DNA of 64,000 nt from Acidimicrobiales bacterium (GTDB lineage: Bacteria; Actinomycetota; Acidimicrobiia; Acidimicrobiales; SZUA-35). Below, piece after piece: positions 1 to 64,000 of the stretch. The position numbers and the translations under genes were made by a program. The stretch is from contig JAHEJM010000004.1 of NCBI GenBank assembly GCA_024638815.1, positions 1 to 64,000 on the forward strand. Direction: 5' to 3'. The notes below the pieces were generated by a model that had not been told where the DNA came from, did no database searches, and saw only the letters and a program-made list of their open reading frames with translations. Each line of letters starts with the position of its first letter. Within the stretch, counting starts at the first letter, position 1.

Positions 1-149
1 GTCAGGCAACGTTCGGGGTGTCGACGGCGAGTCAGGAGTGTCGCTGGCAAGGACGCAGGAGCCCCGCTCACTCGTGAGCGTGAGAGGGGCGACGAGGACG
101 CCGTCCAGCGGCGGTCCTGGCCGCCGGAACGTCGCAAAGGTTGCCTGAC
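1..149. other. Putative structured element (RNA or MITE-like) with 10-nt complementary ends
   Basis: GTCAGGCAAC at 1-10 is the exact reverse complement of GTTGCCTGAC at 140-149; GTTC 11-14 / GAAC 127-130 extend it; internal hairpins CGCTCA-CTCG-TGAGCG (65-80, within GCCCC..GGGGC 61-90) and CGGCGG-N6-CCGCCG (109-126). No ORF explains it. Left end may extend outside the window. Confidence 0.35.
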
Positions 150-195
150 GCGGTACTAGAGACGTTCGTCTTCCGGTCCCGCCGTCGACCGGGTG

Positions 196-537
196 TCAGT
201 ACCGGCTATGGCGGTTGGTCCAGCAGCCCCGGTGCCAGTGGCGACGCAGATCGGAGTCGTCGGGTGGAACCACCACCACATGGCCCAAACCCGGGGGGAT
301 CATGCCGTTGCAGCCCGGGCACCTGTAGGACTTGACGGCATCGGCGGGCTGAATGAACCGGACCTCGGCTCCAGGTACGTCGGACGGGTCGGGTCGGCGG
401 CCGGTCGACCCGGCGACCTTGCTTGTTCCGCCCGGCTTCCTGCCCCGCTTCGACTTCTTCCTGGTCGAGCGCCGCTTGCGGCGCCCGGCCGCCCGAGCGG
501 CTCGCTTTGCTTCCCGAGATCGCTTGCGTGACGGCAT
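196..537 (-). CDS. Conserved actinobacterial small basic protein with Cys/His (zinc-binding-like) C-terminus
   Basis: ORF 113 aa; very basic N-terminus, then YRCPGCNGMIPPGLGHVVVVPPDDSDLRRHWHRGCW. Confidence 0.65.
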   Translation of the reverse strand: MPSRKRSREAKRAARAAGRRKRRSTRKKSKRGRKPGGTSKVAGSTGRRPDPSDVPGAEVRFIQPADAVKSYRCPGCNGMIPPGLGHVVVVPPDDSDLRRHWHRGCWTNRHSRY

Positions 538-558
538 GACGAAGGTCTGCTCAGAGTC

Positions 559-669
559 TCAACCGAGCGCGGCCCAGACGATGAGACCGATGACCACCAC
601 GAAGGCGCTGGCCACGAACAGGTAGTCGAACGACGACGCCCTATGCTTTCGATGCGGATCGAATCCCAT
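559..669 (-). CDS. 36-aa putative single-pass membrane protein
   Basis: MGFDPHRKHRASSFDYLFVASAFVVVIGLIVWAALG; hydrophobic C-terminal helix; in-frame sub-ORF of the longer track ORF 559..1362. Confidence 0.5.
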   Translation of the reverse strand: MGFDPHRKHRASSFDYLFVASAFVVVIGLIVWAALG

Positions 670-678
670 AGGAGCAGT

Positions 679-1092
679 ATGGCTGGACAACCGGGCCCCA
701 CGACACACCGGTCGACGGACGAAGACGTGTTCGATCGATCGGGGGATCGGGCACAACGGTGGTCGTTGTGGCCGGTGGTGGTCGCCGGGGTCGCGTCGGT
801 GCTGCTTACCGGATGCGTCGGCGACGACGTGCCCGAGGTCTCGGCCGAGGACACTGAACTGGTGACCGGCCGGGAGGTCTACGTCCGCAACTGCGTGGCA
901 TGCCACGGCACTGCCGGTCAGGGCGGGACCGGACCGAAGCTGTCCGACGGGGTGGTCATCGAACGGTATCCCGATGTACAGGATCACATCGATGTCATTG
1001 TCAACGGCAGGAATCAGATGCCGGCATATGGGGGCAAGCTCACCGACGAGGAAATCGAGGCCGTCGTCCGCTACAACCGCGAGGTTCTCTAG
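679..1092 (+). CDS. c-type cytochrome, predicted lipoprotein
   Basis: Lipobox-like VLLTGC; haem motif CVACH; conserved NQMPAYGGKLTDEEIEAVVRY. Start chosen at ATG 679 preceded by AGGAG. Confidence 0.8.
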   Translation: MAGQPGPTTHRSTDEDVFDRSGDRAQRWSLWPVVVAGVASVLLTGCVGDDVPEVSAEDTELVTGREVYVRNCVACHGTAGQGGTGPKLSDGVVIERYPDVQDHIDVIVNGRNQMPAYGGKLTDEEIEAVVRYNREVL

Positions 1093-1342
1093 CGACCGAA
1101 TGTGGTCCCGGCGCCCGGACGGACGCTGGTCCACGCCGCCACTGTCACAACCCCCGACTACGGTGCTATCAGAGTCCCCGCACCGCTGCCGAGCGGCGGT
1201 CACGGGATGACTTCCCCCGGCAACTGATTTCCGATCCGGCCTCGGCCGGCCCGGACTGTTCCCACCTCCTGTCGTCGGCTCCGACGACCCGAAGCGGGCT
1301 GGGCACGGTATTGGTTCGGTACGGTCGGGGGAGGAGCACATC

Positions 1343-2875
1343 ATGCTCGCCACCGTGGCCACCGCTGTGGTCCAGGGCGTCGACGGTCATTCTGTCACCG
1401 TCGAGGTTCATGTCAGCAACGGCCTGCCCACCTACACCCTCGTCGGTCTGCCTGACGCGTCCTGCCGGGAGTCCCGTGACCGCGTACGGGCCGCGCTGCA
1501 GTCCAGCGGCTATCGCTGGCCCATGCAGCGCATCACCATCAATCTGGCCCCCACCGGGCTGCGCAAACAGGGGGCGGCGCTCGATCTTCCAATTGCACTG
1601 GGCATTCTGGCCGCCTCCGATCAGCTCGATGCCTCCGGCCTTCGTCGGTACGGGGCCGTGGGGGAACTCGGATTGGACGGTTCGATTCGACCCGTACCCG
1701 GCCTGGTGTCGCTGGCCGACGCCATCGACGCCGACGAGGTCCTGGTTCCGATGGACGGCGCCGAACAGGCCGCCGTCGTTCGGCCGGGGGAGGTTCGGGC
1801 CGTGAAGTGCCTGGCCGAGGTCGTCCCGGCCCTGGCCGGCGAGGGCCCATTGCCCGATCTCGTCGCCCCGTCCGAACCGTGCGCCGAACCACGGGCCATC
1901 GACGATCTGTCCGATGTCCGGGGTCAGCCCATGGCCCGGTGGGCACTGGAGATTGCCGCTGCCGGCGGTCACCACATGTTGATGATCGGGCCGCCAGGAG
2001 CGGGCAAGACCATGTTGGCCTCCCGTCTGGTCGGGCTGTTGCCCGACCTTGCGCCGGATGAGGCACTGCTGGCCACCCGGGTCCATTCGGCCGCCGGATT
2101 GACCATTCCCCCCGGTGGGCTGGTTCGCCGACCGCCCTTTCGGGCACCCCACCAGGGAGCGTCATCGGTGGCCATGATCGGTGGGGGATCGGCCGCCATG
2201 CGTCCCGGCGAGATCAGCTGCGCCCACAACGGTGTGCTGTTTCTGGACGAGCTGGGCGAATTCTCGGTCCCCATCCTGGATGCCCTGCGTCAGCCATTGG
2301 AGGAGGGAGTCATTCGGGTCTCCCGCGCAGTCCGGGCGGTGACCCTGCCGGCCCGGTTCCTGCTGGTGGCGGCCATGAACCCCTGCCCCTGCGGCGAGGG
2401 CGGAGCCGCCGGTCTGTGCCGATGTAGCGATGCCGCCCGGGCCCGATACTCCCGCCGATTGTCAGGCCCCTTGCTGGATCGGTTCGACCTTCGGGTGCAT
2501 GTGCGCCCGCCGGCACCGCAGGTGCTGCTGGGCGGCCACGACTCGGAGTCGACGGCCACGGTGGCGGCTCGGGTGGCCTGCGCTCGGGAACGGGCGGTGG
2601 AACGGGGGGTGCGGTGCAATGCCGAGATCCCGGCCTACCGACTCGACGAGCTGGCCCCGTTGTCCGATGAGGCCACGGTCGTGCTCCGGCGCCGGCTCGA
2701 AGCCGGCGATCTTACCGGTCGGGGGTTGCGCCGGGTGCGGACGGTGGCGCGCACCATCGCCGATCTGCAGATGGCCGAGGGGCAGGGCTTCCAGCCGGTG
2801 ATGTCGGCCGAGACGGTGCAGGCCGCCCTGGCTCTGCGCAGTCGGCCTCACGACATGCTGGGGGTGGCGGTATGA
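1343..2875 (+). CDS. comM: ComM/YifB-type Mg-chelatase-like AAA+ ATPase
   Basis: Walker A GPPGAGKTMLASRL, LFLDELGEF, AAMNPCPCG motifs; adjacent to dprA. Confidence 0.92.
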   Translation: MLATVATAVVQGVDGHSVTVEVHVSNGLPTYTLVGLPDASCRESRDRVRAALQSSGYRWPMQRITINLAPTGLRKQGAALDLPIALGILAASDQLDASGLRRYGAVGELGLDGSIRPVPGLVSLADAIDADEVLVPMDGAEQAAVVRPGEVRAVKCLAEVVPALAGEGPLPDLVAPSEPCAEPRAIDDLSDVRGQPMARWALEIAAAGGHHMLMIGPPGAGKTMLASRLVGLLPDLAPDEALLATRVHSAAGLTIPPGGLVRRPPFRAPHQGASSVAMIGGGSAAMRPGEISCAHNGVLFLDELGEFSVPILDALRQPLEEGVIRVSRAVRAVTLPARFLLVAAMNPCPCGEGGAAGLCRCSDAARARYSRRLSGPLLDRFDLRVHVRPPAPQVLLGGHDSESTATVAARVACARERAVERGVRCNAEIPAYRLDELAPLSDEATVVLRRRLEAGDLTGRGLRRVRTVARTIADLQMAEGQGFQPVMSAETVQAALALRSRPHDMLGVAV

Positions 2876-2918
2876 CTGCCCGATGTCTCTCGTTCGAGGT
2901 TGTTGTGCGTGATCGGGG

Positions 2919-4121
2919 GTGGTTGCGATGACTGCCCCACGTCCGGACGTCGCCGATGTGGAGGCCCGCCTCAGCCTCCTCGCCCTCGATGGCATCGGCC
3001 CATCCCGACTGCGATGGTTGACCGAGTCCACCGATCCGGCTCGGGTTGTCGAGTATCTGCGGGAACGCCGTCTTCCCGCCGTGTGCGGACCACCTCCGCC
3101 CGGCGTCAATCCCGATGTCGTCGAGAACTGGTTCGACACCATCAGGTCCATCGACGGGCCCACCTTGCTCGAAGCCGAGCTGAACAATGGCCACGGCATC
3201 CTCGCCCCACACGATGATCAATGGCCGTTCCATCTCGATCCCGAGCCGCCGGCGCTCGTGTTCTATCGGGGCGATCCAGAGCTTCTTTCCGTCCCATCGG
3301 TCGGTGTTGTCGGCACCCGGCGCTGTACCACGGTAGGGCGAACGGTGGCTCATCAAATCGGCTTCGACCTGGCCCGAGCCGGGGTCGGGGTCATCAGCGG
3401 CCTGGCCCTCGGAGTGGACGCCGCGGCCCATCAGGGTGCCCTCGACGGTGCCGGCCCGGTCATCGGCGTGGTCGGCTCCGGCCTCGATGTGGTGTATCCC
3501 AGTTCCAATCGCACACTGTGGGAGGACGTGGCCGGCCACGGCGTGCTGATCAGTGAGGCACTGGCCGGGACGCGTCCGGAACGCTGGCGTTTTCCTGCTC
3601 GAAACAGGCTCATCGCCGCACTGTCGTCGGGTGTGGTCATCGTCGAGTCACATCGGCGCGGTGGTTCGCTGATCACGGCCGATGAGGCCGCCGACCGTGG
3701 TAAACCGGTGTTCGCAGTTCCCGGATCGGTGTCCAATCCCGCTGCCGACGGTACAAATGGGCTGATCATCGATGGTGCCATCCCCGTTCGATCGGCCTCG
3801 GACCTACTCGACGCCATCGGCCCTGCGGCGGTTGGTGGTACAGAGCCGTTGTTTCGGCCCGAGATCCTCGGCCGTCCCGATCCCCTCGACGGTGATGCCC
3901 TCCGCCATCGCGCTGCGGTCGAAGATCCCCGGGACAACGGGGATCTGTGCCGCCGGATACAGGCCGAGATTGCCGGCGGCCCGTGTCCCATCGATCATCT
4001 CGTCCTGTCCTTGAAGTCGTCGCTGACCGAATTGCTGGCCGCAACCTACCTACTGGTCGCCAGTGGTGATGCCATCTTCGACGGGGGCACCGTGGCGCCG
4101 ATCCCGGCGCCGACACCATAG
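2919..4121 (+). CDS. dprA: DNA-processing protein DprA
   Basis: Rossmann-type DprA motifs VGTRRCTTVGR, SGLALGVDAAAHQGAL, FPARNRLIAALSSGVVIVE. Confidence 0.93.
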   Translation: MVAMTAPRPDVADVEARLSLLALDGIGPSRLRWLTESTDPARVVEYLRERRLPAVCGPPPPGVNPDVVENWFDTIRSIDGPTLLEAELNNGHGILAPHDDQWPFHLDPEPPALVFYRGDPELLSVPSVGVVGTRRCTTVGRTVAHQIGFDLARAGVGVISGLALGVDAAAHQGALDGAGPVIGVVGSGLDVVYPSSNRTLWEDVAGHGVLISEALAGTRPERWRFPARNRLIAALSSGVVIVESHRRGGSLITADEAADRGKPVFAVPGSVSNPAADGTNGLIIDGAIPVRSASDLLDAIGPAAVGGTEPLFRPEILGRPDPLDGDALRHRAAVEDPRDNGDLCRRIQAEIAGGPCPIDHLVLSLKSSLTELLAATYLLVASGDAIFDGGTVAPIPAPTP

Positions 4122-4519
4122 AAACCCGGCCGCCCTACGGCCTCCTCGCCATCGTGTTGCTCTGTGGACATGAGGCCCGAACCATCACGGAGCGTCAACC
4201 ATGGTCACTCTCGGCGTTCGGCCCGCTACCCTCCTTGGTCGTGACCACCGCCGCCGCTCGAGTCCGCTACCTCCAACTGCTCGGCTTCCGGCCAACAGGT
4301 GAAGATGGCTCCGACACCGATCTTGATCTGACCTCGAACGGGGGCTCTTCCGACCCGCTGCTCGACGGATCCCGCACTTCGATGTCGGATGAATCCACAG
4401 CGCCCTCGAGGAGGATCACTCGGCCGGTGTCGGGCTCGGAGGTCGGGTCGGGTGGGCCGGTGACCGGGTCGGCGGACCCAGGCCCCAGGGTCAACACGGA
4501 TGTCAATGATGCGGCCGGA

Positions 4520-4558
4520 CTGATCGAATCAGCTCAAACTGAGCGATCCTCCTATATT
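4520..4558 (+). promoter_or_regulatory. Putative sigma-gene promoter with two abutting palindromes
   Basis: CTGATCGAATCAG (4520-4532) and GCTCAAACTGAGC (4532-4544) share one G, followed by TATATT (4553-4558), about 110 bp upstream of the sigma CDS. Confidence 0.4.
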
Positions 4559-4669
4559 GCTCACGTTGTGTGGCGGAACGCCGACGGAGAGTGGGAACGA
4601 GGGGCACGGGGCGTTGAGCCCGGTCGTGCTCCGACCTCGCATTCGAATCCGTACACCTTGGCGGGCAAC

Positions 4670-5446
4670 GTGGCAATTGAAACAGACAACGAGCTTGAGG
4701 CGGTCTGGGGACGGTTCAAGGAGACCGAATCCCAGGAAGACCGAGACGAATTGATCGTCTACTACGCGCCACTGGTCAAATACGTGGCCGGGCGTATCGC
4801 CGCCGGCCTCCCCCAGACGGTGGATCAGTCGGACCTGATCAGCTACGGCATGTTCGGTCTCATCGACGCCATTACCAAGTTCGATCCCGAGCGCGGCTTC
4901 AAGTTCGAGACCTACGCCGTGTCCCGCGTCAAAGGGGCCGTACTCGACGAGCTTCGCTCGATCGACTGGGTTCCCCGTTCGGTGCGATCCAAGGCCAAGG
5001 CGGTGGAACGGGCCATCACCAAGCTGGAAGCGCGGAATCACCGGCCACCAACCGACGAGGAGATCGCCGACGAGCTCGACCTGTCGGCCAAGCAGTTGAC
5101 CAGTATCTATAAACAGATCGGCTCCCTGGGGCTGGTGGCCCTGGACGAGATGCTCTCGGTCAACGGGAGTGAATCGTTGACCTTCGGCGACACCCTGGCC
5201 GACCGCCGGGACGGACCGGGTTTGACCTACGAGCGGGCCGAGGTCCGCCGGTTGTTGGCCCAGGCCATCAACACCATGTCCGAGCGGGAGAAGGTGGTTC
5301 TCACCCTCTACTACTACGAGAACATGACATTGGCCGAAATCGGCCGGGTGCTCGGCGTAACCGAAAGTCGGGTCTGCCAGATCCACACCAAGGCCGTACT
5401 GGGTCTACGATCCCGCATGGAGTCGGCCGAACGGGAGACTGTCTGA
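4670..5446 (+). CDS. whiG: FliA/WhiG-family RNA polymerase sigma factor
   Basis: Region 2 YYAPLVKYVAGRIAAGLPQTVDQSDLISYGMFGLIDAI; region 4 TLAEIGRVLGVTESRVCQIHTKAV. GTG start at 4670; the upstream track extension looks non-coding. Confidence 0.88.
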   Translation: MAIETDNELEAVWGRFKETESQEDRDELIVYYAPLVKYVAGRIAAGLPQTVDQSDLISYGMFGLIDAITKFDPERGFKFETYAVSRVKGAVLDELRSIDWVPRSVRSKAKAVERAITKLEARNHRPPTDEEIADELDLSAKQLTSIYKQIGSLGLVALDEMLSVNGSESLTFGDTLADRRDGPGLTYERAEVRRLLAQAINTMSEREKVVLTLYYYENMTLAEIGRVLGVTESRVCQIHTKAVLGLRSRMESAERETV

Positions 5447-5460
5447 CCACCGGGTGAGGG

Positions 5461-5488
5461 CCGCCCGTCCGCCACGACGGTCGGGCGG
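5461..5488 (+). terminator. Hairpin downstream of the sigma gene
   Basis: CCGCCCG-T-CCG-CCACGA-CGG-T-CGGGCGG, 15 nt after the stop codon; no U-tract. Confidence 0.5.
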
Positions 5489-5606
5489 AACACGACCCTT
5501 CGACTCGGTTCCTTCCTTGGGTTCGAGTGTGCGCCGCCGGCACTAGACTCGGAGCCGATCGTGCCGTCGGCACCAACACTGTCGTGCTGCGCAATCGAGC
5601 GCAGGA

Positions 5607-6221
5607 TTGGTGCCTGCCATGTTCGTCGTTCCGCCCCGGCTGTTGCCGGCCGTCCTCTTGTCGTTCATCATCGCGGTCACGCCGCCGATGTCGCCCCCGC
5701 CGGTCACGACTGGTGCCGTGGCCCGTGCGTCATCGGTGGCCTCGCAACCGGAACCTCCATCGGTCGCCATCGACGGGCTATGGCAGCCACCGGTCGATGG
5801 CCCCATCGTCGACTATTTCCGAGCCCCGACCCACCGCTACGGCCCCGGCAATCGGGGTCTGGAGTATGGGACCAGGCAAGGGCAGCCGGTGGGGGCGGTG
5901 GCGGCCGGTGTGGTCGTCTTCGCCGGCCAGGTCGGTGGCCGGTTGTTCGTGGTGGTCAGCCACAGCCCCGACCTGCGTTCGACCTACGCCTATCTCCACT
6001 CCATCGCCGTGTCCGAGGGCGAGAGGGTAACCGCGGGGCAACGGCTCGCCGCCGCCGCCCCCGGGTTTCACCTCACTGCTCGGTACCGTGGGCGCTACAT
6101 CGACCCGTTGCCACTGTTCGGCTGGCACTATCGAGTGCGACTGGTGGCACCGGGGACCCGTCCGACATCGGCCCCCCGCCGCGTGGCGGAGGGCGGAATC
6201 CCGCCTCGGCGGGCGCTATAG
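5607..6221 (+). CDS. M23 family metallopeptidase (LytM-like)
   Basis: Secreted N-terminus; [46 protein letters not shown]. Confidence 0.8.
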
Positions 6222-6391
6222 TACACAACGGCCGAATCGCCCCTTGGCGGCCGGTCGGGGTCCCTGTGGCCCGAAGAGAATTAACCGTCAACGATGTTTC
6301 CGCCCGGCCGAATCCACGGTCTTCCATGTCGGTGGCCTCACGGCCTGCCGACCGGGAGTGCGCCGGGCGTCACTCAACCGGAGGAAATCCT

Positions 6392-7459
6392 GTGACCGCT
6401 GTCGTCACCATGAAGCAAATGCTGGAAGCCGGCGTCCACTTCGGACATCAGACCCGGCGCTGGAACCCCAAGATGAAGCGGTTCATCCACGGCGACCGCA
6501 ACGGGGTCTACATCATCGATCTCGAGGAGACACTTCGACGTATCGAGACCGCCTACGCCTTCGTTCGTGACGAGGTGGCCAACGGCGGCACGGTGTTGTT
6601 CGTGGGCACCAAGAAGCAGGCGCAGGAACCCATCCGGCGTCATGCCCAGTCGGTTGGAATGCCGTTCGTCGATCAGCGCTGGCTGGGTGGAATGCTCACC
6701 AACTATCAAACCATCTCCAAGCGGGTGGGCAAGCTGCTCGAGTACGAGCGCATGCAGGTGGCCGGTGACTTCGAGGAGATGCCGAAGAAGGAGGCGCTCC
6801 GCTACACCCGGGAGCTGGACAAACTCAACCGCAACATCGGCGGTATCAAGACCATGGGCAAGGTGCCCAGCGTGGTCTTCGTGGTCGACACCATCATCGA
6901 GCACATCGCCGTCACCGAGGCCAGGAAGCTGAACATCCCACTTGTGGCCGTGGTCGACACCAACTGCGACCCCGACCTGGTCGACTATCCGATCCCCGGC
7001 AACGACGATGCCATTCGCTCGGCCGAGCTGATGACCCGGGTCATTGCCGAGGCTGTGGCCGAAGGCAAGATCATCGCCGCTCGTCGCACCGGCGTGCCCG
7101 ACTCCCCCCAATCCCGTACTCCCGAACAGGAAGCGGCCTACGCCACCGAGCAGGAGGTTGCCCGGGAGGCAGCGGCCAGGGCGGCCGCCGAGCGCGAAGC
7201 CCGGGTAGCGGCGGCCGTGGTCGAGCAGAAGGCTCAGGCTGAAAGTGCACCCCCGGCCGCTTCCGTCGCCGAACCGGCAGCCACGGCGGACGACCAGTCC
7301 GACACCGCTCCGACCGAGCCGGCGGGTGAGGCGGCCGAGAACGCAGCGGCGTCGGCCGAGGCCGCGGCCGCCGAGCCGGCCCCTACCGCCGACGAGATGC
7401 TCGCCACCGACGAACCGGTGGCCGAGCCGGCAGCAAACGCCCAAGCCACCGAGTCGTAG
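6392..7459 (+). CDS. rpsB: 30S ribosomal protein S2 with long C-terminal extension
   Basis: [26 protein letters not shown]..., [28 protein letters not shown] start after GGAGG. Ala/Glu-rich tail of about 115 aa. Confidence 0.95.
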
Positions 7460-7588
7460 GCGACCGAACCCACCCCGTGGCAACACGGCCGGCTCTGCTT
7501 CGCCGAGCGGCGGACCTTTGCTGCGGTTCGCTCGGTCCCCTGCAGTCCACAACCGCACGCTTCAACCACGATCGAACGAGGATTCACG

Positions 7589-8365
7589 ATGGCCATCACC
7601 GCCAAAGATGTTCAAGAACTGCGTAAGTCCACCGGCGCCGGCATGATGGACGCCAAGAAGGCCTTGACCGAGGCCGGCGGCGACTTCGACGCCGCAGTCC
7701 AGATCCTTCGGGAGAAGGGCCTGGCCAAGGCCGCCTCCCGGACCGATCGGGACAACAGCGAAGGCCTGGTAGCAGTGGCCCAGGATGACTCGGGGGCCGC
7801 CCTGATCCAGCTCAAGTCCGAGACCGACTTCGCCGCCAAGTCCGATGACTTCATCAAGCTGGCCGACGAACTGGCCGAGCTGGTGCTGGCCGAGGGCCCG
7901 GAGGCGGTGGAGGAGAAGGCCGCCGCCATCGAGGACCTGAAGCTCGTGGTGAAGGAGAACATCGACTTCGGACCGATCGTCCGTTTCGAAAACGCTGAGG
8001 GCGGGGCCATCGATGCCTACCTCCACGCCGGGGGAAAGGCCGGCGTGTTGGTTCAGGGTGAGGGCATCGCTCCCGACTTGTTGCACGAGATCGCCATGCA
8101 TATCGCCTTCGCCAAGCCCACGTACCTTTCCCGGGACGAGGTGCCGGCCGGCGATGTCGAGCGCGAGCGGGCCGCCCTGCTCGAGATAACCAAGAACGAG
8201 GGCAAGCCCGAAGCGGCGTGGGACAAGATCGTCGATGGTCGCCTCAACGCCTGGTTCGGTGAGCGGGTGCTGCTGGAACAAGGACTGTTCGGTGAGAGGG
8301 AGACCGTCGGCTCCAAGATCGGTGGCGGCACCATCACCCGCTTCGTGCTGGCCACGGTCGGCTGA
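7589..8365 (+). CDS. tsf: Elongation factor Ts
   Basis: VQELRKSTGAGMMDAKKALTEAGGDFDAAVQILREKG. Confidence 0.97.
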   Translation: MAITAKDVQELRKSTGAGMMDAKKALTEAGGDFDAAVQILREKGLAKAASRTDRDNSEGLVAVAQDDSGAALIQLKSETDFAAKSDDFIKLADELAELVLAEGPEAVEEKAAAIEDLKLVVKENIDFGPIVRFENAEGGAIDAYLHAGGKAGVLVQGEGIAPDLLHEIAMHIAFAKPTYLSRDEVPAGDVERERAALLEITKNEGKPEAAWDKIVDGRLNAWFGERVLLEQGLFGERETVGSKIGGGTITRFVLATVG

Positions 8366-8510
8366 ACCGGCACCGAGACCGTTCGCCTGCGGTTCGAACG
8401 CCGAACCGGCGGCGGGAGACCGAGCCTGTCGCCGGGCAGCGATCTGGTAGGGTTGGCCGCCGAGCGCCCCTACTTCGGCGCCCGCACCCGGACCGGAGGA
8501 GGTCGGACTC

Positions 8511-9239
8511 GTGAACAACTGCTCGGAGCCTCGCTGGAATCGCATCCTGCTCAAGCTCTCCGGCGAGGCTTTTGCCGGCGACAAGGGTTTCGGCATCGAC
8601 AACAAGGTGATGGATCGCATCACCGACGACATCATCGACGTGTGGAAGAACCTTCGGGCCGAGGTCGCCATCGTGGTCGGTGGGGGCAACTTCTGGCGAG
8701 GAATGACCGGGGCCGAAGGCGGCCTCGATCGAGCTCAAGCCGATTACATGGGCATGCTGGCTACGGTCATGAACGCTCTGGCCCTCCAGGATGTGTTGGA
8801 ACAGAAGAATGTGCCCACCCGTCTCCAGTCGGCCATTCGCATGCCCCAGGTGGCCGAGGAGTACATCCGGCGCCGGGCCATTCGCCATCTGGAAAAGCAC
8901 CGCGTGGTCATCTTTGCCGCCGGTACCGGCAACCCCTTCTTCACCACCGACACCACTGCCTCGCTGCGGGCGGTCGAGATCGACGCCGATGTACTGCTGT
9001 CGGCCAAGAACGGTGTCGACGGGGTGTACACCGACGATCCCAGGACCAACCCTGACGCCACCAAGATCGATGAACTAGGCTACTTGGACGTGCTGAATCG
9101 GGATTTGAGGGTCATGGACCCCACCGCAATCACCCATGCCAAGGAGAACGGCCTCCCCATTGTCGTCTTCGACCTGCTGGCTGAGGGCAACCTACGAGCA
9201 CTGCTTTGCGGCAAGTCGATAGGTACGATTGTGCGATGA
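8511..9239 (+). CDS. pyrH: UMP kinase
   Basis: RILLKLSGEAFAGDKGFGID, VVGGGNFWRG, DGVYTDDPRTNPDATK; overlaps frr by ATGA. Confidence 0.96.
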   Translation: MNNCSEPRWNRILLKLSGEAFAGDKGFGIDNKVMDRITDDIIDVWKNLRAEVAIVVGGGNFWRGMTGAEGGLDRAQADYMGMLATVMNALALQDVLEQKNVPTRLQSAIRMPQVAEEYIRRRAIRHLEKHRVVIFAAGTGNPFFTTDTTASLRAVEIDADVLLSAKNGVDGVYTDDPRTNPDATKIDELGYLDVLNRDLRVMDPTAITHAKENGLPIVVFDLLAEGNLRALLCGKSIGTIVR

Positions 9240-9802
9240 GCGAATTCACCGAACTGGTCTTGTCCGATGCCGAGGACCGCATGGAGAAGGCGGTCGCACA
9301 TGCCCGCGGCGAGTTCGCCTCGGTCCGCAGCGGACGGGCCTCGCCCCAGTTGATCGAGCGGCTACCGGTCGAGGCCTATGGGGTCGAGATGCGACTGGTG
9401 GAGGTGGCATCGGTGTCGGTGCCGGAAGCCCGTCAGCTCCTGGTCACACCCCATGACCCGGCGAATCTCGAAGCCATCGAAAAGTCGATCCGGATCTCCG
9501 ATCTCGGTATCGCCCCCAGCAACGACGGCCGATCGATACGCCTCAACTTTCCTCCGCTCACCGAGGAACGGCGCAAGGAGATGGTCCGGGTGGTCAGGAA
9601 GATGGCCGAGGAGGGCCGCATCTCCATCCGCAATATTCGCCGCGAGGCCCGCAAAGACCTCGAGGGCGCCCAGAGGGACGGCCAAGTGAGCGAGGACGAG
9701 CAGGAGCGGGCGGAAAGGGAGCTGGACAAGCTCACCCAGGCCCACGAAGCCGTCGTCGATCAAGTACTGGAGAACAAGGAAGAGGAGTTGCTCGAGGTGT
9801 GA
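9236..9802 (+). CDS. frr: Ribosome recycling factor
   Basis: RSGRASPQLIERL, LTEERRKEMVRVVRKMAEEGRISIRNIRREA. Confidence 0.96.
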   Translation: MSEFTELVLSDAEDRMEKAVAHARGEFASVRSGRASPQLIERLPVEAYGVEMRLVEVASVSVPEARQLLVTPHDPANLEAIEKSIRISDLGIAPSNDGRSIRLNFPPLTEERRKEMVRVVRKMAEEGRISIRNIRREARKDLEGAQRDGQVSEDEQERAERELDKLTQAHEAVVDQVLENKEEELLEV

Positions 9803-9997
9803 TCTCGCCCGGCCCGTCCGGTCGACGCCAGATACCGAGAACCACGACAGTAGAAGTCGACACGCAGAAAGAGTACCATCACCCGGAATCACGGAGTCCT
9901 GAGGCCAGGCTCGTCGCACCACCGAGTCGAGCCCCGACCCGGATTGATCGAACGGTGTTCGAGGCAGCGGAGGTTGGGTACTCGGAAGGATGTCACC

Positions 9998-12109
9998 ATG
10001 GCTGACAACTCACGAGACGAGGAGCGCGACGACAGCGGTCCGCAGAGCATCTTCGATCTCTTCGAACCCCCACCGGAGCCCGATCCGAGCACCTTCGGCA
10101 AGGTGCCGGTGGTTCGCGGCGAAGACGACGACTTCGACCGCAAGAACGGCACCACCGCCGCCGAGCGCAAGGCGGCGGCCGAAGCCGAGGCCGCCGGCCT
10201 GCAGCACTGGACCGAACCGGCCACCGGTCAGGTTCCAGCCGTTTTCGGATCCGATGACGACCGCGGCGGCTGGACATCGGGCCGTGGGCCGAGCTGGCAG
10301 GGTGACGAGAACACCTGGACCGGCCCCGACCTTTCCGACGTCTTTGCCGATCATGAGCCGGGCGGTGACCTTCCCACCGATTCCCGTACCCCGTCGAGCA
10401 CGGTCGGACGATCGCGCCCCGACGACTTCGATCCCCAGGAAGGCCGTGAGATTCCGCAAACCCCGTCCCCGACGGTCGAACCGGAGCAGACCGCAGCCGC
10501 GGCGCCGAGGCGGGCCTCGGAGGAGTGGGGCGGATTCGACGCCGATCCGGCTCCCGCCGGCGAACGCCGGCCGGGCTCGGAGGGCCCCGGCCCAGGCGCT
10601 GACGTCACCCACGACTCCCTGAGTCGCTCGCGATCCCCAGAATCGCCAACGGAGCAGACCAGACCTCACTCCCGATTCGACTCTTCGGCCCCATCCCGGG
10701 AGTGGGACCTCGGCGCGTCCTCCGAACCCTCACAGCCCTCGCGATCGCCGGCAGCACCACGTCGTGCCGTGGCTGACCAGGCGACCCCCGGCGACACGAC
10801 CTCGACACCCGGCGTTGGGCCGGGGCGATCGAATTTCGATCGCGGTTCGGCACCGTCCCGACCCGCTCCGCCCCCCCAATTCGATCGGGCGCCCCACCCG
10901 CCTCCGTCATCGTCGCCCCTCGATCGGCCGTCGAGCCGTTTCGGAGACGAAAGCCCCGTTCCCGGTGACGGTTCCCGCTCTGTTCCCGGTGTTCGACCCC
11001 GAGCCGAAGAGCCCGGCGTCGGGCTCGAACGGCAGCCAACCGACCCCGGGCGCATACGATTCGAGGGCATCCACGAGCCGGATGCCGGCTCCCTTGGTCT
11101 TGCCTCCGACGGTTCGACCTCGTCGTTGGCCGGGCTCGCCGGTCAGCCCTCGCCATCAGCCGGGGCCGGCGCGTTCGAGCGCCAACCCGTCGATGATGAG
11201 GCGACCACCGCCCCGGGGATCTACGGGTTCGAAGATGCGCCCTACAGACCCGACTATGACGGTCCCGCTTCCCCCGTGGCCCAAGAGGCGCCGGCCGGCG
11301 GCCGCAATGTCCCCCAGGCCATCGCCGTCGGTGCCGCTCTGGCCGGGGTGGCCCTCGGGGCAATGTGGTTGGGTCCCGCCTTCACCATGGTCGTGGTCGT
11401 GGCCGCCGCCCTCCTGGCCGTGGTCGAGCTGTTCAACTCCATGCGTCTGGCCGGCCTTCGGCCTGCCGCCCTACTTGGCATACTGGGCACGGTCGCCGCA
11501 CCGGTCGCCGCCTACTACCGAGGCGACGCCGCCTACACCGTGATCGTCGCACTGGGTGTGGTGTTCGGCGTGTTGTGGTATCTGGTTGGGGCCGACACCG
11601 AACGTCCGGTGCTCAACCTCAGCCTGACCTTGTTCGGCGTGCTCTGGATTGGTGGCCTTGGTTCGTTCGCCGCCCTGATTCTGCGATCCGACGTCGGTAT
11701 CCAGCTACTGCTGTCGACCATTCTCATCACCGTCGTGTCCGACATTCTCGCCTACGTCGGGGGCCGGGCCTACGGCTCTCGCCCCTTCCATAGGTGCAGC
11801 CCATCCAAAACATGGGAGGGGACGATGACCGGTTTCGTCGGTGCCGTCTTCACCGGCTTTGCCCTCGGGGTTGTGCCATTCGACACCATGTGGGACACCG
11901 CCTTCACCGAGGCTCTCCTTCTGGGTGCCGTCGTCGGTTTGCTGGCCCCCATCGGTGACCTGGCCGAGTCGATGGTCAAGCGCGATCTCGGGGTGAAGGA
12001 CATGGGTACCATCCTGCCCGGCCACGGCGGCGTGCTCGATCGCATCGACGCCCTGCTTTTCACCCTGCCCGGGGCCTACTACCTGGCTCTGACCACCGGG
12101 CTGCTGTAG
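9998..12109 (+). CDS. cdsA: Phosphatidate cytidylyltransferase with about 430-aa low-complexity N-terminal extension
   Basis: C-terminal multi-TM CdsA domain with HRCSPSKTWEGTMTGF...GDLAESMVKRDLGVKDMGTILPGHGGVLDRIDALL; N-terminal Pro/Ser/Asp-rich region. Confidence 0.9.
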   Translation: MADNSRDEERDDSGPQSIFDLFEPPPEPDPSTFGKVPVVRGEDDDFDRKNGTTAAERKAAAEAEAAGLQHWTEPATGQVPAVFGSDDDRGGWTSGRGPSWQGDENTWTGPDLSDVFADHEPGGDLPTDSRTPSSTVGRSRPDDFDPQEGREIPQTPSPTVEPEQTAAAAPRRASEEWGGFDADPAPAGERRPGSEGPGPGADVTHDSLSRSRSPESPTEQTRPHSRFDSSAPSREWDLGASSEPSQPSRSPAAPRRAVADQATPGDTTSTPGVGPGRSNFDRGSAPSRPAPPPQFDRAPHPPPSSSPLDRPSSRFGDESPVPGDGSRSVPGVRPRAEEPGVGLERQPTDPGRIRFEGIHEPDAGSLGLASDGSTSSLAGLAGQPSPSAGAGAFERQPVDDEATTAPGIYGFEDAPYRPDYDGPASPVAQEAPAGGRNVPQAIAVGAALAGVALGAMWLGPAFTMVVVVAAALLAVVELFNSMRLAGLRPAALLGILGTVAAPVAAYYRGDAAYTVIVALGVVFGVLWYLVGADTERPVLNLSLTLFGVLWIGGLGSFAALILRSDVGIQLLLSTILITVVSDILAYVGGRAYGSRPFHRCSPSKTWEGTMTGFVGAVFTGFALGVVPFDTMWDTAFTEALLLGAVVGLLAPIGDLAESMVKRDLGVKDMGTILPGHGGVLDRIDALLFTLPGAYYLALTTGLL

Positions 12110-12191
12110 CAACCCCGAGTGGTCCCCGAGTGAGCGCCCCGCCCACGCGTTGTCCCCGATGGCGGCCGAGCTCGACCAAAGGAAGGAACCC

Positions 12192-13379
12192 GTGACGACG
12201 GTTACCATCGTCGGGTCGACGGGCTCGATCGGCACCCAGACCATCGATGTCATCACCCGGGAGCCCGACCGGTACCGGGTAACCGCCCTGGTCGCCGGGT
12301 CCGACGCGGCGACCCTGGCCGCCCAGGCCGCTGAGCTTCGACCCGGCGTGGCGGTGGTGGCCGACGAATCGAGACTCGAGGAGCTGCGGCACCGATTGGC
12401 CGAGGCCGGTGCCGGCGAGGTGGCGGCCATGGCCGGGGACCGTGCGCTGGCCGATGCGGCTGCCGACGCCGACATCACCGTCAACGGTGTGGTCGGCTTC
12501 GCCGGCCTGACTACCACCCTGGCCTGCCTCGAGGCCGGCAAACGCCTGGCCTTGGCCAACAAGGAGTCCCTGATCGCGGCCGGCCCGGTGGTCCAGCAGG
12601 CCAGGCGGACCCCGGGGGCCGAACTCATACCCGTCGACAGCGAGCATGCCGCCATCCACCAATGCCTGATCGGGGCGACGAGGCGCGGAGTGAGTCGGCT
12701 TCAGCTCACGGCCTCCGGCGGTCCGTTTCGGCGTCGCAGTCGTGAGGAGTTGGCGTCGGTCACGGTGGACCAGGCCCTGAACCACCCGACGTGGTCCATG
12801 GGACCGAAGATCACGGTCGATTCCTCGACCTTGATGAACAAGGGGCTCGAGGTCATCGAGGCCAACGAGCTGTTCGGCCGGCCGGCCGGTGACGCCGGAT
12901 TCGGCATCGGATTGGACGACATCGACGTTGTCGTGCACCCCCAGTCCATCGTGCATTCCATGGTCACGTTCACCGATGGTTCCACCATTGCCCAGTTGTC
13001 GAATCCCGATATGCGGCTTCCCATCGCCTATGCCCTGGCCCACCCCGAACGTTTTTCCCAACCCTTCGGCCGGCTCGACTGGAGCCGGCGACAGCGGCTG
13101 GACTTCGAGCCTCCGGACCGCCATGCCTTCCCCTGCCTGGACCTGGCGTACGCCGCAGCTCGAATCGGGGGTACCGGCCCGGCGTGGTTGAGCGGGGCCA
13201 ATGAAGTCGCGGTCGGCGCTTTCCTTCACAAACGCATCCGCTGGGCCGATATCGCCACGGTGATCGAGACCACCATGTCCCACCACGATGGGCAACCGGC
13301 CGACAGCCTGGACGCCGTGCTGCATGCCGATGCCAAGGCTCGCAAGTATGCTGAAAGGGTACTTGACGATCAATGCTGA
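12192..13379 (+). CDS. dxr: 1-deoxy-D-xylulose 5-phosphate reductoisomerase
   Basis: VTIVGSTGSIGTQTIDVI, ALANKESLIAAG, PVDSEHAAIHQCL, LTASGGPFR, STLMNKGLEVIEA. Confidence 0.96.
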   Translation: MTTVTIVGSTGSIGTQTIDVITREPDRYRVTALVAGSDAATLAAQAAELRPGVAVVADESRLEELRHRLAEAGAGEVAAMAGDRALADAAADADITVNGVVGFAGLTTTLACLEAGKRLALANKESLIAAGPVVQQARRTPGAELIPVDSEHAAIHQCLIGATRRGVSRLQLTASGGPFRRRSREELASVTVDQALNHPTWSMGPKITVDSSTLMNKGLEVIEANELFGRPAGDAGFGIGLDDIDVVVHPQSIVHSMVTFTDGSTIAQLSNPDMRLPIAYALAHPERFSQPFGRLDWSRRQRLDFEPPDRHAFPCLDLAYAAARIGGTGPAWLSGANEVAVGAFLHKRIRWADIATVIETTMSHHDGQPADSLDAVLHADAKARKYAERVLDDQC

Positions 13380-13476
13380 TGATCGGTGTGCCGGCTGTCA
13401 GAGCGGCTCCCGGGTCGGTGGGTCTGTCGGCCCAAAACATGTTTCGTCTCCCCCGTGCGATGAAAGAACCCACTGA

Positions 13477-14793
13477 ATGGCTTCGCCTCACAACGCCGTG
13501 AACTCTCACTCCGCCACGCCGCCCGCGCCCGAGGCCACCCCACCGACGGCCGAGAAGCTGCCCTGGGTGCTGGCCGAGCCCGAGGAACGGGCCGACGACT
13601 TCGAAGGGCAGACCAATCCCATAGGCCTGGTCGGCATCGCCGCCCTCTTCGCTCTGCTGTGGTTCGGCGCCGGACCTCGGTATTTCCTGGTCGTGCTCGG
13701 CCTGGTGGTAATGATCTTCCTCCACGAGCTGGGCCACTACCTGACGGCCAAGTGGACGGGCATGAAGGTCACCCAGTTCTTCCTGTTCATGGGTCCACGA
13801 ATATGGTCATTCCGGCGTGGCGAGACCGAGTACGGCGTTCGCCTGTTCCCGGTCGGGGCCTTCGTGCGCATCGTGGGCATGAACAACCTCGATCCCTGCG
13901 ATCCCGAGGACGAACCCCGGGCCTACCGAAACAAGAGTTATCCCCGCCGGTTATTGGTGATCAGCGCCGGCTCGATCATGCACTTCATCCAGGCCCTGAT
14001 TCTTTTCGTGATCGTGACATCGCTCATCGGGGTGAACGATCCGGCCAAGTGGTCGGTGGGTCGGGTGTCGGCCCTGACCGATCAGGCCACCCCGGCGGTG
14101 GAAGCCGGGCTGATGCCGGGCGACGACATCATCGCCATCGATGGGGTCGACACCACCCAGTGGGATGAGACGGTGGAGTACATCCAGGACCGTCCGGGCC
14201 AGGAGGTCACCCTCACCGTCGTTCGCGGTGCCGAGACCCTCACCGAGACCGTGACCCTGGCCGAAGTGGACGCCGTCGACGGCGACGGCACATCGGGCTT
14301 TCTTGGGGTCGGGCCCGATTTCGAACGCACCCGGCAGAGTCCGGTCGAGGGCGTCAAGCTGTTGGGGGAGACGACCTGGGTGGCACTGACCTCCATTCCC
14401 CAGTTCTTGTCGCCGTCCACACTGGGACAGTTGGCGACCCTGCTGTTCAGCGGGTCCGAGGACGTCAGCCTCGACAGCGAGGAGGCCCAGCGGCCGGTTT
14501 CCGTGGTGGGCGCGGTACGTCTTGCCGGCCAGCCCGATTTCGATGTCACCGTTCCGCTCACGCTGCTAGGGGTGTTCAACGTCTTCATCGGCATCCTCAA
14601 CATGTTGCCGTTGCTGCCCCTCGACGGTGGCCACGCCGCCATCGCCACCTACGAGCGGATCCGGTCCCGCAAGGGCTACCGTCATCACGTCGATGTGGCC
14701 AAGCTGCTGCCCGTGGCCTACGCCGTGGTGGGACTGCTCGGGTTCATCATGGTGTCGACGGTGATTCTGGACATCGTCCGCCCCATCGGCTGA
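13477..14793 (+). CDS. rseP: Site-2 protease RseP-like zinc metalloprotease (M50) with PDZ
   Basis: HELGHYLTAKWTGMKVTQFFLFMGPRIWSF; PDZ-like segment; LNMLPLLPLDGGH. Confidence 0.92.
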   Translation: MASPHNAVNSHSATPPAPEATPPTAEKLPWVLAEPEERADDFEGQTNPIGLVGIAALFALLWFGAGPRYFLVVLGLVVMIFLHELGHYLTAKWTGMKVTQFFLFMGPRIWSFRRGETEYGVRLFPVGAFVRIVGMNNLDPCDPEDEPRAYRNKSYPRRLLVISAGSIMHFIQALILFVIVTSLIGVNDPAKWSVGRVSALTDQATPAVEAGLMPGDDIIAIDGVDTTQWDETVEYIQDRPGQEVTLTVVRGAETLTETVTLAEVDAVDGDGTSGFLGVGPDFERTRQSPVEGVKLLGETTWVALTSIPQFLSPSTLGQLATLLFSGSEDVSLDSEEAQRPVSVVGAVRLAGQPDFDVTVPLTLLGVFNVFIGILNMLPLLPLDGGHAAIATYERIRSRKGYRHHVDVAKLLPVAYAVVGLLGFIMVSTVILDIVRPIG

Positions 14794-14881
14794 CGACAGC
14801 GGCCGGTGGCGGTCACCGGGACCGGACATCGGCCAGGTTCGAATTCAGGAGCCACGACGCACTCAGGAGGCCTCACACGCC

Positions 14882-16114
14882 ATGGAAGCAGGCGCGGTAA
14901 TGTTCCCCCGCAAACAGACCAAACAGATCATGGTCGGCGACGTCCCGATCGGCGGCGGTGCACCGATCAGTGTGCAATCCATGACGATCACCAAGACGGC
15001 CGACGTCGACGGCACCTTGCAGCAGATCTACTCCCTGGCCGGGGCGGGGGCCGACATCGTCCGCTGTACCTGCAACGAACCGGAGGCGGCCGAAGGCCTG
15101 GCTCGCATCGTGCCCCGCAGTCCGGTCCCGATTGTTGCCGACATCCACCATCAGTATTTGCGTGCTTTGGAGGCTCTGGAGGCCGGTGTGCACTGCCTGC
15201 GGCTCAACCCGGGCAACATCCGCAAGCCGGAACACATCAAGGCGGTGGCGCAGGAGGCCAAGAACCGAGGCGTACCCATCCGCATCGGGGTCAACGGCGG
15301 CAGCCTCGATCCCGAGCTGTATCGCAAGTATGGGGGCAGGGTCACACCGGAGGCCATGGTGGAATCTGCGCTTCAGGAGATCGCCTACTTCCACGAGGTC
15401 GATTTCGACCTGATCAAGATCTCAGTCAAGGCGTCCAACGTGCCGCTCATGATCGAGGCCTACCGTCAGCTCAGCGAGGTCACCGACTACCCGCTGCATC
15501 TTGGGGTGACCGAGGCCGGGCCTCCGCCGGCCGGCATCGTCAAGGCCACAGCCGGAATCGCCACCCTGCTGGCCGAGGGTATCGGCGACACCATTCGCTA
15601 CTCGTTGACCTCCGATCCGGTGGACGAGGCCCGCATGGGGCGGGTACTGCTGGAATCGTTCGGGCTGCGGGAACGGAAGAACGTCGATCTCATTGCCTGC
15701 CCCTCGTGTGGCCGGGCCGAGATCGATGTGTACGCCGTGGCCCAGGAAGCCCAAGATGCCTTTGCCGATCGTGAGCTGCCGCTCCAGGTTGCGGTCATGG
15801 GCTGCGTGGTCAACGGACCGGGTGAGGCCCGCGACGCTGATCTCGGCATCGCCGCCGGCAACAAGCGGGGACACCTTTTCATCAAGGGCACCAACGTGGC
15901 CGTCGTACCCGAGGACGAGATGGTGTCGACCCTGGTCGAGTGGGCCGAGTTCATCACCGAGCACGGAACCGACGCCGCCCTGGAGCGGGCGAAATCCACC
16001 CGCGATGCCGCCCGCAAGGCGGCCGACGAGGACCGTCGCCGCAATCTGCGGGAACTGGGTGAGGACGCCAACGCCTCCGAGCAGGTGGTCGAGCTCATGC
16101 GAAAGAACCGTTGA
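14882..16114 (+). CDS. ispG: 4-hydroxy-3-methylbut-2-en-1-yl diphosphate synthase
   Basis: VGDVPIGGGAPISVQSMTITKTADVDGTLQQI; CPSCGRAEID; GCVVNGPGEA. Confidence 0.96.
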   Translation: MEAGAVMFPRKQTKQIMVGDVPIGGGAPISVQSMTITKTADVDGTLQQIYSLAGAGADIVRCTCNEPEAAEGLARIVPRSPVPIVADIHHQYLRALEALEAGVHCLRLNPGNIRKPEHIKAVAQEAKNRGVPIRIGVNGGSLDPELYRKYGGRVTPEAMVESALQEIAYFHEVDFDLIKISVKASNVPLMIEAYRQLSEVTDYPLHLGVTEAGPPPAGIVKATAGIATLLAEGIGDTIRYSLTSDPVDEARMGRVLLESFGLRERKNVDLIACPSCGRAEIDVYAVAQEAQDAFADRELPLQVAVMGCVVNGPGEARDADLGIAAGNKRGHLFIKGTNVAVVPEDEMVSTLVEWAEFITEHGTDAALERAKSTRDAARKAADEDRRRNLRELGEDANASEQVVELMRKNR

Positions 16115-16190
16115 GGTCGGTTTCGCCGTCTCACGGGCCGGGTCCGGCCAACGGCAACCGAATCAGATCCGGTGCCAAACCCGGTCGGGC

Positions 16191-16445
16191 TCAGGCGAGA
16201 GGGTTGCCCTCGTCGTCGGTCACCGGTCCGGTTTGCGTGATCTTGGCCTTGAGATCCTCAAAGGCCGAAGAGTTCTCGGCGATGCGGTCCTGGAGGCTCC
16301 GCATGCGCTCGTCGGGCTGAGCGTCCAGCTCTGCTTCTTTGCGTTCCAGGTCGGAGGTCCAGGCCGTCCCGACGTCGTCCACCAGGTTCTTCGCCTCCTT
16401 GGCTTCACCACCCAGCCACCGCTTGACGGACTGCCAGAACTCCAT
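16191..16445 (-). CDS. Conserved hypothetical 84-aa helical protein
   Basis: MEFWQSVKRWLGGEAKEAKNLVDDVGTAWTSDLERKEAELDAQPDERMRSLQDRIAENSSAFEDLKAKI...; charged amphipathic composition. Confidence 0.6.
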   Translation of the reverse strand: MEFWQSVKRWLGGEAKEAKNLVDDVGTAWTSDLERKEAELDAQPDERMRSLQDRIAENSSAFEDLKAKITQTGPVTDDEGNPLA

Positions 16446-16490
16446 ACGGCCAAGCCTAGTGCGCGGCTGCCGAAGTCCGAATTCCTGCGC

Positions 16491-16530
16491 TAGACTATTG
16501 GAGGTGCGTGGGCTAGCTGCCCACGCTTTT
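16491..16530 (+). promoter_or_regulatory. -10-like TAGACT followed by terminator-like hairpin (rimP-nusA leader)
   Basis: TAGACT 16491-16496; GCGTGGGC-TAGCT-GCCCACGC 16506-16526 then TTTT 16527-16530. Confidence 0.5.
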
Positions 16531-16820
16531 GACTTACCGGAACGTGGCTTGCTCCTCGTCGTCCATCTGATCGCGATCATCCGATCGTGAGCTTCTGGCC
16601 GACAGTGTCCGGTCGATCGGCCCGACTTTCCGTGCGCCGCACGGTTGACGGCACCGTCGCCCGGCCGGTAGCCGTCTCCGGCCTTCATGCCTCGAACATG
16701 GAGCCGGGGCGGGGGTAGCCGTGTTCCTGTCGGTCGCCGGGAGCCGGACCTCGGTCTGGCCGAGCCGGTGCGAAGCCGGCCGCCAGTCGGTGCCCGGAGG
16801 CCGAACCCCACTAGCCATCA

Positions 16821-16862
16821 ACCGAACAGCTACAACCGAGAAGCTACAACCGAACAGCTTCA
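16821..16862 (+). repeat. Three tandem 14-bp copies in the rimP leader
   Basis: ACCGAACAGCTACA / ACCGAGAAGCTACA / ACCGAACAGCTTCA. Confidence 0.75.
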
Positions 16863-16931
16863 GACCACGCCGTGATCACTGCTTCGCACTGATCGGTACG
16901 ACGGCTGAAACCGCCCCCGAGGAGGTGAACC

Positions 16932-17636
16932 ATGGATCCATCGTCAGCCCCATCGCCGTCGTCCGGTTCGCCGGTCGCCGACCGGGTCCATGACCTCGTC
17001 GATCCGGTCGTGGCAACCCTCGGTGTCGAACTGGTCGACATCGAATGGACGGGCGGAACCCTGAGGGTGGTGGTCGATCAATCGGGCGGTATCACCACCG
17101 GCCGGCTGGCCGAGGTGAACCGTCTGATCTCCCCCCTGCTCGATCAGCATGATCCGGTTCCCGGTCGCTACCTACTCGAGGTGTCGAGTCCCGGTGTGGA
17201 GCGTCCCCTGCGAACCCAGGCCCACTTCGTTCGGGCTATCGGCGAGGATGTGACAGTCAAACTTGTGCCGGCGGTCGAGCCCCGACGGATAAAGGGTCGC
17301 CTGACCGCGGTCGACGATCAGCGGTTGACGGTCGAGGCCATCGAGATCGACGGTGTGGCCCGGCCCATGGTCGAGACCCACTACATCGAGCTGGCCGATG
17401 TGGCCAAGGCTCGAACGGTATTCGACTGGGATTCGATGCCGAAGAAGCCGAAGAAGAACAAGAAGAAGAACAAGAACCGGAAGAACAAGACGGCGACGGC
17501 GACGGCGACCTCCACCACGCCGGCCGTTGATGAAGGGGCATTGGATGACGCCGTTGCCGAACGGGTCACCCGGACGCACCGACCAACACAGGACCGTGAC
17601 GACGGGACCGATGAGCACAGGATGGATGAGCAGTGA
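16932..17636 (+). CDS. rimP: Ribosome maturation factor RimP, Lys/Asn-rich C-terminus
   Basis: LVDIEWTGGTLRVVVDQSGGITTGRLAEVNRLISPLLD, YLLEVSSPGVERPLRTQAHFVRAIG; upstream of nusA. Confidence 0.93.
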   Translation: MDPSSAPSPSSGSPVADRVHDLVDPVVATLGVELVDIEWTGGTLRVVVDQSGGITTGRLAEVNRLISPLLDQHDPVPGRYLLEVSSPGVERPLRTQAHFVRAIGEDVTVKLVPAVEPRRIKGRLTAVDDQRLTVEAIEIDGVARPMVETHYIELADVAKARTVFDWDSMPKKPKKNKKKNKNRKNKTATATATSTTPAVDEGALDDAVAERVTRTHRPTQDRDDGTDEHRMDEQ

Positions 17637-19072
17637 GTAACGAAATGACCGAAGCCCTTCAGGCGTTGGCCGAGGATCGGGGGATCTCGATCGACAAGTT
17701 GTTCGGCATCATGGCCAACGCGCTGGAGTCGGCCTATAAGCGCATGCCCGATTCCTTTGAATACGCCTGGGTCACCATCGATCCTGCCTCCTTCGACATC
17801 CGCGTCTACGCCCAGGATCTCGACGAAGACGGTGAGCCGTACGGCCCCGAGCTCGACGTGACCCCCGAATCATTCGGACGAATCGCGGCCCAGACCACGA
17901 AGCAGATCCTCACCCAGGGCATTCGTGAGGTCGAACGGGAGATGAAGTACGAGGAGTATGCCGGCCGGGAGGGTGACATCGTCACTGGCATTGTGCAACA
18001 GACCGATTCCCGCTACACCCTGCTCGATCTGGGCCGGGTCGAGGCCCTGCTACCCCAGGCCGAGCAGGTGTCGATGGGCCGCAGCGAAGGGGGCAACCGG
18101 GTCAAGGCCTACATCGTCGAGGTCCGACGCACGGCCAAGGGTCCTCAGATTGTGGTGTCCCGAACCCACCCCGGGTTGATCAAGCGACTGTTCGAGCTCG
18201 AGGTGCCGGAGATTGCCGACGGCATCGTGGAGATCAGGGCCTGCGCCCGCGAACCCGGACACCGGACCAAGATCGCCGTGTGGTCGAACGATCAAAATGT
18301 CGATCCCGTCGGTGCCTGCGTCGGTGCCCGGGGATCCCGAGTCCGCATGGTGGTCAACGAACTCAACGGGGAGAAGGTCGACATCATCCCCTTCAGCGAG
18401 GATCCCTACGACTTCGTGGCCAAAGCCCTGTCGCCGGCCAAGGTCAAGGATGTCCGCATCGATTTCGACACCGCCACGGCAGAAGTCATCGTCCCCGACT
18501 TCCAGCTCTCGCTTGCCATCGGCAAGGAGGGCCAGAACGCCCGGTTGGCCCATCGCCTGACCGGCTGGCGCATCGATATCAAGAGCGAGACCCAGCTCGA
18601 GGAGGAAGCGGCCTACGCCGGCGAGGAATGGGCCGAGGGCGAGTGGATTGTCGATGAGAAAACCGGTGAGCAGGTATGGCAACCGGCCGAGGGTGGACCG
18701 GTGATCTCCGCCGATGAGTGGACGGCCTCCCAGGAGGGCGAGGCGGTCGCCGATACCGATGCTGCAGAAGCCGGTGCTGAAGATGCCGAGTCGGGGGATG
18801 ATCCCTCGGTCGATGAGGCCGGCTCCGATGAGGTCGGCGTTGCTGAGGCCGGCTCCGATGAGGTCGGCGTTGCTGAGGCCGGCTCCGATGAGGTCGCCGT
18901 TGCTGAGGCCGGCTCCGATGAGGTCGGCGTTGCTGAGGCCGGCTCCGATGAGGTCGGCGTTGCTGAGGCCGGCTCCGATGAGGTCGCCGTCGATGTCGGT
19001 GTTGCCGAGGAGGCGGCGGAGGTTGCCGATGAGACCGACGATTCCGACAACCAGGCCGACGAGGAGGACTAG
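17633..19072 (+). CDS. nusA: Transcription termination/antitermination protein NusA with acidic repeat tail
   Basis: S1/[85 protein letters not shown]. Confidence 0.96.
18815..18994 (+). repeat. In-frame tandem repeat, 6 x 30 bp (= 2 x 90 bp) in nusA
   Basis: GAGGCCGGCTCCGATGAGGTCGGCGTTGCT repeated six times; variant order GG, GG, GC, GG, GG, GC gives a 90-bp higher-order unit. Confidence 0.95.
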
Positions 19073-19100
19073 CCGGCTGGGCGGGAACGAGGCGTCACCG

Positions 19101-19340
19101 GTGGTTGCTGATGGTCCTCGGCGTACGTGCGTCGGTTGTCGCATCACCAGGGATCGAGATGAACTGATCCGATTCTGTTGCGATGAGAACGGCGTGGTGA
19201 GGCCGTCACCGGTCAGCCGGGGGCGCGGTGCCTGGATCTGCGCCGGCACATGCGCGGCCTGCGTGGAGCGGGCCGTCGCCTCGAAGGCGTTCGCCCGGGC
19301 CTTTCGCCGATCGATCGTCGGAGTCGAGCAACCGTGTTGA
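19101..19340 (+). CDS. ylxR: YlxR/DUF448 family protein
   Basis: PRRTCVGCRITRDRDELIRFCCDENGVVRPSPVSRGRGAWIC...C..C..RAVASKAFARAFRR; between nusA and infB. Start inferred (GTG). Confidence 0.8.
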   Translation: MVADGPRRTCVGCRITRDRDELIRFCCDENGVVRPSPVSRGRGAWICAGTCAACVERAVASKAFARAFRRSIVGVEQPC

Positions 19341-19485
19341 ACGGTCGGCGGCCGGCGGCACTCAGGGCGACGGTATGGCCTCCGAATCCCGACCTGTGTG
19401 ACGGGCCCGACGTCGAACTGCCGGCTCGGAGACACCGAACCGTCAGTTCGCACCGAATCCGTGATGAGTACGGCTCAGTCGGCGA

Positions 19486-19529
19486 TACGATGATATGCCG
19501 CCACCGAAGTTTCCGTGGCGTCTTCTTTT
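19486..19529 (+). promoter_or_regulatory. -10-like TACGAT plus hairpin/T-tract directly upstream of infB
   Basis: TACGAT 19486-19491; CGCCAC 19499-19504 / GTGGCG 19515-19520; TCTTCTTTT 19521-19529; SD GAGGTG then GTG 19549. Confidence 0.45.
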
Positions 19530-19548
19530 ACAGAGGTGAATTCAACAC

Positions 19549-22464
19549 GTGCCGTCAAAAGTCCGCGTCTACGAGCTCGCTCGAGAGCTGAATCTGAGCA
19601 ACAAGGAAGTGATCGACCTCTGCGGTGCCCTCGGCATCGGGGTGAAGAGCCATTCCTCGAGCATCGTGGAAGCCCAGGCCGATCGGGTTCGCCGCAAAGC
19701 CGATCGGGAAGGTCTCATCAAACCCCCGTCCAATGACGACGGCGACGCCAAGGACAACGACGGGGAGGCGCCGTCGGGCGACGTGATCTCCACCAAGAAG
19801 CGGCCGCCCAAGAAGGAGAAGAAGGTGACGGCCTCGGAGCAGGCCGCTTCGCCCCCGGCGGCCGAGGCCCCATCAGCTCCGGATGAGGAACCGGCCCCGG
19901 CACCGGTGTCCACCAAGCCCAAGCGGGTGGTCTCCTCCAGTGGCAAGACTGCCGAGGCCCCTGCGAAGCCGTCCAAGTCCATTCCGCCTCCGCCGCCGGC
20001 CATCAAGCCGGCCGACATGACACCGGCCGAACCGGTGACGGCGGCACCCGCTCCCACGCCGCCACCGGTCGCCGAGCCGGCGGTCGCCAACGCCGAGCCG
20101 GCGGTCGCCAACGCCGAGCCGGCGGTCGCCAACGCCGAGCCGGCCCAGCAGCCGTCGGAGGCTGCCGCTGCCACTACCGCAGCCCAGGAACCGGCCCAGG
20201 TTTCCCCGGCCGCAGCCCCGTCGCCCACCCCTGACGCCGCAGATTCGCCAGCCACGGCCGCGTCGGGAGATTCCGGAGCCGACGAGGCCAAGGCCGCGGC
20301 GTCGACCGCGCCTGCCCAACCGGCCGGGACCGAGCAGGCCCGGAGCCGAAGCGGCAAGCCGATTCCCCCTCCTCCCGGTCCTCCTCGCAGTCGGGCCGGC
20401 AAGCCCATTCCTCCTCCGCCCGGTGGCGGCAAGCCCCGTTCCACACCTCCCCGGTCGGGTGGTGGACCCCGCCCCGGCGGGTTCCGCAATGCCCCGGCGG
20501 CCCCCAGTCGTGGTGGACCTCCTCCCGGACGAGGCCGTGGTGGCCCCGGTCGTGGCGGTCCGCCCAATCGCGGTCGCCAGCGACGCAAGAGTCGCCGTCG
20601 TCGTTCCCGCGAGGAACTCACGCCGATGGACGTGCCCACCTACACGTCCGAAGACGCACCGGTACCGAAGGGCATCGTGGTGGTGGAGCGGGCCTCGACC
20701 GCCCAGGATCTCGGTCCCAAGCTGAACCGAACTGCGGCCGATGTTGTCCGTTTCCTGCTCACCAACGGTGAGATGGTCACCGCCACCCAATCGCTGAGCG
20801 ATGAGATGATCGAGCTGTTCGCGGCCGATGTCGGTGCCGAGATCCGCCTGGTCGACCCCGGCGAGGAGCAGGAGGTCGAACTCCAGAAGCTGCTCGAGAT
20901 CGAGGACGAGGAGGAGGACGACGAAGACCGTGAGGACTGGCCGGTTCGGCCCCCCGTCATCACCGTCATGGGCCACGTCGACCACGGCAAGACGTTGCTA
21001 CTGGACAGGATCCGGTCGGCCAACGTGATCGAAGGCGAGGCCGGTGGCATCACCCAACACATCGGTGCCTACCAGGTAGAGCACGGCGGCAAGTTGCTGA
21101 CATTCCTCGACACCCCGGGCCATGAGGCGTTTACCGCCATGCGGGCCCGTGGCGCCGACGCCACCGACATCGTGGTCCTGGTGGTCGCCGCCGACGACGG
21201 CGTCATGCCGCAGACGCTGGAGGCACTAGATCATGCCAGGGCGGCCGACGTGCCGATCATCGTGGCCATCAACAAAATGGACCGTGAGGGTGCCGACGCC
21301 AACCGGGTCATGACCCAGCTGTCGGAGCGGGGACTGGTCCCCGAGGACTGGGGTGGTGACACCATCATGGTTCCGCTCTCGGCCATGACCGGGGACGGCA
21401 TCGAGGATCTGTTGGAGAGCCTGCTGCTGGTGGCCGAGGTCGAGGACCTTCGGTCCAGCTCCGAGGGTCGAGCCACCGGCTCGGTTCTTGAATCCCACCT
21501 CGACATCGGCCGTGGTCCTGTCGCTACGGTGCTTGTCGAGCAGGGCACTCTGAATGTGGGCGATCCGTTGGTGACGGGTGCCGCCTGGGGACGGGTCCGG
21601 GCCCTGGTCAATGATCGCGGCGAGCGGGTCGACTTCGCTGCGCCGTCCACACCGGTTCAGGTTCTTGGCCTGAACGAGGTGGCCGAGGCCGGTGACGGCT
21701 TCACCATCGCCCCCAGCGAGAAGGTCGCCAGCAAGGTAGCCGATACCCGGGAGCACTGGCAGCGTCTGGCCAGCCTCGGTCGCGACGCCTCAATCTCCAC
21801 CGGCGGTGGAGCAAGGCTCGAAGATGTCTTCAAGCAGATCCAGGCCGGTGAGGCCGCCAATCTGAACCTGGTCGTCAAGGCCGACGTGAACGGCTCGTTG
21901 GAAGCGGTGTGCGACAGCCTCAAGAAGCGGGAGAGGGAGGACGTCAAGCTTTCGTTCGTGCTGCGAGGGGTGGGCGGTATCACCGAGAACGACGTGCAAT
22001 TGGCGGCGGCCTCCAACGCAACCATCCTCGGGTTCAATGTCCGGCCCGACCGCAAGGCCCGCGAGCTGGCTGATCAGGAGCAAGTGGAGATCCGCACCTA
22101 CGAGATCATCTACAAGCTCCTGGAGGACGTCGAGAATGCCATGCTCGGCATGCTCGAGCCCGAATACGAGGAAGTCGTCACCGGTGAGGCCGAGGTACGC
22201 GAGATCTTCCGCATACCCCGAGTTGGATCCGTGGCCGGGTGTATGGTCACCGACGGTGTCATCCGGCGGGGTTCCAAGGTTCGCTTCCTCCGAGAGGGCA
22301 CCATCATCTGGAAAGGTGCCATCCAGTCGCTCAAGCGGTTCAAGGAGGACGCCCAGGAGGTCGCCGCCGGCTATGAATGCGGCGTCGGTCTGTCCGACTT
22401 CCAGGATCTCAAGGAAGGCGACGTCATCGAGACCTACGACGAACGTGAGATTCCCCGGGAATAG
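19549..22464 (+). CDS. infB: Translation initiation factor IF-2
   Basis: [48 protein letters not shown]; long Ala/Pro and Gly/Arg-rich linker. Confidence 0.97.
20071..20143 (+). repeat. 21-bp in-frame tandem repeat (x3 plus partial) in infB
   Basis: GCCGAGCCGGCGGTCGCCAAC x3, encoding AEPAVAN. Confidence 0.9.
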
Positions 22465-22497
22465 CACGCCCCACCGGTGGCGATCGCCGGTCACACC

Positions 22498-22788
22498 ATG
22501 CATGTTCTGGTTACCGCCGTCGAGATTCACATCCCAGCGGCTCGATCACTGAAGGCCAAGAGGTCTACTGTCACCTCTATCGTTCGCCACCTGGATCGCC
22601 AGCACGGAGTGGCGGCATCGGAGGTCGACCACCTCGACCTCTGGCAGCGGGCCCGGATCGGTGTAGCCGTGGTGGCCGATACCGTGAGTCGTACCAGCCG
22701 AGTCATGGACGGCGTGGAACGCTACATCTGGTCGCGACCGGACATCGAGGTTCTCGATGTCGACCGGAGCTGGTGGGACGGCGGTTAG
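22498..22788 (+). CDS. DUF503 family protein (YlxP-like)
   Basis: MHVLVTAVEIHIPAARSLKAKRSTVTSIVRHLDRQHGVAASEVDHLDLWQRARIGVAVVA; between infB and rbfA. Confidence 0.88.
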   Translation: MHVLVTAVEIHIPAARSLKAKRSTVTSIVRHLDRQHGVAASEVDHLDLWQRARIGVAVVADTVSRTSRVMDGVERYIWSRPDIEVLDVDRSWWDGG

Positions 22789-22831
22789 CGGCCCCGGAGC
22801 ACACAGACGATCACGGGAGAAGGACGAGTAC

Positions 22832-23416
22832 ATGGCCCGCAAACCCCGATCCAATCGACAACGCCGCAGCGGTCCCGGTCGGGCCAGTCGGCCACCGACC
22901 AACCGACACTTCCCCCGCACCGCTCGGCTCAACACCCTGCTCCAGGAGATCGTGGCCGACTACTTCGAGCGGGTCGAGGATGAACGATTCGAGATGCTGA
23001 CCATCACCGGCGTCGAGGTCGACAACGATCTCAACCGGGCCCAGGTGTTCGTCAGCGATCTGGGCTATGTGCGACCACCGGAGGACGAGGAGTCCGACGC
23101 GGTGTTGCTCGATGCCCTGGCCGACCATCGCAAGCCGGTCCAGGCCAAGATCGGGCGTGAGAGCCGGATCCGGAAGACCCCCGAGGTTGTCTTCGCCATC
23201 GACCCCGGGGTCAGGGCCGGGGCCCGTATCGAGGAGATCCTGTCCGGCCTCCGTCACGGCGAGGACACCGGATCCCAGGACATCGGCCCCCCGAATGGCG
23301 GTCCGACGCCCGAGGACGGCGCAACCGTCGAAGTTGGTGGCTCGGACGACGACGGGACGACGATGACGACAGCTGACGACAACAACGACGACAACGATGA
23401 GGCGTCGAAGCCGTGA
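22832..23416 (+). CDS. rbfA: Ribosome-binding factor A
   Basis: RTARLNTLLQEIVADYFERVEDERFEMLTITGVEVDNDLNRAQVFVS. Confidence 0.92.
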   Translation: MARKPRSNRQRRSGPGRASRPPTNRHFPRTARLNTLLQEIVADYFERVEDERFEMLTITGVEVDNDLNRAQVFVSDLGYVRPPEDEESDAVLLDALADHRKPVQAKIGRESRIRKTPEVVFAIDPGVRAGARIEEILSGLRHGEDTGSQDIGPPNGGPTPEDGATVEVGGSDDDGTTMTTADDNNDDNDEASKP

Positions 23417-24282
23417 GTCGGTCTCGGCGCCGGGACTCCGGCTTGTCGGGAACTGTGATCATCGACAAGCCGGCCGGGTGCACCAGCCACGATGTGGTCG
23501 ACGCCGTCCGGCGTCGGCTGTCGACCCGCAAGGTTGGTCATGCCGGCACCCTCGATCCCGATGCCACCGGCGTCCTCGTGCTGGGAGTGGGCGCCGGAAC
23601 CAAGCTGTTGCAGTTCGTGACCGGCGCCGACAAGCGCTACCGGTGCGAGATCGTGTTCGGCACCGAAACCTCGACCCTCGACTCGTCAGGCGAGGTCACG
23701 GCTCGCCACGACATGACGTTGACGCCGGCCCGGGTCCAGGCCGCGGCCGATGCCTTGACCGGCGACATCGAGCAGATCCCGCCGATGGTCTCGGCCGTCA
23801 AGGTCGATGGTAAGCGGCTTCACGAACTGGCTCGGGCCGGGGTGGAGGTGGAGCGGCAGCCGAGGCCGGTGACCGTGCACCACTTCAGTACCGAACCGAC
23901 CGATGACCCACTTGTCTATCGGGCCGAGGTCGAGTGCAGTTCGGGAACCTATGTCCGCACTCTGGCCGCAGATCTGGGTTCGGCCCTCGGCGGGGGAGCC
24001 CACCTTCGCAACCTGCGACGGACGGCTGTGGGCACCATCACCATCGATCAGGCCGAGGACCTGGACGACTTCGTCCTGAGGCCGGTCATCGATTTGCTGG
24101 CTGACACGCCGGTGCTCTCGGTTGACGCCGAGGTCGCCCGTCGTGTGCAGCACGGCCAGAGCCTCGGACCCACCACCGGTCAGGGTCGCCTGGCTGTTGT
24201 CGGTCCCGATGATCGGCTGCTCGCCGTGTACGAGGCGTCGGGTGGCAACCTGGTTCCGGTCAAGGTGCTGGCCGGACGGTGA
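23413..24282 (+). CDS. truB: tRNA pseudouridine(55) synthase TruB
   Basis: GTVIIDKPAGCTSHDVVDAVRR; KVGHAGTLDPDATGVLVLGVGAGTKL; MVSAVKVDGKRLHELAR. Confidence 0.95.
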   Translation: MSRSRRRDSGLSGTVIIDKPAGCTSHDVVDAVRRRLSTRKVGHAGTLDPDATGVLVLGVGAGTKLLQFVTGADKRYRCEIVFGTETSTLDSSGEVTARHDMTLTPARVQAAADALTGDIEQIPPMVSAVKVDGKRLHELARAGVEVERQPRPVTVHHFSTEPTDDPLVYRAEVECSSGTYVRTLAADLGSALGGGAHLRNLRRTAVGTITIDQAEDLDDFVLRPVIDLLADTPVLSVDAEVARRVQHGQSLGPTTGQGRLAVVGPDDRLLAVYEASGGNLVPVKVLAGR

Positions 24283-25295
24283 CAGGCTACGGTTCGAGTG
24301 CAGTGCGCGTCGTCTACGATCCCGAAGCCCGCCGATCGATGGGTCCCTCGGTTTTCGACGACCGTCCCCATGCCGTCACCATCGGTGTGTTCGACGGTGT
24401 GCATCTCGGGCATCGGTGGGTGATCGACTCGACGGCCCAGGCCGCGGCACAGCTGGGTGCCGCCACCGCTGTCGTCACCTTCGATCCCCATCCGGCCGCC
24501 GTGCTGCGGCCCGATCTGGCTCCCAGGCTGCTCACCGACCTGGATCAGAAGCTCGAGTTGCTGGAGGCGGCCGGCGTCGATTCTGTGGTGGTGGTCCGTT
24601 TCGATCACGAGCGGGCGGGGGAGCGGGCCGAGGACTTCGTGGCCGCCGTACTGGTGGAATGCCTACGGGCCCGAGCCGTCATTGTCGGTCACGATTTCCA
24701 GTTCGGCAAGGACCGCAAGGGCGATGTCCACCTCCTGACCGAACTCGGTGGCGAGTACGGGTTCGAGGTTCGTCCCCTGTCGCTGATGCCGAACCCACCA
24801 ACCGCAGGAACCCAGGGCCGCCCAGTGTCGTCGACGGCCATCCGAGCCGCACTGGCGGAGGGCGATGTCGTCTCGGCCCGCCATCTGCTGGGTCGATCGC
24901 ACGAGGTCACGGGCACCGTCGTGACCGGTGACCGACGAGGCCGCACCATCGGTTTTCCCACCGCCAATGTCGCCGTCGAACCCAATCGGGCCATCCCCGC
25001 CGACGGTGTGTACGCCGGCTGGTTTCATCTGCCCCCCGACGACGAGCATCCGGCCGGCCGGTCCTGGCCGGCCGCCATCAACATCGGGAAACGCCCCACG
25101 TTCCACGACGACGCCGAACACTCCGTCATCGAAGCCCACCTCATCGACTTCGAAGGTGATCTCTACGGGGTTCACGCCGCGGTGGGTTTCGAGGCACGGC
25201 TGCGGGGTGAACAACGCTTCGACGGGATCGAGGCCCTGGCCACACAGCTACAGACCGACATCGCCGTCGCCCGGTCGCTGCTGCAATCGGACTGA
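24279..25295 (+). CDS. ribF: Bifunctional riboflavin kinase/FAD synthetase
   Basis: VTIGVFDGVHLGHRWVI; GHDFQFGKDRKGDV; SSTAIRAAL; GDRRGRTIGFPTANV. Confidence 0.94.
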   Translation: MTGYGSSAVRVVYDPEARRSMGPSVFDDRPHAVTIGVFDGVHLGHRWVIDSTAQAAAQLGAATAVVTFDPHPAAVLRPDLAPRLLTDLDQKLELLEAAGVDSVVVVRFDHERAGERAEDFVAAVLVECLRARAVIVGHDFQFGKDRKGDVHLLTELGGEYGFEVRPLSLMPNPPTAGTQGRPVSSTAIRAALAEGDVVSARHLLGRSHEVTGTVVTGDRRGRTIGFPTANVAVEPNRAIPADGVYAGWFHLPPDDEHPAGRSWPAAINIGKRPTFHDDAEHSVIEAHLIDFEGDLYGVHAAVGFEARLRGEQRFDGIEALATQLQTDIAVARSLLQSD

Positions 25296-25420
25296 GGTCC
25301 GGTAGGCTGATCAGCTGCTGCTACTACCGCCACCCTGCCAAGGAAGGCCGGTAGCCGTGCGGCCGGGCCCCGGGTCCCGAACTCATCTACGAACACGTTC
25401 TTCGAGGAGAATCGATCATC

Positions 25421-25699
25421 ATGGTCAAGACTGCCGCCAACCTGCCGAACAAGGCCGACACCATTGCCAAACACCAGCGGTTCGAGGGGGACACCGGTTC
25501 TCCCGAGGTTCAGATCGCCCTGGCCAGCGATCGCATCAACCACCTGACCGAGCACCTCAAGGTCCACAAGAAGGACTATCACACCCAGCGGGGCCTGCTG
25601 GCTCTGGTCGGTCGTCGGCGCCGGATGCTCGACTACCTGGCTTCCATCGATGTTGAGCGTTACCGTTCTCTCATCGCCGAACTCGGCCTGCGCCGCTAG
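25421..25699 (+). CDS. rpsO: 30S ribosomal protein S15
   Basis: [50 protein letters not shown]. Confidence 0.97.
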
Positions 25700-25774
25700 C
25701 CGATCTTCCTGCCGCCTGGATCGTCCCCTCGCTCGTTCAACCCAGGCCTTCCAGCCTTCCGACTTTCTGCGGTT

Positions 25775-25798
25775 TCTCGTCCCGCCGATGGGACGAGA
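25775..25798 (+). terminator. Hairpin downstream of rpsO
   Basis: TCTCGTCCC-GCCGAT-GGGACGAGA, 9-bp perfect stem; no U-tract. Confidence 0.5.
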
Positions 25799-25806
25799 GA
25801 CGACTA

Positions 25807-26676
25807 ATGCTCGCTCGGGGTGGGGGCGACGGGACCGGCGTCGGCGGGTGGGACCTGGTCGAAAGGACCCGGCGCACTCCAATGGATGACTACCTACGTC
25901 TGGCCAAGCAACGCCTGGTCGGAACCAGGGCGGGTTCCGCACTGCGCCGCATGACGTGGTGGGCCGCCTTCCCTCAACGGGTGCGACATCCCGAATTGTG
26001 GGATATGTACCTCGAGGACGAACGAACCGGTCAACTGTTCGACCGGTTGGTGCAACCGGACTGGAACTGCATCGATGTCGGTGCCCACATCGGATCGGTG
26101 CTGCATCGCCTGATCGAGCTGGCACCTGACGGCTACCACATCGCCGTTGAACCGACGCCGGAGAAGGCGGCATGGTTGCGGAAACGGTTCCCCCGGGTCA
26201 CGGTCGTCGAGGCCGCCGCCTACGACAGCGACGGATCGGCCACCTTCCACCAGGCCACCCAGTCCGGCTACAGCGGCTTGGCCCGTTCCGATGATACCGG
26301 CATGGCCCGCACCTATCCGGTGGATCTTGTCCGGCTGGATTCGGTCATCGGCCCTGACACCAAGGTCGATCTGCTCAAGATCGACACCGAGGGAGCCGAA
26401 CTGCTGGCGCTGCGTGGGAGCGAGGGTATCCTCCGACGCCACCAACCGGCGGTGCTGTTCGAATGCGGTCCCGATGGCAAGCCGGAGCCGTTCGGCTACA
26501 GCCGGTTGGATCTTTTCGACTTCCTGACCGACGCCGGCTACCAGCTGTACTCGGTGGCCGATGCTCTCTACCACCGTCCGCCGATGGGACGAGACGAGTT
26601 CGACCGGGCCGGCCTCTATCCGTACAGGGGCTTCAACTATCTGGCACTGCCCGCCGGTCGGCCGTTGCCGGAGTAG
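25807..26676 (+). CDS. FkbM family methyltransferase
   Basis: CIDVGAHIGSVLHRLIELAPDGYHIAVEPTPEKAAWLRKRFP...VDLLKIDTEGAELLALRG; true start may be ATG 25882. Confidence 0.85.
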   Translation: MLARGGGDGTGVGGWDLVERTRRTPMDDYLRLAKQRLVGTRAGSALRRMTWWAAFPQRVRHPELWDMYLEDERTGQLFDRLVQPDWNCIDVGAHIGSVLHRLIELAPDGYHIAVEPTPEKAAWLRKRFPRVTVVEAAAYDSDGSATFHQATQSGYSGLARSDDTGMARTYPVDLVRLDSVIGPDTKVDLLKIDTEGAELLALRGSEGILRRHQPAVLFECGPDGKPEPFGYSRLDLFDFLTDAGYQLYSVADALYHRPPMGRDEFDRAGLYPYRGFNYLALPAGRPLPE

Positions 26677-26965
26677 TTGGTCAGGCCCGGGTGCCGCGGC
26701 TCGGCGCTGGTTGGGGCGAGGGCGTTGCCTCGCACCGGGGATTCCCGCCCATTCACAACTCCGGCTCAAGTTGCCGATAGCATAAACAACGACGCCGACA
26801 CAGTCGGCTTCCGGTCCCGCCCTATGGTGGGATCGTTAAGACAAGTTCGTCACGGTCAGCTACCAGTTTCCGGCTCCTCATGCCTGAGCACGGCAGTACA
26901 CCACCCCCACCCTGTTGCCCTCCCAGTCCATGGGTGGTCGAAATCTGGGATCTGGCCTGTCGAAA

Positions 26966-26986
26966 TGCAAACGAAGGTCGTTTGCA
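26966..26986 (+). promoter_or_regulatory. pnp leader hairpin
   Basis: TGCAAACGA-AGG-TCGTTTGCA, 9-bp perfect stem, 3-nt loop, about 55 nt upstream of the pnp start. Confidence 0.5.
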
Positions 26987-27039
26987 CCGGGTGCGGCCAT
27001 GGGGCCGGCTCGGCAAGAAAATGACAGAGGAGTATCCCT

Positions 27040-29502
27040 ATGACGGAACCTGTTTCCGTTTCCGGAACCGTTACCTCAGGTGACGGTCCAGACCTGTACC
27101 TGGAGACCGGCAAGTTGGCCGGTCTGGCCTCCGGCTCGGTGGTGGCCCGCATGGGCGACACCAGCGTGCTGGTCACCGCAACCGCGGCCAATCGAGTCCG
27201 GGAAGGCATCGATTTCTTTCCCCTGACCGTCGATGTCGAGGAGCGGTCGTATGCCGCCGGCAAGATTCCGGGTTCGTTCTTCCGCCGTGAAGGTCGTGCC
27301 CCCGACACCGCTACCCTGACCGCCCGCTTGATCGATCGGCCGCTGCGACCGTCGTTTCCCGGCGGCTTCCGCAACGAGATCCACGTGGTGGTCACGGTGC
27401 TGTCGGCCGACCTGGTCCACCCCCACGATGTCGTGGCCATCAACGCCGCGTCGGCCGCCCTCATGGTGTCGGACGTGCCCTTCGACGGACCCATCGGCGC
27501 CATCCGCCTGGCCTACACCGACGACGGTGAGTGGCTGCCCCATCCCACCTTCGACGAGGGCGACGAGTCGTCGTTCGAAATCGTCGTCGCCGGTCGTCAG
27601 CTCGACAATGGCGATGTGGCCGTGATGATGGTCGAGGCCGGTGGTACCACCAGCGCCTGGAACAACTATCAGAACGGCGCCCCCAAGGTGGACGAAGCCG
27701 CTCTGGCTCAGGGTCTCGAGGAGTCCAAGGCCTACATCAAGGAGGCCATAGCTCTGCAGGAAGAGCTGGTTGAGGCCTCCGGTGGTCGCAAGCCGTTCAT
27801 GGCGTTCGAACCCCAGGTCGACTACACCGATGAGCAGTACGCCGCAGTGTCGACTGCGGCCGAGTCCAAGATGGTCGAGGTCATGAGCATCGCCGACAAG
27901 GCGGAGCGGGGCGAGGCCGAGGACAACCTCAAGGACGAGGTGTTGACCTCACTGGTGCCCCAGTTCGCCCCCGCCGGCGACGACGACTCCGTGGCCGCAA
28001 TGACCAAGCAGCTCAAGGCCGCTTTCCGCTCGCTGTCCAAGTCCGTGGTCCGGCGCCGCATCGTCGAGGACGGAATGCGCATCGACGGTCGCGGTCCCGG
28101 CGATATTCGTTCGCTGTCGGCCGAGGTCGGTGTAGTTCCCCGGGTTCACGGCTCCGGCCTGTTCCAGCGGGGCGAGACCCAGGTGCTGAACATCACGACC
28201 TTGGGCATGAAGCGCATGGATCAGTTGATCGACGGAATCGATCCCACCGAGCGCAAGCGCTACATGCATCACTACAACTTCCCGCCCTACTCCACCGGTG
28301 AGACCGGCTTCATGCGTGGTCCCAAGCGCCGCGAGATCGGCCACGGCCTGCTGGCCGAGCGGGCGCTCGTTCCCGTTGTTCCCACCGAGGAGGAGTGGCC
28401 GTATACGCTGCGCCTGGTCTCGGAGGTGCTGACCTCCAACGGTTCGACGTCGATGGCGTCGGTGTGCGGATCCAGCCTGTCGCTGATGGACGCCGGTGTA
28501 CCGATCAAGGCGCCGGTGGCCGGTATCGCCATGGGTCTGGTCTTCGCCGAGGGCAAGTACACCACCCTGACCGACATCCTGGGGGCCGAGGACGCCTTTG
28601 GCGACATGGACTTCAAGGTGGCCGGAACCGAGGACTTCGTGACCGCGCTGCAGCTCGACACCAAGATCGACGGTATTCCGGCCGATGTCCTGGCCCAGGC
28701 TCTGAATCAGGCCAAGGAGGCCCGGCTCGAGATCCTTCGGGTCATGACCGAGGCTATTCCCGCCCCCCGGGACGATGTCCGTGAGGGTGCGCCCAAGATC
28801 ATCAGCTTCGAGATCCCGGTCGACAAGATCGGCGAGGTCATCGGTCCCAAGGGCAAGGTCATCAACGCCATCCAGACCGAGACCGGGGCCGACATCTCGG
28901 TCGACGACGATGGTCAGATCGGCATCGTGTCCATCGCCGCCACCGACCGCGAGGTGGTGGGGGAAGCCGAGCGCCAGATCCGGTTGATTCTCGATCCCCC
29001 GACCGCCGATGTGGGTGAGACCTACAACGGGCGGGTGGTCAACATCACCAAGTTCGGCGCCTTCATCAACATCCTTCCCGGTCGCGACGGGCTGCTCCAC
29101 ATCTCCAAGATCGGTGGCGGCAAGCGCATCGACAGGGTGGAGGACGTGCTGGAGCTGGGCCAGGAGGTCGAGGTCGTGGTCGAAGACATCGACCCCAACG
29201 GCAAGGTCTCACTGAAGATGGCCGGCGACGACCGCACGTACAGCAAGGATTCGGGCGGTCGCTCCGGCCGCTCCGACCGCAACGGCTCGGGCCGGGGTCG
29301 CAACCGGGGCGGTAACGGTCGGAGCGACGACTCCGACTCCGACTCCGACTCCGATGCGGTGTCGATGTCGTTCGAATCCGATTTCGAGCCCGAAGGATTC
29401 GGCGATCTCGGTCCCGAGGGTTCGGTCACCGTGCCCGACGACGACCGGGGCCGGGGCCGAGGCCGTGGCCAGGGTCGAGGCCGCGGTCGGGGCCGGCGCT
29501 GA
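27040..29502 (+). CDS. pnp: Polyribonucleotide nucleotidyltransferase
   Basis: Duplicated RNase PH domains, KH (IGPKGKVINAIQTETGADISVDDDG), S1 (VGETYNGRVVNITKFGAFINILPGRDGLLHISKI); RG-rich tail. Confidence 0.97.
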   Translation: MTEPVSVSGTVTSGDGPDLYLETGKLAGLASGSVVARMGDTSVLVTATAANRVREGIDFFPLTVDVEERSYAAGKIPGSFFRREGRAPDTATLTARLIDRPLRPSFPGGFRNEIHVVVTVLSADLVHPHDVVAINAASAALMVSDVPFDGPIGAIRLAYTDDGEWLPHPTFDEGDESSFEIVVAGRQLDNGDVAVMMVEAGGTTSAWNNYQNGAPKVDEAALAQGLEESKAYIKEAIALQEELVEASGGRKPFMAFEPQVDYTDEQYAAVSTAAESKMVEVMSIADKAERGEAEDNLKDEVLTSLVPQFAPAGDDDSVAAMTKQLKAAFRSLSKSVVRRRIVEDGMRIDGRGPGDIRSLSAEVGVVPRVHGSGLFQRGETQVLNITTLGMKRMDQLIDGIDPTERKRYMHHYNFPPYSTGETGFMRGPKRREIGHGLLAERALVPVVPTEEEWPYTLRLVSEVLTSNGSTSMASVCGSSLSLMDAGVPIKAPVAGIAMGLVFAEGKYTTLTDILGAEDAFGDMDFKVAGTEDFVTALQLDTKIDGIPADVLAQALNQAKEARLEILRVMTEAIPAPRDDVREGAPKIISFEIPVDKIGEVIGPKGKVINAIQTETGADISVDDDGQIGIVSIAATDREVVGEAERQIRLILDPPTADVGETYNGRVVNITKFGAFINILPGRDGLLHISKIGGGKRIDRVEDVLELGQEVEVVVEDIDPNGKVSLKMAGDDRTYSKDSGGRSGRSDRNGSGRGRNRGGNGRSDDSDSDSDSDAVSMSFESDFEPEGFGDLGPEGSVTVPDDDRGRGRGRGQGRGRGRGRR

Positions 29503-29513
29503 CGCCCACCGGT

Positions 29514-29624
29514 CCGAACCGATCGAGTCGATCGGTTTCGGTCCCATGACCGACGCTCACCGAACAACGGACGAGTAACACCCAAACGATGCCGGAGCAG
29601 GCCACGGGTCGGCTTCGGCATCGT
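29514..29624 (+). terminator. Two tandem hairpins downstream of pnp
   Basis: AACCGATCGA-G-TCGATCGGTT (29517-29537) and ACGATGCCG (29586-29594)/CGGCATCGT (29616-29624). Confidence 0.45.
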
Positions 29625-29745
29625 CGCGTCAGGTTGGTGACGTCTCGACTCGAGTTCCGTGCGGTGAACACCACGCCACTCTCCTAAGATCAATTGGAGG
29701 AAGGGACGTCTCAGCCGACGCCGGTTGACCGGGAGGAGCAAGGAC

Positions 29746-30549
29746 ATGACGATTCGAGTTGGGGTCTTTGGCGCCGGGGGGCGAATGGGTTCGGCCGTAG
29801 CCCACGCCATTCACGGGGCCGACGGCCTCAGTCTTGTCGCCGCCGTCGATCCGTCGTATGAAGGTATCCATGTCCGCGAAGTGACCGGGGTACCCGACGG
29901 CAACTTCCCGGTGGGGTCCGAACCCACGTCCTTACTCGATCCGGACGGCCGCCCCACGGTTGACGTCACCGTCGACTTCACTCACCTGGATGCTGCTCGT
30001 GGCAACCTCGAGTTCTGTGCCGTCCACGGCATTCACGCCGTGGTCGGTACGTCGGGCTTCACCGAGGACGATCACGCCGAGATAGGTATCGCCTTCACTC
30101 GATCCAACTGTCTCATCGCCCCCAACTTCGCCATCGGCGCCGTCCTCATGATGCGGTTTGCCGAACTGGCCGCCCCCTACTTCGACACGGCCGAGATCGT
30201 CGAACTCCATCACAACGCAAAGGTCGACGCCCCGAGCGGGACGGCGGTATCCACCGCCGAGCGCATGGCCGCAGCCAGCGATCGGTGGGCTCCCGATCCA
30301 ACGGAACGTGAGATCATCGCCGGTGCCCGGGGGGCCGTCGGTCCGGCCGGCATCCCCATCCACTCGGTCCGACTCCGGGGGATCGTCGCCCACCAGGAGG
30401 TCCTGCTGGGAACGACCGGACAGACCCTCACCCTGCGTCACGACTCCTACGATCGCTCGTCGTTCATGCCCGGAGTGATACTGGCGGTGCAAAGGATTGC
30501 CGAGGTGCCCGGTCTGACCGTCGGCCTCGACCGCATTCTCGACCTATAG
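29746..30549 (+). CDS. dapB: 4-hydroxy-tetrahydrodipicolinate reductase
   Basis: VGVFGAGGRMGSAVAHAI; VGTSGF; APNFAIGAVLMM; ELHHNAKVDAPSGTA. Confidence 0.95.
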   Translation: MTIRVGVFGAGGRMGSAVAHAIHGADGLSLVAAVDPSYEGIHVREVTGVPDGNFPVGSEPTSLLDPDGRPTVDVTVDFTHLDAARGNLEFCAVHGIHAVVGTSGFTEDDHAEIGIAFTRSNCLIAPNFAIGAVLMMRFAELAAPYFDTAEIVELHHNAKVDAPSGTAVSTAERMAAASDRWAPDPTEREIIAGARGAVGPAGIPIHSVRLRGIVAHQEVLLGTTGQTLTLRHDSYDRSSFMPGVILAVQRIAEVPGLTVGLDRILDL

Positions 30550-30552
30550 CCG

Positions 30553-31368
30553 TCACGAGGCGCGGTCGTCGGACTCCTTGCCGGGTCGGGGAGTCGGTGG
30601 GTCGTAGTCCGGCCTCGACCCGGGGTCGCCATCCGGCGGTGAGCCGGTCTCGTCGTCAGCCTGTGCCTCGGGTTCGGTGGCACCGTCGTTGGATCCGTCA
30701 CCCTCATCCTCGTCGTCCTGACCCAGTTCGACGAGGGTGTGCATCTCGCTGTTCTCGGCGAAGAACTCGTTGTAGACGGTCCAGGCCACGGCGATGGCCG
30801 ACAGGATCAAAATAGGTATGCGGTAGGCGGCGATGAAATCGACGATCCCTTCCAGCGGCGATTCGAACACCGCGCCCAGCTGGCGGATGAGGACCAGACG
30901 AGCCACCGTTCCGGTCAGGTTCAGGGCCACGAATGCACCCAGGCTGACACCGGTTGCCGCCGACAGAGCGCAGATGACGTTGTTGGGGGCGAGAAAGATC
31001 AGTGGGTAGGCAAGTCGCCGGAACACTTCCTTGCCCTCCCGGATCAGAGGACCGTAGGTCCGGCTGCGCCGTTCGGTCCAGGCGATGGCCCGATCCCCGT
31101 ACCAGTATCCCAGCAGGTAGTAGAGGGGATCGGAGGCGATCAGTCGCAGGAAGCCGACCAGGTAGTAGGTGGAGGCGTCGAGCTGGTTGGTGGCCAGGGT
31201 CAGGTTGCGGTTCCGAGGATTGAGGGCGATCAGCAATGCCGGCTGACGATCGACGATTTCGGCCAGTGCGAGATCACCGAACAGCGCCGCCCCCTGGGAC
31301 AACAGCACCAGGCCGATGACGATGCGTACGATCGCCTTTCGTGGCGGATGACCCCGTCTCAGCTGCAC
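30553..31368 (-). CDS. DedA/VTT-like integral membrane protein
   Basis: Multi-TM with FLRLIASDPLYYLLGYWYGDRAIAWTERRS, YPLIFLAPNNVICALSAATG; acidic C-terminal tail. Confidence 0.6.
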   Translation of the reverse strand: MQLRRGHPPRKAIVRIVIGLVLLSQGAALFGDLALAEIVDRQPALLIALNPRNRNLTLATNQLDASTYYLVGFLRLIASDPLYYLLGYWYGDRAIAWTERRSRTYGPLIREGKEVFRRLAYPLIFLAPNNVICALSAATGVSLGAFVALNLTGTVARLVLIRQLGAVFESPLEGIVDFIAAYRIPILILSAIAVAWTVYNEFFAENSEMHTLVELGQDDEDEGDGSNDGATEPEAQADDETGSPPDGDPGSRPDYDPPTPRPGKESDDRAS

Positions 31369-31531
31369 CCTTCGCAGTCTGGCATCAACCGGGGCAAAAC
31401 CCGCACCACCGGCACGATGGGGACCTCAAAACCGGGGTCGATCCGGCCCGGTTCGCATCGTTTGTGGCGGTGGTCACCGGCTCGGAGTCGACCGATCGTT
31501 TTGCCCTGTCGGTCCACTAGGGTTCAGGTCA

Positions 31532-32302
31532 ATGGCCGCCGACTGGTCTTTTGCCCGCAAACCGTTCTGGATCTTCTCCCATCTGTTCGCCGCCGGCGTT
31601 GTCGTGCTGTTCATCTTCCTTGGATTCTGGCAGTTGTCCCGTCTCGACGAGCGCAGGGCCACCAACTCCCTGATCGCCGACCGTAGCGAGGCACCGGCCC
31701 TCGACCTGACCGGCGCCCCCACCGGCGATGACCTCGACTACCGGTCGGTCCGGGCCGAGGTTCGTTTCGTGGAACCCGATCTGGCCCGGGTGGCCAACCG
31801 GTCCCAGGGGGGAGTGGCAGGGGAATACGTCGTGGCCATGGTCGAGTTGGCCGATGGTACCGCAATGGCGGTCAACCGCGGATTCGTACCGGTCAATGCC
31901 GATGTGGATCTCGATTCGGTGCCGTCCGAATCGACGATCCTCACCGGCTGGCTCCGTGAATCGGTGGAGGCCGACGGATGGTTTGCCGTCGACGACACGG
32001 GTGAGGGGCGGATCCTGCCCCGGTTCAACACCGAGGCGGTGGCCGAGCGTTGGGGCGAGCCGCTTCCTGCCTACTACCTTCAGCCTGGGCCCGATTCCAC
32101 TCGGGCCGCAGCCAGCTTTCCCGATCCCGTCCCACTTCCCTCGTTGGATGACGGTCCCCACCTCGCCTATGCCGTCCAGTGGTTCATCTTCGCCACCCTC
32201 GGTGTTGGGTTCTACGCCGCTCTGCTACGACGGTTCTCTCGACGAACCAGGATCGGCGGCGACCCCACACAGGATCCCCACTCGCCGGCAGTCGTGGGCT
32301 GA
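31532..32302 (+). CDS. SURF1 family protein
   Basis: FWIFSHLFAAGVVVLFIFLGFWQLSRLDERRATN; AVNRGFVPV; VQWFIFATLGVGFYAALL. Confidence 0.85.
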   Translation: MAADWSFARKPFWIFSHLFAAGVVVLFIFLGFWQLSRLDERRATNSLIADRSEAPALDLTGAPTGDDLDYRSVRAEVRFVEPDLARVANRSQGGVAGEYVVAMVELADGTAMAVNRGFVPVNADVDLDSVPSESTILTGWLRESVEADGWFAVDDTGEGRILPRFNTEAVAERWGEPLPAYYLQPGPDSTRAAASFPDPVPLPSLDDGPHLAYAVQWFIFATLGVGFYAALLRRFSRRTRIGGDPTQDPHSPAVVG

Positions 32303-32367
32303 CCCCCTTGGACAAATCGGCGGACATCCCTCCATCTGCCAGTGGATGCTCACTATGATCCACCGTC

Positions 32368-32991
32368 ATGGAGCAATCCCGGAACGTATCCGCCGTTCTG
32401 CTCTGCCTCCGACTGAAAGGCTTCGCCGACACCGACGTCCTGGCCGAGGCCAGCGGACAGTCGATCGGCGTGGTGGAAGAGGTGCTGAGGTCGGCGGAGA
32501 ACGACGGCTGGGCCGATGCCCGTTCGGGCTCCCGTTCGGGCTGGACCTTGACCGCCGTCGGCCGATCCGGCCTCGAGCAGCGCCTGGCCGATGAACTCGC
32601 CGCCTCCGGGAATCGGAACCAGGTGGAGGACGGCTACGAGCGGTTCCTTGAGCTGAATCAACCGTTGTTGGCCGTCTGCACCGGTTGGCAGGTGAAACAG
32701 GCGGAGCCTGTCGTGCTCAACGATCACTCCGATCCCGAGTACGACCGTCAGGTCGTGGACGATCTGCGGCTGCTCCACGGCCGGGCAGAGCCCGTCTGTG
32801 ACCGGCTGACCGCTGCCCTATCCCGGTTCTCCGGCTATCGGCCTCGATTGAGCCATGCGCTGGAACGGGTTGTGGCCGGCGAAACCGAGTGGTTCACCAA
32901 ACCCACGATCGATTCCTACCACACGGTCTGGTTCGAACTTCACGAGGACTTGCTCGTTACCCTGGGACGTGACCGGACTTCCGAGCACTAG
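32368..32991 (+). CDS. Conserved hypothetical protein, possible wHTH N-terminus
   Basis: LLCLRLKGFADTDVLAEASGQSIGVVEEVLRSAENDGWADARSG.SGWTLTAVGRSGLEQRLADEL reads as a winged-helix followed by a helical domain. Confidence 0.55.
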   Translation: MEQSRNVSAVLLCLRLKGFADTDVLAEASGQSIGVVEEVLRSAENDGWADARSGSRSGWTLTAVGRSGLEQRLADELAASGNRNQVEDGYERFLELNQPLLAVCTGWQVKQAEPVVLNDHSDPEYDRQVVDDLRLLHGRAEPVCDRLTAALSRFSGYRPRLSHALERVVAGETEWFTKPTIDSYHTVWFELHEDLLVTLGRDRTSEH

Positions 32992-33035
32992 TGTTCGCCG
33001 ACGGAGCGCCTCACGGCAACTCTCCGAGTTGCTTC

Positions 33036-33106
33036 GAGTTTGGCCTCCGGCCAAACCTCGCCGAAACTTGACCTAATCGTGAACATCCAAGCCAACAAGC
33101 GAAACC
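33036..33106 (+). repeat. Intergenic hairpin repeat, copy A
   Basis: GAGTTTGGCCTCCGGCCAAACCTCGCCGAAACTTGACCTAATCGTGAACATCCAAGCCAACAAGCGAAAC; stem GTTTGGCC/GGCCAAAC. Confidence 0.9.
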
Positions 33107-33156
33107 AGCCTCGAAGACCGGAGAAAGATCCAACGAAGGCCCGGATGCGGCGGGAC

Positions 33157-33260
33157 GGCGCTCCTGCCGCCGGCCGAGGACGGGCTTGAGTTTGGCTGTC
33201 GGCCAAACGTCGCCGAGATCTGACCCATTCGTGAACATCCAATCGAACAAGCGAAACTGA
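33157..33260 (+). repeat. Intergenic hairpin repeat, copy B (extended)
   Basis: CTCCTGCCGCCGGCCGAGGACGGGCTTGAGTTTGGCTGTCGGCCAAACGTCGCCGAGATCTGACCCATTCGTGAACATCCAATCGAACAAGCGAAACTGA. Confidence 0.9.
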
Positions 33261-33275
33261 TGAAGGAAGAGTCCC

Positions 33276-34166
33276 ATGGCCCGCTTCGGTACCGTCCTAA
33301 CCGCAATGGTGACCCCGTTCGACGGCAACGACAAGCTCGATCTTGTCGCCGCCCAGAAGCTGGCCCGATATCTCGTCGACAACGGAAACGACGGTGTGGT
33401 CGTGGCCGGTACCACCGGGGAGTCGGCAACCATCAGCTATGAGGAACAGCGGGACCTGATCGGAGCAGTGCGGGAGGCCCTGCCCGATCATGTGTTGGTG
33501 GCCGGTGCCGGGAGTAACGACACGGCCAACGCCGTCAAGAACACCAGGGCGGCAACCGAGGCCGGGGCCGACGGCATTCTGGCCGTGACTCCGTATTACA
33601 ACCGGCCGTCCCAGGCCGGAATCGAGGCCCACTTCCGGGCTTCGGCGGCCGAGACCGATCGTCCTGTGATTCTGTATGACATCCCGGTTCGCACCGGCCG
33701 CAAGATCGAGATGGCAACCCTTGTTCGGCTGGCCGAGGTCGACAACATCGTCGCCGTCAAGGACGCAGCCGGTGACGTGGCTTCCACCGCCGCCCTGCTG
33801 GCCGAGGTCGGCGATGGTCTCGAGGTCTACTCGGGCGAGGACAAGCTGACCCTGCCGTTGATCTCGGTCGGTGCGGTCGGAGTCATCGGCGTTGCCACTC
33901 ACTGGGTCGGTCGGGAGATGTCCGACATGTTCGCCGCCTATGCCGACGGTCGGGTCGACGAAGCCCGGGCCATCAATGCCCGCCTCATCCCGTCTTATGA
34001 CTACGAGGCCTACGACGACGCCCCCAACCCGGTACCGTCGAAGGTGATGATGAACCTTCTCGCGGTGTCCGTCGGCCGGTGTCGTCCGCCCATGGGTCCC
34101 ATTCCCGATGATCTCGAGGACCGGGCCCGAGCCGTGCTGTCGGGCCTGGGGCGGTCGATCTCCTGA
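33276..34166 (+). CDS. dapA: 4-hydroxy-tetrahydrodipicolinate synthase
   Basis: GTVLTAMVTPFDGNDKLD; GTTGESATISYEEQ; VTPYYNRPSQAGIEAHF; LYDIPVRTG; AVKDAAGD. Confidence 0.96.
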   Translation: MARFGTVLTAMVTPFDGNDKLDLVAAQKLARYLVDNGNDGVVVAGTTGESATISYEEQRDLIGAVREALPDHVLVAGAGSNDTANAVKNTRAATEAGADGILAVTPYYNRPSQAGIEAHFRASAAETDRPVILYDIPVRTGRKIEMATLVRLAEVDNIVAVKDAAGDVASTAALLAEVGDGLEVYSGEDKLTLPLISVGAVGVIGVATHWVGREMSDMFAAYADGRVDEARAINARLIPSYDYEAYDDAPNPVPSKVMMNLLAVSVGRCRPPMGPIPDDLEDRARAVLSGLGRSIS

Positions 34167-35857
34167 TGGCGTCGCCGGTCAAGATCAGCTTTCTCGGCGG
34201 ACTGGGCGAGATCGGCCGCAACTGCGCCGCCGTCGAGGTCGAGAACCGCATCATGCTCATCGATTGCGGTCTGATGTTCCCCGATGCCGACGCCGCCGGG
34301 GTCGATCTGGTTCTGCCCGACTTCACTTTTCTCCGGGAGAACGCCGATCGGGTCGAGGGTGTGGTCGCCACCCACGGCCATGAGGACCATATCGGAGCGC
34401 TCGGATTCCTGTTGGAGGAGATGCCGCTCAAGATCATCGGCTCGCCGTTGACGGTCGGCATGGCCAAGAGTCGTATCAGCGAGCGGGGTGTGGTCGATCG
34501 GGCCACCTTCATCGAGGTCAGCGACAACGACCGAATCAACGTCGGTCCCTTCGATCTCGAGTTCTTTCCCGTGACCCACTCGGTTCCCCACGGTTTCGCC
34601 ACCGCCTTCCACACCCCGCAGGGCGTGGTGCTCCACAGCGGCGATTTCAAGCTCGACATGATGCCGGTGGACAAGCGGTTGACCGATTTGGCCGGTCTCG
34701 GTCACCTGGCCAAGGACGACGGCGTTCGCCTGTTCCTGGCCGATTCCACCAACGCCGAGGAGCCCGGCTTCTCCGAGTCGGAGACCTCGATCGGCCAGTC
34801 CATCCAGGACTTGTTCCGGGCCCGTGAGGGGCGCCGGATCATCATCGCCTGCTTTGCCAGTCACATTCACCGGGTTCAGCAGATTGCCGATGCCGCCATC
34901 GCCACCGGCCGGACCGTGGCCACCTTGGGTCGATCCATGAACTCCAACGTGGCTCTGGCCCGCCGGATGGGCCTGCTCCACATTCCCGATTCCAAGCTCC
35001 GCGACATCGAGGACGTCGACGGCATCCCCGACGAGCAGCTGTGTGTGATCTCCACCGGTTCCCAGGGTGAGCCCCTGTCGGCTCTGGCCCGGATGGCCAC
35101 CGGCGACAATCGCTGGCTCACCATCCGGGAGGGTGACTGCGTGATCCTGTCGTCCCACCCCATTCCCGGCAACGAGTCCAGCGTCTCCCAGGTCATCGAC
35201 GGCCTGATTCGGCGAGGGGCCGAGGTGGTGCATTCCGGTGCGGCCCGGGTCCACGCCACGGGCCACGCCAAGGCAGAGGAACTGCGGGTCATGCACTCCA
35301 TCGTGCAGCCGGAGTGGTTCATCCCGGTCCACGGCGAGTATCGCCATATGGCCGAGCACGCCCGCATCGCCGTGGGCATGGGCCATCGCGCCGACCGGGT
35401 GATGGTTTGTTCCGACGGTGACTCGGTGCTACTGACCGACAAGGGACTGGAGCGGACCGAGGGAGTGCCCTCCGACTACGTCTACATGGCGGGAACGGTT
35501 GGTGCTCTCGACCACAGTGTGCTTTCCGAGCGCCAGATACTGGGTCGGGAAGGGTTCGTGTCGGCCGTTGTGGCCCTGTCCATCGTGGGGGCCCGGGCCG
35601 AGTTGCTCCGGGAACCCGAGGTCTTGAGTCGAGGCTGGGTCCACGGCGACGAGGGCGACATGCTGCGCAAGGAGGCCACCCTGGCCGTACGCCAGGCGGT
35701 GGAGGATGCCATCAAGGACGGCAAGCGAACCCGTCAGGACTTCGAGCGGGTGACCCGGCGAGCCCTCGGTCGCTTCATCAACAAGCGGACTCGACTGCGA
35801 CCCATGGTTGTTCCTGTTGTCCTCGGGGCCCACGAGGGCGAGGACGAGGACGGCTAA
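34166..35857 (+). CDS. rnj: Ribonuclease J
   Basis: THGHEDHIGAL; HSVPHGFATAFHTPQG; LFLADSTNAEEPGFSESE; CFASHIHRVQQI; VHGEYRHMAEHARIA. Confidence 0.95.
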   Translation: MASPVKISFLGGLGEIGRNCAAVEVENRIMLIDCGLMFPDADAAGVDLVLPDFTFLRENADRVEGVVATHGHEDHIGALGFLLEEMPLKIIGSPLTVGMAKSRISERGVVDRATFIEVSDNDRINVGPFDLEFFPVTHSVPHGFATAFHTPQGVVLHSGDFKLDMMPVDKRLTDLAGLGHLAKDDGVRLFLADSTNAEEPGFSESETSIGQSIQDLFRAREGRRIIIACFASHIHRVQQIADAAIATGRTVATLGRSMNSNVALARRMGLLHIPDSKLRDIEDVDGIPDEQLCVISTGSQGEPLSALARMATGDNRWLTIREGDCVILSSHPIPGNESSVSQVIDGLIRRGAEVVHSGAARVHATGHAKAEELRVMHSIVQPEWFIPVHGEYRHMAEHARIAVGMGHRADRVMVCSDGDSVLLTDKGLERTEGVPSDYVYMAGTVGALDHSVLSERQILGREGFVSAVVALSIVGARAELLREPEVLSRGWVHGDEGDMLRKEATLAVRQAVEDAIKDGKRTRQDFERVTRRALGRFINKRTRLRPMVVPVVLGAHEGEDEDG

Positions 35858-35876
35858 CCTCCCCCCACTGCGCTTC

Positions 35877-35914
35877 GGCGGGCCGGCGACCCCCTTCGCC
35901 GGGGTTGGCCCGCC
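35877..35914 (+). terminator. Hairpin downstream of rnj
   Basis: Outer GGCGGGCC (35877-35884)/GGCCCGCC (35907-35914), inner CCCC (35891-35894)/GGGG (35901-35904); no U-tract. Confidence 0.5.
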
Positions 35915-35916
35915 GG

Positions 35917-36020
35917 CACGGTGCTCCTGCCGCCGGCCGAAGACGGCTTGAGTTTGGCCTCCGGCCAAACGTCGCCGAAACGTGACTCAATCGTGAACAT
36001 CCAAGCCACCAAGCGAGACT
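35917..36020 (+). repeat. Intergenic hairpin repeat, copy C (extended)
   Basis: GTGCTCCTGCCGCCGGCCGAAGACGGCTTGAGTTTGGCCTCCGGCCAAACGTCGCCGAAACGTGACTCAATCGTGAACATCCAAGCCACCAAGCGAGACT. Confidence 0.9.
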
Positions 36021-36101
36021 AGGAGGCTGGTGGATCGGGCGTAGAGAAAACCGGGGGGTTCCCTCCATTAACCCACTGGTGCGGCTACTGTTACAACCAC
36101 T

Positions 36102-39100
36102 GTGGCAACATCAACTCGGAACTCATCACGTTCCGGTCGAGGGGCTACGGGCGGACGCAAACCGGCACGCAGGAAGAACGCAAAGCGTCGCGCCCAAGAA
36201 GACCGCAGGGATCTCCAGGGGCTGCTGCTCATAGCCTTTGGTGTCTTGCTGGGTCTCGGCCTCTACACCGGCGCGACCGGCGTGCTCGGCCAATGGCTGG
36301 CTCAGGCCACCGGGGTCCTTTTCGGCCTCGCTCGCTTCCTCGGCCCCCCGCTCCTGCTGGCCGCCGGGTTTCAGATGCTGCGGACCAGTTCCCGCCGCCG
36401 TCGCCGCAAACCGGACTACGGCCAGTGGTTGGCGTGGGGATCTCTGGTGGCCGCCGGATTCTGCCTACTCGACATGCTCGGTGGGCGTCCCTACTGGACG
36501 TCCCCGGTTGAGGACCTGAGCCGGGCCGGTGGTTGGGTCGGTGTCGCCATCGGCGGCACCCTCGAGCGCTATCTGGGTTACTGGGGCGAGGTGGTGGTCA
36601 CCATCACCCTGGTCATGATCGCCGCCGTGTTGCTCACGTCCATCTCGTTGGGCCCGGCGGCCGACACCATGGCCGAGCGGTTCGGCTTGATCATGGCTCG
36701 GCTTCGAGAGCGGTTCTCCGATCGTGATTGGCTCAAAAGGGAGGAGTCCGATCCGGTCGGCGATCTTCGCCGGGACCGGCCCCGTGGCCTGGCCGCCATG
36801 TTCGAGGACGACCCCATCGACGGCGCCGGGCACACACCGAGCAGGTCGGGCGACGAGCACGAGGCCCAAATCTACATCGATCTGCGCCACGATCACCCCG
36901 GCGGAGAATCGCCGGACGACGGTTCGAAGCCTCGACGTGGCTCCGACGACGCTGCGGACGCCGACGACGACATCGTGGTGGTGGGTCGGGACCCCGAGTC
37001 CGGCCCGGTTCAGGCCGATGTGGGCCGACGGTGGCAGGACGCCGGTCCCAGTCCGGTCATCGAAGTGCCGTCGCCGCCGGTGGTCGAGGGCCTCGCCATG
37101 GCCGCCCCCCAACCCCCAGACGGGTATTGGCGGCTTCCCACCCTCGACATTCTGGACCGGACCGAGGCCCAGGACGTGGACCGGGCCTCGGTGGAGAAGA
37201 CCGGTCGGCAGCTCGAGCACGCCCTGGCCGAACACGGTGTCGAGACCAGGCTCATCGGCGTGGTCGTCGGCCCCACCGTCAGCCGATTCGAGTTGGAGCT
37301 CGGCCCCGGGGTCAAGGTGTCCAGGGTGACCTCGCTTCACAAGGACATCGCCTACGCCATGGCCACCCCCGACGTTCGCATCCTGGCCCCCATCCCGGGC
37401 AAGCAGGCCATCGGGGTCGAGGTGCCCAACGTCCGACGTCAGATCATCACCGTCGGCGACCTACTGATTTCCGAAGAGGCGGCCAACGCCACCCATCCGC
37501 TCGAGGTCACCCTCGGTCGGGACATCACCGGCCGAACCATCGTGGCCAACCTGGCCGGCATGCCCCATCTGCTGGTTGCGGGCCAGACCGGCTCCGGCAA
37601 GTCGAGCTGCATCAACTCGATGCTCACCTCCATCCTCATGCGGTCCACGCCGGATCAGATCCGTCTCATCCTGGTCGACCCCAAACGGGTCGAACTCACC
37701 CAGTACGAACGACTGCCCCATCTGTTGACCGAGGTGGTGACCGACCCCAAGAAGGCGGCCAACGCCCTGGCCTGGGCGGTCAGGGAGATGGAACGACGCT
37801 ACGACCTGCTGAGCGAGGTCGGGGTTCGTGATCTGGACGGCTACAACCGTTCGGTCGACGAGGGCCGGTTCGATCCCGTTCCCGGGCCCGACGGGGAACC
37901 GATGGAGTACCAGCGGCTCAGCTACATCCTGGTTGTGCTCGACGAGTTGGCCGACCTGATGATGGTGGCGGCCCGCGATGTCGAGGAATCGATCTGCCGG
38001 ATCGCCCAGAAGGCCCGGGCCGTCGGCATCCACCTGGTGATCGCCACCCAGCGTCCGTCGACCAATGTCATCACCGGCCTGATCAAGGCCAACGTACCGG
38101 CCCGACTGGCCTTCGCCGTCTCCAGCCTGACCGACAGTCGGGTCATTCTCGACCAGCCCGGAGCCGAACGCCTCGTCGGCCGGGGTGATGGCCTGCTCAA
38201 CGACGGCACCACCAGCACTCCGGTCCGGTTCCAGGGGGCCTGGGTCACCGAAGCGGAAGTGGCGGCCATCGTCGACCACTGGACCAACCAGGCTCCCGAG
38301 GTCACCTTTGACAGTCGGGTGGTGGGGGTGGAGGCCGGCGGTGAGGCCGCTGCCTTCATTCCCGGTGGCTCGACCGGCGACGAGGGAGACGACGATCTGC
38401 TGTTGCAGGCCATGGAACTGGTTGTGCGATCCCAGCTCGGCTCGACGTCCATGCTGCAACGCAAGCTCCGGGTCGGCTTCGCCCGAGCCGGCAGGCTCAT
38501 GGACTTGCTGGAGGAGAGGGGGGTGGTCGGTCCATCCGTGGGCTCCAAGGCGCGCGAGGTGCTGATGACCCCTGAGGACCTCGACGCCGGTCGGTGGCCC
38601 GTTGGGGTTGCCCCCCCGGCGGTCGACAGCCAGCCGCCGGCCAAACCGGTGTTCAGCTCGCCGGCCTTGCCCACCCGACAGGATCGGCCCCGGCCCGGCC
38701 GGCTCGATGACAGGGTCGACACCACCGACGATCGACCTGAGGGCGTCGCCGACGGACCATCGCGAGGCCGTTCCGGCGCCATGGCCGACGACACCGTGGT
38801 CGATGACGCAGTGGTCGATGACGCTGTGGTCGATGACGCCGGTTTCGACGATACCGCGGCCGACGATGCCGGGTTCCCCAACGCTGCCGGTTCCGACAAG
38901 CCCGATCGGGATAGGGGCGCCGGGCCCGCCGACATCACCGATGGCGGCGTCTCGACCGACGAGGGCCCATGGCCCGACGACGGTCCCGACCCGGGACGAC
39001 GGGCCGACGGTCCGTCGGCCTCGTATCGTGATCAACCCGTGGTCGACGCGCCCCGGAGGCGGCGATTCACCCTGGCCGACATCCCCAACCCCGAGCCGGT

Positions 39101-39677
39101 CCGGATCCCCGAGAGTCGGGCCGCCCATCCCACCACCGGGGGACAACGAGCCGAATCGGCACCCCGACCGGGCCTCGACCCTTATCTGGGGCCCGACCCC
39201 CACCTGGGGATCGACAAGACGCCGACCGCCAGGGTCAACGCCGGCACCGCCTCGGCCGTGGCCCGAGCCGACACGCCGGTGCTTGAGGAGCCGAATGAAC
39301 CCGAGTCTCCGGGCAAGCCTCACCTCCGGGTGGTCCAGGATCCCGATCCCGAACTCTACGAGCCGGAGCCCGAACCGTTCGACTTCGACGCCGAGGCCGA
39401 CATCGAGGGCCACTTCGAGGCCGAGACCGACGACCACCATGACGCCGACGCAAACGTCGAGGACCGCGTCGAGCGCAATGTCGATGAGCACCATGCAGGC
39501 GAGGTGTTCGACCCCGACGACGAGTTCGACGACGATGGCCGAACCTTGGTGGCCGCCGATGACTGGTCCGACGAGTTTGATGCCGACGATGACCTCGACG
39601 ACGAGTTCGACGGCGACTTCGACTCGGCCCTGGCTCCGCCGCCCGGCTACCCGCGGGCAGATCGGCGTGAACCGTAG
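36102..39677 (+). CDS. ftsK: FtsK/SpoIIIE DNA translocase with long acidic C-terminal tail
   Basis: N-terminal TMs; [68 protein letters not shown]; gamma-like [33 protein letters not shown], then about 370 aa tail. Confidence 0.94.
   Translation: [1191 protein letters not shown]
38796..38840 (+). repeat. 15-bp in-frame tandem repeat x3 in ftsK tail
   Basis: GTGGTCGATGACGC(A/T/C) x3, encoding VVDDA. Confidence 0.85.
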
Positions 39678-39696
39678 CGACCTGTAGCCTCCATAG

Positions 39697-40689
39697 GTGG
39701 ACTCTCTGATCCATCCGTCGCTTGTGGTGGCCTTGATCGAGGTCGGTATCGGCCTCTGGTTGTTGACTCGAGCCGCCGACGAGTTCGTTGAGGGAGCGGC
39801 CAACGTGGCCAGCCACCTCCGTATCTCGCCGGTGGTCATCGGTGCCGTGATCGTCGGATTCGGAACCAGCGCCCCGGAGCTACTGGTGTCCGGGCTGGCC
39901 GCCTTCAACGACGACCTGGCCCTCGGTGTCGGCAACGTGGTCGGCTCGAACGTCGCCAACCTGACGTTGGTTCTCGGCGCCGCCGCCCTGATCGTGGCCC
40001 TCGGTGTCACTCCCGGAATCCTGGCCCGGGAGGCGCCACTGTCGCTGATGGCCGTGCTGCTCTTCGCCTACTTCACCACCGGTGGGCTGGCTCGATGGGA
40101 GGGCATCATCCTGTTGGTGGCCCTGGTCGTCGTGCTGACCTGGGTGATCTCGGCCGGTCGGGTCGACGTGGCCCAGGATCATTCCCTGGACGATGACATG
40201 GACAACGGCTCGTTGGGCCGCCAGTTCACCCGTACCTTCGTCGGCCTCGTCGGTACCGTGGGCGGGGCCCAGTTGCTGGTGTGGGGGGCCTCGGCCATTG
40301 CCGACAGATTCGGGGTGTCGGGAGGCTTCGTGGGTTTCACCCTGGTCGCGGTGGGCACGTCACTGCCCGAGCTGGTGACTGCGGTGGCGGCCGCCCGCAA
40401 GGGCGAGACCCAGCTGATTCTGGGCAATCTGCTCGGCAGCAACATCTTCAACAGCCTGGCCGTCGGCGGCGTCATCTCACTCGTCGGCCCCGGTCTGATC
40501 GACGACGAGGCGCTGGCCACCGTCGGGGTGATCACCATGGTGGTGGTGGCCTTCACCGCCTGGGTCTTCCTGGTCACTCGAAGGCGGGTTCATCGTTTGG
40601 AGGCCGTGGTCCTTCTCGGGGCGTGGTTGGTTTCGGTGGCCCTCATGGCCGACGACGCCCCCCAAAATGCCCTTGCCTTGTTACCGTAG
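39697..40689 (+). CDS. Calcium/sodium antiporter (CaCA, YrbG-like)
   Basis: Two inverted repeats with VGFGTSAPELLVSGLAA...GNVVGSNVANL and VAVGTSLPELVTAVAAARKGETQLILGNLLGSNIFN. Confidence 0.92.
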   Translation: MDSLIHPSLVVALIEVGIGLWLLTRAADEFVEGAANVASHLRISPVVIGAVIVGFGTSAPELLVSGLAAFNDDLALGVGNVVGSNVANLTLVLGAAALIVALGVTPGILAREAPLSLMAVLLFAYFTTGGLARWEGIILLVALVVVLTWVISAGRVDVAQDHSLDDDMDNGSLGRQFTRTFVGLVGTVGGAQLLVWGASAIADRFGVSGGFVGFTLVAVGTSLPELVTAVAAARKGETQLILGNLLGSNIFNSLAVGGVISLVGPGLIDDEALATVGVITMVVVAFTAWVFLVTRRRVHRLEAVVLLGAWLVSVALMADDAPQNALALLP

Positions 40690-40779
40690 AGGCGCAGGCC
40701 AGGTCGACGCCCGGAGGTGTTCCGGGTCCTGGTAGCGGCCATGTCGGCCACGGTTGCCCAGTCACCGGAGTAGCACCTC

Positions 40780-41718
40780 TTGACCATTCGATTTCCGGCA
40801 TCGCCCCTGGAGACGACCCTCGTAGCCTCGAATCTGCTGTTCCCCGAGGGTCCGATCTGGCTTTCCGACGGGTCGATCGTGCTGGTCGAGATCGCCAGGG
40901 GCACCCTGACCAGGGTGTCCTCCGACGGTGACGTCGATGTCGTGGCCGAACTCAAAGGGGGACCGAACGGCGCCGCCGTCGGCCCCGACGGCAAGATCTA
41001 CGTCTGCAACAACGGTGGCTTTGTCTGGAGCGAGGTCAACGGGCTGATGGTGCCCGGCGACCAGCCCGACACCTACACCGGGGGCAGGGTCCAGCGGGTC
41101 GATCTGTTGACCGGTGAGGTCGAGACTCTCTACGACGAGATCAACGGCATCATGTTGCGGGGTCCCAACGATCTCGTCTTCGATTCCTCCGGTGGGTTCT
41201 GGTTCACCGACCATGGCAAGTCCCGGCCCCGGCAGCGGGACCGGGGCGGCCTGTACTACGCCAAGTCCGACGGTTCCGGTATCAGCGAGGTCGTGTTCCC
41301 CCTCGATGCTCCCAACGGGGTCGGGCTGTCCCCCGATGAGGACATGCTCTATGTGGCCGAGACCAATCAGGGCAGGCTCTATCGATGGCCGTTGTCGGGC
41401 CCGGGTGAGATCGCCGGCTATTTCGGATCCGAGCACCGGGGCGAGATCCTGGCCGATCCCGAGGGCGGCCCCATGTTCGATTCGCTCGCCGTCGACTCGC
41501 TTGGCAATATCTGCGTGGCCACCATACGTCGAGGTGGCATCACGGTGGTGACCCCCGATGGATCCCACCGGTTCCTGGCCCTGGACGACCCCATCACCAC
41601 CAACATCTGCTTCGGCGGACCGGACCTGGGCACCGCCTACATCACCCTGTCCGGCTCCGGTCGACTCGTCTCGTGTCCATGGGAGTTCCCCGGTCTTCCC
41701 TTGGCCTTCAATCTCTGA
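40780..41718 (+). CDS. SMP-30/gluconolactonase/LRE family protein
   Basis: LLFPEGPIWLSDGSIVLVEI; GPNDLVFDSSGGFWFTDHGKS; APNGVGLSPDEDMLYVAETNQGRLYRW; TTG start. Confidence 0.87.
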   Translation: MTIRFPASPLETTLVASNLLFPEGPIWLSDGSIVLVEIARGTLTRVSSDGDVDVVAELKGGPNGAAVGPDGKIYVCNNGGFVWSEVNGLMVPGDQPDTYTGGRVQRVDLLTGEVETLYDEINGIMLRGPNDLVFDSSGGFWFTDHGKSRPRQRDRGGLYYAKSDGSGISEVVFPLDAPNGVGLSPDEDMLYVAETNQGRLYRWPLSGPGEIAGYFGSEHRGEILADPEGGPMFDSLAVDSLGNICVATIRRGGITVVTPDGSHRFLALDDPITTNICFGGPDLGTAYITLSGSGRLVSCPWEFPGLPLAFNL

Positions 41719-41725
41719 TGCGGCC

Positions 41726-43018
41726 GTGAGCACCTACTGGATTCAGACCCTGGGCTGTCCCAAGAACCAGGTCGACTCCGACAAGCTTGTCGGCGTCATG
41801 GCGGCCGACGGCCTGCAGCCGGCCCGGCAAGTGGAGGATGCCGACGTCGTGGTCATCAACACCTGCGCGTTCATCGAGGAGGCCCGTCAGGAGTCGATCG
41901 AGGCCATTCTGGAGGCCGAGCAGGCTCGGCGTCCGGGGGCGGAGCTGGTGGTCACAGGTTGCCTGGCCGAGCGATACGGCGACGAACTCGCCGCCTCGTT
42001 ACCTGAAGTCGATCGGGTGGCCCCCTTCGGCGTGCCGGTCACCCTCGGCCCCACCGGCGAAGGCCAACCCAGTTCCCGGTTCGATCTGCTGGAACTGCCC
42101 CGGCCCCGGGCCTCGTCGCCCTGGGCCTATGTCAAGATCGCCGAAGGCTGTGATCGAAACTGCGGCTTCTGTGCCATTCCCAGTTTCCGGGGCAAGCAAC
42201 GGTCGAGGTCGCCGGAGTCGATCCTGGCCGAGGTCGAGGCCCTGGAGGTGTCCGAGGTGGTGCTGGTGGCCCAGGATCTGGCCTCCTACGGGCGGGACCA
42301 GGGGCGGGGCGAGCGCCGGATCGTCCCTCTGATACGGGAGGTGGCGGATCGAGTGGCATGGGTGAGGCTGTTGTACCTCTACCCTTCGGACCTGACCGAC
42401 GACCTGGTCGACACCATTCTCGCCACCGGCGTCGACTATTTCGATCTCTCCCTCCAGCACGTGTCGCCGCCGCTGATGCGGCGGATGCGTCGGTGGGGCG
42501 ATGGCGACCGCTTTCTGCGCCGAATAGCCGACATCCGAGCCCGGGACGCCGATGCCACCTTCCGCTCGAACTTCATCGTCGGCTACCCGGGCGAACGCGA
42601 GGACGACCACGATGCCCTGCTACGTTTCGTCGAGGAGGCCCGCCTCGACTGGTGCGGGTTCTTCGCCTACTCCGAGGAAGCCGGGACCTTCGGCGCCACC
42701 CTCGACGGCACCGTGGCTCCCGGCCTGATCTCGGAGCGGTTGGCCGAGTTGCGGGAGCTCCAGGATCGGATCACCGCCGAGAAGCGGGCGGCCCTGATCG
42801 GACGGGACATGACGGTGCTGGTCGAGGAGCCGGGCCGGGCCCGTTCGGCCGGTGAGGCGCCGGAGATCGACGGGGTCATCACCGTGGACGAGAGCCTCGA
42901 TGTCGGCTCGTTCCCCACCGTTCGCATCATCGAGGCCGAAGGCCCCGACCTGGTTGGGGAGTGGCCGGTGGTCGACCACGCCGATCGAGCTTCGACCCGT
43001 TCCGAGGAGGTGTCGTGA
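41726..43018 (+). CDS. rimO: Ribosomal protein S12 methylthiotransferase RimO
   Basis: YWIQTLGCPKNQVDSDKLVGVM; INTCAFIEEARQESIEAIL; KIAEGCDRNCGFCAIPSFRGKQRSR (radical SAM CxxxCxxC). Confidence 0.92.
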   Translation: MSTYWIQTLGCPKNQVDSDKLVGVMAADGLQPARQVEDADVVVINTCAFIEEARQESIEAILEAEQARRPGAELVVTGCLAERYGDELAASLPEVDRVAPFGVPVTLGPTGEGQPSSRFDLLELPRPRASSPWAYVKIAEGCDRNCGFCAIPSFRGKQRSRSPESILAEVEALEVSEVVLVAQDLASYGRDQGRGERRIVPLIREVADRVAWVRLLYLYPSDLTDDLVDTILATGVDYFDLSLQHVSPPLMRRMRRWGDGDRFLRRIADIRARDADATFRSNFIVGYPGEREDDHDALLRFVEEARLDWCGFFAYSEEAGTFGATLDGTVAPGLISERLAELRELQDRITAEKRAALIGRDMTVLVEEPGRARSAGEAPEIDGVITVDESLDVGSFPTVRIIEAEGPDLVGEWPVVDHADRASTRSEEVS

Positions 43019-43602
43019 CCGAGGTCGGGTCGTCAAGTCCGTCGATGAGCTTCATCGGCACGTCCCGCTGGGCCCTGGCCGCAAACGCCATCACCATCAT
43101 CCGCACCGTTCTCGCCCCGGTGCTGGCGGCCATGGTCGCCTATCGAAATCCGTGGTGGGTCAGCTTCTGGTTCGGATGGTTCCTGGGAGTCACCGATATC
43201 CTCGATGGCCACCTGGCCCGGCGGTCGGACCCGACCCGGGTCGGCGCCTTTCTCGATCCACTGGCCGACAAGGCGGTGGTGCTCCTGGTGGGCTATGTGA
43301 TGGTCGCCATCGGCCGCTTCCACTGGCTGCCCATCACCCTCATCGCCCTGCGAGAGCTGGCCATCACCGTCTATCGCAGCTACTGGGGTCGACGTGGCTT
43401 GGCGGTTCCGGCCCGCCGATCGGCCAAGTACAAGACGTTGTTCCAGGGCCTCGCCCTGGCCGCCGCCATGTGCCCGGCCTTTGATGGTCAATTGTGGGTC
43501 GCCGATGTTCTATTGTGGTTTGCCGTTGCCTTCACCCTGGTCAGTGGTCTCCAGTACGCCTTGGACGGTCACGGTGTGCTGCGGAAGGGCGGGCAGCGGT
43601 GA
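43015..43602 (+). CDS. pgsA: CDP-diacylglycerol-glycerol-3-phosphate 3-phosphatidyltransferase
   Basis: CDP-alcohol phosphatidyltransferase motif DILDGHLARRSDPTRVGAFLDPLADK. Confidence 0.9.
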   Translation: MTEVGSSSPSMSFIGTSRWALAANAITIIRTVLAPVLAAMVAYRNPWWVSFWFGWFLGVTDILDGHLARRSDPTRVGAFLDPLADKAVVLLVGYVMVAIGRFHWLPITLIALRELAITVYRSYWGRRGLAVPARRSAKYKTLFQGLALAAAMCPAFDGQLWVADVLLWFAVAFTLVSGLQYALDGHGVLRKGGQR

Positions 43603-43648
43603 TCAGCACCAGCGGCGACGCGTGGAAGAGTCGACCGGGAGCACGCCA

Positions 43649-45835
43649 GTGAGCCACCAACCGAACGATGGGCGAACCGGCGGGGACCGTTCGGCCGATC
43701 CGGTGATGCCGCGAGCGGTCCGTCGGGTTGCCGGCGTCATCGCCGCCCTGGCCCTGTTCCTGGTCGCCTGTACGGGTAACGACGGCTCGTTGACCTCGAG
43801 ATCCGACCGGAACGGTGCCGATTCCGATCAGGCCGACGGCGGGGGTGAGACCGGCACCAACGCCGATTCCGCCGCCGACGGCGACGAGGCCGGTGGGTCC
43901 CGCTCCAGCGGGGGGAGCGCGGATGTCGAGGTTCCCGACCCGTCCCGGATCATCGACTACGAACCCGAGTTCATCGCCGGCGGGTGCCGACACCCGGTCC
44001 CCACCGGGTACGAGGTGGACTGCGGGACCGTGGTCGTACCCGAGGACTGGCAGACCGGTGATGGAACCGTGGTGCTGTCGGTCGCCGTGTTCGCCTCCAC
44101 GGCCGACGAGCCCGCCGCCGACCCCGTGGTCTATCTCGAGGGAGGACCGGGGGGCCACGCCCTGGAAACGCTGATGTTCGGCGCCACCGAACTCTACGAT
44201 CCGCTGCTGGAGCGGGGAGACGTCGTCGTGTTCGACCAGCGGGGGGCCGGTCTGTCCGATCCCGAGCTGGCATGCGACGAGGTGACCGGGGTGGTTCGGG
44301 AACTGGAGGACATTCCCATCATCGAGGATGCCGAGGCCAAGACGCGCTACCTCGATGCCCTGGCCGCCTGCCGGGACCGGCTCGAGGGCGAGGGAATCGA
44401 TCTCCGTGACTACAACTCGTTCAACAACGCCCATGACGTCGATGCCATTCGTCGGGCCCTCGGCTACGAGCAGTGGAACCTGCTCGGGATCTCCTATGGA
44501 ACCCGGTTGGGGTTGGAGGTCATGCGTCAGCACCCCGAGGGTGTACGTAGCGTAGTGCTCGACTCGGTGTATCCGCCCCAGGTCGATTCGGCGGCCGAGA
44601 ACCCCCAGACCTTCATCGACTCCTACCGGCGGGTGGTGGCGGCCTGCGCCGCCGAGCCCGAATGCGCAGCCGAGGGTGAACTGGCTCAGCGGTTCGAGGA
44701 GCTTGTGTCCAGGTTCCAGGTGGAACCGGTCCAGGTCACGGTGCAGGACTTCGTCAACGGGACCGACGACGAGGTCTATCTCACCGGTGACGCCCTGATC
44801 GGGGTCATCACCCAGTCGCTGTACTCGCCGGTCTGGTTCGGCGACCTGCCCGAGCTGGCCACCGATCTGGAGAACGGCCGGACAGCAGTGGTGGAACAGT
44901 ACCTGAGCCAGCAGCGAAGCACCGAGCAGTTCTTCAGCGACGGCATGTTCTATGCCATCACCTGCCACGAGGAGATCAGCTACTCCGATCCGAATGAGGT
45001 GATCGACCCTCCCGATCCGTTCGGCCTGCGCGACAAGTTCGACCTGGCCTCCAACGCCGGTAGCAACGCCTTCCCCACCTGCGAGGCCTTCGCCAATGGT
45101 CGAGCCGCCCCAGTGGCCAACGAGCCGGTGGTCAGCGACATCCCGACCCTGCTGCTGGCCGGCGAGTTCGATCCCGTCACTCCGGTGTCCTGGGCCGAGG
45201 AGGCGGCCGAGGATCTGGCCAACAGCTTCCTCGTGGTGTCGCCGTCGGCCTCGCACGGGGTGACCGGCAGTGCATGCGTCACCGGCATCGTGGCCGACTT
45301 CCTCGACGATCCGTCGACCCGGCCCGCCACCGACTGCCTGGCCGACGAGTCCATCGAGTTCGTGGCCCAGGCTCCGGTCGAGGTCGAGATGGAGGAGGCG
45401 ACCTACTCCCAGCCCCAGGCCGGGGTGGAGGTGACGACGGTCCGCCCCGAATCGTGGCTGGTGGGGTCACTCGGCGGTGACCAGTATCGGCAGGGATCGT
45501 TCCTCGATCCCACCCAGCTTTTGCAGATCGCCGGCGATCAGGCCATGGGATTCGCCCTGTCGGTCTATGTCAACGAAGCCAACGATCTATCGCTCTCGGC
45601 CACCGAACCGTTCGTCGGCAGCGACTCGATCGGATCGATTCGAGCGGCCGATCTACCCGGCGACTGGAGCCGCCGCTCGGCCAACACCCTCGATCTGGTG
45701 GTGGAGTGGCTGGAAACCGAACGGGATGGAGTCAAGCTGTACGTCATCCTCATCGCTCCCGCCGACGAAGCCCGGGAGCTCATCGAGCAGGTGATGAAGC
45801 CCGCCGTTCAGGCCATCGAGGTGGAGGGCCCGTGA
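43649..45835 (+). CDS. Alpha/beta hydrolase, TAP-like peptidase family, predicted lipoprotein
   Basis: Lipobox LFLVAC; YLEGGPGGHA; DQRGAGLSDPELACDE; nucleophile elbow GISYGTRLG; C-terminal LLLAGEFDPVTPVSWAEE. Confidence 0.82.
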   Translation: MSHQPNDGRTGGDRSADPVMPRAVRRVAGVIAALALFLVACTGNDGSLTSRSDRNGADSDQADGGGETGTNADSAADGDEAGGSRSSGGSADVEVPDPSRIIDYEPEFIAGGCRHPVPTGYEVDCGTVVVPEDWQTGDGTVVLSVAVFASTADEPAADPVVYLEGGPGGHALETLMFGATELYDPLLERGDVVVFDQRGAGLSDPELACDEVTGVVRELEDIPIIEDAEAKTRYLDALAACRDRLEGEGIDLRDYNSFNNAHDVDAIRRALGYEQWNLLGISYGTRLGLEVMRQHPEGVRSVVLDSVYPPQVDSAAENPQTFIDSYRRVVAACAAEPECAAEGELAQRFEELVSRFQVEPVQVTVQDFVNGTDDEVYLTGDALIGVITQSLYSPVWFGDLPELATDLENGRTAVVEQYLSQQRSTEQFFSDGMFYAITCHEEISYSDPNEVIDPPDPFGLRDKFDLASNAGSNAFPTCEAFANGRAAPVANEPVVSDIPTLLLAGEFDPVTPVSWAEEAAEDLANSFLVVSPSASHGVTGSACVTGIVADFLDDPSTRPATDCLADESIEFVAQAPVEVEMEEATYSQPQAGVEVTTVRPESWLVGSLGGDQYRQGSFLDPTQLLQIAGDQAMGFALSVYVNEANDLSLSATEPFVGSDSIGSIRAADLPGDWSRRSANTLDLVVEWLETERDGVKLYVILIAPADEARELIEQVMKPAVQAIEVEGP

Positions 45836-47154
45836 CCGACGAGACGGTAGTGGGCGAACCGGCCGCCATCGGGTCCGACGAGCCGGAGGGCCACACTCCG
45901 TCGGTGGAGGTGGTTGCCATCGGCACCGAGTTGTTGTTGGGTCAGATCGTCGACACCAATTCGTCGTGGATCGGCGAGCAACTGGCCGCCGCCGGGCTCA
46001 ACTCCCACTTCCAGACCAAGGTCGGCGACAATCCCACCCGCATCCGTTCGGTGCTGGAGCTGGCCCTCGATCGCAGCGACGCCGTGATCTGCTGTGGTGG
46101 TCTCGGCCCGACCCAGGACGACGTGACCCGGGAGGTCATGGCCGAGGTCATGGGGGTCGAGCTGGAACTGGACGAGGCGGTGGCCGGCCGCATCCGTCAC
46201 ATGTTCGCCAGCAGGGGTCGGACCATGCCCGACAACAACCTGCGCCAGGCCATGGTGCCGGTCGGGGCGTCGGTGATCGCTCAGCAACCGGGCACGGCCC
46301 CGGGGTTGATCTGCCCACTTGGGACCGAGGCCGGCTCCAAGGTGATCTACGCCGTGCCCGGTGTGCCCTACGAGATGAAGGAGATGGTGACCGGAACCAT
46401 CATCCCCGATCTGGTGGCCCGCTCCGGTCGACCGGCCGTCATCCGGTCCCGGTTGCTGCGGACCTGGGGAATGTCGGAGTCCGGCCTGTCCGAGATGCTG
46501 GGGCCTCGAATCGAGGAGCTGGACGAAATCGGCAACCCCACGCTGGCCTTCCTGGCCAGCGGGGTCGAAGGGCTGAAGGTCCGGATCACGGCCCGCGCCC
46601 ACGACGAGACGGCGGCCCGGGCCGTGCTCGACACCGAGGAACACCTGCTCCGCAGCCTCATGGGTGACATCGTGTTCGCCACCGACGGCGACAACATGGA
46701 GACCGTGGTGGTGGCCTCCCTGGCACGCCGGGGCCTCACCATCGCCGTGGCCGAGTCGGTCACCGGCGGCTATGTGGCCGGTCGGCTGTGCGCCGTGGCC
46801 GGAGCCAGCGAGGTGTTCCGGGGTGGGGTGGTGGCTTACCATCGTGACATCAAGCGGGACCTGTTGGGGGTGCAGGAGGGGCCGGTGGTGACCGAGGCGG
46901 CGGCCACGGCCATGGCCCAAGGGGCCCGGACCATACTGGGGGCCGACATCGGTATCGCCACCACCGGAGTCGCCGGGCCGGACGAGGCCGAGGGGCGACC
47001 GGTGGGCACGGTGTGCGCCGCCATCGCCGGTCTCGATGCCGCCGGGATCTCCCGGGATGTGGCCGTCACCATGCAGCTCCCCGGCGACCGGGAACGCATC
47101 CGCCAGTTCGCCACCATCTCCCTGCTCGATCTGCTCCGCAAACGCCTGCGCTAG
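45832..47154 (+). CDS. cinA: CinA family competence/damage-inducible protein
   Basis: VEVVAIGTELLLGQIVDTNSSWIGEQLA; GGLGPTQDDVTREV; C-terminal AESVTGGYVAGRLCAVAGASEVFRGGVVAY. Confidence 0.93.
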   Translation: MTDETVVGEPAAIGSDEPEGHTPSVEVVAIGTELLLGQIVDTNSSWIGEQLAAAGLNSHFQTKVGDNPTRIRSVLELALDRSDAVICCGGLGPTQDDVTREVMAEVMGVELELDEAVAGRIRHMFASRGRTMPDNNLRQAMVPVGASVIAQQPGTAPGLICPLGTEAGSKVIYAVPGVPYEMKEMVTGTIIPDLVARSGRPAVIRSRLLRTWGMSESGLSEMLGPRIEELDEIGNPTLAFLASGVEGLKVRITARAHDETAARAVLDTEEHLLRSLMGDIVFATDGDNMETVVVASLARRGLTIAVAESVTGGYVAGRLCAVAGASEVFRGGVVAYHRDIKRDLLGVQEGPVVTEAAATAMAQGARTILGADIGIATTGVAGPDEAEGRPVGTVCAAIAGLDAAGISRDVAVTMQLPGDRERIRQFATISLLDLLRKRLR

Positions 47155-47222
47155 GTCGGCGGCCCAACCCCGCTGCGCCCCCTCTACCCGGAACTTTGAG
47201 CCGCCCACGACCCCCTTGCGTG

Positions 47223-47274
47223 GAACTTTGAGCTGTCTACGACCCAGCAACGGGTCGTCCGGCGTTCAAAGTTC
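47223..47274. terminator. Long hairpin between convergent cinA and phr
   Basis: GAACTTTGA (47223-47231)/TCAAAGTTC (47266-47274) and ACGACCC (47239-47245)/GGGTCGT (47252-47258); extra GAACTTTGAG copy at 47191-47200. Confidence 0.6.
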
Positions 47275-47284
47275 GGCGGGTGGG

Positions 47285-48655
47285 TTAGCTGCGAACCGCC
47301 TTGTAGGCGGCCAGGGTGCGTTCCCGGGCCGCCTTGTGGTCGACGATTGGAAAGGGATAGGTTTCGCCCAGGGTCACGCCGGCGGCCGCCGGCTCCAGCG
47401 GTCCCGCAGCCGCCGGCTCGTGGATGATGCCCCTGGGTAGATCGGCCAGCTCGGGCACCCAGCGGCGGATGTAGTCACCGTCGGGGTCGAACTTCCGGCT
47501 TTGGGAGGTGGGGTTGAAGATGCGAAAGTAGGGCGCGGCGTCGGGCCCGGTGCCGGCCACCCACTGCCAGTTTCCGGCGTTCTGAGCCAGGTCGGCATCG
47601 ACCAGATGATGGCGGAAGAAGCGCTCGCCTCGCCGCCAGTCGACCAGAAGATCCTTGACCAGGAAACTGGCCGTGATCATGCGGACCCGATTGTGCATCC
47701 AGCCCGAGGCCACCAGCTGGCGCATGCCGGCGTCGACGATGGGGTAGCCGGTGCGCCCTTCACACCATGCCCGGAAACCCTCGTCGTCGTCCCGCCAGCC
47801 GATGTGGTTGTAGACCTCGTTGACCGCCGAGGTGGCAAGGTCCTGCCGCTGGGCCAGGATATGGGCGTACCAATCCCGCCACGCCAGCTGGCGGACGAAG
47901 GCGGCCCGGCCCGGGGAGTCGGTACCTACCACGTCGAGTACGGTACGGGCCGACAGCGTGCCGAATTTGAGGTCGGCCGACAGCTCCGACGTTCCGTCGA
48001 CGGCAGGGAGATCCCGGTTCTCGGGGTAGTCGTCCACATGATCGAGCCATGCCGTCAGACGGGCCCAGGCGGCATCAGGGCCCGGGGCCTGAGCAACCGG
48101 TCCGTCGGGCGAGGGGATCGGCGCCGATTCGACCCGCATCGGTAGACCCGGCCCCGGCTCGGGCCACGGCTCCACGTGGGTTCGAGCCCAGGCCTTGTGG
48201 AACGGGGTGAACACCTTGGACAGGGTGCCCTTCGCCGTCAGGACTCGTCCCGGTTCGTGGACCAGGTTGCCCCAGAACCGATGATGGGCGACGTCGACGG
48301 CATCGGATACCGCTGCGTCCCGACGGCGGGAGAACGGGGTGACATCGTTGTTGTAGTAGAGATCGGAGGCCCCGGTTTGGGCTGTCAGGGAGGCCAGGGC
48401 ATCGGCTGCCGCTCCGGGGCGGACCACCAGATTGCCGCCCTGGGTGCCGAGCTGGGCGTCGAGGGCGGCCAGGTGGGCCAGGAACTGGTTGCGTCGCATG
48501 TCGCCGGCGGCGGCCAGCAACGACGGTTCGAGCACATAGGCGGCGACCACGTGGCGGTGAGCGGCGGTGGCCTCGGCCCAAGCCGGGTTGGCCTCCAGTC
48601 GTAGGTCGCGACGGAACCAGACGATGCCCGGCTTGTCGGCCGCTTCAGCCGGCAA
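47285..48655 (-). CDS. phr: Deoxyribodipyrimidine photolyase / cryptochrome family
   Basis: GIVWFRRDLRLEANPAW; FVRQLAWRDWYAHIL; EGRTGYPIVDAGMRQLVASGWMHNRVRMITASFLVKDLLVDWRRGERFF; FRIFNPTSQSRKFDPDGDYIRRWVPEL. Confidence 0.95.
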   Translation of the reverse strand: MPAEAADKPGIVWFRRDLRLEANPAWAEATAAHRHVVAAYVLEPSLLAAAGDMRRNQFLAHLAALDAQLGTQGGNLVVRPGAAADALASLTAQTGASDLYYNNDVTPFSRRRDAAVSDAVDVAHHRFWGNLVHEPGRVLTAKGTLSKVFTPFHKAWARTHVEPWPEPGPGLPMRVESAPIPSPDGPVAQAPGPDAAWARLTAWLDHVDDYPENRDLPAVDGTSELSADLKFGTLSARTVLDVVGTDSPGRAAFVRQLAWRDWYAHILAQRQDLATSAVNEVYNHIGWRDDDEGFRAWCEGRTGYPIVDAGMRQLVASGWMHNRVRMITASFLVKDLLVDWRRGERFFRHHLVDADLAQNAGNWQWVAGTGPDAAPYFRIFNPTSQSRKFDPDGDYIRRWVPELADLPRGIIHEPAAAGPLEPAAAGVTLGETYPFPIVDHKAARERTLAAYKAVRS

Positions 48656-49667
48656 CGGGGGTACGCCAGCCGTGGACGTCCTCGGTCCGGCCCAGCTGGA
48701 TGTCGACCAGGGCTTGGCGGAGCTTCAACGTGTTCTCACCGGGCCGGCCGTCACCGAGCTGGATGTCCTCGCCGTCGATCATGATCTTGCCCACCGGGGC
48801 GATGACCGCCGCCGTTCCCGACAGGAAGGCCTCACCGTGTTCGGCCCAGGCCTTCAGTTCCTCGACGGGCACACTTCGTTCCTCCACCCGGTAACCCATG
48901 TCGGCGGCCAGTGTGAGCACCGAGGCTCGGGTGACGCCGTGGAGGAAGGACTCATCGAGGTTGCGGGTGATCAGCCGTTCGTGGTCGACCAGGAAGAAGT
49001 TGGAGGCCCCGGTTTCGGTGATGTCGCCTCCGGTGGCGAACAGCACCTGATCGGCCACATGATCCCGCTTGGCGTCCAGCGTCGGGCCCAGCGCCATGGC
49101 GTAGTTGGCCCCCGACTTGATCATGCCGAATTGTGGTGTGGTCCGGGGGATCGTGGTCTCGACGTAGATGGACAGGGGTCGTATGCCACCGGCGAAGTAG
49201 TCGCCGACCGGAGAGGTGATGACATACAGCAGGCCCTCGGTGCTGGGCGAGGCGGCGGCTCCGATATTGCGAAGGGTGCCGATGAAGGTGGGACGGATAT
49301 AGAGCGAACCGGGGGGATCGGGGGTGAATCCGGCGTTGGCCTCCACGGCGTCGATGATCATGGTCCGCAGCAACTCGGCCCCGGGAGGTGGCATGCGGAG
49401 CTTGGAGATGCTCTGGATCATACGGGCCACGTGGTCGTCGAGCCGGAAGATGCCCAGCGACCCGTCGTGCTGTCGATGGGCCTTCAGCCCCTCGAAGCAG
49501 GTGCTGCCGTAGTGAAGAGCATGGGTGGCCGGATGGAGCGAGAAGTTCTCCAGCGGCCCGGCCCCACCGGAGTAGGTGTAGGTCCCGTCCTTCCATTCCG
49601 CCACGGTCATCTTGTCGCCGAACAGCGTGCCGAACGGGGCGGTGAAAGGATCCTGGGTGTTGCTCAT
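48645..49667 (-). CDS. ilvE: Branched-chain amino acid aminotransferase
   Basis: HYGSTCFEGLKAHRQHDGSLGIFRLDDHVARM; YIRPTFIG; KSGANYAMAL; ETGASNFFLV. Confidence 0.92.
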   Translation of the reverse strand: MSNTQDPFTAPFGTLFGDKMTVAEWKDGTYTYSGGAGPLENFSLHPATHALHYGSTCFEGLKAHRQHDGSLGIFRLDDHVARMIQSISKLRMPPPGAELLRTMIIDAVEANAGFTPDPPGSLYIRPTFIGTLRNIGAAASPSTEGLLYVITSPVGDYFAGGIRPLSIYVETTIPRTTPQFGMIKSGANYAMALGPTLDAKRDHVADQVLFATGGDITETGASNFFLVDHERLITRNLDESFLHGVTRASVLTLAADMGYRVEERSVPVEELKAWAEHGEAFLSGTAAVIAPVGKIMIDGEDIQLGDGRPGENTLKLRQALVDIQLGRTEDVHGWRTPVAG

Positions 49668-49769
49668 GTCATACGTTCTACTAGGAAAGCACTCCGGTTG
49701 CGCAGATTTGCCCGGTTCGTTCCCCGTCGGTGTGGTGGCCCGACCGGCGACGTTCGCAGGCCGGGTCGA

Positions 49770-50294
49770 TCACGGCTCGATCGGCGGCGCGGTGATGGTG
49801 GAGTCGGGTCCGGTCGTGGTCGTGGTTGACGGCGAACCCCCGGGGTTCGCCGGGCCCGCCGTCGTGGCAGGCGTGACCGTCGTGGTCGACGACAGTGACG
49901 GCAGGCGGACGGTGGATGACGTGGATTCCGGAGGCCGGTTCTGCTGTTCGAGCAGTGCCGACTCGGCCTCGGGGTTGAGGGCCCGGCCGGTGGCCAGGGC
50001 GTAGTCGACACTGAGTTCGGAACAATAGGTGCCGAACACGAAGTCCTGGAAGGCAAGCTGCCGCTCCGACAGCTCGGCCCAGATCTCGGCCAGGAGCGTG
50101 GTGTCCATGCCGCACATTGTGGTGGCCACCTCGAGCTGGCGTTCCACCTCGGCCGGGGTGAGCTGGTGACCTGCGATCAGCTCAAGGTGATCCTCGATCG
50201 AGACCAGAGGGGTGTCATCGCTGCAGCCGGCCAGCAGCGACGCAACGATCAGGCCCACGGCCGACAGCTCGGCCATGACGGTTCGCAGGGTCAT
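49770..50294 (-). CDS. Hypothetical lipoprotein, Thr/Pro-rich C-terminus
   Basis: Signal with SLLAGCSDD lipobox; STVRLPSLSSTTTVTPATTAGPANPGGSPSTTTTTGP tail. Confidence 0.6.
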   Translation of the reverse strand: MTLRTVMAELSAVGLIVASLLAGCSDDTPLVSIEDHLELIAGHQLTPAEVERQLEVATTMCGMDTTLLAEIWAELSERQLAFQDFVFGTYCSELSVDYALATGRALNPEAESALLEQQNRPPESTSSTVRLPSLSSTTTVTPATTAGPANPGGSPSTTTTTGPDSTITAPPIEP

Positions 50295-50341
50295 GGCGCT
50301 CGGGGTGTGGTGATGTCGGGCAAAAATATCTCCGGAAACCG

Positions 50342-50370
50342 TTGAACGAACACCTGTTCGTCACTAGAGT
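50342..50370 (+). promoter_or_regulatory. recA promoter with LexA/SOS box
   Basis: TTGAAC (50342-50347), 17-nt spacer, TAGAGT (50365-50370); CGAACACCTGTTCG (50347-50360) matches the CGAAC-N4-GTTCG SOS-box form. Confidence 0.85.
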
Positions 50371-50567
50371 GCAGGTGTGGAACTACAGCGTCGTAGTTCC
50401 CACCCGGGCTTGGGCTCAGGCTCAGGATTCGAGCGTAGCTCGCAAACCATTCTTACCCCGGCAGCCTTCATTGTCACAACCAGTTCGTACTGTTGACGGC
50501 AGTGGTCCGGGATCCCCGGAAGAATCCCCCGAACACCTGCAGACAATCCTGAGAACAGGAGCATCCA

Positions 50568-51662
50568 GTGGAGAAGAACAAAGCGCTCGAAATGGCTCTC
50601 GGTAACATCGAGAAGCAGTTCGGCAAAGGCGCTGTGATGAAGATGGGCGAGAAGACGGGAATGGCGGTGGCCACCATCCCCACCGGGGCTCTCGCCCTCG
50701 ATCTGGCTCTGGGCGTCGGGGGTCTGCCCCGGGGTCGTGTGGTCGAGATCTACGGTCCCGAGGCGTCGGGTAAGTCCACCCTGGCCATGCATGTGGTGGC
50801 CGAAGCCCAGCGCAACGGCGGTATCTGCGCCTACATCGACGCCGAGCACGCCATGGATCCGGTCTACGCCGCCAACATCGGGGTCGACGTCGACGAACTG
50901 CTCATCTCCCAGCCCGACACCGGCGAGCAGGCCCTGGAGATCGCCGACATCCTGGTCCGTTCCGGCTCCATCGACGTGATCGTGATCGACTCGGTGGCAG
51001 CCCTGACTCCCCGAGCCGAAATCGAGGGCGACATGGGTGACACCCACGTCGGCCTCCAGGCTCGGCTCATGTCCCAAGCCCTGCGCAAGATCACCGGGAA
51101 TCTGAGCAAGACCGGCACCATTTGCGTGTTCATCAACCAGCTTCGGGAGAAGATCGGTGTCATGTTCGGCTCGCCCGAAACCACCCCCGGTGGCCGGGCC
51201 CTCAAGTTCTACAGCTCGGTTCGGCTCGACATCCGCCGCATTGAATCACTGAAGGACGGGGCCGAGGTGGTCGGTAACCGGACCAGGGTCAAGGTCGTCA
51301 AGAACAAGGTGGCTCCACCGTTTCGTCAGGCCGAATTCGACATCATGTACGGCAAGGGCATCAGTCGTGAGGGTTCGCTGCTCGATATCGCCGTCGAGCA
51401 CGACATCGTGAAGAAGTCGGGTGCCTGGTACACCTACGAGGGTGAACAGATCGGCCAGGGCCGGGAGAACGTCAAGAATTTCCTGGTGGCCAACCCCGAG
51501 CTGGTGATGGAGATCCAGGATCGGGTGTTGAAAGAGGTCGGGCTGGTCGAGCCCGACGATCTGCTCGATGTCACCGATGATGAGTCGGACTCGTCCACGT
51601 CAGGCAAGTCGAAATCAAAGTCGTCGAAGTCCAGGGACGATGAACCCATCTCGCTCGACTGA
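50568..51662 (+). CDS. recA: Recombinase RecA
   Basis: [86 protein letters not shown]. Confidence 0.98.
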
Positions 51663-51777
51663 GCGGGCTGCGGCCCGGTCGGGTCTATAGCCCGACTCGG
51701 GCCGGCAGCCGGGGCGGGCCGCTGCTCCCAGCTCGGTGTCGGCGAACGCGGTCACCGGTGTGCGGTACGATGGACGG

Positions 51778-52866
51778 GTGTCCAGTAGAGCCGTCCCACT
51801 CGGGCTGACCTTCGACGACGTGCTTCTCGTACCGCAACGGTCGGCTATTCGTTCTCGACGTGACATCTCGGTGTCGACTCGACTGACCAGGCGACTGACC
51901 ATCAGCACTCCCATCATCGCCGCCAACATGGACACGGTCTGCGAATCCGACATGGCCATCGAGTTGGCACGGCTGGGCGGAATCGGTATTCTCCACCGGT
52001 TCATGCCCGTCGGTCTGCAGGCCGACATGGTTCACAAGGTAAAGGCGGAGGGTGACCTGCTGGTCGGAGCTGCCGTGGGCACCGACCACGACTCCATCGA
52101 TCGCAGCCGCCGGCTGGTCGAGGCCGGAGTGGACGTGCTGGTGCTCGACATCGCCCACGGACACGCCGACCATGCCATCGAAACCCTGTCGGAGTTGAAA
52201 CGGCGGTTTCCCTCGGTCGACGTGATCGCCGGCAATGTCGCCACCAGGGCCGGGGCCGAGGATCTGGTGGCGGCCGGGGCCGATGCGGTCAAGGTCGGGG
52301 TCGGTCCCGGCGGGGTCTGCACCACTCGTATCGTGGCCGGTGTCGGCGTGCCCCAGTGGACGGCCATCATCGATTGTGCCGCCACGCCCCTGTGTACTGC
52401 CGACGGTGAGTTCATCCCCATCATCGCCGACGGTGGCATTCGCACCTCGGCCGACATCGCCAAGGCGCTCGGTGCCGGTGCCAGCTCGGTCATGATCGGT
52501 AGCCTGTTCGCCGGTACCAAGGAGAGCCCGGGCGAGGTGGAGCAGTCACCCCGGGGCCTGGTCAAGCGAGTCCGTGGTATGGCCTCGTTCGAGGCCTTGG
52601 TATCCCGGGCCCGGCGGGATGGCCAGGACATCGACGAGGAGTACTTCGAGCAGCGTGCACCGGAGGGGGTGGCCGGCACGGTTCCCTACCGGGGATCCGT
52701 GGCCAAGGTGGTGGCGAACCTCGTGGCCGGGCTTCGGTCGGGCATGAGCTACAGCAACGCCGACACGATTCCCCGGTTCTGGGAGCGAGCCCGGTTCGTG
52801 CAGGTCACCGCCAACGGGGTGTGGGAGAGTCATCCCCACGCCACCTTGTCGCCCCAACAGCTCTGA
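51778..52866 (+). CDS. IMP dehydrogenase-like protein lacking CBS domains
   Basis: LGLTFDDVLLVPQRSAIRSRRDISVSTRLT; GVGPGGVCTTRIVAGVGVPQ; IADGGIRTSADIAKALGAGASSVMIGSLFAGT; only 362 aa, no CBS pair. Confidence 0.85.
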   Translation: MSSRAVPLGLTFDDVLLVPQRSAIRSRRDISVSTRLTRRLTISTPIIAANMDTVCESDMAIELARLGGIGILHRFMPVGLQADMVHKVKAEGDLLVGAAVGTDHDSIDRSRRLVEAGVDVLVLDIAHGHADHAIETLSELKRRFPSVDVIAGNVATRAGAEDLVAAGADAVKVGVGPGGVCTTRIVAGVGVPQWTAIIDCAATPLCTADGEFIPIIADGGIRTSADIAKALGAGASSVMIGSLFAGTKESPGEVEQSPRGLVKRVRGMASFEALVSRARRDGQDIDEEYFEQRAPEGVAGTVPYRGSVAKVVANLVAGLRSGMSYSNADTIPRFWERARFVQVTANGVWESHPHATLSPQQL

Positions 52867-52884
52867 CAGTACGCTCGGGCGGTT

Positions 52885-54237
52885 ATGAGCGCACCCGTGT
52901 TGCCGCTGGACCCGGCTGAACGAGCCTCGCTCCAGCGTCGAACCCTCGTGGTGCTGTCGGCCAGCGCCGTGTTCGGTCGGGCCGCCATGTCCATTGCCTT
53001 CGTGGTCGCCAGCCTGTTGACCGAACGGATCCTGGGTTCGACCACCTGGGCCGGTGTGGCCAGCGCCGCCATCACGGTGGGCACGGCCTTGAGTTCCTCG
53101 GCCCTCAGCACCTACATGAGCCGTTCGGGGCGTCGCCCCGGTCTCGTTCTCGGCTATGTGGCCGCCGCCATCGGGGCCTCGATCGCGGTGTTCGGCGGTC
53201 AACTGTCCTTCCTGGTCGCCTACCTTCTCGGGTTGGTGTTGTTCGGAGTCGGGCAGGGTTCCACCAATCTCTCACGCTACGCCGCCGCCGATCTGGCAGA
53301 TCCGCTGACCCGGGGCAAGGCCATCGGCTATGTCGTCTTCGCATCCACCATCGGTGCGGTCGGGGGACCGGCCCTTTCCGGGGTGGCGGCATCGGTCGGG
53401 GAATGGTTCGGTCTCGACGAACTGGTGGGTGCCTTCGGATTCTCGGCCGGGTTCTTCGTGCTGGCCGGTGTGATGCTCTTCGTCTGGCTGCGGCCCGATC
53501 CGCTGGCCGCGGCCGGTCGGGTCAGCGGATCGAGGCGCACATCGTCGTCCGAGCCCGTGGCCGGTGCGGTGACTGCCGACGCCGTCTCCAACACCGGTGC
53601 CGCCCCGGTGGCCGAGTCCACGTTCGGCGAGAGTTCCGGTTTCTCGGCCGGCCTGGCCGCCACCATGGCCAATCCACTGTCCCGGCTGGCCCTGGCCGGT
53701 TTGGTGGTGTCCCAGGCGGTCATGGTCACGGTGATGACCATGACCCCCCTTCACATGGACGCCCACGACAAGCCGGTCGGTCTCATCGGTTGGGTGCTGT
53801 CGGCCCATACCGCCGGCATGTTCGCCTTCGCCCCGCTCGCCGGCTGGTTCGCCGACCGTTTCGGTCGCGTGCCCTCGGTGCTGGTGGCTGCGGTGATCCT
53901 CATCGTCTCCACGCTGATGACGGCCTTCGCCCACGAGGCGCCCTCGTATCTGATGTTCCCCGGGCTGTATCTTCTGGGTTTGGGCTGGAGCTTCGGTGAG
54001 GTCGGGTCCAGCGCTCTGTTGACCGAATCGGTGCCGGAAACCGACCAGGTGGCGGCCCAGGGAGCGGCCGACTTGATCAAAAGCGTCGCCTCCGGTGCCG
54101 GGGCTCTGGCGTCGGGCGTCGTGTTCACCATGGCCGGCTTTCACGTCCTGTCCGCTCTCGGGGTCATGGCCTCGGGACTCCTGCTGGTGGTGGCCTTCGT
54201 CCGGCTTCGACTCGATCGCCTCGCCATGACCGTCTGA
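52885..54237 (+). CDS. MFS transporter
   Basis: About 12 predicted TM segments; STYMSRSGRRPGLVLGYVAAA; WFADRFGRVPSVLVAA. Confidence 0.88.
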   Translation: MSAPVLPLDPAERASLQRRTLVVLSASAVFGRAAMSIAFVVASLLTERILGSTTWAGVASAAITVGTALSSSALSTYMSRSGRRPGLVLGYVAAAIGASIAVFGGQLSFLVAYLLGLVLFGVGQGSTNLSRYAAADLADPLTRGKAIGYVVFASTIGAVGGPALSGVAASVGEWFGLDELVGAFGFSAGFFVLAGVMLFVWLRPDPLAAAGRVSGSRRTSSSEPVAGAVTADAVSNTGAAPVAESTFGESSGFSAGLAATMANPLSRLALAGLVVSQAVMVTVMTMTPLHMDAHDKPVGLIGWVLSAHTAGMFAFAPLAGWFADRFGRVPSVLVAAVILIVSTLMTAFAHEAPSYLMFPGLYLLGLGWSFGEVGSSALLTESVPETDQVAAQGAADLIKSVASGAGALASGVVFTMAGFHVLSALGVMASGLLLVVAFVRLRLDRLAMTV

Positions 54238-54248
54238 ACGGACCGGCG

Positions 54249-55178
54249 TCAGTCGTCCCGGGGCGGTACCTCGATGGTGGCCAGATCGTGGGCCGCCACC
54301 ACATCGGGATGGATGGCACCGGCCTCGGCCACGAACCCGTCGTTGTCGATGTACCGGGCCGAGAAGTGGCCCAGCACCAGGCGACGGGCCCCGGCCTCGA
54401 CCGCCAGCCGTGCCGCCTGGGCCGCGGTGAGGTGCTTGTAGGCTCGAGCCAGCTCGGTCTCGTCCGACTGGTAGGTGGCCTCGCACACCATGAGATCGAC
54501 GTCTCGGGCCAACTCCACCACCGCCGGGCACGGCGCAGTGTCCATGATGAAGGCCATCGACTGGCCCCGCTGTCGGTACGAGACCTGGTCGAGGTGGACC
54601 ACCCCGCGGTCGGTGTCCACCTCCCCGGCAGCCAGCAACCGTCCTACCGTCGGACCCGACAGACCGAAATAGTCCAGGCGCTCGGGATCGAGCCGGATGT
54701 GGGAAGGTTCCTGAAGACGATAGCCGTAGGCGGTGACCCGATGGTCGAGTTCGTGTGCCGTCAGTTCGAACCCACCGATCGTGCCCACCGGGCCCGACCG
54801 TTCCACCGGTTGAGGATCGAGATTGGAGATGTCATGGAAGATGGAGGACCGGCGTAGCCGATCGAGGTAGTCGGCACCGTCGGCCGGATACCAGACCGGC
54901 AGCGGGTCGAGCCCCTCGGGGTTGGCGCCGGCGTCCAGGGCGCGGCGCTGAATGACGCCGGGGAGGCCGAGGCAGTGGTCGCCGTGGAAATGGGTGACGC
55001 AGATGGCCGTCACTCGGGCGATGGCCACCCCGGCCAGAATGCACTGTCGTTGTGCTCCCTCGCCGGGGTCGAACAGGATCAGCTGGTCATCCCATCGCAG
55101 GGCAAATCCGTTGTGGGCCCGGTATCGGGTGGGGGCTTGGCTTGCCGTCCCCAGCACCACCAGTTCACGACTGCTCAT
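54249..55178 (-). CDS. rnz: Ribonuclease Z
   Basis: LGTASQAPTRYRAHNGFALRWDDQLILFDPGEGAQRQ; CVTHFHGDHCLGLPGVIQRR; YRQRGQSMAFIMDTAPC; HLTAAQAARLAVEAGARRLVLGHFSARY. Confidence 0.92.
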   Translation of the reverse strand: MSSRELVVLGTASQAPTRYRAHNGFALRWDDQLILFDPGEGAQRQCILAGVAIARVTAICVTHFHGDHCLGLPGVIQRRALDAGANPEGLDPLPVWYPADGADYLDRLRRSSIFHDISNLDPQPVERSGPVGTIGGFELTAHELDHRVTAYGYRLQEPSHIRLDPERLDYFGLSGPTVGRLLAAGEVDTDRGVVHLDQVSYRQRGQSMAFIMDTAPCPAVVELARDVDLMVCEATYQSDETELARAYKHLTAAQAARLAVEAGARRLVLGHFSARYIDNDGFVAEAGAIHPDVVAAHDLATIEVPPRDD

Positions 55179-55292
55179 CGAAACCAAAGCTAGTGCCGCA
55201 CCTGACCGTACCCGGCCTCCTAGCCTGAAAGTCTGCGACTCCGTCCCGGAGCCCGCCCGATCGACTCATCGATGACACCAGGAGAACCACGA

Positions 55293-56369
55293 ATGACCAT
55301 AGGGAGCCAGTTCGGCATGATCGGCCTCGGCCGAATGGGTGCCAACATGATGCGCCGCCTTCATCGGTCCGGCCTGACCGGTGTCGGCTACAACCGCAGT
55401 ACCGAGGTGACGAAAGACCTGGTCGACGAGGGCGTCATTGTCGGCGCCGAGAGCGTTGAGGAGTTGGTAGCCACGGTGGAGCAACCCCGCTTCATCTGGA
55501 TCATGCTCCCGGCGGGAGTCGTCGACACCGTCATCGACGATCTGGTGCCCCTGCTGGACAAGGGCGACACCATCATCGACGGCGGCAACAGCCACTATCA
55601 GCTCGACATCGCCCGAGCCGAGCGGCTGGCCGAGCACAAGCTCCACTACATCGATGTCGGCACCTCGGGTGGGGTCCACGGTCTGGACCGGGGCTACTGC
55701 CTGATGATCGGAGGTGAGCAGGAGCCGGTCGAGGGCCTGGAGCCCGTTTTCCGGGCCCTGGCAGCGGGTGTCGATGCCGCTCCTCGTACCGGGGGCCGAA
55801 CCGGCGGACTGGTGCAGGCCGAGTACGGGTACCTTCACTGCGGACCGGCCGGGGCCGGACATTTCGTCAAGATGGTGCACAACGGGATCGAGTACGCCAT
55901 CATGCAGGCCTATGCCGAAGGGTTCAATCTCTTGACCAGGGCCGGGATCGGGCGGGAGGACCGTGAGATCGACGCCGAGACCGCTCCGCTCGGTGATCCC
56001 CATCACTATCAGTACGAGATCAAGGTCGACGACGTGGCCGAGGTGTGGCGCCGGGGCAGCGTGATCGGTTCTTGGTTGCTCGATCTCACCGCTGAGGCCC
56101 TGAACCGGGATCCCGCGCTGGACGGGTTCCACGGCCAGGTCTCGGATTCGGGCGAGGGTCGATGGACGGCCATCGCCGCCATCGAGACGGGAACCCCGAC
56201 CCCCACCATCGTCGATGCCCTGTTCACCCGGTTCTCGTCCCGGGACACCGATCGTTTCGCCAACCAGCTGTTGTCGGCGATGCGGGCCGGTTTCGGCGGT
56301 CACAGTGAGAAGGCCGGCGAGGGAGGCGGCGACGAAGGTGAACCGACGAACGGGGGCACGACCAAGTGA
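55293..56369 (+). CDS. gnd: 6-phosphogluconate dehydrogenase (decarboxylating), short form
   Basis: [75 protein letters not shown]. Confidence 0.93.
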
Positions 56370-57820
56370 CCGGCGACGAGGGGAGCGCCGACTCCATGGC
56401 CGGCCGCCGCCGTGAGCACCATCCCTATCCGGTGACCGAGACCCCGGCCCACGTCCACGTCCCGGCTGAGCGGTCCGATGCCCTGGTGCTGTTCGGCATC
56501 ACCGGCGACCTGGCCCGCAAGAAGTTGTTCGCCGCCCTCTACAAGCTGGAGGCCGACGACATGCTGGCCTGCCCCGTCATCGGGGTGGCCTCCTCCGACT
56601 GGTCCATCGATCGGCTTCGCCACGAGGCCAGGGACGCCCTGGAGGCAGGGGAGGTCGATATCGATGAGGCGGTGTGGGACCGGTTCGCCCAACGCCTCGA
56701 CTACGTGTCCGGGGACTACCGGGAGCCCGACACCTTTGAGCAGGTGGCGGACAAGGTGGGCGACGCCCAGTGTCCGGTGTGCTATCTGGCCATACCTCCA
56801 TTCCTTTTCCCCACCGTGGTCGACGGCCTGGGCGGGACAGGCCTCAACCGGGGTCGGGTGGTTCTGGAGAAGCCGTTCGGGAGGGATCTGGAATCGTCCC
56901 GAGAGCTCGATCGGGCGGTCAAGGCCCACTACCCGGAGGAGCGGATCTACCGCATCGACCATTTCCTGGGGAAGGAGCCGGTTCTCAACCTGCTCGTCTT
57001 CCGCTTCGCCAACTCCATACTCGAACCGTTGTGGAACCGCCACTACATCCAGCACGTCACGGTGGACATGGCCGAGTCGTTCGACGTCGAAGGTCGGGGC
57101 AGGTTCTACGACGAGGTCGGGGCCCTGCGCGACGTGGCCCAGAACCATCTGTTGCAGATCATTGCCCTGCTGGCCATGGAGCCGCCGGTCTCCGACGATG
57201 CCGACGCCATGTCGGACGAGGTGGTAAAGGTCCTGCGCTCGATCCGGCCCCTTGATCCGGCCGACGTGGTCCGGGGCCAGTACGACGGCTACCGGGACGA
57301 GGATGGGGTCAAACCCGACTCGGACACCGAAACCTATGTCGGCTTCGACTTCGAGATCGACTCGTGGCGGTGGGCCGGGGTGCCGTGGCGGGTCCGCACC
57401 GGCAAGGCCCTGGCCGCCACGCGGACCGAGGCCGTGGTCGAGTTCGTCACCCCGCCCCGGCCGCTTTTCACCCACCGGCTGTGCGCTCCCGCCCCCAACC
57501 GGCTGCGATTCGAAATGAAGCCGATCGACACCATCGAGTTGCAGGTCCAGGCCAAGACACCGGGCTCGGAACTGGTGAGCGAGACCGTCAACCTCGACCT
57601 CGACCACTCGGGTCTCGAGTTCGGCCCCAGCCCCTACCATCGCCTGCTGGGCGATGCCCTGGAAGGCGATCGGCGCCTCTTCGCCCGAGGCGATCAGGTC
57701 GACGCCGCCTGGCAGATCGTCCAGCCGGTTCTCGATGATCCGCCTCCGGTCCACGTCTACCGGCGGGGAGCCGAGTTCCCCCTCTCGCTCAACCATCACG
57801 GTGGCGATGGCCGACGATGA
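56366..57820 (+). CDS. zwf: Glucose-6-phosphate dehydrogenase
   Basis: [70 protein letters not shown]-type motif. Confidence 0.95.
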
Positions 57821-58730
57821 CGGCTGCAGGGCGGTGACGATCGCCCTTGACCTCGGTGGCACCCATGTGCGCGGTGCCGTGGTCTCGGACGACGGTCGGG
57901 TCCTCCACCGTCAGCGGCAGCACACCCCCCGAACCGAGCCTACGATCGACTTCCTGGTCCGGCTGATCGAGATCGAGATGGGGGAAGTGCCCGAGAACCA
58001 TGACGTGATCGGCGTGGTGATCGGCCTTCCGGGCATCATCGATCATCTTCGCGAGAGCCTGGTGGCGGCTCCCAACATTCCGCAGCGGTGGATCGAGAAC
58101 CTGTCCGAGGAGTGGCTGTCGGCCAAGACCGGTCTGCCGATCAGCCTGGCCAACGACGCCGACCTGGCCGCGGTGGGGGAGGCCAACTTCGGAGCCGGCC
58201 GTGAGCATCGTGACGTGGTCTACGTGACCATCTCCACCGGGGTGGGAGCCGGCATCGTTGTCGACGGAAAACTGGTCCGGGGTCGCCTCTCCGGTGGGGA
58301 GCTCGGCCACACCATCATCGACTGGTCCGACGCCGACGAGGGTATTCCGGCCACGGTGGAGGAACTGGGCTCGGGAACGGCCATCGAACGGATGGCCTCG
58401 GCCACCGGGTTGTTGGAGCGAGGAGCCGATCTGGCCGACCTGGTCCGCTCCGGTCATCCCGGTGCGGTCGGCCTGTGGAACCGGGCGATTCGGGCCGTGG
58501 GCATCGGCATCGTCAACATGGCCTGGCTGGTTGCTCCCGAGGTGGTGATCGTGGGCGGGGGAGTGGGCCGCAACATCGATCTTGTCGCCCCGGTGCTGAA
58601 GCAGGAACTGGAGCGCCACGGTCCGCCGGCTGCCGGGCCGGTCGAGGTGACGGTGGCCGAGCTTGGCGACGACGCCGCGCTGGCCGGGGCCGCTGCCTGG
58701 TGGGTGGCCATCGGCCGTGATGACCCGTGA
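57807..58730 (+). CDS. ROK family glucokinase-like sugar kinase
   Basis: [74 protein letters not shown]. Confidence 0.87.
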
Positions 58731-59572
58731 CCTCCGACCGCCACGTGCTCGATGTCAGCTCGCCCCAGCGGTGGGCCGGGAGGGCGGCCGATGTTCTGGC
58801 CACCGCCATGGTCGCCGCAGTGGATCAGCGCGAACGCTGTCTGGTCGCCCTCAGCGGCGGCTCGTCACCCATCGAGGTGTTCAAGATTCTGGCCGGTCGT
58901 CGTGAAGTACCGTGGGAACGGATCATCTTCCTCCAGGTCGACGAGCGCATCGTTCCTCTCGACAGTTCGGCTCGGAACCTGATGAGCCAGCGAAGCGTGC
59001 TTGGCCATCTGGGCGCTTCGTGGTTGCCGCTGCCGGTCGACGAGTTGCTGGCCCTGCGCGGTCGACCTCCGGTTTCCCACGAGCCTCCCCGGGTCATCGA
59101 CGCCGAGCGGGCCCGGCCGGTGCTCGATCGGTTCGCCGAGAAGCTGGTGGCCCTGGCCGGTGATCCACCGGTACTCGATCTCGTCCATCTTGGCCTCGGA
59201 GCCGATGGCCATACCGCATCGCTGGTTCCCGGCGATCCACTGGTCGACGAGCTGCGTCGTTATGTCGGTCTGACCGGTCTCTACGCCGGATCGCCGCCGA
59301 CCGAGGCCCAGCAGCAGGCCGCCCTGGACCCGCAGCGCCGGACCCAGTCCACCCAGCGCATCAGCCTGACCCGGCCGGTGTTGGACCGGGCCCGCATGGT
59401 CCTGTGGTTGGTGCGGGGCTCGTCGAAGTCGGCGGTGCTGGCCCGGCTGCTCGATGGGGACATGTCCATACCCGCCGGCCTGATTCACCCGCCCCACTCG
59501 GTGGTGGTGGCCGATTCCGACGCCGCAGCCCGGGTTTCGAACCCGGACGCCGATCCGCCCCGTCCAGCCTGA
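58727..59572 (+). CDS. pgl: 6-phosphogluconolactonase
   Basis: LVALSGGSSPIEVFKIL; FLQVDERIVPLDSSARN; HLGLGADGHTASLVPGDP; RISLTRPVLDRARMVLWLVRGSSK. Confidence 0.9.
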   Translation: MTSDRHVLDVSSPQRWAGRAADVLATAMVAAVDQRERCLVALSGGSSPIEVFKILAGRREVPWERIIFLQVDERIVPLDSSARNLMSQRSVLGHLGASWLPLPVDELLALRGRPPVSHEPPRVIDAERARPVLDRFAEKLVALAGDPPVLDLVHLGLGADGHTASLVPGDPLVDELRRYVGLTGLYAGSPPTEAQQQAALDPQRRTQSTQRISLTRPVLDRARMVLWLVRGSSKSAVLARLLDGDMSIPAGLIHPPHSVVVADSDAAARVSNPDADPPRPA

Positions 59573-59626
59573 TAATCCCGGCAGCGCTCGCGGCTCGCAT
59601 GCTGGCGTTGCCCCAGAGGGGACATC

Positions 59627-60270
59627 ATGGTGACGATCGATGCCCGGTTCAATGAGTCGCCGGACTCTGCCCACGGTGGGGTGCCCTTTGGCGTGCTCGG
59701 CCTGGGTGCATCAACGCCACTTCTGGCCGAAGGGCTTCACGACACACCGTTTCGATCACCGACACGCAAACTGGAACGGACTGTGCGACAAGTCCGTGCC
59801 CTTCTCGCCGGTGATCGAATCGAGCTGACCGGACCCGACGGCGCACGACCGTTGCGGCTCGGGCTGCCACCGATGCCGGACCAGGAGATCCACATCGCCG
59901 CTACCGGACCGCGCTCGTCGCCGTCGACGACGATCGCGACCGAGCACGGGCCAGGGTTGCGTCGAACCTTGCCTGGTATCTGTGCTCCATGGGTGAGACA
60001 TACCCGCAACTGGCGCGACAACAGGGATTCGGCCTCGAGGTCGACGCAATACAGAAGGCGAACCCGTCACCGAAGCCCGGAAGGTGTATCGTCCCTCCCG
60101 ACGGTGATCGCCTCCTCGACGAGTGTTGTGTGTACGGAACAACGACCGACGTGGCCGAGGGCCTGTCCCGCTGGCACGACGTCGTCGATCTGGTCTCCAT
60201 TGGACTCTCCCCGGGGGAGTCCCCCGAGGACCTCGAGGTGTTGGTTCGGGCCGCCGCCCCACTCACCTGA
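59627..60270 (+). pseudogene. Decayed LLM-class (F420-dependent-like) oxidoreductase
   Basis: Frame 1: GVLGLGASTPLLAEGLHDTPFRSPTRKLERTVRQVRALLAGDRIELTGPDGARPLRLGLPPMPDQEIHIAATGP; then another frame: RTALVAVDDDRDRARARVASNLAWYLCSMGETYPQLARQQGFGLEVDAIQKANPSP...; N-terminus and a central block missing. Confidence 0.8.
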
Positions 60271-60275
60271 CCAAA

Positions 60276-62123
60276 TCACGTCGGGTCGGTGTTCATCTCC
60301 CAGCGCTCGGGCGAGCGCCACAGGGCCGACGCCGTCAGATTCCGGATCGAATGCATTTCGACCGGTAGCAGGTCGTAGAGTCTGAGGAACAGCTCCTCGT
60401 GGTCCAGCAGCTCCTGATTCCACTCCGCTCGGTCGACCGACATGGCCTTGTGGAAGTCGGCCTCGCTGAAGTCCTCCAGGCCCTTCCAGTTGATGTCCTG
60501 ATGGCGAGGCATCCAACCCAGTGGGCTCTCGATGGCCACCGCCTTACCGTGAGAGCGTTCCACGATCCACTGCAGGATGCGCATGTTCTCGCCGAAGCCG
60601 GGCCAGACGAAGTTGCCCTCGGCATCACGCCGGAACCAGTTGACCCCGAAGATGCGGGGCGGGTTCTGGATGCGGCGGCCGAAGTCGAGCCAGTGGTTGA
60701 TGTAGGAGCCCATGTGGTAGCCGGCGAAGGGCAACATGGCGAACGGGTCGCGGCGTACCACACCCTGTTGGCCGAAGGCGGCGGCCGTGGTCTCCGAGCC
60801 CATGGTGGCGGCCAGATAGGTGCCGTAGGCCCAGTTGAAGGCCTGGACCACCAGCGGCATGGTACCCGAGCGGCGACCACCGAAGATGAAGGCGTTGACG
60901 GGCACCCCCTTGGGGTCGTCCCATAGTGGGTCGATCACCGGGTTTTGAATGGCAGGGGCCGTGAATCGGGCGTTGGGATGGGCCGCCTTGGTGTCGGACT
61001 CCGGCGTCCAGTCGTTGCCCTGCCAGTCGATGGCGTGAGCCGGTGGATCGCCGTCCATGCCCTCCCACCACACGTCGCCATCGTCGGTCAGGGCCACGTT
61101 GGTGAAGATGCTGTTGGCTTTGATGGTGTCCATGGCCGACGGGTTGGTCTCGTACGAGGTGCCGGGGGCGACACCGAAGTAGCCGGCCTCGGGGTTGATG
61201 GCGTACAGCTTGCCGTCGGAGCCCGGTTTGATCCAGGCGATGTCGTCGCCGATCGTGGTGACCTTCCAGCCCTCGTCGGCGAAGGCCTGGGGCGGCACGA
61301 TCATGGCGAAATTGGTCTTGCCGCAGGCCGAGGGGAAGGCGGCGGCCACGTAGGTCTTTGCACCGCCGGGATCGGTTACGCCCATGATCAGCATGTGCTC
61401 GGCCAGCCAGCCGTCGTCTCGGGCCATGGTGGAGGCGATGCGCAGGGCCAGGCACTTCTTGCCCAGCAGAGCGTTACCCCCGTAGCCCGAACCGTAGCTC
61501 CAGATCGACCGCTCCTCCGGGAAGTGCACGATGTACTTCTCATCGGGGTTGCAGGGCCAGACCACATCCCCCTCGCCGTCGGCCAACGGGGCGCCGATCG
61601 AGTGCATGCAGGGAACGAAGAACGCATCGGTGCCCAGTACGTCGTACACCGGATTGCCCATGCGGGTCATCAGTTTCATGTTGACCACGACGTAGGGCGA
61701 ATCGGTGAGTTCCACCCCGAGCTGGGCTATCTCGGAGCCCAGCGGACCCATGGAGAATGGGATCACGTACATGGTCCGACCCTTCATGGAGCCGTCGAAC
61801 TTCTCGCTCAACAGCTGCTTCATCTCGGTCGGGTCCATCCAGTTGTTGGTGGGGCCGGCGTCCTGTTCGGTCCGGCTGCAGATGTAGGTGCGCCCCTCGA
61901 CCCGGGCCACATCGCTGGGGTCGGTTCGGGCCAGGTAGCTGTTGGGTCGGAGGTCGTCGTTCAGGCGGATGAAGGTCCGGGCGTCGACCAGCTCCTGACA
62001 GAGACGGTCGTACTCCTCGTCGCTGCCGTCACACCATACGATCTGGTCGGGTTGGCAGAGCTCGGCCATTTCGGCCACCCAGCTCTTGAGTCCTTCGTGC
62101 TGCACAATCTCGGGGGCATCCAT
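60276..62123 (-). CDS. pckG: Phosphoenolpyruvate carboxykinase (GTP)
   Basis: [99 protein letters not shown]. Confidence 0.96.
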
Positions 62124-62236
62124 ACTCCGATTGTTACACATCTCGACACTGTCGCGTGACCTTGGAGGCCGGGGAACCTGTTAGTTCCGTCACGTCGGAC
62201 TGGTTTCGAGGTGCGAGGCGGATCGACGATGGTCGC

Positions 62237-64000
62237 TCAGGCCCGGATGTGTACGGTTTCGCCCCTGCCGATGGTCCGTACGTCGCCGTCGAGCCGGACC
62301 GGCACCGGGCCGTCGCTCAGCACGGTGACGTCGCACTCGTTGCCGCTGACCGTCACCTCCACCCGTTGACCGTGACGGAGCAGTCGGAACCTGACCGAGT
62401 GCCAGAACGACGGAAGTCGAGGCTCGAAGGCCAGGCACCCGTCATGATCGTTCATTCCGGCGAAGCCCCGTACGATGGCGGCCCACACCCCGCCGGCATT
62501 GGCCACGTGCACGCCGTCGGCGGTGTTGCCGTGGGTATCGGCCAGGTCGAGGTACAACGACTGGTTGAAATAGTCGGCGGCCAGATCGGGATAGCCGGCG
62601 TCGGCGGCGGCGATGGACTGGATGCAGGCCGACAGCGAGGAGTCGCCGGTGGTGAGGGGATCGTAGTAGTCGAAGTTGCGACGTCGCTTGTCCCGCGTGA
62701 AGGCATTGCCCCTCAGGACCATGGCCAGCACGACGTCGGCCTGTTTGAGGACCTGATGGCGGTAGATGACCAGGGGGTGGAAATGGAGCAGCAGGGGATA
62801 CTTCGCGGACGGGGTGTTGGCGAAATCCCACGGCTTGAGATCGAGGAAGTCGGCGTCCTGAGGGTTGATACCAAGCTCCTCGTCATAGGCCAGGAACATG
62901 GCGTCGGCCGCCCGTTCCCACCGATCGACCTCGATCTCCTCCAGTCCGGTGTTGCGCACCAGAGCCTGGTAGGCCTCGGGGCTCTGCTGCCGCAATCGGC
63001 GGATCACGGTGGTGGCGTAGCGCAGATTGAACCGGGCCATGACGTTGGTGTACAGGTTGTCATTGACCACCGTGGTGTACTCGTCGGGGCCGGTGACGCC
63101 ATGGATGTGAAAGGTTCGGTCGCCGTGGTTGGAGTAGAACCCGAGGTCCTCCCACAACCGGGCCGTCTCGACCAGTATCTCCGCTCCCTCCTGGGCCATG
63201 AAATCCTGGTCGTCGGTGGCCGACTCGTAGCTTTCGATGGCGTAGGCAATGGAGGCGTTGATGTGGTATTGGGCCGTGCCGGCGGCGTAGTAGGCCGAGG
63301 CCTCTTCGCCGTTGATGGTGCGCCATGGATAGAGGGCCCCCCGCTGGCTCAACTCACTGGCCCGGACACGGGCGTCGTCAAGCATCTTCCATCGGAAGCG
63401 GAGCAGCTTTCGGGCCGCCTCCGGGTTGGCGTAGGACAGGAAGGGAACCACGTAGGCTTCGGTATCCCAGAAGTAATGGCCGTCGTAGCCGCCGCCGGTC
63501 ACGGCCTTGGCCGACACCCCCTGCTCATGGGTTCGGGCCGACGCCTGGGCCAGCTGGAACAGGTTCCAGCGAACCGCCTGTTGAGCGGCGTCGTCGCCCT
63601 CGATCACGATGTCGCTATGGTCCCAGTACTCATCGAGCCAGGCCTCCTGCTCGGCATAGAGGGCCGCCACACCGGTCGAACAGGCCCGGTCGATGGTCCG
63701 GTTGCACCGATCGGCCAGCTCGGGGGCGGGAATACCTCTGGAGGTGTGGTAGGTGACGAACTTGGTGATGGTGATCGGCGCTTCCGGCTCGGCCCGAATG
63801 GTGAACACGGACTTGGCCAAATCCTCGTCGACCTCGGTTTCCACTTCCCAGGCGTTGGCCGTCTCGAGCTGGTGTCGATAGGCGCAGGCGATGGTCATTC
63901 TGCTGTTCACGCATTGGTAGCCCAGCGTCACCTCCCCGCCCTGGCCCAGATCGGGATCATGGCGTTGGAGTTTGGGCACCAGAACCCGACGGTCGAACTT
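62237..64000 (-). CDS. Glycoside hydrolase family 65 (maltose/trehalose/kojibiose phosphorylase-like), 5' end outside window
   Basis: YDGHYFWDTEAYVVPFLSYANPEAARKLLRFRWKMLDDARVRA; GVTGPDEYTTVVNDNLYTNVMARFNLRYA; KQADVVLAMVLRG; frame open to window edge. Confidence 0.9.
   Translation of the reverse strand, partial: KFDRRVLVPKLQRHDPDLGQGGEVTLGYQCVNSRMTIACAYRHQLETANAWEVETEVDEDLAKSVFTIRAEPEAPITITKFVTYHTSRGIPAPELADRCNRTIDRACSTGVAALYAEQEAWLDEYWDHSDIVIEGDDAAQQAVRWNLFQLAQASARTHEQGVSAKAVTGGGYDGHYFWDTEAYVVPFLSYANPEAARKLLRFRWKMLDDARVRASELSQRGALYPWRTINGEEASAYYAAGTAQYHINASIAYAIESYESATDDQDFMAQEGAEILVETARLWEDLGFYSNHGDRTFHIHGVTGPDEYTTVVNDNLYTNVMARFNLRYATTVIRRLRQQSPEAYQALVRNTGLEEIEVDRWERAADAMFLAYDEELGINPQDADFLDLKPWDFANTPSAKYPLLLHFHPLVIYRHQVLKQADVVLAMVLRGNAFTRDKRRRNFDYYDPLTTGDSSLSACIQSIAAADAGYPDLAADYFNQSLYLDLADTHGNTADGVHVANAGGVWAAIVRGFAGMNDHDGCLAFEPRLPSFWHSVRFRLLRHGQRVEVTVSGNECDVTVLSDGPVPVRLDGDVRTIGRGETVHIRA

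Follow-up and report, generated by a model that had tools for sequence, protein, structure and literature searches.

Copy C, the repeat upstream of ftsK in the window (the whole 64,000-nucleotide stretch of DNA that was analysed), is probably a member of a non-autonomous, MITE-like family of dispersed repeats in an acidimicrobial lineage, with an enzyme supplied in trans and insertion at TA within CTAG in the style of IS630, and with a palindrome resembling those of REPs. It is explicable without any regulatory function; a role as the regulatory leader of ftsK is not supported, and a leader role is unproven for the other copies. No earlier description of this 114-nt family was found in the literature searched, but the kind of element is known.

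The initial annotation had described three copies of one repeat within 3 kb in a consistent orientation, the third about 80 bp before ftsK and carrying the same 5′ module as the second. These copies are real. Their cores are 81-90% identical, and a 29-nt core pattern has exactly three matches in the window (copies A, B and C) against none in 100 shuffles. The 5′ module common to copies B and C extends over 36 nt with 89% identity, and the ftsK start, a GTG at 36102 in a gene with Pfam FtsK domains, lies about 80 bp 3′ of copy C. The extent of the unit had to be revised, as it is longer than described and spans one CTAG-type site to the next. The features are as follows.

32368-32991, + strand: gene 5′ of copy A, syntenic with dapA in relatives
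32991-33105, + strand: copy A, with a type-2 5′ module
33145-33257, + strand: copy B, a type-1 long unit, 18 nt 5′ of the dapA ATG
33276-34166, + strand: dapA (dihydrodipicolinate synthase family; Pfam PF00701)
34166-35857, + strand: RNase J gene (Pfam PF22505/PF17770)
35876-35915, + strand: strong GC-rich hairpin 3′ of the RNase J gene, read from the sequence
about 35914-36019, + strand: copy C, a type-1 long unit with a diverged 5′ end and a right end reading AGAC followed by TA-G
35950-35974, + strand: core palindrome of copy C, GAGTTT-GGCC-TCC-GGCC-AAACGTCG
36020-36021: TA that bounds copy C on the right, within CTAG 36019-36022
36086-36091, + strand: -10-like box TANNNT, conserved in syntenic relatives
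36102-39677, + strand: ftsK (Pfam PF01580 and others), start matched in relatives

The left CTAG of copy A (32988-32991) is the source of the TAG stop of the preceding gene, and the first 13 or so nucleotides of copy C are diverged and overlap the hairpin at 35876-35915. Elsewhere in the window, a 15-nt periodic tandem repeat at 18767-19036 comprises 12 overlapping copies in register.

The source genome (G000) is a 4.7-Mb assembly of 227 contigs, 90.8% complete, and belongs to Acidimicrobiia judging by its relatives. BLAST places the repeat at 51 positions in it, the core pattern has 88 matches against none in a reversed control, and a covariance model built from 73 copies finds 110 matches. 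Units are about 98-115 nt long (114 nt in the profile, about 98 in short variants), begin with a G and end with a C of their own, and consist of a modular 5′ half with one of several hairpin types, a central palindrome and a conserved 3′ tail. The 5′ half is type 1 long in copies B and C, type 1 short where it forms a GGCGAG-loop-CTCGCC hairpin, and type 2, with an extra GCAACTC-loop-GAGTTGC hairpin, in copy A. Further variants are a type 3 and a subfamily with the tail GTTGAATGATC. The palindrome GAGTTT..AAACRTCG occurs in most copies and is altered in type 3 and the GTTGAATGATC subfamily, and the main types have a common tail ending in ..GCGAAAC. In-frame stops in 22 of the 73 copies and equal variation at the three codon positions speak against a hidden small protein.

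Intact copies are flanked by TA on both sides. Among about 80 copies, 44 have CTA^G at the left junction and 46 have C^TAG at the right one (^ marks the element boundary). Copies in TTAG, GTAG, CTAC, CTAT and CTAA contexts retain G and C as the element ends, indicating that the dinucleotide common to both junctions is TA and not CTAG. The junctions conform to a duplication of TA, and the congeners are too diverged to provide a pair of empty and filled sites at the nucleotide level. CTAG constitutes 7.5% of intergenic TA sites and 1.2% of genic ones, yet the large majority of insertion contexts, and is thus a strongly preferred target. Some copies form head-to-tail arrays in which adjacent units have a single common junction; the private mutations common to array members suggest growth by local duplication. 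At two loci (L105 and L067) the left and right junctions provide the stop codons of convergent genes.

Gene calls were made with a simple codon-model gene finder and copies were grouped into 75 clusters. Almost all of these are intergenic, and a hand count gave about 27 that directly abut a stop codon, at one side or the other. The codirectional clusters comprise about 26 sense and 14 antisense to the genes (p = 0.08), with some 20 further clusters between divergent genes and some 10 between convergent ones. The consistent orientation noted initially therefore holds for the three window copies and not for the genome as a whole, and the "leader" pattern seen there arises from the small sample, since both orientations occur genome-wide. 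The lean toward sense would allow for a weak regulatory signal. CTAG sites outside the elements are stop codons in 22% of cases and intergenic in 61%, so that target choice together with the loss of genic insertions largely explains the positions of the copies. A short window gives the pattern a regulatory look, but it arises from target choice, CTAG being scarce in genes and present at TAG stops.

These counts bear on the proposal that the repeat is a cis-regulatory leader RNA, with hairpins that work from within the 5′ UTR of whichever gene follows (ftsK, dapA, polA and others). The co-orientation of the window copies with the next gene and the sense lean would fit such a role, as would a copy that ends 12 nt before a gene with a polA-like start and, in some congeners, core palindromes situated just 5′ of start codons, including an rplF-like one. 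The antisense clusters and those between convergent genes argue against it, and so do the weak or absent fold z-scores of copies B and C (folding of single copies is moderate, with DNA z -1.3 to -3.0). An Rfam scan of the window matched no family, and covariation is absent within the 114-nt family, where the one pair changed on both sides equals the level of shuffles. The absence of covariation is expected for the recent spread of one form.

Comparison with relatives weakens the leader proposal further. The upstream gene, dapA, the RNase J gene and ftsK keep this order in relatives, and the repeat is absent from the congeners, in which dapA is preceded by 0-165 bp and ftsK mostly by 45-156 bp, and which control the same genes without it. 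In many family members, including the source genome (window 36068-36102), a TANNNT box at 16-11 nt from the GTG of ftsK is conserved, along with ACT-GTG. This -10-like box stands between copy C and ftsK, so that the ftsK mRNA probably does not include copy C; judged from sequence, that mRNA would be almost leaderless, with copy C 5′ of its promoter. Copies A and B may be transcribed in place, since many relatives have little or nothing between the two genes that they separate. Altogether a leader function is very unlikely, and this half of the initial interpretation is not supported.

The other half, a dispersed REP- or MITE-like element, is supported by the 110 copies, the CTAG/TA boundaries, the empty syntenic loci and a patchy distribution. 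When 39 genomes of the family were searched with the model, eight had matches, with 110 in G000, 42 in G023 and 0-7 in the other 37. The seven matches in G002 lie mostly on contigs 97-99% identical to G000, a sign, perhaps, of contamination or of a close strain. What had looked like a 100-bp insertion distinguishing these two genomes turned out to be a run of N. A scan of the genome collection for the tail recovered, beyond the genome of origin, only the MAG 21_Jan_SF_Bin50. The repeat family offers markers for strain typing.

The unit is probably moved by a trans-acting enzyme with IS630-like target choice. Such an enzyme would insert the unit at TA within CTAG, as IS630/Tc1-mariner transposases do, and every insertion would restore CTAG at both ends, turning the repeat into its own target. 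Tandem arrays could then enlarge by unequal exchange. Genes contain few CTAG sites, whereas such sites are common in intergenic DNA and at TAG stops, so that surviving copies would be found at gene ends and hence often 5′ of the next gene. An IS630-type DDE transposase (DDE_3, PF13358) has no matches in the 90.8% complete assembly. No autonomous relative was recognised either: the matches to a left-end pattern are nearly all at known copies, with a few at degenerate ones.

Two other modes of movement have to be weighed against IS630-style insertion. In the first, the repeat is a REP family whose copies were distributed by an HUH enzyme, either a RAYT (Y1) or another, that works on single-stranded DNA hairpins and inserts 3′ of CTAG. 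Subterminal hairpins, asymmetric ends, the lack of a clear terminal inverted repeat (TIR) and an embedded palindrome with a covarying stem would suit this enzyme class, and GTAG REP termini are known to supply TAG stops (PMC3733652). A cognate RAYT-type transposase, suggested at the outset, was searched for in the genome and not found, as Y1_Tnp (PF01797) gave no matches there and was positive in control genomes. The units also lack a GTAG tag and are longer than REPs of 20-40 bp, and the left NTAG and right CTAN contexts fit a TA junction better. Spread by a RAYT or other HUH enzyme is unlikely. In the second mode, a serine- or circle-type recombinase would insert a circular unit at TA, the TA being a crossover dinucleotide and not a duplication. 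The asymmetric ends and the head-to-tail arrays with one common junction are consistent with this, and the junction of the circle would itself read C-TA-G, but the near-identity inside arrays points to slippage or unequal exchange. A circular intermediate is quite improbable.

Several known systems resemble the repeat in part. The IS630/Tc1-mariner elements and their MITEs resemble the acidimicrobial repeat in having TA at both junctions, a preference for TA in CTAG and small non-coding multicopy derivatives. The preference of IS630 for TA within CTAG is stated in the title of Tenzen & Ohtsubo 1991, as cited in PMC2170065, and ISY100 duplicates TA (PMC2170065). In contrast to these elements, the acidimicrobial repeat has no significant TIR when left and right ends are compared with shuffles (p 0.05-0.94, the best value, 0.05, for one 5′ type), and no DDE_3 transposase was found in the assembly. 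MITEPsy1 of Pseudomonas syringae is a 100-nt non-autonomous element that inserts at CTAG or YTAA (PMC3189936). It differs by its 18-nt TIRs and 4-nt duplication, where the acidimicrobial repeat has a common TA and TIRs are not evident.

BOX-type repeats are modular and intergenic, and the acidimicrobial repeat resembles them in modular composition and intergenic location, but differs in its CTAG/TA junctions. Like the GTAG- and CGTC-tagged REPs (PMC3733652), it is a high-copy intergenic palindrome that often adjoins stop codons, with A/T pairs at the base of the stem and a CGTC contained in its 3′ AAACGTCG. It differs from REPs in its unit of about 114 nt compared with 20-40, its fixed 5′ module and 3′ tail, its CTAG junctions, its head-to-tail arrays in place of head-to-head dimers and the lack of both GTAG and RAYT. 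A CGTC-tagged REP has an unpaired CGTC at one end, a stem of 8-9 bp whose first two pairs are A-T, and a CCA tail; the acidimicrobial palindrome has the A/T pairs and CGTC or CATC, a 3-nt loop and no CCA tail, and its tag can partly pair. The CGTC REPs are likewise without a known transposase (PMC3733652), and the two share the question of what moves palindromic repeats in genomes lacking a recognisable transposase. A limited literature search found no paper dedicated to REPs in Acidimicrobiia; REP counts for one acidimicrobial genome appear in a 2025 survey (PMC12306157).

Two other kinds of element occur next to copies of the repeat. Three HNH endonuclease units (L069 2574-3843, L053 767-2505 and L112 869-2300), one of them with a disrupted gene, abut repeat copies at CTAG and have inverted ends ATGATTGGTTCCAAGRGGTTGG. 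They were rejected as the autonomous form, having inverted ends of their own and one end that is not at CTAG. A second repeat of the source genome, about 185-205 nt long, is a classical TIR MITE with near-perfect TIRs of about 20 nt (TAGTRCCGCGTCAGGCAAC) and is bounded by CTAG. It is found at window positions 1-159 (a contig-end copy that opens the window), at L092 746-929 and at L045 690-892, where it directly adjoins a subfamily copy of the 114-nt element. That the same genome contains such a MITE with CTAG ends counts in favour of the MITE-like reading. The left end of the 114-nt element, GTRC-G-GCG, is similar to the end of this second repeat, GTRC-C-GCG, a similarity that is a lead and not a test.

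The core palindrome extends beyond the element. With the inner part left free, GAGTTTN{9,12}AAACRTCG has 107 matches in G000, 27 in G007 and 20 in G003, and controls gave 0-1 per strand and genome. Across 48 distinct inner sequences, pairing between the three bases at one end and the three at the other holds in 90% of cells, compared with 59% in shuffles (sd 3.3%), indicating that the fold-back is maintained while the sequence changes. Palindromes outside the element often lie 3′ of another hairpin; they are also found in tandem arrays, 3′ of tRNA genes and in the vicinity of HNH genes. The GAGTTT-stem-loop-stem-AAACRTCG structure might be a clade-wide fold-back signal of an uncharacterised mobilisation or DNA-processing system, with the 114-nt element as a TIR-less derivative inserted at TA in CTAG by a recombinase of neither RAYT nor IS630 type, a reading that is doubtful at present.

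Between rpsH-like and rplF-like genes, the core palindrome occupies the same place in two species (L152 in G003 and L161 in G007), preceded by differing hairpins and close to the ribosome-binding site; a regulatory use at this site is possible. Tandem arrays of a two-hairpin unit with the core GAGTTT-stem-AAACRTCG are found at eight loci (L222, L224, L230, L232, L238, L242, L245 and L246). The stems of this unit covary between arrays, and three of the arrays lie directly behind the genes for tRNA-Tyr, tRNA-Leu and tRNA-Arg.
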